Assembly (NCBI GenBank): GCA_900291925.1
Contig: UWYS01000017.1
Location: 440,001-504,000, forward strand
Source of the DNA: Thecaphora thlaspeos
Lineage: Eukaryota; Basidiomycota; Ustilaginomycetes; Urocystidales; Glomosporiaceae
DNA length: 64,000 bases
Direction: 5' to 3'
The notes below the pieces were generated by a model, which was given only the letters and a program-made list of their open reading frames with translations, did not search any database and had not been told where the DNA came from. The first letter of the stretch is position 1, and each line of letters begins with the position of its first letter. Both the position numbers and the translations under genes were made by a program. Below are positions 1 through 64,000 of this stretch, piece after piece.

Positions 1-2143
1 GCTCCGTCGAATGTCGGAGGAGGGCCGCTTGGGCGGGACGAGTCCCGGGTGATCAAGGGAGGTTTGGACTGCCCTAAGCCTGGCGACGCTAGGGACGAAG
101 CCGTCGCCGTCTTCTGCGCGTCCGCACCGGAGCGGATCGTCCGTAAGGTGTTGGCTCAGAGCGTGGCGGCCCGAGCAGCCCCAAAAATGACCTCCGGTCG
201 GATGGCAAGGAGCGTGAATTCCTGCCGCCGGTAAGCTTGTCCCAAAGCAGTGCGGAGCGGGGTGGTCTGCTGGCTGCTGCGCCTCGAGACGAGAGTCGTC
301 CAAAGGACAATCAGGCGGGCGAGGATCGTCGGCGTATGGATCTACCAATGGAAGAGGGACGACGAGCAGGACACTCAGCAGCGGCTCGATCCGAAAGAGC
401 GCGGCCGATGTCGTCCACGTGTATGCTGCTGCTGGCGGTTGAGCGGACGGAGTCGAGGAAGAAGCCGAGGGCGATGAGACGCGCGGACGGGTGGATGGGC
501 GGAGGGGCAGGTGACTCGAACGGCAGACAACGTCGAGAGCCGGGGGGGGGGGGGGAGATGATGAGAGCGACGTCGTCGTCGCCGGAGGACGTGTCGTGAG
601 GGGAGGTCGTGGCGGGAGGAACAAGGTGTGGAGAGCCAACGCAACAATCGAAGGACCGGCACAACTCGCCTGGCCGCCCGACCGCCTTCGCATGCTCTGC
701 CGCCGCACTCACTCTCAGACTTTTTCTCGCAGCTCTCCAATCTGTAAGTGCGCATGCGCGGACCTGGTCTTTGGAGATTGTGCTCCGCCTTCCTCACACA
801 CGTACGGTCAAGGCACCCAGCGCCACAGTCGCCATCCACGAACGAGCGGGCGGATGTACCGACGACCCCCTAGCTTTGCAGTCGACATCCGGCGGGCAGG
901 CACGAACGTTCCCAGGCAGCCGTCACGCACAGGAGAGATCGAAGGACGGCAAGGAGCAGGGAGCCGCCCGCCGTCGTGCGGGACTGGGCTGGGCGGACCA
1001 GTGCAGCAACAGCAGGCTTGCGGTCCGCTTCCCTCGCTATTTCTGCGCGCGTATGCGTTTAGTGTGTCTTTGAGTTTGTATGTGATCTCAACGAAGTTGC
1101 TTGGCCGCCGTTGCAAGCGCAGACCCTAGGCCTTGCGTCCCTCTTCCCCTTGGTCGCCCCTGTGCCGGTTGTACACTCCGTCCGTCGCCTGTCAAATCTT
1201 CCCTGCCCTGCGCCCAAGAGCAACACAGACAAGAGGCGAAAAAAGAAATTACTATTGGAGCGCAAGTCATGCTCGCCTCCCCTGCTTGTCTTCTGGTGGT
1301 GTTCTCTCCCCAGAAGCCGTCGTCTCCTTTGCATGAGACAAGAGCCCGGCGACAGAAGGCAGGCCAACCAGCGAAGACTACGCCCTGTCGTTGCCTGTGC
1401 TTCGCAAAGGAAAAACTGAAGCTCGCCGTGGCCCGCCCTTCGCTCAGACCCGCGTCGCCTTCACGTGCTACGGAAGACCGCGCTCGGGCTGGGGCTGCAC
1501 TCAACGCCGGTGGCCTCCTTCCGGTCGACGACGCGTTCGGGCAGGGCGTGGCGCGAACGAAGGCCGCTCCACATCCCGCCGACTTTGCACCTGACCACCC
1601 TACCCGCACACCACCGTTTCCCACAGTCCACAACCCTGACTCCCACCCTCTCTCGGCAGCTTCCGACGGCCCCAACCTGCGCCCTACCATCCAACACACC
1701 ATCGGACGTCTTCCGAAGCCTTTGACTAGGTTCGGCGAGGACTGCGCGTCAAGACTCCCGCGTGACCGAGCCCATAAAGGGCCGCTGCTGCTCCCTGCTG
1801 GTGCGCCACCGGATTATCCGAAGCAGCGGATCTCGACTGCTCCAACCTCGCCTTACCTTGGCTTTGCTCTCGACTGGAATCATTACCACTCAGCCGCGGT
1901 AGGTTAAGCTCGTCAGAGGGCTGTTGAGCCGTCCAGCAGCTTCGTCCGCGGCCGTCGACACCTTGGAGCACACGGCGCGACACACCGTCGACCTGGACCC
2001 AGCGCGCGCGCGATGGGCGCACCTCGTTGAACTGGCCCTTCCTTACGCTCTCATCCCTCCTGCGACAATCGCCACCCCTGCACCGAGCTTTCTACCGCTT
2101 CCCCCCCCAAAACCGGGCCGACGCTCAACACGACTGCGCAGGC
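1..2143. other. Left intergenic region and Rap1 leader
   Basis: No reading frame here has the conservation or codon pattern of a gene I can recognise; the open frames are arginine/proline-rich shadows. A run of 14 G lies at 542-555. Pyrimidine-rich tracts near 2085-2107 lie just before the chosen Rap1 start and suit a fungal core promoter or 5' UTR. A gene running off the left edge cannot be excluded. Confidence 0.5.
542..555. repeat. Poly-G run (14 G)
   Basis: Fourteen consecutive G residues on the + strand, in the intergenic region left of Rap1. Length could be affected by sequencing error. Confidence 0.8.
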
Positions 2144-5100
2144 ATGACCTCGTCCATCGAGACGTCGTCACCCCCACCAACGGATGGCAAAGCGCCAACC
2201 TCGAAAAGTGTCCCTCGACAGCCGCGCCAAGATATTTCGCCCAGCAGTTGGGAGGCATCGGCGTCTTTGCGCAACGCCAAGTCGAAGTCTGCCAGCATGA
2301 CGCCGCAGCCGCACACGGCAGTCAGAGCTGGTGGGAGCGTGTCGTCCAAGGGCCTCCCGCCGGCTCCGGATCCGTCCGTCATCTTCCGCATGGGCAAAGA
2401 CCACAATATCCGCGTTAAGTTCCTGCTGCAGGGCACCTTTGGTGCCGTAGAGTACCGCGACCTCCAGGTGGCCGTCCGCAAGCATGGCGGTGAGATCGAG
2501 TCGCGGATGGGGAAGGCCGACATCATGGTGGCCGACGTCAACGTGGCGAGCGAGGCCGTCAAGCTCCGTCGCGAGGCCAAGAAGATGGGCTCGCCAATAC
2601 CCATAGTGCTGCCGCGCTACATCGATGACTGCATCGAGGCCGGCCGGCTGCTGGACTGGAGCGTCAGCCTCTACAGTCCCGACGACCAGCTCAAGTTGCA
2701 GCTGACGGCCTCGACGCCAAAGGCCGGCCTCAAGCTGAGCGGTCGCAATCCCTTTACCGACGAGGACAAGGCCTACATCGTCGAGTATCTCGGCCCTCGC
2801 GCTGAGCCGTGGAACCTCAACGGCGCCGCGCGAGACTTTGCAATCGACCGGCCCTCGCACACAAAGTACAGCTGGCTTTCGTTCCTGCAGGACAACATGA
2901 CAACCAAGTGGAATATCAAGCAGCACGTCGCAAAGTGGCGCGCCGAGCCCGGCCGGGCGCCTCTGAAACGGTCGCTGCCTCTTGTCGCCATCGAGGCTGA
3001 CGGTAATGGCGGCACCAGCAGCGTACAGTCACAGCCCGACGCAGCAAAGGGAGCCGAAACAGCAACAACAACGACCACGGCGGCGGCGGTAGCGGCAGGG
3101 ACTGCAGATACGTCGCCCGGGGCAGACGGTCACTTAAAGGAGCGGCTGAAAGAAGAGAAGGCGGTTCAACGTAACGTGCTCATCAGCTCTGATCCAGTCG
3201 ACGAGGAGTCGGAACCCGTCGACGGCTGGGGCGGGCCGAAGTGTCAGGCCGGCTCTCAGGGGGAGAACGGGCATGCCGAGGACACCTCCGCGACCCTGCA
3301 ACAGAAGGCGGTAATGGACCTACCCTTGCGGGACCAGGTTGCCGAGGTCGCGGCCGAGGCTGAAGCTGGGCCTGCGGACACAGCAGCTGCGGCTCCGGCG
3401 GAGGAGACGGATCCGGCCGTTGACGGTCAAGATGCTGCAGAGCAACGCAGGGGCCGGGACGGCGAGTACTCATCCAGCGCCGAGGTCGAAGACGAGCTCG
3501 ACGTCCGACCGCCTCGGCCCGGCAAGGCGCTGCAGTCGCATCGCAATCACCAGGAGGCCGATCAGGCCCCAGTCGTCTCGAAGCAGCCATCCGTTCAGAT
3601 ACCACCGCCGTCTCAGAACCCGAAGGCGCACGGTACCGGCGCTGGTGCCGGCGACGATGGACCGGGAGACAGAAGCAGCTCGTTCGAGGAAGCCGTGGTC
3701 AGCGAGGAGTCTGAGCCTGAAGACGGTTGGCAGATGCCGCAGTCGCTCATCAACGAGCTCGAGACGCCGGAAAAGACAAAGGAGGCGGAGGCAGCGACGA
3801 GCAGGAAGACACGCCAGAGGCGATCGACATCCGGCTCCTCCGATGACGAAGACTCGAGGGTCGGTCAAGGCGACGAGGACCTCGAGTCGGACGCGGCTGT
3901 AGAGTCCGAGGTCGAGTCCGAAATGGACGAGCTGGCCGACCCCGACGCTGACGTTGAAGCCTCTGCTGCCATGTCGCCACGTCAGGCAGCCGAGCCCAAG
4001 TCCACCGTGGCGGCGGGAGTGGCGACGGCGATGGATCTCAAGAATGAAAGGAGGCACAGGGGTCAGGATGCCGACGCAGATTATGAACCGCACTGGCGAG
4101 CTGTCGAGAGGGAGAAAGGACCCCCACGGAAGAAGTTCACCGAGGAGGACAAGACGCTGCTGGCCCGACGCCTGAGCGACCTCTACGGATCGGGCACCGA
4201 CGACGACCTGCTCGAGAAGCCGCCGCTCGAGTTCTGGGAGCGGCTTCACCACGAGAGCCCGCGCCACTCGGCACCGTCTTGGTTGAGTCACTTCAACAAG
4301 AACTCCCACATCTACATGGAGGCAGTGCAGGTGGCGCGGACTGCCGACCAGGACACGCAGATGTTTGCCGGGGACGAGGATGCCGATGATCTTACCGGGA
4401 CGCAGCAGGCCGAGGGCGGGCAGGACGGATCAGGCGAGCAAAAGGCGGATGAAGCTCAAGAGCCGGAGCCGGAGCCGGAGCAAGGACAAGGAGACAGACA
4501 GGAGGAAGGACCAGCGGTGGCAGCGGAACCTGCGATGACTGTCGAGCACGGCCAAGACTTGAGACAAGAGCGAGAAGCGGATGCCGAAGCGGAAGTGGAA
4601 GAAGGTGGAGAGGCGGGAGCAGATGAGCAGCAGCAGCAGCAGCAAGACGAGGGACGATATGGCGCGCAGAGGGAACAAGAGGATCAAGCAGAAGCGGCGA
4701 CCGACGACGACCGCAGCTCGAACTCGAGCGAAATTGACATCGAGGCCTGGATTGAGATGGAAAAAGACATCGCGGCCGAGCTGGCGGAGGCGGACGCAGA
4801 CCTAGATGAGAGTGCGGGATCAATGGCGCCTCAGGCAGAAAGCGACTCTCGGTCCGCGCAGCTGTCGCCCGCTGCCAGCAGCCGCGACCGTATCACCTCG
4901 AACGCCGAGGGGTCGGCGTCGGTTTCGCCCAGCTTCCGGCCCTCGTTCGTCGGCAGCGGAGCCAAGGTGGAGGTCGTGATACCTTCGCACTCGCAGCAGC
5001 AGCAGCAGCAGCAACTCAATGGCCGCACGAACGACAGGGCCCAGCTCATGCGGGCTACGCAGCATGCAGAAGAGCTAGCGCAGTCGGTGAGACGGACCGA

Positions 5101-7834
5101 CCCGGCTAAGGACGCAGATGAGGTCCTGGCTGAGCAATCAGCTGGAGATTCAGCTGAGGCGACCGGCGCGGCTCAGGCCGAAGCCATGGAAGCCGTCGCC
5201 TGTGAGACACCCGACGGTGCATCGCGCGGCGGGCAGGCCTCGGCGCCGGCGGAGGAGCAGGGGCAGGTGCCGCTCGTAACGCCGACCGTGGACCAAAGGC
5301 GCGAGCACCACGAGGCGAAGGTGGCGGCCAAGGAGGGCGACCCCAACGCTCGCGAGAGCAACCAAGCCGCCCTCGTCTCGCCGACCCTTTCCGTCGCCAT
5401 CGCTGCCGCTGCTGTCGGTGCATCTCCGCCAAAGGCTCTTGCCGCCGCCACCGACCCTTCCCACCCTCACATCCACGCCACCGTCGGAACCCTCGCCGAC
5501 GTGGACCTTGACGAAGCGATCGGAGACGTCTTTGACCTCGGCGAGGCCGACGTCCCGGTGCTCCACCCCGCTTCGCCGCCAGAGCAACGATATTTTGAGC
5601 CGTTCGGGATGCAGCCAGCCCTCATGCTAAGTGCGTCGCAGAAGCAGGCCGAAGTGGCTGGTAGCCCTGCGGAGGAGCAGGAAACGAACACAAGCGCCCC
5701 TGTTCCACCCTTGTCGGCTGAGACGGAGATCGGCCTCAGTGACGATGACAGCAGCAACGTCGTCTTCCAGAGTTTCCAGCAGGCCTCTGAGCCAGCGGCT
5801 TCTCCCGACAAGCAGCAGGCTCCCGACTCCGTCCGGGCAGTCGTGACAGAGACGATCGCTAGGGTCGAAGGAGCGTCTCGACAATCGGCCGCCCGACAAG
5901 CGTCCAATAGTCTCGACGGCGGCAGCGGCGGCCCGCGATTGGCCTCGCGAACTTCGAGGGAACCGTGCAAAGCGGGCATACCGCTGCTGGACCGACACCG
6001 AAATGCGACCTTCCACGACTTTACCATGGACAGCGACGAAGAGGATCGGGTCCGCGCCTCGACTGCTCGTCGCGCACCGCCACCGCCTCCCGCGGCCAGA
6101 AGCTCGGCGCCCTTTGCTCACTCGACCCCCACTGTCCCGGACTACCACTCGAGAAGCATGTTGGAGACTCGGGCGATCCGCGAGCGCTCCGCCAACCTCT
6201 CAGATGCGCAGAGGCGGCGGGTGGAGGAGTGGGCGTCGCGGACCTCGGCGGAGCTCGAGGCGGAAGCCGAGGCCGAGGCCGATGGAAACGTCCGACTGCA
6301 GGCGGCCTCGAGGAGCGTTCCCGCCAAGCGGCTTCAGACCGCTGCGCTTAGCCCGAGGCGATTCGTTGATCCAGAGCGACGCTCGACGACGGTCGCGCTT
6401 GCTAGCACGTCCGCCTTTGGCTCGCCCGCGCAGCAGCAACGACGACGACGACAGGCGCGCGAAAGCGTCCCATCCGCCGTCGCCAGCGGCGAGAGGTCGG
6501 AGCACGACGCGCTCGAGGCCAAGCGACGCTACACCGAGAGCGTCAAGAAGCTCTGCTCCGACTTTGGCCTCAGCACGCCGGCGCAGGCGGTACCTTTCAT
6601 GATGCCCAATGGCTGGAACGTCGCCAGGGCACGGGAAGCGCTGTCGGACAAGGTCGCCAAGCTGGCAGCGGCGTATGACGTGACGCCGCACGATGTCGTC
6701 GAGTTTGTCCGGACCGCCGAGGGCAAGTGGGACGAGGCGGAAAAGTACCTGCGCGTCCTCGCAAAATCGCCAAGCAAGTCGAGGTGGCTCGACAGAGAGA
6801 GAGCCGTTGGGGAGTTGGCTGGTGGCGATGACGGTGACGACGGCGACGACGGCAATTATGACGGTGACAACGGTCCAGAGGAGGAAGAGGTGGTAGAGGA
6901 GGCTGCCGCGTGGCAGGACGACGGCAGCCAAAACCTCGACCGCGACTTCCATGATGCTCCGCCGCTGCGCAAGAGGCAGCGCTCTGCTTTGGATTCCTTT
7001 GATCCGTCCACGCCTCGACGAAAGCAGAGGCGGTACACTGCCCTGGTTGATGAAGGCGACGAGCTGCGACGAGATCAAGAGGGCGCGATGCTGCGCACCG
7101 GCGAAAGGAGGAGGTCCCGCCACACCATCGTCACCAGCGCACCAAACACCCGGTCCCGCCCCACTGCGGCGCAGCGGGACGGACAGGGATCTCGGCGTCG
7201 TCTTCCTCTGGCCTCTGCATCGGTAGCAAGGAGCGCGAGCGTCCGGAGCACCCTCGGTGGACGCACGCCTGACGAGACAACGCCAGGGCGGAAGCTTGGA
7301 CCCGGTCGACGCGCCCAGCTGTACGAGGACGACCAAGACTATTACTACGATGACGACGATGGGGTCGGCCACTACTACGATGAAGAGCGCCCGGCGAGCT
7401 CAACAATGCGCAGACGTCACGCTTCAGCTGCCTCGGCGACTAGACGCATCTACGACACGATGCAACGGCAGATCGCTGGCTACGAGGACGCGCACGCGAT
7501 CGACGACGACGAGGGCGAGGGCGGGGGCGAGGGCGAAGAGCATGGCGCAGGCCGCTACACCCAGCTGTCTCCTCCTCTTCGGTCGCCGCAGCGACGCAGC
7601 CACTCGAGCCGATCGCTCGAAGAGGCCAAGCTCCGTCGGGCGCTGCAGCACGCTCGAGAGATGCGCGCAGCTGCTCTGGCCGCCGAGATGGAGGCGGAAG
7701 CCAGCAAGGCGGCGCAGCGGAAGCGACGACGCGGCAGCAGCAGGCGAGAGGAGTGGGTGCCGGAGGATGATGACGGCGAAGACGTCGACGAGGAAGAGGA
7801 GGACGAGGACGAGGAGGAAGTTGAATACTACTGA
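2144..7834 (+). CDS. RAP1: Rap1-type telomere-binding protein
   Basis: Single-exon gene for 1896 residues. The frame is open upstream but has no ATG; I start at the first in-frame ATG (2144, protein begins MTSSIETS). A BRCT-like region covers about residues 85-185. A Rap1-type Myb/SANT domain at about 200-275 opens with RNPFTDEDKAYIVEYL. A second Myb-like segment at about 660-735 opens with KKFTEEDKTLLARRL. A Rap1 C-terminal (RCT)-like helical domain at about 1460-1550 contains LCSDFGLSTPAQAVPFM. Linkers are acidic, with short polyglutamine tracts near 4627 and 4994, and the tail is Asp/Glu-rich. In fungi Rap1 sits at telomeres, protects ends and recruits silencing or end-processing partners. 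The domain order BRCT, Myb, RCT is diagnostic; the length is far above yeast (about 830) and human (399) Rap1. Whether the protein binds DNA directly or through a TRF-like partner cannot be told from sequence. Confidence 0.88.
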   Translation: MTSSIETSSPPPTDGKAPTSKSVPRQPRQDISPSSWEASASLRNAKSKSASMTPQPHTAVRAGGSVSSKGLPPAPDPSVIFRMGKDHNIRVKFLLQGTFGAVEYRDLQVAVRKHGGEIESRMGKADIMVADVNVASEAVKLRREAKKMGSPIPIVLPRYIDDCIEAGRLLDWSVSLYSPDDQLKLQLTASTPKAGLKLSGRNPFTDEDKAYIVEYLGPRAEPWNLNGAARDFAIDRPSHTKYSWLSFLQDNMTTKWNIKQHVAKWRAEPGRAPLKRSLPLVAIEADGNGGTSSVQSQPDAAKGAETATTTTTAAAVAAGTADTSPGADGHLKERLKEEKAVQRNVLISSDPVDEESEPVDGWGGPKCQAGSQGENGHAEDTSATLQQKAVMDLPLRDQVAEVAAEAEAGPADTAAAAPAEETDPAVDGQDAAEQRRGRDGEYSSSAEVEDELDVRPPRPGKALQSHRNHQEADQAPVVSKQPSVQIPPPSQNPKAHGTGAGAGDDGPGDRSSSFEEAVVSEESEPEDGWQMPQSLINELETPEKTKEAEAATSRKTRQRRSTSGSSDDEDSRVGQGDEDLESDAAVESEVESEMDELADPDADVEASAAMSPRQAAEPKSTVAAGVATAMDLKNERRHRGQDADADYEPHWRAVEREKGPPRKKFTEEDKTLLARRLSDLYGSGTDDDLLEKPPLEFWERLHHESPRHSAPSWLSHFNKNSHIYMEAVQVARTADQDTQMFAGDEDADDLTGTQQAEGGQDGSGEQKADEAQEPEPEPEQGQGDRQEEGPAVAAEPAMTVEHGQDLRQEREADAEAEVEEGGEAGADEQQQQQQDEGRYGAQREQEDQAEAATDDDRSSNSSEIDIEAWIEMEKDIAAELAEADADLDESAGSMAPQAESDSRSAQLSPAASSRDRITSNAEGSASVSPSFRPSFVGSGAKVEVVIPSHSQQQQQQQLNGRTNDRAQLMRATQHAEELAQSVRRTDPAKDADEVLAEQSAGDSAEATGAAQAEAMEAVACETPDGASRGGQASAPAEEQGQVPLVTPTVDQRREHHEAKVAAKEGDPNARESNQAALVSPTLSVAIAAAAVGASPPKALAAATDPSHPHIHATVGTLADVDLDEAIGDVFDLGEADVPVLHPASPPEQRYFEPFGMQPALMLSASQKQAEVAGSPAEEQETNTSAPVPPLSAETEIGLSDDDSSNVVFQSFQQASEPAASPDKQQAPDSVRAVVTETIARVEGASRQSAARQASNSLDGGSGGPRLASRTSREPCKAGIPLLDRHRNATFHDFTMDSDEEDRVRASTARRAPPPPPAARSSAPFAHSTPTVPDYHSRSMLETRAIRERSANLSDAQRRRVEEWASRTSAELEAEAEAEADGNVRLQAASRSVPAKRLQTAALSPRRFVDPERRSTTVALASTSAFGSPAQQQRRRRQARESVPSAVASGERSEHDALEAKRRYTESVKKLCSDFGLSTPAQAVPFMMPNGWNVARAREALSDKVAKLAAAYDVTPHDVVEFVRTAEGKWDEAEKYLRVLAKSPSKSRWLDRERAVGELAGGDDGDDGDDGNYDGDNGPEEEEVVEEAAAWQDDGSQNLDRDFHDAPPLRKRQRSALDSFDPSTPRRKQRRYTALVDEGDELRRDQEGAMLRTGERRRSRHTIVTSAPNTRSRPTAAQRDGQGSRRRLPLASASVARSASVRSTLGGRTPDETTPGRKLGPGRRAQLYEDDQDYYYDDDDGVGHYYDEERPASSTMRRRHASAASATRRIYDTMQRQIAGYEDAHAIDDDEGEGGGEGEEHGAGRYTQLSPPLRSPQRRSHSSRSLEEAKLRRALQHAREMRAAALAAEMEAEASKAAQRKRRRGSSRREEWVPEDDDGEDVDEEEEDEDEEEVEYY

Positions 7835-8199
7835 GTTCGCGGGCCGGTAGTCCGCGGAGGGAAGGCGTGACTTGTAACTGCTGTACAATGCCCTCGTCGT
7901 AATGCCTTGAGTGGACAAGGCCGACGATTGATGCTAGCAGACGACGTCGCGAGGACACCTTCCGGCCATGCCTAGGCCCGAGCTATGTGCTCAAGATTGT
8001 ACTACTGTAAGACGATTGCGTGATGCACTCTTACTCTTTCACGGCGGGCCGGGCTGACGGATCTCGCCCTCGATGCGGAGCCGCTGCAGTCCATACACAC
8101 GCCTGCAGAAGCAGGCGGGTCTTTTGGCGTTAACTTATCGCTATGTATGACGTGCGGCGGCAAGAGGCGCGCACGGGGCAATGCCGGGGTTTCGGCTTA
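7835..8199. other. Rap1 3' flank up to the transposon
   Basis: Presumed Rap1 3' UTR/terminator and short spacer. No gene seen. The TA at 8198-8199 is the left copy of the transposon target duplication. Confidence 0.6.
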
Positions 8200-8313
8200 A
8201 CGCGTCTCCCTGGGAATCCGGCCTCCCTAGGAATCTGGCCAAAAAAATCTACTCGTTGGCCTTCCTCACCACCACCACCACCACCCTTGCTGTCACTGCT
8301 ACACCACCTGCAC
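8200..8313 (+). repeat. Left terminal inverted repeat of the pogo-like element
   Basis: Matches the reverse complement of 9818-9909 over nearly its full length, with scattered substitutions. Relative to the right repeat it carries about 15 extra bp around 8219-8235, where the GGAATC(C/T)GGCC motif occurs twice, plus one or two additional ACC units. Confidence 0.85.
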
Positions 8314-8319
8314 TAAATC

Positions 8320-9441
8320 TTGCTCTCTGGAACAGCACAGCAGGCCCTCTCACCAGCTGCCAAGGCTGCTCTTGCCACCCACATTGAGCACAGTGCCAAT
8401 CAAGGCTTCCCCCTCACCCCAGCCATGGTCCAGGATTATGCTGGAACACTGCAATTGCCCATAGAGGCTGGCAGCTGCTGTCAGGTGAGGGAACCAGGCA
8501 AGAACTGGGTGCAGCACTACCTTGAGCACCACCCACAGCTCCAGAGCAAGTACAACCAAGCTCTAGAGAATCAGTGCATGGATGGTGCCTTGTTTCACAA
8601 CCTCAGCTGCTTCTATGCCAACTTTTCCTGCACCATCAGCCAGTACAACATTGTGCAAGACCAGATCTACAACATGGACAAAACTGGCATCATCATGGGG
8701 TTCAGCAGATATCAGAAGGTCATTGTCCCTGTTGAGAAGAAGAATGCCTTCCATGTCCATCCAGACAACTGCAAGTCCACCACTGTTGTCAAGTGCATTG
8801 GCTCTAGCAGCCTCTTTCTTGACCTGCTTGTGATTTCTGGAAAGACACATGGCACCAGCTTGGAGATCACAGGGGGGATGGAGGGACTGGGCCCCAACTG
8901 GCACTTTGCTGTCTTGCCAAAGGGCTGGACAAACAATGACTTGGCACTTGAGTGGCTTCAGCAGGTCTTTGAGCCACAAACCAAGCCAACTGGGGCTCAA
9001 GAGGGTGAGTGGTGGCTGCTGCTCCTTGATGGGCATGCCTTGCATGTCTCTGTTGACTTCTGCAACCAGTGCTGGAAGCACCACATTGTGCCAGTCTGCT
9101 TTCTGGCTCATGCCACCCATGTTATCCAGTCTCTTGATACCAGCATCTTTGGCCCCATCAAGGACAGCTATGGCTGCCAGGTTGCCACTCTTGGTGGCAC
9201 AAAGAAGGTTGACTGCATCCATTTTGCTTGGTTCTATACTGAGACCCACAGCAAGATCAAGGATGCTGCAGTATGCAAGGCTTTTTCAGATGTGGGTCTG
9301 ACAGTGCCACCCTCCCCTGAGAAGGTCCTCTTGATGCTCCCTGGCTACAAGCCACCTTGCCAAGAGATGCCACTGCCTGCCCAGGAGCCCTTCAAGGCAG
9401 GCAACCATTGCTACATCAGCAAGGACACCATGATCAGCTGA
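8320..9441 (+). pseudogene. pogo-like DDE transposase, N-terminally incomplete, with premature stop
   Basis: The frame has an in-frame TAA at 8314 and no ATG until about residue 36, so the N-terminal DNA-binding part is missing or decayed. The first ~60 residues resemble a CENP-B/Tc5-type helix-turn-helix (ALSPAAKAALATHIE, then GKNWVQHYLEHHP). The catalytic DD35D core is intact: D in IYNMDKTG, D in LLLLDGHALHV, and D in VIQSLDTSIFGPIK with 35 residues between the last two. The frame stops at TGA 9439-9441. It reads on in the same frame for another ~60 Lys/Ala-rich residues typical of pogo transposase tails, so the TGA looks premature, and CGA-to-TGA decay would explain it. Only two arginines (both AGR codons) occur in about 373 residues, with many Cys, His, Gln and Trp, the products expected when CGN codons lose CpG. 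Probably non-autonomous now. Confidence 0.8.
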
Positions 9442-9812
9442 GCAACAGGAGAGTGCCTGTGGGAAGAGAGGATTACAATGGACATTGCAGAGCAGCAGAG
9501 GAAGGAGGAACAAGAGAAAGCAGCCACCAAGAAGGCCAGCAAGGCAGATGCTGCAACACCAACAAAGAATATGGCAAGGCAAAGGGCAAAGCCAAAGCGG
9601 CTGATGTTGCACAACCACCCCCTCTAGCACCTGCTGAGCCTGCAGAGCCACTGCCAGCACCACCCCAGCTTGCTGTTGATCCTGCTTCTGCTGGACCAAG
9701 CTCTCTTGCCTTGTATGACCCCCTGGCTCCTCTTCCCCAACCCATTTGGCAGCAGTTCTGGGCCAGGCAAGCAAAGCTGAGCATGTACTATTTGGAGCAA
9801 GTGTTGAACTGA
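9442..9812 (+). pseudogene. Transposase C-terminal remnant past the stop
   Basis: After the TGA at 9439-9441 the same frame continues as a Lys/Ala/Gln/Glu-rich stretch containing ITMDIAEQQRKEEQEKAATK up to a stop near 9628. In another frame, sequence up to 9812 reads as a Pro/Ala-rich tail ending MYYLEQVLN. This suggests a further frameshift. The segment is as poor in CpG as the rest of the element and lacks any separate gene signal. Confidence 0.55.
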
Positions 9813-9817
9813 TTGCA

Positions 9818-9909
9818 GTGCTTGTCTGGTGTAGCAGTGATGGCAAGGGTGGTGGTGGTGAGGAAGGCTGACGAGTAGATTTTTTGGCCAGATTCCCAGG
9901 GAAACGCGA
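9818..9909 (-). repeat. Right terminal inverted repeat of the pogo-like element
   Basis: The reverse complement matches the left repeat starting at 8200 (CGCGT-TCCCTGGGAATC, CTGGCCAAAAAA, ATCTACTCGT). The outer edge is followed by TA at 9910-9911. It lacks the 15-bp partial duplication found in the left copy. Confidence 0.85.
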
Positions 9910-9961
9910 TATAGGAAAAGAGAACGAGTCAGTTCACCTGACACCCAGCAGCCTTCCTGAG

Positions 9962-11611
9962 ATGGAGCGGAGAAAATCCAGCAAGCCACGTTCATCGTGC
10001 TCAGCTATGACCTTGAGAGACCCCTTGTTCAGCCTGACCCGCCGAGGCTTTGCCAAGTTGACGGGGCCGCACAACAACAACGTACAGCAGTGCCGAACAA
10101 GGGTGGATCACGATCATCACCGTCTTTCACTTGCATCCCGCTGCGGCAGCGATGGCGCCAACGGTCCCACCCTCACCGAGAACGGCAAGATGCCTTCCAT
10201 CAAGACCCCGCTACTCCGTCCGTCGGAGGAGACGCCACTGATCGCCACCAGGCCCCTCTTCGTCTACAATCGCACTTCTCTCACGTTACGAATCCGCACG
10301 CTGAACCAGGCCGTTGAGGAAAAGGCAGTGACAGCGCCACCCAAACGGCGAATCAGCTTTCAAGCATCACCGGTTCTTTTCCACAAGCGAGGACGAGAAC
10401 AACTGAGCCTCAGCCTGCGGATAGAGGTAAAGGGAACCGGGTCCGAGCAACGCTTTGCGGCCATGATCGTGGAACCTAGACCTCGAGCTCGGCGTCCGTC
10501 CAAGAAAGCCGAGGTTGCCGCTCCCAACGTCGATGAACTGCAAGCACAATGGTCTCTTCTCGACCTCGCTGTGACGACAGCATGTCCAGCGGAGTGGATG
10601 GGTCCAGCAGAGAAACCGCCTCCGTTCCTAGCCTTCCGTTCCTGCCCACGTCAAACGACGGCGCCCATCTCGCTCCTCGTAGTACCCTACACCGATCCTT
10701 CCACCTTCCTTTCGCATCTTCCTTCCTCCTCGCCTCTCTCCGCCCTCACGCTACCTGGGACGCACGAATCGGCTGCACAGTACGGCTGGCCCATCTCCAC
10801 CTGCCAACCCCTCGGCACGATCTTCTCTCAGCTCCAGCGCGGCATCCGGTTTCTCGACGTCCGACTCAGTCTGAAAGGCGGACGTTTACTCGCCTATCAC
10901 GGCCTTACCGACCAACGGATCGAGTTGGAGGCGATCCTGACGCAGGTCTATGCCTTCCTCGTCGACCGACCGAGCGAGACGGTGCTGGTCAGCCTCAAAC
11001 AGGAAAACAACGTGGACGGCTTCATGACGGTTCTGCTCGACAATTACATTCACTCCGACCGAGCGAGGTGGTTCCTCGACCCTCGCATTCCTACGCTCGG
11101 CGAGGTGCGTGGAAAGATTGTCTTGGTCAGTCGGTTTGGTCGATCAGACCAGCAGCCGGGGGGGATTCACCCTCCAATCTGGCCCAACTCGTCGCCCGTT
11201 CCCTTCCGGTACGCCCTCCCGTCGTACCAGGAGGTAGAGACACAAGACTGGTACGACATCGGCTCCCTCGCCTCTCTACCTTCCAAGTTCGACCTCGTAA
11301 CCGCTTTGTTCGCCTCGAGCGGAGGGGATGACAACGTGCTGAGCCTCAATTTTACCAGCGCAAGTTCTTTTCCCCTAGCCCTTCCGCCTTTCGTCGCGAT
11401 GGGCGTGGGGGAAAGGGCTGAGACGGTCCGATGTTTCAGCGTCGAGGGGATCAATCAGAGGTTGCTGAACGAGGTCTGTAGAATGTTGTGTAGGCAGCTG
11501 GGCGACGAGAACGGCAGAGGAGAAGAGACGGCGTTGAAGGTGACATTTGCGATGGACTACTACGACCATCCCCTGGGGCTGGTGAATGCGCTGATCGGCG
11601 CCAACTTTTGA
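9962..11611 (+). CDS. PI-PLC X-domain-like phosphodiesterase
   Basis: Single-exon frame of 549 residues from the first in-frame ATG at 9962; the open frame extends back into the transposon repeat but has no ATG there. The C-terminal half is a TIM-barrel phosphatidylinositol-specific phospholipase C-like domain. LTLPGTHESAA at about residue 261 carries the first catalytic His, and LLAYHG at about 312 carries the second. ETVLVSLKQE and RGKIVLVSR follow the family order, and FAMDYYDHP marks the end of the barrel. The N-terminal 250 residues are basic/Ser-rich with a beta-rich stretch (SLTLRIRTL, LSLSLRIEV) such as is often found in fungal PLC-like proteins. The family cleaves phosphatidylinositol or GPI-type lipids in bacteria; the fungal substrate is not established. 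No signal peptide is evident. The start lies only 52 bp beyond the transposon, so the promoter and 5' UTR must be transposon DNA or lie beyond it. Confidence 0.8.
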   Translation: MERRKSSKPRSSCSAMTLRDPLFSLTRRGFAKLTGPHNNNVQQCRTRVDHDHHRLSLASRCGSDGANGPTLTENGKMPSIKTPLLRPSEETPLIATRPLFVYNRTSLTLRIRTLNQAVEEKAVTAPPKRRISFQASPVLFHKRGREQLSLSLRIEVKGTGSEQRFAAMIVEPRPRARRPSKKAEVAAPNVDELQAQWSLLDLAVTTACPAEWMGPAEKPPPFLAFRSCPRQTTAPISLLVVPYTDPSTFLSHLPSSSPLSALTLPGTHESAAQYGWPISTCQPLGTIFSQLQRGIRFLDVRLSLKGGRLLAYHGLTDQRIELEAILTQVYAFLVDRPSETVLVSLKQENNVDGFMTVLLDNYIHSDRARWFLDPRIPTLGEVRGKIVLVSRFGRSDQQPGGIHPPIWPNSSPVPFRYALPSYQEVETQDWYDIGSLASLPSKFDLVTALFASSGGDDNVLSLNFTSASSFPLALPPFVAMGVGERAETVRCFSVEGINQRLLNEVCRMLCRQLGDENGRGEETALKVTFAMDYYDHPLGLVNALIGANF

Positions 11612-12006
11612 TAGCGCGGCTCGGCGTGGCGAAGTGGCGCGTGGCGATGCAAGGATAATGCTAGGCTCAATGAAAGACTTACACCTCGCCCCTTCGCGGG
11701 CTACGGTGACCGCATGCTCTCGAATCCCTGCGGTGCTAGGAACGAGCCATCGGACACGCTGGCTACGGCTATTCCCGCTCTCGTTCGACGACTTCCCGCC
11801 CGCCTGGCCCCCTCGCGTCCCGGACCTTTGCGCCACTCGCTACGCCGTCCTGCACTGGACATCGGCCACCAGCACCATCTCAACGACCACCGAACCCGCC
11901 CAGAGGACGGACCATCCTCGTCGCTCCCGTTCCTGACGCCGCCTGCTGAACCAATCTCCTCTTCTTCGCTTCAAGGAGCCTTCTTGAGCGGCATGAAGAA
12001 GCAACC
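11612..12006. other. Intergenic, PI-PLC 3' flank to tRNA
   Basis: No gene recognised. It holds the presumed PI-PLC terminator and the upstream flank of the tRNA-Lys gene. Confidence 0.5.
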
Positions 12007-12106
12007 CCAAGCTTAGCTCAGCTGGAAGAGCAGTGGTCTTTTAGGAATGATGGTAGACGTTCTCGAGACTTACCATCAGTCGCCAGTTCGAGCCTGGCAG
12101 CTCGGA
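12007..12106 (+). tRNA. tRNA-Lys(UUU) with intron
   Basis: Full cloverleaf: acceptor 12007-12013 with 12099-12105, discriminator A at 12106; U8/A9 at 12014-12015; D stem GCTC/GAGC (12016-12019 with 12028-12031); anticodon stem GTGGT/ACCAT (12033-12037 with 12072-12076); loop C-T-TTT-A-T, anticodon TTT at 12040-12042; variable loop of 5; T stem GCCAG/CTGGC around TTCGAGC (12087-12093). A 27-nt intron at 12044-12070 lies in the canonical place one base 3' of the anticodon. The acceptor stem has one A-C mismatch (position 3 with 70). B-box and A-box sequences match the internal Pol III promoter. Confidence 0.85.
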
Positions 12107-12755
12107 GAGGAGATGGACGAGTCCTCGATGTTTTCTCGGTGGCCTCCTTCTTACTCCTTTCGTGCTGCGCCAAGATAGGGGTTGACACCTGCCCAGTAAA
12201 CGTTGATCGATCTAAGGCCTGTCTGTCGTGGAAGAGGAGCTCTATGGTGTCTATGAGAAAGATTCACTTGATACGCTGTAGATGCATCCATGTCCACAAG
12301 GGATCGAGACAGGATGCCGTGACACAGGTTGAGCAATCGGCTTAGGTCACACCTCTCTGTCCAGATTGTCGACGAGCGCTCGTCGATATAGTCTCCCGCT
12401 AGACCTCAAGTCTGCATCTCTCCGTCCGCCCCCTTCTGTCAAGCGCGAGCTATTTCCTCCCTCGTCTACAGGAAGACCGGCGAAGCGACTCTAGAGTGAC
12501 TCGTCCTTGTCTGTCCAGACGCACCAACGAGGTATCTCGTCAGTCCCTGAACCGCCTTCTTGAGGCGAAGCGAGAGCGAAAGGGTGCCACCTACTCAGAA
12601 AATCCTCGAGGAGCCTCATCATCTTCTCTGCTGCCTTCTACTTCATCAACCACGGTCCCTATCGGTGATTTGGCGTCAGTGTACCTCTTCACCAAGAGAC
12701 AATGCGAGACGGAAGAAAGACTTACACGACAGACATCTTCTTTCTTGACCTGTCC
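12107..12755. other. Intergenic between tRNA-Lys and the 12.8-13.4 kb ORF
   Basis: No gene recognised. A T-run (TTTT at about 12131) shortly after the tRNA could terminate Pol III. Confidence 0.45.
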
Positions 12756-13412
12756 TTACACGTCGTCAAGTGTCAGAGCATGACGTGAGAAGAACTTTGC
12801 TTCTCGGGAAAGGGATGAGGCGAGCGAGGGTAGGGGGGAACTTATAGCTTTAGCGGTATAAGACCAATCTACCTTCTCAGCACGCGGGAAGAGAGCGTAG
12901 AAAAGTGTCATCTTTTCCTGGTCATCGTCGATCCGTATCGTATTCAAACGGTACAAAGTGGAAGAAGTGAGAAGCGATCCTCTGGGCTCGGGTCGGGGAA
13001 AGAGGTGGATGGGACAGCGCACCTCACAAGTCCACCTATTCGTACTCTTCTGCATCGTCTTTGTCGTTCTCTTTACCGTCGTGGCTGACGGGTTCTGCTC
13101 ATCGGCCAAATCGATACGATCAGCAACGAACCATAGCGACGTTGAAGAGAGCACAAAGGCCGAACGACGAACTTTTTTACGTTGTTTGACTCCTTTCTCT
13201 TCCTCGATGCTTTCTTGTTCCCTCTTCACGCTCGAAGCGGTGGTGTCGAGGGAATCCTGACTTTTTTCAGCGTTGTCGTCATCACCTCCATCGAACGTCG
13301 ACAAGTCATCGATAGCATCTCGAACGTCAGCAGCATTCTTTCGCCTGGCCTTGTCGACCTTGCGACTCGAAGCGGTAGAAGTGGACACGATGTCGAGAAG
13401 TGAGGTCGTCAT
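12756..13412 (-). CDS. Unrecognised basic/acidic protein, likely spliced
   Basis: An ATG at 13412 opens a 218-residue frame (begins MTTSLLDIVSTSTASSRK). The first ~130 residues are charged and low in complexity, with a Lys/Arg cluster (GVKQRKKVRRS) that could be a nuclear localisation signal. A GTGCGC donor follows WTCE at about 13024, and CCGAGCCCAG at about 12985 could be its acceptor. If so, the true C-terminus differs from the open frame and would read a short RIASHFFHF tail. The 3' part of the frame as given may therefore be non-coding. It lies downstream of TRAPPC11 on the same strand. I do not recognise a family. Confidence 0.35.
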   Translation of the reverse strand: MTTSLLDIVSTSTASSRKVDKARRKNAADVRDAIDDLSTFDGGDDDNAEKSQDSLDTTASSVKREQESIEEEKGVKQRKKVRRSAFVLSSTSLWFVADRIDLADEQNPSATTVKRTTKTMQKSTNRWTCEVRCPIHLFPRPEPRGSLLTSSTLYRLNTIRIDDDQEKMTLFYALFPRAEKVDWSYTAKAISSPLPSLASSLSREAKFFSRHALTLDDV

Positions 13413-13782
13413 ATCGTCTGCTGATCAAGGTTTGTGTTGATCTTGGAAGAGGGAGGATGGTGATGAAGAGTAGAAGTTATCAGGTGACGTTAGGGTGTTA
13501 AGGATAGAGAGAAGATATAAGAAGACGAGTCGCTTCTACCCTTCATCCAAGGCGGAAACGGAAGTCTGACAAAGGTTCCGCTCCATCTTGTCTTGACGTG
13601 ATCACGATGGTAGGGACTCTCTGCTCGAGAAGAAAGGGACCAAGTCTAAAAAGGCCGTACGAGCGGAAGGACAAGAGCGGAGCGGAACAAACCACTCAGA
13701 GCTGCGGAAGATCCTCGACTTCTTGCACGCACGACATCCAGACTCCATGCTAGATGATTCATTGCGCCACCTCATCGGCTGA
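13413..13782. other. Intergenic, TRAPPC11 3' flank
   Basis: Presumed TRAPPC11 3' UTR and promoter of the 13412 ORF; no other feature seen. Confidence 0.45.
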
Positions 13783-16700
13783 TCAGCCTAACAAAACATC
13801 AACCTCCCCCGCTGCCTCGTCGTTGCTACTCCAAAGCAACTTCTCGCCTTCCCTCTCCCTCCTGATCACTTTTAATTTCGGCATCTCGACCCTCCCGACT
13901 CGAAGCGGGACCATGTTCCACGCATCCACCTTCCTCTCCTCCCCGGCTAAAAGATGTGGTATAGCGAGCCTCCTCGGTCCGGCGAATACGAAGCTATCGT
14001 TTGACTCGACCACGATCAAGAGCGAGACGGTGCGGGGCGTGTGGTTGTGTAGCAGAAGGGAAAATGAGAAGGGGATGCGGAGGTGCATAGTAGATGGATG
14101 GACGGGTGTGACGCTGAGGACGAGGGGGGGCGGAGGTGGTCGGAAGAGAGTGGGGGAAAGGGGGAGGACCGTGTGATTGTGCGAGGAGCTAGGAGCAGAG
14201 GAGCGGGACCAGGTGATGATCAGATGCGCGGTTGGTGTTGTCGGTCCATCGGCGGCGGAAGGCGTGGGTCGGACGACGAACGGGTACGAAACCCCGAACC
14301 GGTCGTCCGGATCCCAAGACCCCAAGAGATCCTCGTGTTCCCGACCCGCATCGAACCCTTTCGCTATCCGAAGCTGAGCCGCAGAGTCTGGCAATGTCTT
14401 CGCGACCTTGACCTCGACTGCGTGGACGTGAACGGTGGACTGACCGAGCATCGTCAGCGTCGTGCCGACCAGGACGCCCCGTCGCTCCGGCTCCGCCGCG
14501 AGTGACGCAGAGATGGCGGCGCTCGTGTATATTGGCAAGTCGTCGTCATCGTCGTTGTAGGTGTCCTCTGTGACGCTCATTAGCGCCTCGTCTCCGTCGG
14601 TGTCGCTGCTTGAGGAATCTGAGGAAAAAAAGAAGTCAAGAAGCCCTCTTGTCGCTACCGGTCGACCCTGACGTGATTTCTGCCATCGCGCCGTGAAGGT
14701 TACGCCAAAGGCAGGGAAGACGGGTACATGGATCGACAGCGTCTTTTCGCTGCTCGTCCTGTTTCGCCCCTCGCCGTCGTTTGCTTGTCCCCCTTCTGCG
14801 GTCTTTGGCCAGCTGTGCACCACAACGTCCACCGTCCGCTCCCCCTCCCGCCGCGCCGCCTTGAGAACGAACGGCACCTCGACAGTCTCGCCTGGCGCGA
14901 CGGTACCACACTGGTGAGCCCTCACCTGCTGCGAAGCTGCTGCCGTCCCGCACTGCAGCGTGTCGTCCATCCCCTCGTACGCGGCCTGCAGCGCCATGTC
15001 CACGGCGCATTCCAGCGTGATCCGCTCTCTGTTCGTCACCTTCAACACGACAGGGAAACCTTCGTCCAGGTAGGCCGAGTCGAGGTGCGAGGCCGACAAG
15101 TCGAGCTTGTAGGCGCAAGGCCGGACGCGAATCACGTTCGAGCTCTCCCGCTGCGCGATGCTGACGAAGCGATGCGTCCTGCCGCCCTTGCTCTTTTTGG
15201 TCTTGAAGGGCAGGAGCCAGCGTGGAGCGTTGATCTCGCCGACCCGTGCAGCTGTCGCGGACGTCGAGAGGTCAAAGACGAGCTCGACGGAGACGCCTGC
15301 GCCGCCGGTGCGCAGTGTGATGCTGCTGATCTCGAGCGGGCCGGGGAGGTTGGCGACGATGCTGCCCTGGAGCACCTTGGTGCTGCCGGCGGTCCAGCGC
15401 AGGCCGCAGTGAGTGTTGACTGCCGTCTTTGCCGCCAGAGAGGCGCTGCTGACTAGCCCAACATCGGCGATCTCGGTGCTTGGCTGCAGCGCGAAGGAGT
15501 CAGAGGCCGAAGGCTTGTCCGATAATCTGACGATCAGAGGGCGCTCGAAGCCCGAGATTGCGATCTCGATCGATGCAAATGCGATGCTCGATATCTTGCT
15601 ACCTTTTGGCGCCATCAGACGCAACTGAAAGGCAGCCGGTGACCCGACCTCGACATACTCGTCCAAGAAGTCCGATTCGACGACGAGGAGCCCCTTGGTG
15701 GCGTCGCTCTCGATGCGGACCGGGCCTACTTTCCCTTCGGGCAGCGCTTTGCCCGCGCTCCCGTCGAGTATAGAGACGAGGCGGCTTTCGGCGATGCTGC
15801 GTTCTTGTTCCGGGACGTTGAGGCGGACCAGGATGAGGTCTATGAACAGCCGAATGCAGCTCTCGACGTCGTCGACGTGGTCGGCGCACCCAGCGGCCAG
15901 CTGCGTCAGCCACGATTGGATCGCTACGCAGCCATCGATGCGGTAGCTGCGCAGAATCCGCTCGAGGAAGCGCAGCGCCATCTCGTGCTTGCCGCCTTCG
16001 AGGTAGGTCAGCGCGATCCTGGATGCGATCAACAGCGCGAGCCGGGAGGATCGCTGGCGCTTGAAGCAGTCATAGGCCCGCGTGAATTGCTTGGGGGGTG
16101 GGGGGGGCGGAGAAGGTGGTAGAATGACCAAAAGGCGTCAACGATTGATCGGCGCCCGCACTTCAGAATTTGCGAAGGCCGTGCCTGCCTGACCGAAACT
16201 CACCTCGGTAATCTGACTCGTGTAGTTGACCTTCTGCTCATGCGACAGGGACGGATGCTTGGCGACGTCTTCGGGGCCAAGTTGCTCGGCGGCGACCAGC
16301 TTGTCGAAGCGGTCTCGCCTCTCGAGCGTGCAGAGGGCGGCGAGGTAGTAGAAGGTGCCCGGCCCTTGGATCACTGATGCCGGCGATACGCCCGACATGA
16401 CGGCCGACTGGTTGGGCGTTAGCATCCCTGGCGGCACCGGCATGCCGGCTTGGAGCCGAGGGACCACGTCGGGATGCAAGAGGCGCGAAGGGAGCGGCGG
16501 AGCGTGCGACGGAAGGGCAAAAGGCGGGAGCAGGGATGATCCGGCGTGCCGTGTAGCCGCCTCGACTAGGTCGGCAAACATGCGATACCTGGGCCGGCGG
16601 CAAAAGGTGTTTTTTTTGGGGGTGGCGGGGGGAGGAGGAGGGCGAGTGGATATGAAGAGAAGGAGCCAATCAGCTTCGAGCTTAACCGGTCAAGTTGCGA

Positions 16701-18299
16701 TCGGATGAGGTTTCATCGCCTCTCAACTCACTGTTTGCACAGCCAGCTCCAGTACTCGAACGTCATGCTGCCGATCCCCCAGCCCGTGCTGAGCTCGGTG
16801 AAGCGGTGAAGATGCCTGTGCAGCTGTCGAACGGCCGCGGCTCCGTCGTCGCGGTAGAGGTGGAGCTTAGCAATCTTTATGCTAAGCGTGTCGGCGAGCA
16901 CCTTGGCCTCGGCCCACCGCTTCGTCCGCGGAGGCAGCATCATCGTGCTCCCGAGGCACGGACCTGAGAGGATGTTGTAGGCCTCGAGATAGCGCTGGAG
17001 CGCCTCGTCGTTGTCGCCCTGTAGCTCAGCGAACGTGGCAAGCTTGTACTCTGCCCGGACAATCCAGCCTCCCCGCGAGAGCGGGACGAGGTCGACCGGC
17101 ACGGTCGACAGCGCCGCCGCTGCGTTCAGGATGGGTTGGATGACCGAGGGCGGCGGTGGATAGCGCGCTCGCTTCCGCCTCACACGACGAGCGTGTTCCC
17201 GGTAGAAATCGAGCGCCGACTCATGGAGCGCTTTGTGCAGGCTGACGACAAACTCGACCAGCTCCTGTTTGGACACGGGCGTGAGGACAAACAAGCTCGC
17301 CTTAGAGTCGAGGCCCGAGCTGCGGCGCACATAGCTGAGGCGTCCTTCGAGCTGCGGATCCTCGAGCATGCCGCGGGTCGTTAGCAGCACGACCGTCATC
17401 TTGATACCGCGCTCGGTAAGCGAACGCTTCCGCTGCTTGATCTGGCGGATGAGGTCCTCGTCGTTCCTCCGCAAGAAGGCACCGCTCTCGGCCGTCTGCT
17501 CGGCCCCCGAGCCTCCCGGCTTCTCGGCCAGGCAGAAGAAGGAGACGAAGACGGCGGGGACCATCTCGCGATGCTTTCTCGCCCATATCGGAGCGATCAG
17601 TCCGTCGGGGAACAGCGGACCGCCGGGATGGAGGGGCGAAAGCGGGCTGCGCGGCGTCATGGCGGCAAGCGCTGTGGCGGCATCGCTAGCGGCAGGGAGA
17701 GGATTTGTAAAGCTGCCGGGGCTCCTGCCTGTGCCGTCCACTGCGCCGCCATTGGCCGCAGAAGCTGCCGGTGCAGCAGACGGAGCAGAAGCTGTTGATG
17801 CCGCCTTCGAGCTGAGCTTTGTCTTTAGAGGCGGTAGCTTGATGTTGTGCTGTACGAGGACCGAGTGGAAGACGGTGGAGCGGCCGCGCGCCGGATCCCA
17901 GATGCCGTTGGCGCCGCGCGAGGTGAAGATCTCTGCCAGGTCCCTGCAGAGGTCCGGGTAGGCCTGCGTCGGATGACTGCCGTGCTTGACTTGCTTGGCT
18001 TCTTTGACCTTTTTGCTGGTATCGCTGGGATCCTGAATCGCTGCTGTCGGGTCGCCGGTCGTTTGTGCGGCGGCGGCAGCTGGAGGGGCCGAGGTTGACG
18101 AGGAGTTCAGGGCTGTCGCGTCGGCGTCTGGTGCTGCTGTTGGCGGCGTCTCTGTTTTACCAGACTGCGTTGGGCTGAAACTGGATTGTGGAATGGGGGA
18201 AGAGACGGGTGCGGCGGACGATTCCAAGGGCACGAGGCCGGTGACCAGCATACACGGGTAGTGATGGCCGAGGAGCTCTGGAGGATACGCATTCATCAT
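13783..18299 (-). CDS. TRAPPC11: TRAPP complex subunit 11 (Foie gras/Gryzun)
   Basis: Three exons on the minus strand: 18299-16732, 16588-16204 and 16089-13783, giving 1419 residues. Introns 16589-16731 and 16090-16203 have GTGAGT donors; the joins read LCKQ-YRMF and QITE-QFTRAYDCF in phase. I start at the double Met before NAYPPELLGHHYP because this motif begins the family; the frame is open further upstream but without conservation. The Foie gras region covers roughly residues 170-700 (ARKHREMVPAVFVSFF, RGGWIVRAEYKLATFAELQG, DNDEALQRYLEAYNIL). The third exon carries the helical repeat (KHEMALRFLERILRSYR) and Gryzun-type beta-sandwich repeats. TRAPPC11 is a subunit of the TRAPPII/III tethering complexes in ER-Golgi and autophagy traffic, with a role in lipid-linked glycosylation in animals. 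Alanine/serine-rich inserts occur in the N-terminal half. Confidence 0.85.
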
Positions 18300-19005
18300 G
18301 GCCAGAGTGTCGACTGCGGCATGGGGCGGCGGCAGGAAGCGAGAACTGTATGGGGGAGTAGCAGAGAGCTCCTTCAGACACGGAGAATGAGTCGTCGGGT
18401 CGGGGCTGGCAAGGAGCCCAGCACTACGCCACGTTCGAGGTTGGGGCGTGGATCCTTTGATCGAAAGACAGCAACGGCCGCCGGCTGGATCGACGATACC
18501 AGACGATGCCGTTTCGGTGCAAAGTGGCGTCCAAGGGGATCTAGGACGACGATCGGCGACGGCGCTATCAGAGGGAGAAAGGAGGGAGATGCCGATAAGA
18601 TAGGGTGGGATGGTGGTGGTGCAACGAGAAAGAGGAAGCGGAAGGGCGGCTTGAACGAGGAAAGTCGCATTTCGCAGCGGCGTCCAAAGGTCGGGCCAAA
18701 GGCGTGGCTCGTGCGCGCCCTGCCAACACTGCGAAGAAGTCATGACGCGTTGGGGAGCTCGAGCCCGTCGACCAAATTTGCACCTTGCCGCTCAACGCAC
18801 GCAAGAAGCTACAACAGGGTCGGACATCGCTGGCTTGTCAGGCTGTACAGTAGGTAATGGAAGGCGGCATCCCCGCCATCTCCTCCGGCGGCGTGCCTAG
18901 TGATGTTGTGTAGCGACGATGACAGCATACAGAAAGCCCGGGGCCCTCCTCTGACCTAGTCCAGATCCAGCTTCGCTTTCCACCCTCCGTCCTCTGCCTC
19001 GCCCC
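18300..19005. other. Intergenic between TRAPPC11 start and PRCC end
   Basis: Both flanking genes run leftwards, so this holds the TRAPPC11 promoter/5' UTR and the PRCC 3' UTR. An open frame extends the TRAPPC11 frame upstream to 18743, but it is Pro/Ser-rich and not conserved-looking. Confidence 0.45.
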
Positions 19006-20620
19006 TCACCGGAAGCCGTACTTGGACGCCGAGGCCTGGCCCTTGAGCTTGCCCCTGGCCCACTTTTCCTCGAGCTGGCCGCGCTTCTCTTCGGCATGCG
19101 CCAGCAGCGACGTCAGCTGGCCCTTCTGCCTCGCCTTCTGACCCGTCATCTTGTCCGTCTTCCTGTTCGTCGTCGCCGGTCCGTCCGTCGCACCGAGAGC
19201 CGACTCGGCCGCTGCGCTCGCATAGCGTGCGTCCAAACCGCTGGCGCTGGCGCCGGCGCCGTTCCACGTCGTCAAGCTCGCCGCATCGACGGCCGACAGG
19301 TCCTCTTCTCGGATGCCTGCCTTGGCCAGCTCGCCGATGTCGAAGCCGCCGGCGCCGCTACCGTTGTTGTGCCGGCGCCGGCTCGGGTCATCAAAGGTGC
19401 GCGCCATCTGCGCCTCGTTCTGCTGCGAAACTTGCCATTCCGCGTACGCCGTCTGCGCCTCGGGCGTGACGGGCACCCACGTCCCGTCGGGATCCTGCTG
19501 CCAGCCTCGATACGCCGTCCCATCTTGGTCGTCTCCGGCATGTGCGCCAGCGATTGCCCTCTCTCCGGCCGCTTCGTCTATTGTCGGTGCGGCCGAGATC
19601 GTAAAACCGGGAGCTTGCGGCTGCTTGGCAGCGAAATACGCGTGGGAGGCGACAAGAGCAGGAGCCGGAGCGGCCACAGGCTTGCCTCCGCCGTCGTCTG
19701 TGCGAGTCCATTCCGGAAAGATCAAGACGCAAGACCAAGCAGTGGGTCAGCAACCTGGACAAGCCTCAATGAGCATGTACTTCGCACAAAGTGCCACACT
19801 CACCAAGCGAGAAGAAATTGGGTGCGGCGGTGGCAACCATGCCAGCAGCGTCAATCGCAGCGTCATCTTTCTTGTTGGCACTTTTTGATGGTATAGCGGC
19901 AGGGGTCACTGATGAAGATGCTGCTGGTGATTTGGTCAGAACGGGGGCGGAGTTCCCCTTCGGCTTCGGTTTGGAGGCTGCGGGTTTGAGACCTAGCATA
20001 GCCCGGAAGTCTGCGTTCCCCTTGCCGCCCTTCTTTGCCCCTCCGATATTGTCCAAATCAGCAGGAGCCCCACCCTCGCCGTGCTCCTCGTCGCCGCCAT
20101 CGTCAAGTGCCACGATTTGCAGTGCTCCCTCCCTGGCCTTTTTCTCGGCCTCTGCCTTCTTTTCACGCTTGACCTCGTTGGCCCGTTTGGGCGCCGGCAG
20201 CAGGCCGAAGAGGGCGTGCATAGGGCCAGACGCAGCTGATTTGGGCCGCTTCTTCTCCGGTTGGCCATCATCGCCGCTGAGCGCGTCGTCCCCGGCGGGG
20301 TGATCTAGTGATTCGATCCTGATCTGGAACTTGCTCGCCTCGGCCTTTCTCTTGGCGGCGGAGCGGGGCCGTGAGGCACCACCTCCGTTTCTCGGTGGAG
20401 ACAGCGACAGTCCACTCGATCCGGTCGACGATGACGGGGCAGAGAGTGCAGAGGCATGTGTTGCAGGCGGTAATCCAAGCTTTGAACTGAAGCTGGAGCC
20501 GGATGCCGAAGGTGCGGACGGGAGCGATGGCTCAACGACGGCATTGGTGGTGATGGGAATGGCGGCCTCGTCTTCGGACCCCGACTCAGACTCGTAGCCG
20601 GCCACTAGCGGACCTGCCAT
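19006..20620 (-). CDS. PRCC: PRCC-like protein (spliceosome/mitotic checkpoint associated)
   Basis: Two exons, 20620-19804 and 19697-19006, 502 residues; the intron 19698-19803 has a GTGAGT donor after FFSL and a CACAG acceptor before acgacgg, in phase. Starts MAGPLVAGYESESGSEDE. The N-terminal half is acidic and Ser/Pro-rich; GPMHALFGLLPAPKR (about residue 130) and NADFRAMLGLKP (about 207) look like the conserved core motifs of PRCC relatives. The C-terminus, KGQLTSLLAHAEEKRGQLEE followed by a basic stretch ending SKYGFR, matches the diagnostic PRCC C-terminal block. Human PRCC is a nuclear protein that binds MAD2B and associates with splicing factors; the fungal role is untested. A WQQDPDGTWVPVTPEAQTAY segment lies between the conserved blocks. 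Confidence 0.75.
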
Positions 20621-22058
20621 TGCTGCTTTGGAGTTGGGGTTTGTGAGGAGAAGGGCGGCGTGTTCTGTGTGCGGTATGGAAGGTGTCGGGCGATAGTGTG
20701 GTGATGGTGGTCAGAGCGGAAGACGTCCAGGTGCCATCGCGCATCGTCAACCTCCACCTCTCGCCTTTTGCTGGACCCTCCCTCGCCCTTTTCCCGAGAA
20801 AGAGCTCATCGATCTGCCCCACGAGCGTCGTGCTCCACACTAACTACTTGGCTCTTTCAAGCTACGTGCTAAGTGACAAACGCTTCACGTTCCGGCTCAT
20901 CCTTGTTTTATTTGAAGCGAGGATCTGTGACAACAGGGTCGTGGGTGGGGCCAACTTCTGTACGGGAGCAGAGAGGCCAGCCCGTCGTCGCCGAAACTCC
21001 GTCCGTCTTTCCCTTAGGATGGGTTCCGGCTGCACCTCGAAAGACGCCGCGGTAGCGCATTTTTGCGGCGTTGCGACGCAAAGGGGACGCCGAGGCTAAG
21101 GTGCCAGACCATCCAACGCTTGGATCGGGAAATCCCGAAGACCCGTGGGAGAGCAACACCCTGGCCTGGCCACCGCCCAACAGGCGGACAGCGCGAGGCG
21201 CGGCAAGGGGCTTATAGTGTACTGACCCCCGACGAGACGGCTGGCGGTTTCGAACGTTCTCGTTCGCTCGCTCGCTCGCTCAAAAACGGTCGGACCACCA
21301 CAACACTTGACCCCTCCCTTCACGTCCATCACGTCCATCGCACACATCGAACTCCCCCCCCCTTCCTCCCTCCCTCCCTCTGTCTTGCAGAGGCGACTAC
21401 TCGAGCTCCTACGCTCGCCGGCAGAAATCAACAAACCCCGCGGCACAACGAAGTCACGACGACCCTCGACCTCGACGTCCACCCACTCACAGACATTCTT
21501 CCTCACCGACCCCGCTGCCGCCGCCACGCTTCCTTGCCTTCTCGTCGGGTCGCTTCCGACGCCTACTCGGCTCTTCCGATAGCCCCGACGCAGCCGCAGA
21601 CGCACCACGACACTGATTTCGACCCTGGCTTAGACCGGCAGACAGCCTGCCTCGCTCCTCGTCGCTGCGACACGTACTGTACTGCCTCTAGCCGAGAGAC
21701 TACCGCCGCGCACGCGCCGCCTCGCTCTCTCGATAGAGCCGACGCCTGACCAAGTCAAGACGGATTGCTGCCGACGACACGGGAGTCTCTAAGCGTCACG
21801 CCGCCATCTCTACCTCGACAGACAAAGCATAGCGACCTGTGCAGAGAGCAGCTGCGCCAAATCTCGGAAAGACAGCCGATCAAGCGGCGCCCAGCTCTCG
21901 CTCCATCGCCATCCATTTGACTGCCCTTGAAACTTCTGCCTGACGGCAGCCACCCCCCGCCTTGCTCCAGCCTCGATAACGACACCAAGCTCAACATCAC
22001 AGCTAACCCTGACCGTCGGGGACCGCCGCCGCCGTCTCTGCCGTTGAGATTGCCCGTC
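20621..22058. promoter_or_regulatory. Divergent intergenic region (PRCC / 22059 gene)
   Basis: About 1.4 kb between two divergently transcribed genes. It contains a (CTCG)n-like tract near 21262-21280 and a long pyrimidine tract ending TCTTGCAG at 21383-21390, which looks like the acceptor of a 5' UTR intron for the rightward gene. No coding frame recognised. Confidence 0.4.
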
Positions 22059-25000
22059 ATGAGCGTCGCTTTCCCCGTCTTCGAAAAGGCGCAAGTCGAC
22101 CACATGGGCTTTGACCGTTCGCGCAACTCGTTCAGCGCCTCGATCTTTGAGTCGCTCGAAGGCGGCGAGCAGCATCGGTCCCTCTCCAGCTCCGCCCTCG
22201 ACCTCAACAGGGACAATGGCGCGCAACCTCCGGCGGCGGCTGCTCCTCCCCCGGCCGCCAAACCGCGGATCACTAAGCGCATCAACGCCCGCCTCCAGCT
22301 GGCCGCTGCTCTGGTCGAGGCAGACAATGAAAAGATCCTACAGCGAGCTCAGGACTGGCCCTCGCACCACCCGCGTTCGTCATCCGATGACGGCCTTCAG
22401 CCACCGCCACCGCCAGAGCCCAAACTGGCCAGCCAGAGCGCCATCTTTGCCCCGTACCGTGAGGACTCTGCCCCGCTTCTCCACCACACGCGCACCTTTA
22501 GCGACGCCAGCCGCCTCAGCCGTCTCATCGCCGGCGGCGGCAACAACGACGACGATGGCAACCGACGTCCCAGCATCGACTTCCTCGGCGTCGCTCTGCC
22601 CACAGAAGTCAGGTCGCAGAGCCGGGCCGGCGGCAGCAGCAGGATGCGCGCGCACAGCCGAGCAGGCAGCGCCCTGTCCTTTCAGAACGGTGGCGCGCCC
22701 CTCAAGCCGGGCGAGGTGGTCGTTGCTGAGGATCACGCAAGATCGGCCAGCGCGTTTGGCGCCACTTCGATCGCCGACGCCGGCGACGACGCCCTCAGCG
22801 GTTGGGGCGTCGAAAAATTTCTCAGCAAAGAGGAGCGCGAGAGGATCGCCGTCGGTAAGCGCAGCCGGGCCAACAGCGTCGCCGGCTTCACCATCGCACG
22901 CCCAGAGCACGACGATGGTGCCGCTTCGGTCCCTGCCGCTGCACCAGCAATCGGCCGTGCCTCGATGGACATGGATAGCCGACCCCATGTCATGCCGATG
23001 GCCGACCCGGGCGTCTCGAAGTGTCATGGTAGAGCGCGGTCCGAGATCATCGCTGCGAGCGGCGCCTCGTCGTTGCTTGACTCGCGCGCCGAGCTCATGG
23101 CGCGCATCAAGCTCTACCGCGAGAGGCAGGAGAATCTGTCGCCGTCGGAGTGGTCCGGACCCGGCCCGACGGCGAGCAAGGACGAGGTAATGGAGCACCT
23201 CCTTGCCACCTCAAACGCCACCTCTGCTGGCGCCGCTCAGACAGCCCTAGGCGACAAGAGCGGGGCAGGAGCCCTGGCAGACTCATCTCACTCGGTCCTC
23301 GATCGGCCAAGGCCGCACTCGAGATCGGCCTCTTTCTCCTCTAACCATATGGTCTCGTCCGCGGGCGCTCCTCCCGCCTCGACGTCGTCGGCGCTGGCCG
23401 AGATCGCTGGCGACAAGCTCGAGCAGGACCACATCCCGACAAGCAAGTCGTTCGAAAAGGAACGCGTCGTTAGCACGCGGCACAGCCATCGCCATCTATC
23501 GATCTTTGGCGTCACGGGCGACAACTGGTCCGACCAGGACCAGGACTCGGAGGCCGGCGACGCGACGGTCAAGTCGGCGACTGCCGCCGGCCCCCTCCCT
23601 TTGTCTTCGCTCGGCACCGAAATCACCGGTGCGTCACCCCCGAAAGTCGATGCATCCGTACCAGCAGCCGAGGCCGAAGCGGCAGCGGCAGAGGTAGCGG
23701 CAGAGGCACCCGCAGCCGCACCCGCAGCCTCATCCATAGCCACTCCCGGCCAGAGGCAGAGCCAGCTCGCCTACCCGTTGTCGGGCCCCCGACCTGCCTT
23801 TGCCCTGGCCACCTCAGACCAGCTGACGAAAGCCTTCGGACGACGCAATTCGGCCATCGTGCAGCAGCTGGATGGCAGCGCGCCCATGACCAAGGGAGAT
23901 GACAGCGGCGAGGAGATGGACATGGCCGGTATCGGGTCCTACTCGCGCAGTCAGTCTCGGCGCAACTCGCTGATGGCGACCGCCATGATGTCTTCCACCA
24001 ACCTCGGCGGCGGCGGCGAAACCACGGCCCAGCAGTTTCACCAGCAGCTGCCACCTTCACGCCCCGGAACGCCCGGCGGTATTTTCGCCTCGAGCAGGGC
24101 TTTGCCAGAGGATCCCTTCAGCGGCCTGCCGCTTGATCCTGGTCCGTACGCCGCTGGTTTCGCTGGTTTTGCTGCCACCAGTGCTACCGCAGTGGGGTCC
24201 GCAAGCCCGATGAAGGGCTCGGGCGCCTTCCCTGGCAGCCCATCCCATCTCATGTCGCAGCTGTCGATGATAGGCGAAACCGCTGCCTCTGCGCCTCGGC
24301 CGAATCGAGCCACCGCCGCCATGTCAACACGGCAGCTCCAGGCTCTGGCGCGCTCGACGACGTTTCCGGAGCATTTTGGCATGGGAGGCGGCCTCTACAC
24401 CGGCGTAGTCATCGGCGATGATGGCGAGGAGATTGATTTTGCGCCCAACGAGGATCCCGACTTTGCCGGCCCAATCCTCGGCCCGGAGGCGCTGGCCGAC
24501 GAGTTGGCGTCCCAGACCCGCCCCAACTTGCCGATCCAGCTAGGCGACGGGACGCCCGACCTTTCATCGGCCAACTGGGGCAAGCCGAAGAAGAAGTGGT
24601 ACCGCGCGTCTCGGATGAGCATGCTAAGCGTCGTCGGCGGTGGCGGCGACCGGCGGTCCAAGGATTTTGACTCTGTGAACCTCGACGATGGACATGCCGT
24701 TACGGCCGAAGGCACGTCCGCTGTCAAGGCTAGCTCGACCGAAGGGATCGACGGCGGCGAGCTGGGGGACCTGGGCGGCTTCTACAGCAACGACGTCAAC
24801 GCCGCCGCCGACGAAAACGACGACGCACCCCTAGGCATGCGACGAGACGTCTCGGAGGCCTACGCAAATGAGCCAGCCAGCGAAGTCTTCCAGGACATGC
24901 GAGAGGGCAGCGGCGCCGGCAATAACGACGACGTCGACGACGATTATATCAGCCCGCCGCGCAAGGGCCCGCTGCGTCCCCGCGGCCTCGAAGCGCGTTT

Positions 25001-27836
25001 GCCCAAGACGCTGATCATGCCGCAGCCTCTCCAGGGCACGCGATTGGCGCCCAAACTCCGCCTGACCGACGGCGGCCGGGGCGCCGACGAACGGCGGCAA
25101 AGCGGGATCTACGTGCCGGAAGGCTTCGTCCTCCACGACGGAAAGGGCCTTCCGCCGACGCGCAGCCTGCAGGTCACCAGCGCCAACGGCCCGCGCCCGC
25201 TCTTTGCCAGCAGCGGAGGCGACCAGCGCCTCGAAGAGCTCGTCTCCGACATCAAGACGGTCGAGGTCACGCGCACGCTCCACATCCCCGCCGCGGCACC
25301 ACGCGGCATCGGGCGCAGGGCCGGCGCGCCCACCACCGCCCTCTTCCGCAACCAGCTAGTGCAGCACGACGACGAAAAAGAAGGCTGGGGATGGGAGTTG
25401 GGCACGCGCGCCGACGAGGCCAAGATTCGACCAGATGCGCCGGATTCGGACGAAGAGGTCCCACTGGCCGACCTCAGGAAGCGCGGCCGGGCGGCCAAGA
25501 GGGCGGCCAAGAAGCTGGCCAAGGCCAAGCGCAAGCGCAAGCAGGCGCGGCGCGAGCGGAGGGCAAAGCGCGTGCAGGCGGTGGAGGCTGGCCGGCCGTA
25601 CGAGGACTTTGGCGTGGCCGAGCTGAGCCCAGACGAGGACCTCGACCTCAGCGACACCACCAGCGGCAGCGAGCAGACCGAATACGAGACCAACTCCGAC
25701 GAATGGGACAGTGCCGACGAGAAGCGGTGGGTGGACGAGAACAAGCCGGCCGGAAAGCTTTTTGGCAAGAGTCTGCTCGACCTCGCCGAGGAGCGCAATC
25801 AGGTGCGCAAGACCAAGGCCAGGTGAGTGCGCGGTCTCTTCTGTCCATTTACGGGACCCCGTCCGCCTTGCGTGCATGATTGCCCTGGCCGCTGCCTCTT
25901 GACCGTATCCTGACCACTACTTGACTTTTTCTGACCCCCTACCCCTCGTTGCCGCCAACACAGGTTTTACGGTCAAGCGCAGCTCGAAGACGAAGAGGCG
26001 TTCGAGCGCTCATCGGCGCTCCGCGTGCCCGGCGCCAGCGACGATGCGGCCTCCATCGCTCCGAGCATGGCCAAGTCGTTCCGCGAGAATCCTCTTGGCT
26101 ACAACGACACAAAAGAGCGTATGGAGGCCACGTTCGGCACCGACACGCTGTGGGTCCGGGAGATGGCAAAACGGCAGGAGGACGAGGCCAAGGAGAAAGA
26201 GGAGGCCGAGATCCGTCGCCTGGCCGAGGAAGAGTTCCGGCGCGAGGAGGAGGCGCGTAGGCAACGCAAGAAGGACAAACGCCTCTTCCGCAGCGGCAAA
26301 AGCAAGGAGCAGCGCAAGAGCGGGTCGGGGCCTGGAGGCAGCGGCGCGCCTTCAACGACCGACTCGCCGGCGCTGGGATCCTCGACCACCGGCTCGCGCG
26401 CTGTTTCGCGTAACGACGGCAGCGGCAGCGTCTCTCCAGTCCGCTTCAAGACGCCGGCCAACGCTCCCGTGATCGACCTGGACCTCGGCCTCGCCGGCCC
26501 GGGTAAGTCAAAGCGACGCCACAAGAAGAACGCCAACTCGGCCGCCGCCGAGTGGTTCGTCCAGTCCTCGGATGAGGAAGAGGACGAGGACGACGAGTCG
26601 AGCTCGGACGATGAGATGACGAGGCGTCAGCAGGCGATGCAGCGCGTGCGCCTCTCGAGGAACTTGACGGGGACCGTGGCGTCAGGCTCTCTCGCAGCCG
26701 AGCTCGCCAAGCATGGCATCAACGTCGGCGGCGACAGGGATGCGGACAACAATGAGTCGAGCGATGACGACGTCCCCCTCGTCCAGATTAAAAGGGCGGC
26801 GGCCGATAAGCGCGCTTCAATGGCACCGTCGATGTTGCTAAACGGCCAGGGCGGCGGCGGAGGCGGCGACGACGAAGAGTCGTCAGAGGAGGAGCTGACC
26901 CTCGCCGCGATCCGTGCGAGGCGACAGCAGGCGAGCGGCCAGCTCAATAAGCTCGACCTCGCCCTGTCGGCAGGAGGCGGTGCAAGTGGCGGCAAGGGCA
27001 GCGGCGAATCGTCTCCCGGCCTCAGCCAGCCCTCGAGCCTCGGTCGGTCGAGCGCCAAGGGCCTGCCCGGCTCCTCTTCGCTGTCGCAGGAGCTGTCGTC
27101 GATCTGGAACCTGCAGGTGGAGAAGCAGCGGGCGGCGGGGGCGGCAGTCGCTGACGACAACGACTCGGACGAAGACGTTCCGCTCGGCATGCGCCACCCC
27201 AACGGCTTTGAGGCGCTCCGGGCCGCCCAGGGTTCGGACGACGAAGACAACCGACCGTTAGGCGCTGCCCACCCGCAGGCGGCCATCATCGCTGAACAGG
27301 CCGAGCTGATCCGGCAGCTGCGTGCGGAAAACGACCAGACGCGGATGTCGATCGTTTCGCCGCCCTGGCCTACGATGGGCGGCGGCGGAATGGGCCAGTT
27401 TGGCGGGAGCATGCCGTCGATGATGAACATGAACATGGGGATGGGGATGCCCATGGGCATGGGCGGCGGTGGTGGAGGGGCAGCAAGCACGCTCTGGTTC
27501 GGCGGCGGGGTGGGCGCACCCGCCGGATCAATGATGGGTCTGGCCCACTCGCACCATCACTTGCCAAACCCGGCACCGGCCATCAACATCGACGCCGCCT
27601 CGCCGCACACTGTCACCGGCTACCTCCCCCCGCCCGGCGAGGATACCCCGATGTCGATGCCTATGCCGATGCCGATGCCGATGGCTCCTCCGTCGGCCAT
27701 GGGCATGATGCTCGACCCCAAGGCCTCGACGATCCTCAATTGGAGGACTCAGGTGCCCGCCGATGCTAGTGGAGGAGCACCGACGCCGACAGGAAGCGGA
27801 TCGACATCCACTTCGGCCATCAACTCGCAGCACTAG
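22059..27836 (+). CDS. Large acidic low-complexity protein with repeated SD(E/D)-VPL motifs, unknown
   Basis: Two exons, 22059-25822 and 25964-27836, 1878 residues; the intron 25823-25963 (141 nt) has GTGAGT and CACAG borders and restores R-FYGQAQ. I start at the ATG before SVAFPVFEKAQ; the frame is open to 21927 but that part reads like leader sequence. No known domain is recognised. Visible parts: an N-terminal motif (FDRSRNSFSASIFESLEGG), many Ser/Arg phosphosite-like clusters (SRSQSRRNSL), a basic coiled segment near residue 1150 (KRGRAAKRAAKKLAKAKRKR), and a helical charged stretch after the intron (DTLWVREMAKRQEDEAKEKE). A Met/Gly/Pro-rich tail with MPMPMPMP is encoded at 27655-27690. 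Short motifs of the form SDEEVPLADL, SDDDVPLVQI, SDEDVPLGMR, DDAPLGMRRD and SSEEELTLAAIR recur at about residues 1130, 1522, 1656, 921 and 1562. Mostly disordered; a scaffold or signalling adaptor is only a guess. Confidence 0.7.
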
Positions 27837-28452
27837 AGAGGGGCGACGACGGATAGAGAGGTGGGACAGCATTCATGGGATCACTAACAGCAAATAACAA
27901 TATGGACGATCTTCTTTCGCGCTTTCTCCCGTCTTTGTCTCCTGGTTGCTCGAGGCGGTCTGTGAGCGAGGTATCGCTGACCGTGAGTGGACGTGATCAC
28001 TGGGTCGCAACGGCGGCATTACGGTTACCTTACTTTTGTCGTGCAACTTCAACGCAGACGATTGCAGACGATTGCAGATAGACGAGCTTTTGGTTACGGC
28101 TAGCGTTGAATTGAGGGTACGAAGGTCGCACGGCGAATCGACCATGGGTGATGAGGAACGGATGAACGGGTCGGGAAGGTATGCGAATGGATCTATTATA
28201 CATATGCGTTGCGAGATAGGACTCGGAAAGGACTAGCAAAGGTGATTTGTACATGTGTTGGACGGTCGGTGAATATGCGAAGAGAGGTGTAACAAGGTGC
28301 AAAGCATGTTGCTATGCGATAGGACGAAGGTGATGGTAGGGACTGTTACGAAGGAACGGGTGACATTGTGAAAGAGAGCGAGGCCAAGGCGCGCGCGATG
28401 GAGAAAGAGGCTCAATGGTCAAGGGTTGCGGGTGTTGGTCAGAGGTTGTACG
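27837..28452. other. Convergent 3' flanks
   Basis: Two genes end towards each other across about 600 bp. No further gene or RNA seen. Confidence 0.45.
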
Positions 28453-30451
28453 CTACGAAGGGCGTACCGAGAGGTCAATCTCTTCGTAGTACGGATCGAC
28501 GTCGGAAACTTGATGTATCTCTGAAGAGCTGAGGTGCGGACTGGTTTCCGGACTGCCGACTCGAGTAGCCTCGCCCGAGTTGGGACCAGACGAGCCGTTG
28601 CTGGGGTAGGGGTTATCGCTATCCGACCAGGAAGCTTGGCCCACCTCGCGCGGTCGGTGGAGTCTTGGATTGTATCGAATCGCGATGGTCGCGTCGTGCG
28701 GTTCGACGTAACGATGCGGAAGCGTTCCGTCGATCTTTTCATCGAAACGAAGCGCACCGCGACCGCCACCTCGAGGGGGATTCGAGCCGTCAATGATGAT
28801 TCCGCTGGTACGACGAAGACGGAGGGACTCGCGTCGGTGATGCTTGGTCTTCTTGATGTCCGCACCGTAGCCGTCGTGATGGCGGCCATGATGACGGCAG
28901 CATCCCTGCGATGGCGTCTCGCAGCAGATGTCGATGCAGTGCGACTGCCACTCTTGCTTCGTCGGGCTGTCGTCGTGCGAAGTCTTGAGTCGACCGAGCT
29001 TCTCGTTGTCCTCGTGCAAATGGACGCTGTATTTGAGCGGTGATGCTGCGACGTCCTTTTGACTGTCCTGGTCGCCATGGCTGGCGTCGACGCCGGGCGG
29101 CGCATCGAGGTCTCGGTCCTCGTCCTTTCCATGCCATACGATCTTGCGAGAAAAATAGCCCTCAAGGTGAAAGAAGAAGACGAGCGGCCATGCGATCATC
29201 AGGAAGATGGTCAGGACGGTAGCGAGATTTCGGATCGGCTGCGAATCGAGCGCGTCCGCTATCGACTTTGTGGCGATGCAGAATCCGACGTTGGGAAAGA
29301 TGAAAGCCCACCAGGCCAGGACGAAGGTCATGTGGCTCGGATGTTGAATCGTTCCGATGACGATGCTGACCAGTGCAAAGCAAAAGAACCACGCAGCTAG
29401 CAGCCACAGGAAGATGGCACCGGTGATCGCGATGAGCACGAGAAGGGTGGCGACTTGGTCGCGTGGGATGTTGGCGATCCCTTGTTCTGGCAGGAAACGA
29501 GACGATTCGCGCGCCATGCCGATGATGGCTAGCGCGGTGAACGACGGTGGACCGGCGCACATGAAGAGTCCCGGTCGGTGGTTGACGTGCGGCAGGCCGA
29601 CCGTCATGAGGCGCATGAAGAGGATGGCGTACATGAAGCAGCTGAAGGCGAAGCCGAGGCCCTGGAAGCATGAGCCGGCTGTGTGAGCAAGCAAGGCGAC
29701 GAACGGGGTGGAAGGTTAGCGAACAGGTGGTGAGCGCGGGAATCACAATACGGGAGGCAATGATCGGTGTGACGACCTTGAGTACACTTACCGATGGCTA
29801 ACTCGAATGCTCTTGCTGGCGGCTGCGTGGGGATGACGGCATTAGCCACCGTGCCAACGAGCATGGACGGAAAGATGGGGAGCACCCATCCGGGCATCAT
29901 ATTGGACAGCTTCTGCTTTCCCTCTTTGAAGAAGTGGCAACGATGGCGCGGCGATGGAAATTGGTTCCGAGTCAGCATGCATATCCAGCACCTATACCGC
30001 CCTGCCTCTGCCACTCACCATTCCATAGGAAAAAGTACGAGACAAAGCTCTGGACGAGCGCGACGCAGGTATACGTCCAGAAGAAGACCAACATCATCGT
30101 CGACTTTGTCTCACCGCCATCTCGACCGACGACCGTTGCCGATCCATTGACGACCGTAGCGAAGGCGAGGATGGCCGGACCGACAAAGACGCTCTCGAGA
30201 GGGTGCTTGAGGACGCCAACGACGCTCGCTGCGCCCGATGCGAAGCGGAGCACCTGCATCGCCGTGACACCAAAGACGAGGGCGAGGTTGCAGAAAAAGA
30301 GGACTCGACCGATGTACTTGAGTTCCTGCAGCTCCATGGCGTTGTTCATGAGCACAAGGGCTAGACCGCCCGTCGACATCGGAAACGTGTACCACGCCAG
30401 CGTGAAGTGTGGCAGACGGTGGGTCATGAAACTGTAGCTGGTTGACGACAT
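28453..30451 (-). CDS. SLAC1/TDT-family anion transporter (Mae1/Ssu1-like)
   Basis: Three exons, 30451-30019, 29923-29792 and 29678-28453, 596 residues; introns 29924-30018 and 29679-29791 have GTGAGT and GTAAGT donors and join in phase as LWN-EGKQKL and LAI-AGSCFQG. Starts MSSTSYSFMTHRLPHFTLAW. The N-terminal ~370 residues form about ten hydrophobic segments (for example HFTLAWYTFPMSTGGLALVL, GWVLPIFPSMLVGTVANAV, FSCFMYAILFMRLMTVGL), the pattern of voltage-dependent anion channel-like transporters. Members export sulfite (Ssu1) or import malate (Mae1) at the plasma membrane. The substrate cannot be told here. The last ~200 residues are hydrophilic, with a His/Cys-rich patch (CCRHHGRHHDG) that could bind metal, and acidic ends. 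It is transcribed away from the YHM2 carrier across a 4.4 kb gap. Confidence 0.82.
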
Positions 30452-33400
30452 GGTGGCTGTGACGATGGCGGCTGCAGCGACAGCGACAGCGCAGACGCAG
30501 CGAAGATCTGCTGATTGGCGGGTGGGCGGGTATCAAGAGGTCGAAAGGGATGCGTCGCCAAGGGACGAGAGGTGCAGGGCGAGGAAGGCGAGCAGGCTGT
30601 AACGCGCAAATTGACAGGCAGGCTCGGATCGCAAAGTCCAAGGTGGTGAGCGATAAACAACAAGCAACGAGGCAAGCGATAGCAGTCGGTCTGGACGATG
30701 TTGGTTGGTGTGGTCTCTTGTCAAGGAGTCGAAAGCGCCGTCGGAAATAAAGGTGAGAGGGAGGGAGGGACCGACAGGCCTATCATAGATGGGAGAGGGC
30801 GGTGGGGCCGTGACCATTGCAGCAGTCCCTTCCACCCTCCCTCTTATATCCTATCGAACTAAGAAGGCACACGCACGCACCAGGTTAGCGTCCAGCGACC
30901 CGACTAGTGGTACACGTTGAGTCTGTGGATGAGCCCACCCCGCGACGCCCCGATGCGCTGGCGTAAGAAGCCGCGATACCCACCTGCACTGCTGAAGCCG
31001 ACATGCATCCATATCCGGGTGAGCAGGCAGCTGATGAGGACAATCGGGAAGTGTCGATCCCACCAACGCTTCGGGAAACCCACCTTCCGCCGTAGTCTGA
31101 GCTTGGCAAGGGCGGAAGCAGAGCTAAATATCCACCTTTCCCATGGCAAGCTTTCCAGAAGGGCAGGGGAGAGCATATCTAGCCTCAGCGTTCCAAGATG
31201 CGCTCATGGGTACGCTCTAGGCTTTTGAGCTAGCTGGTGAGAACCGGGGCACCCAAAGGAGGGTGGCGAGGTACAGGGTCGTTGATGGCCAAGTTTCAAT
31301 ATAGGTAGTCAGCTAAATCTTGCAAGTATGCGACACGAGCTGCATCGATCTTGCGGTTCGAACGCTTTCATCTGGAGTGAAGTAGAAGAGAATGCGATGC
31401 ACAGATAAGGGAAGCGATGCACGAGATGGCCGCCATGGGTGGGCAGAGGGACAGGAACCCGCCACGACACAGCACCTGGGAGAGATGAGGAGGTGTTGGA
31501 CGCCGTCCCTTGTACGTACAGTGCTGTAAAAGACGCCGTGGAGTGGGAAGGCGTGGGAGCGTGAAGCTTGCTCCCGATGGGACAAGGGGCTGTCGGGGTG
31601 TACAGGACAGGGTCACAATAGTGCCAGCCAAGGGCGACGCCAAGTCTGGGCGGTCAGGTAAGGGGGTTAGCGGCGCCGCTGCTGCTGGAAGTAAGGATAA
31701 AGTAGCTGCCCGTTGCGACCCAGCGGATTCAGAATGTCAGGGCTGCACGTACGCCGCATCAGTCATCACAGAGCGAGAAGCGATGCCGTCCGCGCTGCGT
31801 GCAAGGCGGCGGCGGCGGCGGCGGCGCAAGAGGTTCAGGTTGGAAGCCAAAGTCAGAAAGAGGTAGTAGCTTAGCCTACTCTTGCCGTTGCCGCCAACCT
31901 AAGTGGTCAGGGGAGTGGGGAGATTGCGTCTGGGTTTTGTTGGGTAAGACCATTGTTCCACTCTGCTGGAACGGAGCGGTGCATCCGACGAAATGACGGC
32001 GAATAAGGGCTGGACCACCGGCTTGCTGGACTCGGAGATTTATCGTGGAGGCCTTCGGCGAATGCCGCATGTCCGCTTCCTTTGCGGGCCTTGGCAGAGA
32101 AGCAAGCAAGCAGATGCCAGAGTACTCACACCTGTACTGTACGTGCTGTGCTGCAGAAGCCAGAGGGCACATCCCTCGGCCGACGCTTTTCTTCCGGAAG
32201 AATGGCGGTTACCTGGCATGATGATCGCCTGTTGTCCTCTTTATCGCGAGAGACGGCTGCGCATGTCAAGGGGTTGATCTGGATCAGAGGCACGATGTGA
32301 GCGATGGCTTGCGCCAGGTTGATTCGAGGGTTGAAGAGAGGCTTTGTACGCCCGTGCAGCCGTACAGCACGAGCTACTTAGCTTCTGTCACATTATTTCT
32401 CTGTAAGCACGAGCTTGGCACCCTCTTTCATCTGCAGCGTGCACAGCCCACCGTGTGTTGTTTCGCCCCCACCCTCTCGGGTGATTTATCAAAGAGGGTC
32501 CCCGCCACCACAAAGAAGGGCGAGGAAGCGGCATTGTGATGCTTTTTGCAATCTCTATCACGAACCCAATCAACCGTGAGACAGTCGATAAGGTATCGGC
32601 GAGCAGACGTTAGCTCGTCGCTCGCCATTGCAGCATCGGAAGCGCCGGCTGCTCTACAGGGTGGCGGGGCGATAAGAGGCACAGGCCGCACACTACATAG
32701 CTTCAGCGCCGCCATCATCGAGCGTTGCTGACAGTGTGCTCCTCTCCTCAACGCGTCTAGTTGGTCCAAACAGGTACTTACTACTACGTGAGACCGAACC
32801 CAAGAACCCACTAACGCCCTGCCAAGGCACGCCAAGTTATGGTCGATTCGTACGTACAGTACGCGTATGTTTCTTGCTTCTCTAGACAGCACCGCACTGT
32901 ATGTACACAGGCTCGGACGCGCCGTTATCAGTTACCTGTGTTGCTGCGCGATATCCCAAAAAAAACGTACTGTAGGCAAGGGTAAGATGGGCTTCGCTGT
33001 CACCGACGCCAAGACCCGGCGCCGCAACGGCACAAGGGCCGAAGGGCGCTCAACGTCATCTTGGTTGTTCCTTGCACTACCTCCAGCGCGACCATCTTTG
33101 TCGTCGTGCAAGTCCGAGGTAAGGAGTTGCACTTCCGCACCAGCCGTACTCTACCTTTACGGTACATGCGCTTGCTTGACTACAGCTACTTATCATCGCT
33201 ATCGGCTTTCCTCCCGCCACGCCGACGGGTTCTGAGAACGTGACTTGCTCAACAGGGCACGTGCGTACTTCTTTTGAGGCATGGATTACAAAGCGCTCCA
33301 TCCTACTCCCACAAACAGGTGCAGGCTCCCCTTGCCGTCGGCAGATGCCGTCCCTGTTCTTTTCTTTCCTACCAAGACTCAGCTCTGACTGAAGCGAGCG

Positions 33401-34812
33401 TTCTTCACCGCGGCATTCATGCGCGCCTTGCACTTCTTGCGACCGTCCTTAGAGCTTTGCGTCTATGTACAGCATCGTAAGCATTGCATGTCCACGGTCT
33501 AGGTCAAACCAGCTTGAGGAGCTCCTCAAAGTCATGAGCCAGCCTTTCAATGGATAGCGAGGACGAGCACAAAGGATAAAAGGGCCAACAAACGGTAAAA
33601 GAAAACTGCAGCACTCAGGATTCCCGCGTGGTCCCCCACCGCAGTACTAATTGAGCGATACCTTGCTTAACTTCGCAGATCAGACGGGATGCAGTGCTTT
33701 CAAGGTTCTATGGCCGCAGATGTCCATTTGCAAAGAGGGACCGTATATGAACCCGTCGAAAACATTTCCAAAGAAGAAGCTTGATGCTAGGTAGCTGATC
33801 CGCCGGCCGACACCCCAACGCCAACCGCCGCGCCCCGCTCAACACACGCGATGGCACCGCCCTCCTCGCATCACCATATATGATGGCCTTGACGACCACG
33901 CCTCAGCCAAGAGAGTTGATCGCCACTCCCGTACTCGATCACCTGCAACATCGGACGCTCAGCAAGTAGGTGCCCCTAAGGTTGACACACCGAAGCGCGA
34001 ACGAAGATTGTCAGCGGTTCTCGCCAAGAATGACGAAGGGCAAGGTGAGGCTAGGTTCGGAAAGATCCGGTCAGCATCGATACGGATCGCTTCCGAAGCC
34101 GGGCGGAGTTGCCGCCATCTTCGGACAGGGCGATCTGGTCTGATTTGCTGCCAGTTGAGAGGGCTGTGCCACCGACTGACTGACCAGATGGGGCCAGCAT
34201 GTCAGATCATACGATACGACGAGAGACTGCTCAACGTCGATCCCTGATCACGACGGAGATGGCGGCGGCAACGAGCGAGGGAGCGGGCGTTTTTGAGCTG
34301 TCTGCATAACCGCTATGCAGCGTCGAGGGCCTCGCCGGCTTGCTGGGGTGGACGCAGGCGGCGGCGGCGGAGACGGCGTGAAGGCAGCGCGTGGGCCGAT
34401 TTTGGATGTGGCCCGAGCGCGGGGCCTGCCTGGCTGCGCGAGCTCTGAGAGCCTGCCTCTTTTTTGGAACTTTTTTGGCCGCGGGGTTGGGGAAACGAGC
34501 CTCGCCCCTCGCCTCGCCTCGCTCGCGCGCCGCGCTTTGGGGTCCACGGCTCCCGGGCCCAGCCGCCGCCCTTACCTCTCTGCCAGGGTTGCTTAGAGGC
34601 GACCCAGTCGAGCGAGGCAGCGACGGCCGCACTTTCTTCGCCAACACCACCACCACCCAACACTCACCGCTCTTCACCTTTCCGTGCCCGTCTGATCCCC
34701 TGCCCCGCCCACCTCGCCCGCCAACGGAACGTCCGACCCTTCTCTCCTACCTTCTTCATCGAACCTCCTCTCCCCGCAGCTCACGCGTCTATACAGGAAA
34801 CAGCAAGCAACC
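30452..34812. other. 4.4 kb gene-poor divergent region
   Basis: Between the divergent SLAC1 and YHM2 genes. No conserved coding frame is found. It contains scattered GTAC/TACTG-type short palindromes (31512-31523, 32132-32143, 32849-32863, 32895-32906, 32964-32970), the same family that is dense in 52.6-58.9 kb. CT-rich tracts near 34740-34800 are the presumed YHM2 5' UTR. One 90-codon frame (30904-31176, -) is listed separately. Confidence 0.5.
30904..31176 (-). CDS. Small unrecognised ORF with one hydrophobic segment
   Basis: ATG at 31176, 90 residues. It is Trp/Arg-rich with a hydrophobic segment HFPIVLISCLLTRIWMHVGF that might span a membrane. No homology recognised and it lies in a gene-poor region; it may be a chance frame or the remnant of a longer gene. 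Confidence 0.15.
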   Translation of the reverse strand: MLSPALLESLPWERWIFSSASALAKLRLRRKVGFPKRWWDRHFPIVLISCLLTRIWMHVGFSSAGGYRGFLRQRIGASRGGLIHRLNVYH

Positions 34813-36600
34813 ATGGCTCCTCAGCAGAAGGGTTTCTCGTGGTCCAACATCGCCGTCGGCGCGACGATGAACATGATGGAGGTCAGTATAATGAAGTAGA
34901 GGACGGCGACGAGCAGCTGACGGCTCAGGTGCAGTGGCATAGGCTTAATGATAACCGCAGGGACGACGTCCAGGGAAGAGTAAGCAGGAGGCTCGAGAAA
35001 AAAGAGAGGATTCTGGATACTGTAGGAGCGGGCAGAAGCGATGAGAGAAGTCTGGACTGTCTTTCCCGAATGCGCACGCGGAAGCTGGCGTTTGGAAGAA
35101 TCGAGAGGAGGAGACGCTCTGATCGGGGGCCGCTGGAACCCAAGAGATTCTAAAGAGGGGAGAAGAAGGGAGAAAACGAATATCCTGACTGACGAGCTGC
35201 GAACAACGGCATTCAAATCTCCTACCAATTCCAACCAATTCCACCTCTCCTCTGACGCACAGGTCACCACGCTCGGACAGCCGCTCGAGGTCATCAAGAC
35301 GCAGATGGCGTCGAACCGCCAGCAGACGATGATGCAGGCGCTCAGGACAGTCTGGTCAAGAGGTGGCGTCTACGGCTTCTACCAGGGCCTGATCCCATGG
35401 GCCTGGATCGAGGCGTCGACAAAGGGAGCCGTCCTCCTCTTCACGGCGGCCGAGATTGAGAAGGTCGCAAGGAACTCGGGCGTCGGCCCCGGTTTTGCCG
35501 GTCTGCTCGGAGGAATGGGAGGAGGTATCGCACAGGCGTATGCTACCATGGGTGAGTGGACGGCGAGGTCGGTCTCTTCTGACCCGACTCGACCCGGCCG
35601 ACGCAGGCGATGGCCGAGGCTGCAGTGGCTTGAAGCAGCTGAGCTCTGAAGGGCCCCGACTGACGGACTTTTCCTGACCCTCCCGTTCCTCGGCACGCGC
35701 TTGCCCGCTCGCACGACAGGCTTCTGCACCTGCATGAAGACCGCCGAAATCACCCGTCACAAGCAGGCCGAGGCCGGCGTCAAGCCGCCTTCGACCTGGG
35801 CCGTCTTCGCCGACATCTACCGCCGCGAGGGTCTGGCCGGTATCAACAAGGGCGTCAATGCGGTCGCCGTCCGACAGTGCACCAATTGGGGAAGCCGGTG
35901 AGTGTGGACCGTGGCCCTCTGGCCGACAGACTGGGACGCCCCTCTGGATGCAAAGGCTTTGATTGTTGACAAGTAACGTCCCCTGACCCCTTTCTGGCTC
36001 CTCCCACCTCGCAGAATGGGTTTCGCCCGTCTTGCCGAGACGCCCGTCCGCGCCATGGTCGGAAAGACTGAGGCGGACAAGCTGAGCGCCGTCGAGAGGA
36101 TCGCCTGCTCGTCGATCGGAGGAGCGCTCGCTACGTGGAACCAGCCCATCGAGGTCATCCGAGTCGAGGTAAGCATGCGCAGCCCGGCCGAGCCATAGAC
36201 TGGCGACGGTTTCTCGCCTCATTGTGCGCACACAATGCTTATCCACGCTACGTTGTTCACGTTGACACCCCACGATCCCAACCCTCTGCAGATGCAATCA
36301 ATGGCCAAGTCGGTAGGCGGCGCGGCCCGACCGGAGAAGCTGACGATTGGCAACACTTTCTCGTACATCTACAAGGAGAACGGCATCAAGGGCCTCTACC
36401 GCGGCGTCACGCCTCGCATCTTCCTCGGCGTCTGGCAGACGGTGAGTTGTGTGGCGCCGTTTGTTCTCACGTGTGGTCGGACACTGTCATGCTGACCAGC
36501 TCGTTGCCATCTTCCCTACTTCCTCTGTTCCCCGCCGATGTCGCAGATTTGCATGGTGTCGTTCGCCGACTACGTGCGCGAGTTCCTTGGCAACAAGTAA
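34813..36600 (+). CDS. YHM2: Mitochondrial citrate/oxoglutarate carrier, YHM2 type
   Basis: Six exons: 34813-34881, 35263-35551, 35720-35897, 36015-36168, 36292-36441 and 36547-36600, 297 residues with all joins in phase. The first intron (381 nt) is long compared with the others (105-168 nt). The protein starts [20 protein letters not shown] and ends FLGNK. Solute-carrier signature PLEVIKTQM marks repeat 1 and [11 protein letters not shown] repeat 3; repeat 2 is divergent ([15 protein letters not shown]), as in this subfamily. YHM2 block [20 protein letters not shown] is clear. In yeast Yhm2 exchanges citrate for oxoglutarate across the inner mitochondrial membrane and was also linked to mtDNA maintenance; it supports NADPH and acetyl-CoA supply in the cytosol. 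Confidence 0.93.
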
Positions 36601-38234
36601 AAAGCAAGCTGCCCTCTCTGGCGGCAGAAAAGCTAGCTACCCGGATCCGAGGCGGCGTACGCAGAGAGGACTGGGAGCAGGACCTTTTCTCTCTCTTAGA
36701 CGACAGATGGGCGAGTAGCAGCAGCAAGATGGATGGACGGCCGGACGAAGGGAGTCGCAATAATGGCCGTCCTGTGACGGAGGGCACGGAACAAACAGAC
36801 CGCGACGATTCTCCCTTCTCTTTTCTCGTTCTGTCAAGAGTCACCGCACCGCCCTGATCTTGCCGCGATGCAGGAATCGACCCGAAAGAAACGAAAAATA
36901 CACAAAGAACGAGGCCGGCCCGGATTGCCGCTCGACTGTGTATATGCTTTCGAATGTCATGGAGTCATGGGCGAGAGAGCGGGTGTGAGCTCGCCGTCAG
37001 CTGTAGCGACGTCGACTCACTACGATGCGAATTAGCTGGCGAGATGACACAGTGGCATTGATGGCTGCCTGGCCTCCGTTCCTCGTCACTGGAGGCCGGT
37101 AGGGGCTTGCGGGATGCTGGTATTGGTTCTATCTGCTAAGTTTGACGGCCAGAAGAAGCGGGAGCAAAAGTGTTGACTGCGTTCATGCACTTTTTCCTCC
37201 TCGTTGGCATCTCAGGCATACGAACAGAGTCTTGATGGCCTCTGGTCATCTCGAGGAACGCCAAGAGAGAGACGGCGACGGAGACGGAAGGTAGCGTCAC
37301 TAGAAACGATGAGTCGAATCGGATCGCAGGTCTTGACCAGCTTGCTTCCGTATTTCTGCCGCCGAAAGGTGGAGGGTTAGGTGGAAAGACGGATAGACGT
37401 TCCAAGGTCTTGGAACGAGGGGCTAGGGTGAGCGTGAGTGGCAAAGCATGCGTTGCCTCCCTCCACTCGGACGTCGACGAATCTAGAAAGGCGTGCGCTA
37501 GGTAACGATGATAGATCTCATCCGCTTCGTAACGGGACGGATGGATGGGCCGGTCTTACCTAGCCTTATTCATTGCTACGTCGCGCGTTCCTTTGACGAC
37601 CAGCTTCTTTAGAGGTTATATTTACGGACGAGCAAGCTCGACGACGGCACAGAGCGCTGAGCGGCTTCTTCTGAACCTTAGTCTACACTCACTCGATCGG
37701 ATAGGATCGAGATCGAAACGGTGACGGAAGAACGGCGCGTCTACGACGCCACAGCGCGTGACGCCACCCGTTCTTGAGCGAATAAAGCGCTGCTTCACCA
37801 AGAAGACGTTCTACATGGCAGAGAGCGGAAATATAATGACGGGCAGCTCTTGCCGCCGCTACCGCTTTTACGAGGGACAGCATGCCGCTCCCGCTTGGAC
37901 CCTCGAGTAGCGGGAAAGGCGAGGGACTGGGCGCCGGCTTTATTTGACGTGCCTCCTCGCGCCATCGACAGCCGACAGGCTAGCGGGAGAAGAGAGTGCT
38001 TGTCTCCGATGGCTGACAATTGATTCAGCCCTGAAATCCACGCCACCGGCACTCTTCTCGCGGGCCCCTAAAGCCCGTGCCAACGTAGCCACCCCATGGG
38101 GTCAAGTCTACAACATATAATAAGTCACCCTATCCTCCCCCCCTCTATCTCGCTCGTTATCCCATCCCATCCCATGTCTTCCCGTACCAACTTCATCTCG
38201 CTCCTCTCCGTCCCTCCGTCCCTCCAAAATCCCA
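36601..38234. other. Intergenic 1.6 kb
   Basis: YHM2 3' flank and promoter of the next gene. A TATA-like stretch (CATATAATAAG) lies at about 38114, followed by CT-rich leader with CCCAT repeats (38161-38175). No coding frame recognised. Confidence 0.45.
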
Positions 38235-40290
38235 ATGACAATGTCCTCTTCAACTTACAGTAGGGAATGTTCCACACCCACGCCCACTACAGACAAGGGT
38301 CCATCACCTTTTTTCATCCACGTCGCCACGCACGACGATCGCGAGAGGGACGACGAAGGGGTGGAAAAGCTCGAACGTGATTTCGCAGATGGTTTCACCG
38401 CGATCTGGCCGTCGGTGGCCAGACCGTTGACGACGGCTTCCTTTGAAGAGTCCAAGATCTGGGTGGCGGGCGATGGTCGTTTTGCTGGGTGAGTTTGGCG
38501 CTCGCGCGGCTGCCGAGAGGATGGCGAGGCGAGGCGAGGCGTAAGGGGTTCGTGAAGACTGACTGACAACGTTGTGGTGGCCGTTACGTCGACGAAGCAG
38601 AATCCTCCTGCCCCGCCACATTGCTTCAGCTGGACCTCCGCAATTGCCACTCGACCTCTCGCCCCCGTTCGACACCGTCTGCCTCCCTTGCGACACCCGA
38701 CCAGACAGTCTCTACACCGACGGCGGCTGCGAGCTGGGTCTCATCGCTTCTTCCTTCCCCGTCCCACCTCCTACACAGCCGCCTCTATCACCGTCATCTT
38801 CAAAGAAGGGTACTTCGCACGATAGCTTCTTTTACCCTGGCCCTCCATCGACTCCGTCAAAGGTCCCCGGATGCAAAATTTGCTCGTCTACACCTCTCCC
38901 ACCCGTACCGTCTCCGACGCTGCCGATCGAGACGAACAGTCAAGAGGCAAAGTCGAAAGTGGAACTGGAGTCGTCTGCCCCTTCCTGCGCTACTCCTCCG
39001 ACCTCCATCTCCTCTCCACATGTCGAGGACCATCACAGGGCCAAGACCGTCCAGACCGCATCTACCGTCACCACCGAAGCGAAGGGAGCGCTTACAAAGC
39101 CCGCAACAGCCTTTATCGAGGCTGTTTACAAAATGCAGTTGGCTCATATCGAATTGACCTCCTGGCTTCGAGAACAGGAGACGGCATCGACTTGTCCTTG
39201 TTCTGCTGACATCGACACAGGACTCGTCGTGGAAGAAGACGAGGACAGGTCTAGGTCCGTACCGCTCCCGAAGACCGCGATGGCGGGGATAAAGAGGGAT
39301 GGCCGCACATCAGCGCCGCTCTTGACAAATGACGGACCAACTAGGGACGCAAGTTCCAAGCCTCGACCATCCAGGCCCGCGGTACGATCCTTGCCGTCTC
39401 TCGGACATCGCGCATCTACCTCTACGTCCCCTTTCGCTCCACCATCGATGACGATCGACCCCCGCTCATCATCCGCTCACTCCACCGATGCACTTCCACC
39501 TTCTCCGTCCGACTACTGGTCTACCGACACTCACATGGCCAACATCTACGCACACCTGGACAATATTGCCACTGCTACGTCGAGGTCGACGATGCAAGAG
39601 GTTGTAGACGACCGTCAAGCGCTCCTCCACGCCCTCCAAGTAGCTATGGGGAAAGGCTTCGAAGCCGTCGTTCTTCTTCGTGCTTTTCAAGCCCAGACTA
39701 CCCGATCGTGCTGCACGTCCTTCGCTACGCCTCCTTCTCCTTCTCCAGCAGAAGGAATAAATTTGCCTATCTCCCCATCTCCATCTCCCCCGTTTCGTCT
39801 ACAGTCTCTACCGAGCCCACCTGGTCGTCAAGTGAACCCTACCGTCGAGCTTTCATCTCCACCTTGCGACCCCACCCTGCCTTCATCGTCTTCCGTCCCG
39901 TCCACCTTATCATCCCATCCACCCTCACGTTCACCTTCAAGCACGACCACTTCACTCACCGCATCGAGCCATACCAGCTTCAGCTCCTGTCCCACACGAC
40001 CCGTCAAGGTGCAACAACCTCAACGAACCACAAAAGCAAGAAGACCAGTTACACCCTACCCAGTTGTTCATGGCAGTGCGACACTGCCGTTCGGTGCAGG
40101 GACGTTGATTTCTCTTGGAGCTGGAATTCAAACTGGCGCTGTAGGTGGTGGGAGGAACAAAGCATCTTCTGACTCGAGTAGGATCGAGAGGGTGAACAAG
40201 AGTCACCTAATGGCGCAAGAAAGCGAACAGAGAGATAGAAAGGTCTCGCTCTCGGCGTATTGGAGGAGGGTGACTGGATCGTCTAGTTGA
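38235..40290 (+). CDS. Unrecognised Ser/Pro/Thr-rich protein
   Basis: Two exons, 38235-38488 and 38601-40290, 647 residues; the intron 38489-38600 has a GTGAGT donor and GAAGCAG acceptor and restores the frame as FAG-ILLPRHIA. Starts MTMSSSTYSRECSTPT. The N-terminal ~130 residues are the most globular part (GFTAIWPSVARPLTTASFEE, DSLYTDGGCELGLIASSF). A short helical block, AVYKMQLAHIELTSWLRE, lies in the middle and another at MANIYAHLDNIATATSR. The rest is disordered and rich in Ser/Pro. No family recognised; likely a lineage-restricted protein. Confidence 0.6.
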
Positions 40291-40578
40291 ACTTAAAACC
40301 CCGGTCTCGTGACGGTTCGGGAGGTTTCGTTGTGTTGTCTGTCTCTACGAAGTATCGCCACCCTGGATCGTTTGACGTCCTGCAACCGTTGTACTCTTGT
40401 TGCTTAATCACACCCTTTCTCTTTCTCTCAATATGGTCCAACGGTGACTTGCGTGAGGGGTTCTCTCCGCTGGCTTCTGTTGACTGCGCTTGTAATCGCT
40501 GACAAAGCGTCGCACCATGTCAAGAAGGGGGACAGATCAATGACCGACACGTGCAGACCATGACGGACTGGATCTGCG

Positions 40579-41414
40579 TCATTCCGACGAGACCTTTTTA
40601 TCGCTATGACCCAATCCGCTCCCTGGGGCTATACGATCTCGAATGAGTTGTTTCTGCAATATCGTAATCGTGAAATGCGCCCAGACCGTGTCAGCCAGTT
40701 TCAATCAAGTCGTCCATCTTCCTTGTGCTTGTCAGAGATACCATGTCGAGGAGAGCAAGGAGGGAGACCAGGGGGGGGGGGGGACACTCACTAACTTCCT
40801 CAACTCCGGAAAGCCTCCATCCGTCTTCCTATCCCAAAGTAGATTCCATTTCTTATCGTCCTCCTTCTCCTCTACCACCTTCCCCTCGGTATGACCGGGT
40901 AGGGGTACGTTGATCCATATCCTAAACCTCCCACCCGTCTCCTGACTCGTCCTTGGAAGAAGCACTATCGAATTAATGTGACCTTCCTTTCGCTTTTGGC
41001 CTTCCTCCTCTCGACGCGATTCTTGCGGGGGAAAGGTGAGCCATAGTTCCGTTTGGATCCAACTGGCTCGTGGGAAGAAGCGACATCTATGACAGAACTA
41101 TGTAGTCTCGACGTGGACAAAAGGAAGAGAACTTGTGTTAGCTACCATCTCCCACACACAGAGATGGAGAGAGAGAGAGAGAGATGAAGAGGTAGAGAAA
41201 AGAACAAGGGAGGACATACTTCAATGATAAGTGTAGGACTGGGGAGTTGACCAGCCGGCACAAGAGGAGAAGCAAAAGTGGATTTGTCCAGAATGTCCTC
41301 CTTTGTCGCTTTCTCCTCAGACCGAGGGGTAGCAGTGAGAGGCTGACAATCTTGACATGTTTCGTCGTCGTCTTTTTTGGCGCCCTTGTCCGTGATGCTG
41401 GAAGTGGATGTCAT
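40579..41414 (-). CDS. Rdx/SelW-like thioredoxin-fold protein, cysteine form
   Basis: Three exons, 41414-41220, 41097-40792 and 40653-40579, 191 residues; introns are 41098-41219 (122 nt, GTATGT donor) and 40654-40791 (138 nt, GTGAGT donor followed at once by a run of 13 C). Joins read LIIE-FCHRCRFF and LRKL-KQLIRD in phase. Starts MTSTSSITDKGAKK. After a ~60-residue acidic leader comes the Rdx fold: beta strand PTLIIE, redox CxxC as CHRC, helix PRASWIQTELWLTF, TGGRFRIWI, the LLWDRKTDGGFPE motif and the C-terminal KQLIRDRIAPGSGLGHSDKK. Human relatives (SelW, SelT, SelH) carry Sec in place of one Cys; here both are Cys. The likely role is thiol redox control. The loop between GRFRIWI and LLWDRK is longer than usual. 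Confidence 0.88.
40771..40783. repeat. Poly-G run (13 G; poly-C on the Rdx sense strand)
   Basis: Lies eight bases into the second Rdx intron, directly after its 5' splice site. The length may be variable or affected by sequencing. Confidence 0.8.
41163..41184. repeat. Short GA-rich microsatellite
   Basis: A run of GA dinucleotides within the first Rdx intron, CT-rich on the sense strand and so possibly part of its polypyrimidine signal. Confidence 0.6.
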
Positions 41415-41993
41415 TGGTGAATATGTGGGTGAGGTGGTGGTGAAGTGTCGGTGGGTGGGCGTCGGTCCCAGAACAACGATAAGGTCAAGGAGCTGAGTGA
41501 GGTGAGGTGGGAAGTGGTGTCGAAGTCTATAATGACGCCAGAGATCCCACCGACGAACCGTGCGAGCGAGCGAGCGAGCAAGCGCCAAGGCAAGAAAAAC
41601 CTTTCGAAAATTACAAAGGAAAACAGGGCATCGTCCCCGCCGCACACCAGTCACCTCTTGCTCCGTCCTCCTGCGACGTTGGCAGCGTCGACTTCGCCTT
41701 CGACGCCGACGCTGTGCCTGATCCCAGCGCAAAGGGTGAGACCATTCAAAGACACTTTGATTTCCAAGAGAGAGCGAGAGACAGAAGACTCAAGACAAGA
41801 CAGACAGCCAGGCAGAAAGGTAGGCCGCGGCCTGGGACGAGATGCAAAAGACACGAAAGAACTAGGCCTCACGATGGACGCAGGCGATGGGAGGCGTGCT
41901 TGAACAGATGGTCCGACGCTCTCTTTGCCTCCATGGACGCAAGAGAATACCACATCTGCGATGCACCTCTGCCTTTCGCACACAAGCTGCTGC
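41415..41993. promoter_or_regulatory. Intergenic, Rdx promoter and sirtuin 3' flank
   Basis: About 580 bp between tandem minus-strand genes. A CGAG repeat (41567-41580) on the + strand is the only repeat seen. No gene. Confidence 0.4.
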
Positions 41994-44957
41994 CTATTCC
42001 GCTTGCACCTCGGCAGCTCGCGATCGTGTTCTCGTCATCGTCCTCCTTGCCACCACTGCAGGCTGACCATCGGCGACTGCGCCATCCGCCGCAGCAGCGC
42101 CAGCCTTGACGTACGGTCCCAGCAGGCTCTTGAGCGAACAGCTCCGCTTCCGCTGTTGCCAATGCACGTCCAGTGCCGCCTCGGCCGGTTCCGGCGTGCT
42201 GTCGGCGCTTGGCGTAGAAGGGGGAGGGGTAGGCGGTGCCACGGAACTCATGACGACGACGACGCCAGAGACGTGCTGCTTTCTTCCCGAGCTATCGCCG
42301 TCTGCTGCCGCTGCTAATTCGTCTGTTGCTGTCGTCGATCCAAAAGCTCCCTTCTGCCCAACACCGCCCCTACCTTTTCCCGACCCCTTGCTGCCGTTCG
42401 TCGACGAAGCAGCCGCGAGTGCCGCTGCTCCCTTTTTCGACGAGGCGCGGCTCATCCCCTTGCCGCCTCCACCGCCTCGGCCCTTGAGCGCAGCCGAGCG
42501 CTTGGCGAGGTCTTCGACTTTTTCGACGGCCCGGTGGCGCTTGATGACCGACTCCGACTTGCTTCTCCCCCAAGCACCGCCCGAAGCGCGGACCGAAGGG
42601 AACTTGCGCGGCGCCATGTTGAGCACCTCGTCGTCGCCTTCGCCGTCGTCGTCCTGGTCCCTCGAGACGCTCCTCGACATTGACGCGGCGCCGCGTCCGC
42701 TCATCGCCCTGCGGCCCTTCTTCTTCGACAGCATCCGCTGTCCTTCGAGCGCCATCTTGAGCTCCTGCCACGAGTATTGCGAGCGCACGCTCTCGATCGC
42801 CTGTTGCGCCTCCTCGGCCTCGTCCTTGACCTCGCGCGGCGGGAAGACGCCCAGCGCCGCGCGTTGCAGGTCACCTTGGACCCAGACGTCAAACACGTCC
42901 TCCCACTCGCGCGACGGGACGGGAAAGTCGTAGTTGAGCAGGATCGTCCGAATCGGCGCGTTGGGGTCCTCCTCTTCTTCCTCCCCATCCTCTTCCTCGT
43001 CCGAGCCTCGCCCGCCTTTTCTAACGGAGGCGCCTTCTTCGTCGGCCGATCCGCTCCTCGACCGCGTGCCGCGTCGTCCTTTGCTGCGCGACTCGTTGCC
43101 GCTCGCCTCTGCCTCGGCCTCATCGTCGTCCTCGTCCGACTCGGTGTAGTAGACGCGCGCGTCGCGGGCGTGGCACGCCTTGGCGAACTCGCGCACGATG
43201 CGCTTTGTGCCTGGCACCTTTAGACTGGTGCCGGCCACGATGAGCAGGTCCGGTGGCAGTGGCTTCAGGCGGGCCGCACGCTGAACTCGCTGCGGGCGGA
43301 CCGGCTTCGTCGAAGGCTCGGCAAAGGTGACCGAGGTGTCCTCTGCGATTGTCGCTAAACCGCCGGGCTTCTGGTCCGCCTTCCCTTGCTCCTCTTCGTC
43401 GTCCTCTTCCTTGAACGCACGAGCGAGGATGTCGTCCTTATCCATCGATACGTCGCAGATCGACTCGCCACCCACATGGCCGTTGCCGCCGCCGAGCTTT
43501 GTCTCGACCAGCGCGGCGTCCTCTGCTGCCTCCGCCTTGATAGGATCTGCGGCCGCTTCCGCCTTGACCCGCAGTGCCTGGGCCTGAGCCTCCTTTGTCC
43601 GCTTCTCCTCTTCCCTCTTCTCCTTTCGCTCGCGTGCGCGGATCTCGCCGACGCTCTCGGGGACCGGCGTCTCGAAAGGATCGCGGAGGCCGAGGATGTC
43701 GCGCTGCAGGCACTCGCCGACGCGCTCGGCTCCTTCGTTCTGTCCGCCGTAGAGGACGACGTCGGTCTTCATCCGGCCGACGCCACGCGAACGCAAGTTG
43801 CAGGCCTGGCGCGTCTCGTCGATGGTAGTACACTTGGGACAGAGGACCGCCTCGCCATCCTTTAGCACCTCGAGCGCCTCGAGAGTCTCGCGAGGTGTGA
43901 ATACCTTGATCGGCTCGATGGTAGACCGGGGCGGCCCGTCGTCGGGCCTGGTGGTGTCGCCCATTGTCACTTTGTGCGAGCAGAGCGCGCAGGTGAGCGT
44001 CTGGAGCGTGCCGTGGAGCGGGATGGTGCGCGGAAACATCGGCTCGCCATGGGCGGCGTCGCCGTGCTGCCTGGACTGGAGCAGGGCCGAGTCAGACTGG
44101 GAGCGCGACCAGCCGGCGGCGGCACCCTGCCGCTTGCGCTTGCCCAGCGCGCGGACGGTCGAGGTGCTGTCGCCCGTCTCGCCGAGGCCAAAGGTGAGGC
44201 CGGCCTTTTGCTCGAGGCCGTCGATGTTCTGGGTGTAGACGCGCTGCAGGCGGCCCTCTTGGTCGAGGCGCTTGAGGAAGCGGTGGAAGATGGTGGGCTG
44301 TGCCTGGTCGGCGAGGCTCTTGAGCTCTGCGATCATAGTGTAGAAGAGAGCCGATGTCGACTCGGAGCTAAAGAGGCGCGCGTCGAAGAGATCCTTGCCG
44401 CTCGAGAGACCGGCGGCGGGATGCTGCTCCTTGAGCTTCTTGAAGAGGCCGTTGGCGGAGCGGAAGTCGGGGATGTTTGCGGGCGACGAGACCGAGATGC
44501 CGGCGCCGCAGATGACGGCGATGCGGCGTGCGCCGGCGACGGCCTCGTAGAGGCGCCCGAGGTCGCGCTCGAGGTCCTTTGTTTGCCTGCCAAAGGCGGG
44601 CATGGCGATGTCGAGGGGGACGTCGTACTTGAGGGCGCGCGGGTCCTCCTGCCTGTAGTCGAGCTCGACGCCGGTGGTTGGATCGACGGGTCGAGAGGGG
44701 AACTGCTGCGAGGGCTGATTTCGTGCAAAGGCAGCGCTGTTGGCCCTCGGGGTGGAGCGCCTAGATGAGCTTGCGGACCTTGACTGTTCGTCTGCGGTGA
44801 GCGAGTTGGAGCGCGAACGCAGATTTGAGCGCAACGAGGTGGCAGCGCCCTCGTCGTCCTGCTGCTGCTGCTGCTGCTGTTGTTGCGGCTGCCTGGCTGG
44901 GGCGGGCTCGGCGGGCAGATGGATGCCCGGCACAGGCGGTAGTTTGATGACGATCAT
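41994..44957 (-). CDS. HST4: Hst3/Hst4-type NAD-dependent histone deacetylase (sirtuin)
   Basis: Single exon, 987 residues, ATG at 44957 (MIVIKLPPVPGIHLPAE). Sir2 motifs in order: AVICGAGISVSSPANIPDFR (about residue 145), YTQNIDGLEQKAG (about 240), the catalytic His in PLHGTLQTL (about 312), zinc pairs CALC (about 322) and CPKC (about 375), DVVLYGGQN, then PPDLLIVAGTSLKVPGTKR (about 575). GTSLKVPGTKRIV and TILLNYDFPVPSREW place it with Hst3/Hst4, which remove H3K56 acetylation in yeasts and act in genome stability and telomeric silencing. Unusual: about 180 residues of charged low complexity inserted between the zinc module and the GTSLKV strand, a polyglutamine tract near the N-terminus (near residue 27), and a ~300-residue basic tail. 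All catalytic residues appear present. Confidence 0.88.
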   Translation of the reverse strand: MIVIKLPPVPGIHLPAEPAPARQPQQQQQQQQQDDEGAATSLRSNLRSRSNSLTADEQSRSASSSRRSTPRANSAAFARNQPSQQFPSRPVDPTTGVELDYRQEDPRALKYDVPLDIAMPAFGRQTKDLERDLGRLYEAVAGARRIAVICGAGISVSSPANIPDFRSANGLFKKLKEQHPAAGLSSGKDLFDARLFSSESTSALFYTMIAELKSLADQAQPTIFHRFLKRLDQEGRLQRVYTQNIDGLEQKAGLTFGLGETGDSTSTVRALGKRKRQGAAAGWSRSQSDSALLQSRQHGDAAHGEPMFPRTIPLHGTLQTLTCALCSHKVTMGDTTRPDDGPPRSTIEPIKVFTPRETLEALEVLKDGEAVLCPKCTTIDETRQACNLRSRGVGRMKTDVVLYGGQNEGAERVGECLQRDILGLRDPFETPVPESVGEIRARERKEKREEEKRTKEAQAQALRVKAEAAADPIKAEAAEDAALVETKLGGGNGHVGGESICDVSMDKDDILARAFKEEDDEEEQGKADQKPGGLATIAEDTSVTFAEPSTKPVRPQRVQRAARLKPLPPDLLIVAGTSLKVPGTKRIVREFAKACHARDARVYYTESDEDDDEAEAEASGNESRSKGRRGTRSRSGSADEEGASVRKGGRGSDEEEDGEEEEEDPNAPIRTILLNYDFPVPSREWEDVFDVWVQGDLQRAALGVFPPREVKDEAEEAQQAIESVRSQYSWQELKMALEGQRMLSKKKGRRAMSGRGAASMSRSVSRDQDDDGEGDDEVLNMAPRKFPSVRASGGAWGRSKSESVIKRHRAVEKVEDLAKRSAALKGRGGGGGKGMSRASSKKGAAALAAASSTNGSKGSGKGRGGVGQKGAFGSTTATDELAAAADGDSSGRKQHVSGVVVVMSSVAPPTPPPSTPSADSTPEPAEAALDVHWQQRKRSCSLKSLLGPYVKAGAAAADGAVADGQPAVVARRTMTRTRSRAAEVQAE

Positions 44958-46492
44958 GGCGGCGAGGAGGCGTGCGCGGTCGAGTCACGCTGGCCGGTGG
45001 GTCGGTTGTGCTGCGGCGGCCAGGGTGGTATCGTTGGCAGCGGACTGCCCGGAAGACCCAAGGCGGGCGGCGGGACCGAGCGGGGGGGCGCCGTGTGCGT
45101 GGAAAGTAGAAGTCGGTGGGGGTCCGAAAGCAGCGAGAGTTTGCGAAGAGCAAAGAGGAGCCAGCGCAGTAGATCAAAGTCGAATCCTGGTCGTATCAAC
45201 CGACAGCCACACACATGCTTGGGCAGGCGGCCGGTGCGCGGACCGGGCCGATCCGATGGGGCGTCGAGGGTCGAGCAGAGGAGCAGCGCTAGGTCGACAG
45301 GAGAGACGAACAAGAGTCGTGACCCGCCTGGACCAGATCACCGCGCGCTGCTTGGCGTAAGGAGTCGCCGACGGAAAAGGGAGCGAGAAAGAGGGGAGAG
45401 GCGGGCAAGGAGGTGATTTGAAAGGGGCGGCGCGGTGTCGGGGTAGGGAGGCAAGGATGGCGCGAGGGCCGTCTGGGCAATTCCCGCCACCTGACCTGGC
45501 CTCGGCTGGGCCGGGCGCGCCTGTGGCGCGTTGCCTTGACGCTTGCCTTATGCGCCTCTGCGCTCAGTCGATCTCGAGAGCGGCAGGGCTTGCGCTCGCT
45601 GGCTTTCGTCTCTGCTGCCGGCTTGCTTCGTGGGCTGAAAATCGACGCTGCACGCCCGCCAGGTCGACAAAGCGACGCGACAGGCATCTCTCTAGCTGGA
45701 CCCTCTTCCTCGTCGCCGTTGCCCAGCCAACAGCCGCACCAAAAGCGTACGCAGAAAGCTCGTGCAACGTGGACGTCGTCGTCGTCGTCGTCCTCTCGCA
45801 GCCTAGGCGCTGCCGCAACAACAGGCCGTGCTTGGCCGGGCGGACGGTGACAACGACGACGACGACCAACGAGCGCCTTCTCCGTGCTCGCCGCGACTAC
45901 CTGGCGCTGGCCTCGGCTCCAGGCTTCAAAGGCAAAACAAGAAGATTACCGTACCTCGATCGAGTGGGCATTGCCTCCATCGCTCAAGTTCGCTCGAGGT
46001 GGCATGCTCATCTGCATTGCGCGAGAGCCTTGACGCTAGCTCTCCCTCCCTACTTTTTCGCCACTTGGCGGCAGAGCGGCGGGGAGGGGTCCAGGGCAAG
46101 AAAGAGCGACCAACGACCAACGGGGAAAAAAAAAGAAAACACACCGTTCGCGCCTGCCTGTCGGACGCGTCGCGAGCTGACCCCCTGCCTGCGTCAGTGC
46201 TGCCCAGCCTCCACCTGGACGGGCGCGCGGGCGGATCCGCACATTCGGGCCAGCCCCGCTTTCTCCGCAATCTGCCGACTCGGGGCGGCGGCGCTTGCCG
46301 GAACGCTCGGGCTGCCGCTCGCGCTGCGCTGTGGCCGCCACGAAAGAAGGCGCACCCCGTCTGCTTCTTCCTTTCTTACTCTCTAGATCCTTACGACCGG
46401 GCCCTTTCCATTCTTGCATTGACGTCTTCCTGTGTGCACCTCCACCATCTGCCCAATCAATCCCCCGCCCTCAAACCCAACGCACGCCCACA
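44958..46492. promoter_or_regulatory. Divergent intergenic region, 1.5 kb
   Basis: Promoters of the sirtuin (-) and the isochorismatase-like gene (+). Long frames here are GC-rich shadows without conservation. CT-rich and CACC-rich sequence at 46420-46490 is the presumed leader of the rightward gene. Confidence 0.4.
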
Positions 46493-48030
46493 ATGGCCGC
46501 CGCTATCCGCACCGTCCGCATCGAGCCGCCCAGGACGGCCTTCTTCGTCTGGTGAGTGGGCAGCGACCCTGCAAGGGATGCGATAGTGGCTCACTCGCAC
46601 CAAATGACCCGCTGACAGACAATCTTTGACATCGCTTCGGTTCTTGGTGCTCCTCGCCGCTTGCAGCGATATACAGGAACGGGTGAGTGAGGGGCTGGGG
46701 CCGTCGGCCGGAGCAGACGTCCAGCCGGCTCTTGAAAGTGGCTCACTGCTGACAGACATCGTCCCAACGTCGTTCGCCTGGCCTCTGCAACGTGCAGTTC
46801 AAGTGAGTATAACCATGACTGTGGCAGCTGGCAGCTGGCTCATCGCTGGCAGTGTTCGCCGATCAGGGCCCTAACGCTGATCGTGCTCCCACCTGCGAAT
46901 CACTCGAAACAGGACCGCCATCGCCAACTTTGAGCATGTCGTCGCGACCTCGGCCAAGATGCTCAAGGCCGCAAGCATCCTCGAGGTCCCCGTCTTTACA
47001 ACAGAGCAGAACCCAAATGGTGAGCAGCCATGTCAGCGTAGCGATATGACGGGAAGCCTAGCTGACACTTTTGACACCTCCGTTGCGAGCGCCGCAGCCC
47101 TCGGAGCTACTGTCTCGCCCCTCTCGGGCCTGATTGGCCAGCTGCCCCCGCTTTCATCCAAGGCGATCTACCCAAAGACGCGATTCAGCATGGACCTGCC
47201 CGGCATCACGGACGAGTGGCTCAAGCAGGCTGGCGACATCAAGCACGTTGTCATCTTTGGAATTGGTGAGTAGAGGCGGGCGCGGCAATGCCTCTGGGCC
47301 ATTTGGTCCGTCTGTTCGCAATCGGTCGAGCCGAGCTATACCATCCCGCTAACCTTGCCCTCATCGACTCCTGCAACCACGACTGCACACGGGCTGTCAC
47401 GACCACAGAGTCGCACGTCTGCGTGCTGCAGTCGGCGCTGGACCTGCTTAGCAGGGGGATCCAGGTACACGTCATCAAGGACGGCGTCAGCAGCTGCAAC
47501 GTTGGCGAGATCGAAGTCGCCCTCGAGGTGAGTTTCTTGAGCGCAAGGCGTAAAGGTCGATGCGATTTCTCTGCTCTCCGCTCAAGCGAAGGGGACGGGA
47601 GACGAGCTGACGTTTGCAACCTTGTTGCCTTCTCTTTCATCGCGTCGATTTCAGCGCATGCGAAGCGCCGGGGCGCAGGTGACGACGTCCGAGTCGGTCC
47701 TCTTCCAGCTGCTCGGTACGTCGCTTGATCCATTCCCAGCTCGCTTGCCGCCATATTGCGGCGTGTTCCGAGACGGTCTCTTGCGGCCGGCTGGATCTGA
47801 CCATGACTTCTCCTGCGGCCACGCTGCAGTGGACGCTTCGCACCCCAAGTTCAAGCAGATCTCGAACCTCATCGTAAGTGCTAGCTGCGAAGAGGCTGCG
47901 TGCTTGCTGTCGCACATGTCTGACACGACGATGACGTACGTTGCCTGCTGCGCTTGTGCGCGTGTGTCAGAAAGAGGAAAAGGAACCTACAAAGGCGGCC
48001 ATCAACCTGCTTGGCGCGGCTCGCTACTAG
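46493..48030 (+). CDS. Isochorismatase-like cysteine hydrolase (ISOC1/2 type)
   Basis: Nine exons: 46493-46551, 46667-46682 (16 nt), 46798-46802 (5 nt), 46913-47019, 47098-47265, 47409-47527, 47655-47715, 47830-47873 and 47971-48030, total 212 residues. Every junction is GT/AG and all phases fit. Exons 2 and 3 supply the conserved start CDIQERFKTAIANFEHVV; without the 5-nt exon (TTCAA) the frame breaks. Catalytic triad: Asp in FFVCDIQER, Lys in YPKTRFSM, and Cys in GIESHVCVLQSALDLL. Other family blocks are ILEVPVFTTEQNPNALG and GAQVTTSESVLFQLL, then DASHPKFKQISNLI. Members are small alpha/beta hydrolases of uncertain substrate, cytosolic or peroxisomal/mitochondrial. The length matches the family (about 200-300). 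Confidence 0.9.
46798..46802 (+). other. 5-nt microexon of the isochorismatase-like gene
   Basis: The five bases TTCAA lie between an acceptor GTGCAG (ending 46797) and a donor GTGAGT (from 46803). They encode Phe and the first two bases of Lys in ERFKTAI, a stretch conserved in the family. Confidence 0.75.
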
Positions 48031-48537
48031 GAGAGAGGAAGTTTGTCCGCTGTGCAGCGTGTTCCGTGAACCTGTGCAAGTGCAATCAGAGAAGCAGACG
48101 GCAATGAAGCGTAGACGGCGTCTTAGGCTGTGTACGAGGAGGGGCGTGTGTGTGGCGGAGCTGCGCAATCAAGGCGCGCCAGGGGCCCGCCGGGTGCCGG
48201 CCGGGTGCCGGGTCTACTGTACGCGCACGCGCCTCTGTGCCTCCACACCAACACCTGCCCCAGCCCTCCTTCGGTCCTTGTTACCCTTTTGCCAACAACT
48301 TCCCGTCCACTGCCGTATCCGGCCTTTCTCGCTACTCATCTTCTCCATCGCTTTCTGTCTCATCGCCTCCGTTACGACAGGTACGACGACTCCGGCTGGC
48401 CTCACGCCGACACATCGACACACCGCGCCCCTCAAGCGAGAGCGAGGCGGCGCGTCATCCTCTGCCACCCCACCCGCCATCGATTCGACTCAACACAGGT
48501 CGCAGCGGCCCGCTGCCGCTGCTCGCTCGCTGTCGTC
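48031..48537. promoter_or_regulatory. Intergenic, Ku80 promoter
   Basis: About 500 bp between tandem genes; CT-rich leader sequence around 48330-48500. No further gene. Confidence 0.4.
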
Positions 48538-51500
48538 ATGAGCGTGAGTAGACTCTCCAGCGTCATCATGGACAGACGCAGCGCTCTGCGAGGCGAACCA
48601 ACCTAAAATCATCAGGCCGACTATGCACTTACCTTGCGCTGCGCTCCCCGGACTGTCGCGTCTTCATCCAGGTGGTCAAGAACTCGCTCACCCTCTTTGT
48701 CCTCGACATGTCGTCGCCCATGGGATCGCAGCGAAAGGTATACGACAAGGTCTACAAACCCTTTTCCGGCGTCGAGCTCATGGAGAGGACAACGACCGAC
48801 CTTCAGTGGGTCTGCGAGTATATTGGAGCTCGCATGGTCGAGATCGTGAGTGGTAGCAACGGCAGCTCGCCGCTCGGCCGCCGCCACCCTGATGAGTCCG
48901 CATTGGACGTGACCGGTCTGACGCCCCGCATACTGCAACGACAACCACTCACTGCACGCAGATCCTCGGAGGCCTCAGGACGACCAAGGTGGCCCTTATC
49001 ACCTACGGCTCGCCGCGTGAGTAGCCTCTCCCCAGAGGTGGAACCTGTCCAGCCTCGAGCTGCTACTGGCCGCCTGTTTGCCCCTCTGAACGCGCTCAAC
49101 ATTCCCTTTTGCTACATTCGCTCGATGTCGCCCTCCAGGAACTAACAACATCGTCACCAGCAAGGAACCCAAAATGGTGCACGAGGGCTATGCAGGGATC
49201 GACGAGGTCGTTCACCTCAACGTCCCCACACTCGATACGCTCGACCTGGTACAGAGCCTCAGGGCGGTCGGCGAGCACGAGCATGCGCCGCCATCAGACC
49301 GTAAGTGCCCCTTTTGCCGCCGAGGCCTCGAGGTGCCGAGAGCTTCCGCGTGCGGTGGCTGACCATCTCGAGCTTACCTTTCACGAAATGGTTTCCTCTG
49401 TGCTCTCGCCTCTCTATGACTCTCTTCCAGCGCTGGCCGCTTTGGTTGACGCCATCCAACTGACCAACGATACCAGTAGGGGCGGCGTCAAGGATTCGCA
49501 AAACGGCACATGGACCAGGACGATCTACCTCATCACCGATGGGATGGGCCAGTTCAGCTGGGATGGAGCCGAGGCCATCAAGGACACGATCACCGAGAAG
49601 GGCATCAACCTCCGAGTCATGTGAGTCGGTCTGCGAGCCACCGTACGGCGTCGCTCGTTGACTCGGCCTTGGGCCCTTTGCGCTAAGCACCGAACACTGA
49701 GCACCTCGTCGCGCCCTTCGGCTGCATTTGTTCTTTGTTCCTGACCTGCAGAGGTATCGACTTTGACGACGAAGAGTACGGCTTCAAAGAGGAGCGCAAG
49801 GACGAGCTCAAGGTCAGAAGCGCCGCAGAGGAGGGCGTAGGATGTGACACGCCAGTCGAGGGCCAGATGGCTGACTGTCCGCCTTTTTCCAAACGTCCCA
49901 ACGCTCTTCGCCATGTCCTTTGACCTCGTTAGAAAGCAAACGAGGAGTTCTGGCACAATTTCCTGCAAGACATCCCGGAAGCGCGAATCGCCACTGCTGC
50001 CGACGCCATCGAACAGTGCCACATGCCTACAGTCCAGCTGACAAGCGCGGCAGCTCAGAAGAACATCCTCACCTTCGGTTACCCCGAGGATGCTGCCAGT
50101 GGCGAAGCGATCAGCATCCCCATTCAGATGTTCAAGATGACCGAGCCGGCACGACCGATGGCCGAAAGCAAGATCAGCAAGTTGGCCAGGGAGAGCGCGG
50201 GAGCCAACGCTGAGCGCCGACGCCAAGCCAACAGGATGGCGGAGTTGGTCGCCAGCAGTACGCCCGCGTTGCCCGGGCGCGAAGACCAGGATGAGGACGG
50301 AGAGATGGCATCGGTCCCGTCGTATCGCGTCGAGACGCGGAAGGACTACTTCCTGGTGGAGGATGTCGGGCGGCTAGAGAAGGACAAGAAGGGTGCCAAG
50401 GCAGAACCTTTGCCGGCAGAGACGGTCGACAGCTTCACGAGAGCGTGGAAGTTGGGCGCCTCGCTCATCCCCGTGCCCGACGAGGCGTTCGGACAGCTGG
50501 ATACCAAGCAGGGCATTGAGATTCTGCACTTTACTAGGGCCGAGACGGTGAGTGTGCTGATTCTGCCTGTTGCACGGCCACTGCGATGGTCATAGATGGT
50601 GTCGTGAGCCTGATGGTAAGAGTTTCTCAACGCTACCCGCTCTCTGACCGCTAGTACCGCCGAGACTACAACATGGACCAGATCTGGGTTGTCTTTTCTG
50701 ACCTCTTCAACACCAAGGCGCAGATCCAGCTGTCGAGCCTGGTGCGCGGCCTGCATGAGCTCGAGCTGATCGCCATCGTGCGATGCGTCCGGAGGAACCA
50801 GGCGGAACCGGAGGTGAGTCCTTGCGAATGTCGATCTTTCTCTGCATGCTCTCTGATGCCTGTCATTTCAGCTGACCCACCAGCCTGTGTTGTTACGGTG
50901 ACGAACGTGGTCTGTCCCTCGAACAGCTGGGCGTCCTATGGCCCTGCGTCGAACCGGAGTACGACTGCTTCTACTACTCACGCATCCCGTTTCGAGAAGA
51001 TTACCGTCGTTTTATCTTCCCCCCTCTGGATCGAATCATCACAAAGGAAGGGCAGGAGCTCGATGCAGGTCCCTCGATCCCGACGGCCGAGGATCAAGAG
51101 ATGCTTGACCGATTCGTCGACTCGCTAGACCTGATGGACGTCGACGGCGAGCCGTGGTTCAACGTCTTCGAATCGTTCAACCCGGCCATTCACCTGCTGA
51201 AGGATGCTATCAAGTTGCGATTCGTCCGACCGGATTTGAAGGACGTGCCGGCTCCCCATCCGGAACTTGTCAAGTACTGGAAGACACCGATGGAGGTAAA
51301 GGAGAGGGGCGACGGTGTGTTGCGTGAGTGTAAGGAGAGGTTCAAGGTTGGTTACATGCCGAAGAAGGGAGATTGGCATGGTAAGGGACAGTGGAAGGGC
51401 GGCAAGAAACGTGTCCCGACGGACGAGAGCGGCGGCGCAGGAGATGGTGTGGGAAAGAAGACCGAGGAAAGACTCGGAGGTGAAGGCAAGAAGACCAAAG

Positions 51501-52210
51501 TAGAGGATGGCAAAGAGACGGACATGTCGAACGGAACGGCAAAACGTCCAACCGCTCGTACCGTCGAAGGAGACGATAGCGAGACAGAAGACGAAGATGC
51601 CACATCGACCGCACCACCCCGCGACGCCGCGGAGGGCGATCAAGATGAGTTCAAGCTCAAGGAGGAGGCGTTGTCGCACTCTCTGCCCTTTACCCAACCG
51701 AGTGCGAGGATCGGGACGGAAATGGCCGTCGAGAACTTCAAGGATCTCATCAAGACGCAGGACGACGTGACGAAAGTCTTTGTCGAGATGCTCGAGACCA
51801 TCTCGTACCTGCTCCGAACGAGGGAGTATGAAAAAGTCGTAGGATGCTGTAAAGCCGCCAAGAGGGTAGCACAAAAGGTGAGTTGGTTCCCTCCTTCACA
51901 CTGCAGAGACACTTCGATGCTCGAACGTATCTGTTGTTGACCACCCTTTCGTCTGATCCGTCCGCACTGTTGTGTGTGTCGCCGCTACGGCAAATCCGCA
52001 CAGTACGAAGAGGCGATCCGCTGGAACACCTACATCCGCCAGCTCAAGCAGGAGGCCGTCAGACATCATACAGTCTTCTGGGACGAGCAGATGGTGGGGA
52101 AGCTCGAGATCGGTTTGGTGACGGAACAGGAGGACGAGGCGGGTCAGTCGGACGTCTCAAAGGAGGCGGCGAACGAATTCGTCCTACCTGCTTCCGAGGC
52201 GAGCCAGTAG
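48538..52210 (+). CDS. KU80: Ku80 (non-homologous end-joining DNA-end-binding subunit)
   Basis: Ten coding exons: 48538-48543 (6 nt, Met-Ser), 48672-48845, 48962-49016, 49139-49300, 49431-49620, 49752-49812, 49933-50547, 50655-50813, 50927-51877, 52004-52210; total 859 residues, all joins in phase. N-terminal von Willebrand-like domain: LTLFVLDMSSPMGSQRKVYD, KVALITYGSPRTNN, RTIYLITDGMGQFSWDG. Ku core beta-barrel about residues 230-560 (VETRKDYFLVEDVGR, WKLGASLIPVPDEAF, LELIAIVRCVRRNQAEPELG), followed by the helical arm (FESFNPAIHLLKDAIKLR). After a ~130-residue charged linker a helical C-terminal domain at about 740-855 (MAVENFKDLIKTQDDVTKVF; GLVTEQEDEAGQSDVSKEAA) resembles the DNA-PKcs-binding domain of animal Ku80. 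The protein works as a heterodimer with Ku70 in double-strand break repair and at telomeres. Confidence 0.93.
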
Positions 52211-53486
52211 GATGCGTAGCGTGAGGGAAGATTGGCTGCGAGCGGGGGAGGCGATGGACGATTGGAGGCAGTGTCGAGGCGAGAGAAAGGTATGGAGTGG
52301 CGTGAGGCCGATGGTGGTGCAGTCGGCTGCGGCGATTCGATGCAACCGCGCATCCCTACGAGACGCCGCATTTCCGCAGCTATTGCCAATGACGACGATG
52401 AATTAGTCCATCATACAATCACATCCATCGACGATGATGGACCTTCCTCCGTGATCCTCATATGTTTCGACTTTCTAAAAGATAGACGAAGTGCAGGCGA
52501 CGCTTGGCCGGATGGACACTTTATACAGATCGGGCGCACACGCGAGCGATCCAGCGACGGTGGGAAGCCGCCCACACCCTCGACAGGCACATGTGATCGG
52601 CGAATCTCTTTCGTCTCTCTACTGTGTCCCTTCGACCTCATTGCGATGAAAGGCATACTGAGACGAACATGTCGTACGGTACTGTACCATTGCATGATCC
52701 AATTGACCCTTCATATGGACACAGCCGGATGATGACCGTGGAGTTTTCGGGATTTTTACGCCGAAGCACGAGGATACCTGCATCGTGACGAACAGATGTC
52801 CATCACATGGATTCGATTCGGCTTGATGTCCCTTTTGTCGAGTAGTGACCTGACTTGCTGCTCCGTTGATTTTTGTCGGATCGCAGAGAAGTAAGGCCAA
52901 GAAGACTTACTCTGCTAAGGTCACGTCGTGGACTGGGTCGAGCCGGGTTGGTCGGGACTACTGTAGCTTCGACGACGAGGATACAAAAGTAAGCACTCGT
53001 CCTTGCTCATGAGGCTTAGGCTTAGCAATGGGAGGATTAGAATATGTACAAGCGACGTCGCCTCGCTGCCGCTCGTGCCGAGTTTTGGACAGGAGGCGGA
53101 GGTGCAGTCCTCCATGCGGTATGTACTGACCTGTCCGCGGCTCAAAGAAGGCTCAGGTACGGTACAGTATGTAGGATCAAGGCCTTGCAAGGACCGACCA
53201 CCGACCACCGTCTTCGAACGATGTACTGGGCGAGCAGGGAGGAGCAGCAGAGGAAGAGCTTTTTGCATCGTACAGTGGGACGCGCGCGCTTTCCGAGGCA
53301 GAGGAAGAGGAACGGGTGCATGCGGCGGTATGCCGTGCTGGCCACTGCATGGCGAAGAAAGGAGAAGCGCACCGAGACGGAAGAACTTAAGCAAGAGAGA
53401 TGAGGGTGGTGGTGGATGCTGGGTCGGCATTCCGGCGAGCAAGATGCGGCAGCGGCGAATGGGTCGCCTACTTGCGCGGCATCAAG

Positions 53487-53505
53487 GTACTGTACTGTAT
53501 GTACT
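53487..53505. repeat. TACTG/GTAC repeat cluster
   Basis: GGTACTGTACTGTATGTAC-type sequence, tandem TACTG units ending in a GTAC palindrome. Confidence 0.7.
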
Positions 53506-53717
53506 CCCGATGATGGAAAATCTTAGCTTTGCTCCCAAAACAACCCTTGTCGGGAGCTACTGTACGCCGAAACTGTGACGCTGTGTGTGAGCGGGCGCAC
53601 GTACTTACAATATGTACTGTACTACTTGTTTATGTAGACGAGCGCACCCTTTGCGCTTACTTAACGTTGTCCATGCTGGAGCGAGATCGATTGAGACGAG
53701 TCACAAGCTAGGGTGTC

Positions 53718-53758
53718 TGTACATACATACGAGCAAGTACAGTATGTACCGGCGTACC
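53718..53758. repeat. GTAC/TACA repeat cluster
   Basis: A stretch with GTACATACATAC, then AGTACAGTATGTACC and GGCGTACC, near-palindromic around GTAC centres. Confidence 0.7.
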
Positions 53759-55063
53759 TGCCTGCTGTTCATAGGTTTGGCGGCGTGGTCGTCCCTCCTG
53801 GATGTCCGCGGTGGACCAAATCCATCCGTCGGACGTACGGTGCATCATCATCGGACGTTGGGGACTATAGTGTATCGTCTAATATACAGTGCGTATCGCA
53901 CTTGCCGAGCGGGCCGGGCTTTGCTTGGCACGAGCCGAACCGACTCAAAGATCGCTTTGAGCCTTGCCGTTCGGCTCCTCTTCAGCCTGTCGGGCAACTC
54001 GAGACGGCGAAGCACTCCTTCTCTAACCTGGTGGCAACGGGCAGAAGAGACGGGAAAAAAAGGGGGGAAAAGAAAAAGAAACCCAACACACAAGACCTGG
54101 GCGAGCGGGAAGAAAGAAAGGAGAGAAGCACATCCATTCCTTATTTTGTTACTGGAGCGCCGCTACTGCTCCATCGGCCGAGCTCACGGGTGAGTCTCCA
54201 GAGTGGTTCTCCTTCCACCTGATCCTGTTGGAAAGAGGAATTGCTTCGCATCGGACATGCCAGCGGCGATCCTGTGCAGTTAGTGAACAACATCCCGTCG
54301 CGAGAGAGGGCAAGTCTACCTACTTAGCCGCCGGCATAGCGCCTCGCCGGTGAGAGGGCTCGCTACACTCTACGGTGCATTGGAAAACAATAATCTTGGC
54401 GCAACGTCTGCGCCTTCCCAAAGAGAGTATGGTGTGGCCAGAGGTAGCCAATCGGCCGTTAGCACCATCATTTCGCACTCTGGCGAGGCCCAGCGGCGCG
54501 ACCACACTCTGTAAGTAACTCTGTACAGTAAGATTTCTACACAACACCGGATCTCACAGGACCGCATGGTCCCCGACCCTCCCATGTTCTGTACATAGCC
54601 GGCCGCCAAGGAGTGTCGGCTCCCCCCCCCTACCCCCTTTCTCGTTGCTTTGGGTGTGGCTGTGCGGCTGCTGCCTGGCATGTGCCATACATAAATACGC
54701 CCACTACAGTACACTCTGTAGGCGGGGACGGGAACGCCTTAACGCCAGCCTAGGTGAGACGAGACGAAGTTCAAATTCGACTAACCTCTTCCGCTGCGCA
54801 CCCGGCATACTCCCATAGCTAGAAACTGCGCTCGCCCCGACCATGTTACTGTACACTACGTAGCCAGCTCGGCTTAGCCCGTCGTAGCGTGGGCCAAGAT
54901 GGGCGATGCAGGATGTACTATAGGGGGCATGTGCAAACAAGGACCCCGCTCATCAGGCTAAAAATTCCGACGGAGTCCCCATTTCGTCTCTTGTTGCTGC
55001 CTCTGCGTAGGACCTGTGACCAGAGAGATGGATGAGCTTGCCAAGTCTCATATCCATACATAC

Positions 55064-55104
55064 GCACGTACAGTACATACAGTACAGTTAGTACATACAT
55101 ACGT
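55064..55104. repeat. GTACA repeat cluster
   Basis: CGTACAGTACATACAGTACA followed by GTTAGTACATACATACG: multiple tandem and overlapping GTACA/GTACAT units. Confidence 0.75.
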
Positions 55105-55231
55105 GTGCCGACGACAAGGTACCAACCAAGGTACCAACGATACAGATCGATTCGAGTCAGTGAAGGCCATAAGGCCGGAGGGGGGCCAGGAAACCAACCC
55201 GACATCACGGCCTGCGCATGCAGAGGGTCGT

Positions 55232-55249
55232 GGCTCAACTAGTTGAGCC
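55232..55249. repeat. Perfect 18-bp palindrome
   Basis: GGCTCAACTAGTTGAGCC is identical to its reverse complement, with no spacer. Its function is unknown; it could be a dimeric binding site. Confidence 0.85.
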
Positions 55250-55943
55250 GCTGCGCTGCCACTTGACAACATCATCAACCGCATTGCATGAATGCACACA
55301 GGCAGGGACCCACCTGAGAGAGTCCACGCAGCCACTGCACCGTGAGCAACGGACGAAACAAACGACGCCCAGCGAGAGGCGTACCATTCGTTGCAAGAGA
55401 CAGGCGGACTAGGAAATGGGCCTCGGGAGAAAGAAGAAAGGGAAAGGATTCGCGGGAGTGCTGCGAGCGAGATCGTCAGCTGTACGTGGTGAGCGGGACG
55501 AAAGCGCGCGCATCTCGTAGCATTGACCCTTGGACCGAACGAGAAGCTGGCGGACGAGGGAACAGCGCAAGGGCCCTTCTCCGCCATCCATCGTGTGCCT
55601 TGACGCTTCCACGGACGCTCCTCGACGTCGTCCGAGGCTAGAGATGCGCTGTTTGCTAAGCAGAGCCAGTGCAAGGCCGCTCGAAGAGGAGTGACAACAC
55701 CGAGCGGTGTGTGCAGCGAAGCGACAAATAAGTATACACAGCTGTCAGTACTTATTGTGAGGTAGTTCTTGCGTGTTCCTGCGTGCCCAGACTGCGACGG
55801 TCCCCGTGTCAGTCACCGTCTAGACGATGTTGGCCATGAGTACGAGAATCCGTCGAGCACAAGGCTCGAAAAGCGAGGGTTCGACTGGATCACGGGGGCC
55901 TTGCTTTCGACCTCGTTCCGCCTCGTCTCGTGTCGTTGAAGGA

Positions 55944-55970
55944 GGTACGTACAGTACGTACAGTACTCTG
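55944..55970. repeat. GTACGTACAGTAC repeat cluster
   Basis: Two copies of GTACGTACA in direct succession followed by GTACTC. Confidence 0.75.
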
Positions 55971-57030
55971 TATAGCCTGCCCCCCAACGAGCCATCCTCG
56001 TTTCCATCGTTTCCATGTGCCACCCGCACGTTTGTACTGTACTGTAGATTACGTCTGTTCCTGAACACCTTGTTCTGATGATGTAATGCATGAGACCCTC
56101 GAAGGCCAATCAGAAGGGTGCGGTGTACTTACGCTGTATAGAGCCGCGTGATGGAAGATGGGCAGAGCGCGCACCAGGAGGTACAGTAGTAAGACCCACC
56201 CTTCTGCTGCGGGCGTCGACAATCGTAGCTAGTCCGCTGGAGCTTTGAGACCGAATTGAAAAAAGTGATTCGACTTGCAACGGAGCGGAATCGGACTTGT
56301 GGTGAGGACGGAGGAGCATCGACGGAAGTGTTGAAGGTGGATGCTACTGTACGGCATCTCTGCCTGTTTGTTCATACCGTACTGATGCCCCTAGGTATTG
56401 CTGCACTCAAGGACGGGAATGGGGACAGGAAGCTCACCGCGTGGTGTTTCCTTGGGCGCCTTTCTCTGATGAAAGACGTGATGGGGTGGACAGAGACCGC
56501 GGCGGGAAAGACCGGTGCTTTGGGCGGCGAGAGAAGCGCCGCATTGTAAGCCTCAGCCTCGCCGCCAAGCTGGCGAGGAAACGCGCCGAAGAGCGGAGGC
56601 GGCTGACAATTCACGCTGCTTCGCCTATGGCTTGGAACCTGGATGCTGAAGGGAAGCGCAGCAGCTCTCTAACAATGACACGGACGACAACAGCTTATGT
56701 AACCAGCTGGACTCGCACGCACACATGTGCCGCGACAGCCCCTCGAGTGCGGCCTCGTCTGCCTTGTTCGTTCACAAGTAGGGAGCAAAGTATCTACAGG
56801 CAGAGTTGCCTGTTCCATCTTCCCGAAAGAATTACAGAAATTGCTTTACTGACTTGGAAATGACGACGGGAATGGTACTGTACAGTAACGTGGCACCTTA
56901 TTAGGACTCAGACGTGGCCTTGCTTTGTCTCATGGCGGCAGCGGAGCGCGCAGCAGGTACAGTACTACTTTACAGACAAAGGCCAGCCGCCCTCACCTGT
57001 CGTGCGTGACTGCGCACAGTAGTAGTGACT

Positions 57031-57062
57031 GTATGTACAGTACAGTACTGTACTGTACTGTA
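57031..57062. repeat. Inverted pentamer array (GTACA)n-(TACTG)n
   Basis: GTATGTACAGTACAG is followed directly by TACTGTACTGTACTGTA, so tandem CAGTA-type units turn into their own complement (TACTG) and could fold as a hairpin or bind as a palindrome. This is the longest example of the family in the window. Confidence 0.85.
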
Positions 57063-57343
57063 GTGCAGTGCAAAGCAGCCGCTGATGAGCAGGATCAGGG
57101 TGGAGAGGCAAGATCCGACATGCGCCTTGGGAGACAACGCCCTCCTCGCAGCTGCGAGTACAATAGGCAACTCGTGTTTTCCATTGCGGAGCGCTTCCTG
57201 CGGCCATTCGACGACTGATAACAACCCAACTTTTGCCATATCATTCTTATTGTCAGCCGACGAGAGCGATCATGAGCAGCGGTGCGATGGACCCGATACC
57301 ATACACAACGTACAGCATTGACCACGTTGTCTTTTCCCCTCAG

Positions 57344-57561
57344 CGGCAAGCGGCGACCACCACCAAGCGGAGGCGGTTTCCGACGAGGCCGTGTTGTCTT
57401 CCGGACGGCCCGTCAAATGTCCGGCCTGAAAGCCGCGAGATGGCGGCTCAGACAGTGACGAGTGTAGCAACTCCTGCTGCAAGCTCGATAAAGATCTCTG
57501 CGACACATCTGGAGAGCTCAAGACGCATCTCCGCCGGTACATGCAACTGCACAGCTATTAG
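57344..57561 (+). pseudogene. Possible C-terminal exon of a zinc-finger-like protein with in-frame TGA
   Basis: A good acceptor (TTGTCTTTTCCCCTCAG, ending 57343) precedes a frame reading SGDHHQAEAVSDEAVLSSGR, then VKCPA, an in-frame TGA at 57427, then a Cys-rich stretch (DECSNSCCKLDKDLC) and SGELKTHLRRYMQLHSY before TAG (57559-57561). The combination of KCPA with THLRR and a following His is reminiscent of a C2H2 finger. No upstream exon can be assigned. It could be a relic, a spliced gene with a missed intron, or chance. Confidence 0.2.
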
Positions 57562-57851
57562 CCTTGGATCTAGTTAGCTGGGTTCGACCGCCTCTGCCGA
57601 ATCTAGCTTTGTTTTGCACTACTGTGTGGTTGCTCTGAGAGATCAAGGGGTTTCTTCCTCGCCGGAAGTGCGTGTGCGTATCCGACACGCTTAGCCGCTT
57701 TTCCCGCTAGCAGCGCGGCATGAGCCGTGGCCAACACTGGCGTGGGTGGTCACACGCTACTGCTCAGCTGACCCACCCTAACTAGTCCCAGCTAGTAAAT
57801 TGGTCTGCAGACAGATATTGAAGTCGTGCAGGCTGTAGCGTGTGCCTGCTA

Positions 57852-57883
57852 CGTACAGTAGTTACAGTACATATGTACATACA
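57852..57883. repeat. GTACA repeat cluster
   Basis: ACGTACAGTAGTTACAGTAC followed by ATATGTACATACAC, again overlapping GTAC palindromes. Confidence 0.7.
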
Positions 57884-60800
57884 CAGCGCGATGGCTCGCT
57901 CCTCCATCGACGCCGGAGGGCAAGCAGAAAGTGCGACCCAGACGAATAAATGATGACCCTAGTGACTCCTAGCCTGCAGGGTGACCCCTCCGACCATGCC
58001 TCCACCTCTAGCATGGTGGAGAGTTCTGTACCTTGGTCTGCTCCCAGCGAGCGCGGAGGCCAGCTTCTACACATACATAAATTGCATCGATTCTGCTTCG
58101 TTCTGGGACGGTGTGCGGGTCAACCTTTGTTCATGATCGACGACTCTGCCCGAGCCCCAAAGACGCTGCCCAGCCGCCAGGGGGAGCAAGCAGCTGCTCA
58201 CTCACCTCTGTGCAGACCTTTGTCGAGAGCGATCCGCCCCAAGCCTGCAGCGGCTGGGAATCTTAATGCGGACCTTTGTCCCTTTATCGTTGGGTAGTCT
58301 TGAATGCGTAGGGACACCTCGGGAGATTTGCTTGCCCTTTTGTCATTTGTCTGCTCCGCGGTGCTTGCCTGATGGATGCCTCCGTTGGAAAAAGCTAGCG
58401 GGAGGATGGTCAGCGACAGGCGAGGGCAGTAAAGCTCGCAGCTGGCCGGCGCAATCCGTATGTACAATAACATGCACTGGTTGCCGCTCCGGTCCGCAAT
58501 GGAAGGCCGTCACCACGTGTTCATGCTTCCCCCTCTTCAGGCTTCCCTTGCGTGCGTTTGCTCACCCCAACCGGAAACGCTCTTCGAGAAGGTGGTGGCT
58601 TGGTTCTGGGAAACGAGACACGGGCTGAAGACGCCCGGCCTGCCTCGCAAGGCCCCTTGCGTTTCCCGCTCCGCTCTGATCTGCTCTGACAGCATTGCGG
58701 TGTGCGAGTGACGAACGCCCGGAGTCTCTCGCCGCTCAATAATCCTGCCTGCCAACGGCGGCGGAGAGCGAAAAGGATTAATAATAATAAAAAAGGGGCG
58801 ATGGGTCATCGCGACGGAAGCCTCGCCGAGGCTGTTCCGAGCCAGCCATGAAGCCAGCTGACAACTAAGCTCGGAGCGTAAAGAACCAAGCAAGACCACC
58901 CGGTCTCCGAAAGTCTATGTACTGCTGTACGCAGGCGGCTACTTTCTCCTGCGATGGCGTCGCAAATTGAGGGGCACAGGGTAGGAAGTAGTTCTGATCT
59001 CGACGGGACCACCGCTGACCCCACCTTTGTCTTTTCCCCCCTCCACCCCTCAACCCCTCCACCCTTCCCCTCCACCTCGGCTCGCCCGTAAATCGGCCCG
59101 CTGCCGCTGCCTGCGCCGGGCTGCCTGTTTGCCTGACCTTCGCTTCTCAATGGAAGCGAGCTAAGGCCGGAGGCGACTTCGCGCGGACAAAAAGGAATCG
59201 GATCTTGCGCGCCGCTTTGTCCGCTTGTCGGCGACGCCAAGTGGATGGCCACCCGGCTTCGTTCGGCAGTCGGTGCAAAGGAAAAAGGTTGGGGGGATGG
59301 GAAGAAAACGGGGGTCCCTGGGCCGGCGACCAGAGGAAGCGCAGGGTGGGAAGCAAGCAAGCCCGACCGCTTCGCCACAATGGAACACGGCGCTGGTCTC
59401 CTCTTGCTGCCCCCTCCCCCCGTTGCTTGCTGGGCACCAGGCGGGGAAACTCTGCCGCGGCCGTTTCTCTCTCCACCCTGCCCTGCCCTTGTGTTCTTCT
59501 CGACCTCTTCTGCGCGCACGCCAGATGCTGCGTCCACGCGGTGTTGTGCGTCATGCCTCTGCGGTCAGAGCGCCGCCTCTTCTCGTCAGAGTTATCGTCT
59601 TTGTCCAGCGTCATCATCGATCCTTCCCGGGCTGCTGATTACCTCGAAAGAAGGAGGGGATCACATAGGAGGAGGAAATTGGAGATCGTCAGAGGCTAGC
59701 TGACCAGCGGTCGAAGTGTCAAGAAGGCGTCGAGCTGTGTTGGCGCTGGCCGGATCTTCGATCTGCCCTGCACTATATTTGCTTGGTTGTTTCGGCATCA
59801 TCCGATTCAACGCCCTCCCAGACGACGCTTTTCCGCTCCGCAGCCAGGCACCCAAGGCTGCGGTGCTGTCAGAGACGTCCTCAGGCAGGCCGTCTCGCTC
59901 GCCCTCGCCTTCTCGCTTTGCTCTCCTTGCCTTGCCTCGCCTTCATGCCCCGTGTCTGCCTCGCCTGTCTGTCCCACCATTGGCCCTACCTGTCTCAGAG
60001 GCCCGTCGACCCGTATTCGCCGCTGCCGCTACCGCGGCACCTGAGCCCTCTTGCTCTCTCCTCGCCGTCCTCAACTTACGGGACGGCGACCGTCGTCACC
60101 TGGACAACATCTTCGTGCCCGCCTCCTCGCCCTTCGTAGCAAACGCTGCTGTCGCACCCAGTCCCGGACTTTGCTGCTCCCCCTCACGTACTCTGTTACT
60201 CCGGTAGTCCTGTAGACGGCACACGGCAGGCTGGCCTTCTCCCTTTCCCCTCTCGCCGCCGGTGGCTTCTATTTCTGCTTGCTCGCCTTCCTTCTTGGCA
60301 ATTCCTTCACCCCGCCGAGCTCCTTCACCCCGCCCTGTCCACCGCTTAGACGCCTTTTCCACCCTGTATCACCGAGTCCATCAGCTTTCTTCACTCCCTC
60401 CAACGATTCCACTGCTGTCCCCATCGTCCTCGTCGCCCTTGTTTCCAATCATCCCTACCGCCGCCACCACCATCATCATAGATCTAACGACACTTCCTTA
60501 CCCCACTACGCCGCCTTTTGATCTGCACTTCACCCATCACACACTCTCTCACACACACCAGGATTGTCAACTTCTCGCCTTGCCCGCTGCTCCTTCGTCC
60601 ACACGCCACTATCACGGCAGAGCTACTGGGTGCTCCTGCAACGTCAATTAACTCCGTCCCTTGATCGATAGAGGAAAGCATCGCTGCACCGCGGACACCA
60701 GCATCTTCGACAGACAGCCACACGTCGCTGATCTCTCTACTGCTGAAGCTCGACTCGGCTGCCACTGCTCACCTCAGGCAGTGCACCGACCCCTACCCAG

Positions 60801-61344
60801 CCTCCCGACACGCTTTTCCACGTCGTCCTAACCTCCTGGCTTCGCCGTCTTCTCGTTTCACTTTTCCAATTGGATCCCTCGACGTGAGTTCTAGCTCTCC
60901 TGGCAATCGAACTACGAAGAGGGGGGAACACAGGATCGTAGTTGTGGCTGGGTATTGAAGGGCGCCAGGAAGATGAAGGGATGAGAGAGGATGTTTTCGC
61001 GCAAGCTCTGGTTGGCATGGCAGATGGTCTGGTAGAAGCGGTATAAAATCCGACCAAGATGGCATCGTCATACGCTCCCATCTCTGATTCGCGATCCCAA
61101 GCGGCAGCGTGTCCATCGGCGATCGTGCCGAACCGTGAGCCGATCTAGCTGAGGTGTCTTCGGAGGGGCGCTCCACCCAACACGCGGAAGCCGCTCTGCA
61201 ATCAGCCAGCCTAGAAGTAGTTCACAGTCAGGCTAACCCTGTTCAGCCCTTGCGCTCCTGCCCGTCCCACCTTCCACGGTAGGCGCGCCACTGATCCACT
61301 CGTTGGCTTGTGTCCACTCGTAGATCAGCCTCAGACCGCCGGGA

Positions 61345-63729
61345 ATGAACAAGCCGAACGCAGGAGCTGACAAACCGACACCAAGCAAGCCTACCAAAGA
61401 GATGGAAGTCAAGGCGGCCCCTGGCATCCACGGTCGGCCCGCTCTGCCGCCCATATCGAGCCTTACCGAGGACCCGTCGAGGCCTGTCGGCAGGGATGCA
61501 CACGCCTGGCCCGCGATTATGCAGCAGTACGGAGCATCTTCCAGCCGCTCGCTCGAGGGTGGCGAGCGTAGCCTCCCTCCTTTCCACCACGACCAGCGGG
61601 GCTGGCACCAGCCGCGCCAGGGTGGGTTGCCCAGCTTCCCGAGCGGGCCACTTCCTCAGCGCGCCCACGAACCGTCACCCGAGGCGGCGAGACATGAAAA
61701 GAGCCCGTGCACATCGCGGCTTCCCCCGTTCGTCGGCTCGGGCCGTTCCGACGGATCGCAGCTGGGCAAGCGCCAGATGGCCGGATCAAGCGATTCCCTC
61801 TACCGTTCCACACCCCAAACCCATGCCACATCGCCGTCGAGACCAGATATGGCGCAGCGGGCTCACAAGAACGACGCCAGCAACGACGAAGAGCTGTACG
61901 CCGAGCGAGTAGGCCAGCGGCGCCACAACGACGTCGGTCCACCTTCGCTGCCTTCGTCGGGCGGGGAACGGTTCTGGCCTCGGTCAGCCGTAGAGAGCCC
62001 TGGCCAGAGGCCGCCGGGCCTGCTGATGCCGCAGGGCGACGGCTTCGAGTCGGCGCCATCGAGAATGGCCGGTGCCAGCTACTCTGGTCGATTCGGCGGC
62101 GGAGAGCCCAGGTCACGGGACGATGAGGCGAGTCCGTGGCGCCCCGAGTGGGACGGACCGTCGCCGCCGCATCGCTACGGACCTTCCTCCTACCCACCTC
62201 CGGACTTTAGCCACCTGGTGAAGCCGGAACGGCCCGACGGCGACGGCAAGGCGGGTCACGGCAGTATCAGGGGCCCGAGCGGTGGTTATTCAGACGGCTT
62301 GCCACCGGGCGGACCCGGCTACGCCATCCACGGCGCGAGGTCGCCCACGCCGCCGTTTGCTTCGCCCCACCACTGGCAACATGGTCCTCCGCCGCCTTCC
62401 GGTCACCACCCACTCGGCCGCGAGACCAACGTGGGCAGCATGCCCACCATCCAGCCACCGATGACACGCCCGACATCCACCCTAGGGATCATGTCGGTTA
62501 CTGGTGGCGGCGTCGGCGCTGGCGCTCCCGGAGGTCCCGTCGCTCCAATCGCAGCTGCCAGTGCGGCGGCCACGCCTAGCGCCAACAGGCGTGTCGCCCA
62601 TCTCCTCTCCGAGCAACGTACGTGCCCAGATCTGCCCCGTGTCCTGTAGCCGGCGTCCTCTGCCTCTTCCGTGCACGCTCACTGACATTGCAGCTTCTAA
62701 CCTTGTATTGCTTCAGGTCGCCGCGAGTCGATCAACACTGGCTTCGAGGACCTCCGCCAATCGCTGCCCGCCTGCCGCGACGGGCAGGACAGCAAGGCGA
62801 CCGTGCTGCGCCGAGCCGTTGAGGTAAGTTTACACAGACCCTCCTTCGCGAGCAGCAGGCCCATGTACTAATGCAGCCACGATACTTCTGGCCATCGAAC
62901 TTTACAGTACATCCACGAGCTCGAGTCAATCATCCAGAAATCGCACCGCATGCGGGCAGACAGCGGCGGCGTCGACTACGACTCGCGTAGCCCTCCGCAC
63001 GACCACGACCACTACGGTGACCATCGCCACCCGGGACGGCCCGATCACGACCCACGTAACAATGCCGGAGGTCACGGTGATGTCTCCAGACGTGGGACCG
63101 CCAGCAGCAGCCATTCCGACGACAAGACCATCATCAACGGAATACCTAGCCACTCGTATCGGCGAGACGTTGCTGTCTATGGCGCCGCACCGCTGCCGCC
63201 GCCGCCATCATCGATGATGAATCGACTTCCTCAGCTCGCACCATCGCCGCCAAGGGTGGACCTTGTCCAGCCGTGCACCGCCGCCGCGGGGTACGATGCG
63301 GGGGTCGATCGAGAGCGCAAGCTCTATCCCTTTGACGCTCCGCAGGAAGAAGGCGGGAGGCAGCATAAGCTCTTCCTGAAGCGATCGGACTCGGATCCCG
63401 AAGAGAGTGACGTCGCCAGGGTGCGGAGAAAGCTGAGCGAAGCGGAAGACTCGCCGCCTCTGCGCCGTCAGCAGAATGCAGGCAGTCCGACGCCTGCAGA
63501 AGACGGCGCTCTAGGCGTGGCGACGTCTAGCTCTAAATGGTCCAACCATCGTCTGCCGCGCGGAGCCAGACTCCTGTCTGGCGGCGGTGTTCTGATGGAC
63601 GCAGACGGTGAACAGAGCGGCAGCATCCGCCTCAGGACGGGACTGGGCTCGGACGCGGCCCACGAAGGCGGCGGTTCCTCGACGCCCCGAAGAGTCAGCA
63701 ACAGCATCTACATCGAGAGGCGGGCATGA
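61345..63729 (+). CDS. bHLH transcription factor
   Basis: Three exons, 61345-62617, 62717-62823 and 62908-63729, 733 residues; the joins put the basic region and helix-loop-helix together across both introns. The sequence is ANRRVAHLLSEQRRRESINT (basic/helix 1), then GFEDLRQSLPACRDG and DSKATVLRRAVEYIHELESI (loop/helix 2). The H-x3-E-x2-R-R pattern of E-box binders is seen in AHLLSEQRRR. The start is the first ATG of the open frame (MNKPNAGADKPTPSKPTK); additional 5' exons are possible. The N-terminal ~410 residues are Pro/Gly/Ser-rich (likely disordered activation region); the C-terminal ~270 are His/Asp and Ser-rich. It binds DNA as a dimer; target genes are unknown. A 9 kb gene-poor stretch lies upstream. 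Confidence 0.85.
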
Positions 63730-64000
63730 AAACTACTCGTTCCCCCTCTTGCTCCCCTCTGCACCCATCACGTTTCACGCATCGTCTGCACTCATCCTAG
63801 ACCTTTAATTTCACCGGACCACCATGGACAATGCGCGCCCTTCGCGCAGCAGATCAAAATTGTATATAACTTCCTTGTGTTCGCCTCCGTTCCTCTCGGG
63901 TCTTTCTCGTATGCTGCGACCCTCTCCTCTCTGTCCTCCTATCTCTCTTCACCATGATTCGGTCGACACATATTTGTATCACCTTAGCTTCCATTTCTCC
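63730..64000. other. bHLH gene 3' flank
   Basis: Presumed 3' UTR and terminator up to the right edge; no other feature. Confidence 0.4.

What the first reader, a model, noticed from the sequence alone, without database searches (positions are those of the whole stretch)
8200..9909. A transposon almost free of CpG, with its transposase frame largely open and nearly arginine-free
Between 8256 and 9871 I find one CpG (9598-9599). At this base composition roughly a hundred would be expected by chance, and the flanking DNA is CpG-rich. The transposase has two arginines in about 373 residues, both AGR codons, and many Cys, His, Gln and Trp, the residues produced when CGN codons lose their CpG. The DD35D core is still intact, and the one obvious stop (TGA 9439) fits CGA-to-TGA. 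Either both strands decayed by methylation-driven or RIP-like mutation, or the element evolved CpG avoidance while still under selection. The second would be a way of escaping CpG-directed silencing.
Basis: partly seen in the sequence, partly recalled or inferred. Interest (0 to 1): 0.75.

Follow-up and report, generated by a model that had tools for sequence, protein, structure and literature searches.

The report
Fungal transposon stripped of CpG sites
This is a broken copy of a cut-and-paste transposon in a smut-related fungus whose CG letter pairs have almost all mutated away, a known fate of repeats in such fungi and not a trick evolved by the element.

Summary
In detail: 1 CpG in 8256-9871 where composition predicts 115.6. 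The thing is a deleted, non-autonomous DDE_1 (pogo/Fot1-type) transposon copy, 8200-9909, in a 20.6 Mb smut-like genome. Its relatives show the cause. Among 12 long copies, 102 dinucleotide columns hold both TG and CA (controls 6-15): the copies descend from a CpG-bearing element and lost CpG largely separately, on either strand. Relative L020 keeps 142 CpG; three sisters have TG or CA at most of them. Where just one outcome is silent, it was taken 211 of 460 times: no sign of protein selection. Of CpG changes only CGA-to-TGA makes a stop, so frames stay open anyway. Unrelated repeats are CpG-poor too (11 of 11 integrase and 8 of 22 RT loci), and DNMT1-type and DNMT5 genes are present. CpG-poor repeats are in print for smuts. 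Decay is supported, avoidance is not; slow deamination or RIP stays open. Twist: the window copy and L002 share 66 of 66 CpG outcomes but not flanks, so a stripped copy seems to have moved.

The parts
8198..8199 (.). TA next to the left end (target-site dinucleotide); partner TA at 9910-9911
   Evidence: sequence
8200..8306 (.). left terminal inverted repeat; begins ACGCGT; a 17-bp unit stands twice in tandem (8207-8223, 8224-8240); keeps 4 CpG
   Evidence: 8224-8306 matches 9827-9902 inverted, 85.5% over 83 columns
8320..9441 (+). transposase frame, 373 aa, 2 Arg, no CpG, ends at TGA 9439; the start of the protein is missing by a deletion near 8335-8340
   Evidence: similarity to L020's frame starts at 8338, its codon 58
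8362..8544 (+). weak HTH_Tnp_Tc5 match (residues 15-75)
   Evidence: 21.8 bits, just below the 22.2 cut-off
8776..9186 (+). DDE_1 nuclease domain (residues 153-289)
   Evidence: E=1.2e-17
9357..9812 (+). open frame in another phase, probably the C-terminal remnant of the transposase (inferred, no domain match); spans the only internal CpG (9598-9599)
9827..9909 (.). right terminal inverted repeat; keeps 3 CpG

Best explanation
The element is a non-autonomous, internally deleted copy of a pogo/Fot1-type (DDE_1) transposon family. Its progenitor had a moderate CpG content. Copies of the family lost CpG by C-to-T change on either strand, most likely because CpG sites in silenced repeats are methylated by the host's DNMT1-type/DNMT5 enzymes and the methylated C is deaminated. 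This is a RIP-like outcome; whether it is slow deamination or an active premeiotic process is open (I lean about 60 to 35 to deamination). The reading frame stayed largely open because CpG-only mutation makes a stop only from CGA. Shown: CpG-centred loss, on both strands, largely separate in different copies, no sign of protein selection, depletion in other repeats, methyltransferase genes present. Inferred: methylation itself, its targeting and its timing.
For: 102 TG/CA-mixed columns among 12 copies against 6-15 for control dinucleotides. TA, the double hit, is rare: 0-4 per copy at the inferred sites. Core O/E 0.009-0.12 in 12 of 12 long copies. L020 has 142 CpG; at the aligned ones L021, L023 and L028 carry TG or CA at 116, 119 and 114 and CG at 11, 12 and 15. 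Silent outcome 211 of 460. 11 of 11 rve loci at O/E <=0.32 and 8 of 22 RVT_1 loci at <=0.37; GpC in those 19 is 0.97 or more in 16. DNMT1-type MTase (PDB DNMT1, 1e-30) and DNMT5-like frame (7r76, 6.9e-210). DNMT1 + DNMT5 go with CG methylation in Basidiomycota (PMC7862722, passages incl. abstract).
Against: No methylation data exist here. Near-identical repeat pairs are untouched or nearly so (L068/L069, L053/L054, L042/L052, L043/L044), so the process is not prompt or not universal. Terminal-repeat CpGs survive better than core ones (43 of 117 against 87 of 1117), which uniform decay does not predict. Outside the inferred CpG sites, changes seen in one copy only are also biased: 95 C-to-T or G-to-A against 28 in reverse, so the process is not purely CpG. 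The 11 rve loci are not 11 families: 6 of them (L058-L061, L063, L064) are copies of one, and 5 of 11 are below Pfam's cut-off.
Confidence: 0.9

Rival explanations
1. RIP proper: a homology-sensing premeiotic process mutates CpG in repeats within one or a few sexual cycles. (A narrower form of the best explanation; the two confidences overlap.)
For: CpG loss is roughly 90-150 times faster than other change (retention 6-19% against about 1.8% non-CpG change per copy; my estimate). Six short derivatives (464-764 bp) keep 64 of 82 CpG cells at 14 columns where long copies keep 38 of 158, as a length threshold would give; about 400 bp for linked and 1000 bp for unlinked copies is quoted for Neurospora in PMC5381629 (passage).
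Against: Long repeat pairs at 98-99% identity in their aligned parts are not, or hardly, hit. TG and CA do not run in strand-wise blocks: 1 of 12 copies (L005, P=0.017) in the runs test. The C21 enzyme matches DNMT1, and the PF00145 search found only two genes. The short derivatives are slightly younger (2.6% against 3.6% non-CpG divergence).
Confidence: 0.35
2. Evolved CpG avoidance: the element lost CpG under selection to dodge silencing while keeping its protein.
For: Open frame; near-total CpG loss; a stripped copy seems to have moved. Loss of target sites as evasion is suggested in print for Microbotryum (PMC5381629, passage).
Against: Copies differ in which strand was hit. No preference for silent outcomes. 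21 of 63 inferred in-frame sites are CGN codons, where neither outcome keeps Arg. The copy is deleted. Unrelated repeats share the depletion.
Confidence: 0.03
3. The element came from a CpG-poor donor genome by horizontal transfer.
For: None beyond the composition contrast.
Against: TG/CA mixing shows that CpGs were lost after the copies split; a CpG-rich relative lies in the same genome (L020).
Confidence: 0.01

Closest known systems
CpG-type RIP-like mutation of transposons in Basidiomycota (Microbotryum and, weakly, rusts; PMC4352252, PMC5381629, PMC4469406)
   Same: C-to-T change at CpG in repeats, on both strands, with a DNMT1-family enzyme present
   Different: No TpCpG preference in the three copies examined, unlike the Pucciniomycotina; in the 12 long copies loss is nearly complete
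CpG-poor repeats of smut fungi (Ustilago bromivora, U. hordei, less so Melanopsichium; PMC5106213, passages)
   Same: Same subphylum as the nearest relatives of the host; repeats lack CpG
   Different: Here followed copy by copy, with strand, silent-site and terminal-repeat tests
Fot1/pogo-type transposons (Pfam DDE_1; type name recalled)
   Same: DDE_1 domain, terminal inverted repeats, TA at the ends
   Different: This copy is deleted and CpG-stripped

Membership tests
CpG-directed RIP-like decay of repeats | C-to-T at CpG on both strands in repeats | tested here: met
CpG-directed RIP-like decay of repeats | confined to the repeat, flanks spared | tested here: inconclusive
   window copy and 4 more of 12 long copies have both 700-bp flanks at O/E 0.96 or more; 7 of 12 have at least one flank at 0.76 or less, whether by leakage or because they lie in other repeats was not tested
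CpG-directed RIP-like decay of repeats | 5mC at CpG in the targets | not testable with these tools
   no methylation data; DNMT1-type and DNMT5-like genes found
RIP proper (Neurospora-type) | hits long, nearly identical duplicates | tested here: not met
   four pairs at 98-99% in aligned parts with CpG largely intact
RIP proper (Neurospora-type) | RID/Masc1 methyltransferase | tested here: inconclusive
   the C21 enzyme matches DNMT1 chains with a sub-cut-off BAH match; no tree was built
pogo/Fot1-type (DDE_1) transposon | DDE_1 nuclease domain | tested here: met
pogo/Fot1-type (DDE_1) transposon | terminal inverted repeats and TA duplication | tested here: met
   TA seen at both ends of the window copy, not tallied over the others
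pogo/Fot1-type (DDE_1) transposon | complete transposase | tested here: not met
   5' and 186-bp deletions, TGA; relatives L020, L068 and L069 have 608- and 664-codon open frames
CpG-avoiding element under selection | silent outcomes preferred at lost CpG | tested here: not met
   211 of 460; smallest P of 12 copies 0.21; five-copy pool 85 to 110, P=0.085

The most novel reading that the evidence does not exclude
CpG stripping makes a transposon copy invisible to CpG-directed silencing, so stripped, non-autonomous copies that keep only the CpGs of their terminal repeats go on to settle in CpG-rich, gene-bearing DNA. In 12 long copies core CpG retention falls with the CpG content of the flanks (rho -0.69, P=0.013; with one of each related pair left out, n=9, rho -0.90, P=0.0009) while terminal-repeat retention rises with it (rho 0.66, P=0.019; n=9, 0.63, P=0.07) (with the other site definition -0.58, P=0.048 and 0.73, P=0.007). 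L001 and L002 share 66 of 66 core outcomes but not their flanks. The test was post hoc, the copies are related, and methylation of the surroundings after insertion could explain the terminal-repeat part.
Probability: 0.15. Interest if true: 0.5.

Novelty: new member of a known kind. Interest (0 to 1): 0.25.

Why it matters
It shows that an open frame in a CpG-free repeat is no sign of selection: CpG-only mutation largely spares frames. It also gives a series in one small genome (CpG-rich, partly and nearly fully stripped copies, and short derivatives) beside DNMT1-type and DNMT5-like genes, in which RIP and slow deamination could be told apart and the fate of stripped copies followed.

Tried and rejected
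CpG avoidance: not supported, by TG/CA mixing and the silent-outcome test. TpCpG preference: none seen in L021, L023, L028. Strand-wise blocks: 1 of 12 copies (L005, P=0.017). Horizontal origin: against it L020 and the mixing. Segmental duplication of L001/L002: their flanks of about 1.5 kb on each side do not match; gene conversion between the two is not excluded. The PDB search with the window frame gave nothing at E<=0.1. (terminal-repeat pattern scans) gave no result. Horns 2012 is not held; its content is known to me only through other papers. Rows and limits: 25 of 65 first-look candidates were not scored, so copy counts are lower bounds. I used 12 long copies, 5 of the group about 70-73% alike (B) and 6 short ones; L013-L019 are second cuts of elements already counted; further B and short copies had no locus and were not used. 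Inferred CpG sites needed at least 6 copies with letters. DDE_1 matches (46) were not cut out, apart from those already held and L068, L069.

Full report
Observation. Between 8256 and 9871 there is one CpG (9598-9599) where composition predicts 115.6 (Poisson log10 P = -48). Window-wide O/E is 1.05 and the 700-bp flanks of the element have 1.20 and 0.96. TpG/CpA is raised in the two 1-kb tiles that hold it (1.54 and 1.64). The element is 8200-9909, with terminal inverted repeats beginning ACGCGT and (inverted) TCGCGT and TA next to both ends. Seven of its eight CpGs lie in the terminal repeats.

Identity. The frame 8320-9438 matches DDE_1 (E=1.2e-17) and, just under the cut-off, HTH_Tnp_Tc5. 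I call it pogo/Fot1-type; the type name is recalled, the domain comes from the call. The genome has 20.6 Mb in 32 contigs. A neighbouring PI-PLC gene is closest to Pseudozyma flocculosa (57%), then Violaceomyces and Sporisorium, and the best named relative of L020's transposase is from Pseudozyma flocculosa too (39%). The host is therefore in or near the Ustilaginomycotina; the species was not identified.

Copies. One search gave 131 matching pieces, from which I took 12 long copies (L001-L012), 5 copies of a group about 70-73% alike (B) and 6 short derivatives. L001 is the window copy. It and L002 lack 283-286 bp on the 5' side, so that similarity to L020's frame starts only at its codon 58; they also lack 186 bp further on (missing in L003 and L004 too) and 19 bp near the 3' end, and L001 lacks another 23 bp. 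L001 is non-autonomous.

Decay, not avoidance. In the 12-copy alignment 102 dinucleotide columns hold both TG and CA; the other classes give 6-15 (TA is the mirror of the same count). TG and CA at one place in sister copies point to CG before. With columns that still show CG, 117 sites are inferred, and 129 with the short copies added. Inferred progenitor O/E per 200 columns is 0.39-0.83, and 1.85 in the last 66 columns, so the progenitor was moderately CpG-rich, with a low stretch near its 3' end. Pairs of copies agree in TG/CA choice at 0.42-0.82 of shared core sites, except L001/L002 at 66 of 66, so some losses are inherited and many are separate. In group B, L020 has 142 CpG in its 2,177 bp (core O/E 0.72) and a 608-codon open frame, while L021, L023 and L028 have TG or CA at 116, 119 and 114 of its CpG sites and CG at 11, 12 and 15. 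The 5' base of the CpG made no visible difference in those three.

Why the frame is open. Where exactly one of TG and CA is silent, the silent one is found 211 times and the other 249 times over 12 copies; no copy departs from one half (smallest P 0.21), and a pool of five less related copies leans to the non-silent side (85 to 110, P=0.085). Of 63 inferred sites in 8320-9438 only 2 show an outcome that is a stop; 9439 lies just outside that count. Simulated full CpG loss in L020's frame gives 1.5 stops on average (none in 12% of runs) and brings 34 Arg to 6; the same number of random C-to-T/G-to-A hits gives 5.7 stops. At 8998 L020 has CGA, while 8 of the 12 long copies have CAA and 4 TGA; at 9439 five copies have TGA, six CAA and one a gap.

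Not element-specific. All 11 integrase (rve) loci have O/E 0.32 or less in the match (for L067, in the middle 500 bp), though 6 of them are one family and 5 are under Pfam's cut-off; 8 of 22 RVT_1 loci have 0.37 or less, the other 14 have 0.74-1.26. Among those 14, nine loci form a reverse-transcriptase family with long frames that is not depleted; its closest pairs are 95-98% alike by BLAST and 98-99% in the aligned parts, with one-step CpG differences of 12, 20 and 20 against 11, 13 and 13 at GpC, a slight CpG excess at most. A tyrosine-recombinase match follows one copy on C18, which suggests a DIRS-type element. A member of the same family at C1:292776-294095 is depleted (L056). A DDE_1 pair, L068/L069, is 98% identical, has 664-codon frames, shares 163 CpG (6 one-step differences) and has O/E 0.86. 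In this sample young repeats keep their CpG and older ones have mostly lost it.

Flanks. The window copy and four others have both 700-bp flanks at O/E 0.96 or more; 7 of 12 have at least one flank at 0.76 or less, down to 0. Whether those lie in other decayed repeats or were hit by spreading was not tested.

Machinery. PF00145 rings in two genes. The C4 frame matches chain 7r76 at 6.9e-210, named Rad8 in the PDB copy; that this is Cryptococcus DNMT5 is recalled, and PMC7862722 treats Rad8/DNMT5 together (passages). The C21 gene matches DNMT1 chains at 1e-30 with a sub-cut-off BAH match. DNMT1 + DNMT5 go with CG methylation in Basidiomycota (abstract of PMC7862722 as a passage).

Slow or fast. 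CpG retention is 59 of 960 core cells at mixed sites, or 154 of 808 when conditioned on CG in another copy; non-CpG divergence is 3.6% per pair. That makes CpG loss roughly 90-150 times faster, my estimate. Changes outside CpG are biased as well (95 C-to-T or G-to-A against 28 in reverse among single-copy changes). The speed and the better retention in short derivatives (64 of 82 against 38 of 158) lean to a RIP-like process; hardly touched 98-99% pairs and the lack of strand blocks in 11 of 12 copies lean to methylation and deamination. I put deamination over RIP at about 60 to 35.

The twist. Terminal-repeat CpGs are kept at 43 of 117 cells against 87 of 1117 in the core (46 of 115 against 59 of 960 with the other site definition). 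L001 and L002 share all 66 comparable core outcomes but not their flanks, so a stripped copy seems to have moved, presumably by transposase made elsewhere; gene conversion between the two is the alternative. Core retention falls and terminal retention rises with flank CpG content. Selection for working ends at each move, or an edge effect of unmethylated flanks, would both give this.

Literature. CpG-only C-to-T signatures in basidiomycete transposons are described in PMC4352252 (abstract and two sections read), CpG hypermutation in PMC4014442 (passages), CpG lack in repeats of Ustilago bromivora, U. hordei and, less, Melanopsichium in PMC5106213 (passages), CpG bias in Microbotryum in PMC4469406 (passages), and evasion by shedding target sites is suggested in PMC5381629 (passages). 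The phenomenon is therefore known and this is one more case. Whether CpG-stripped copies that moved afterwards are in print I cannot say: one narrow search gave no paper and another listed five that I did not open.

Noticed in passing
L042-L044, L046, L048, L051-L054 (C4, C3, C15, C23, C7, C18, C10): A reverse-transcriptase family with long open frames and ordinary CpG (O/E 0.87-1.26 in the match) in a genome where the integrase loci examined are CpG-poor; a tyrosine-recombinase match follows the C18 copy at C18:401376-401639, suggesting a DIRS-type element.
   Followed up: partly
L068 (C5:102600-105600), L069 (C2:1082200-1085200): Two 98% identical DDE_1 elements with 664-codon open frames and 163 shared CpG: hardly decayed carriers of the same domain as the window's element.
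   Followed up: partly
window 8207-8240: A 17-bp unit at the left end stands twice in tandem; the right end has one unit. Other copies show one or two units at either end.
   Followed up: no
L026 (C16:50762-54791): 4,030 bp with only 10 CpG (250 expected), flanks of the element included: a nearly CpG-free island, perhaps nested repeats.
   Followed up: no
C18:134532-135310 and C18:138187-138965: Two equally scoring B-like pieces in inverted orientation about 3 kb apart, possibly an inverted duplication.
   Followed up: no
C21:100715-102128: The DNMT1-type gene seems short: a WD40 (WDR4-like) frame lies just upstream on the same strand, and no RFD domain was found in the five frames scanned.
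   Followed up: partly
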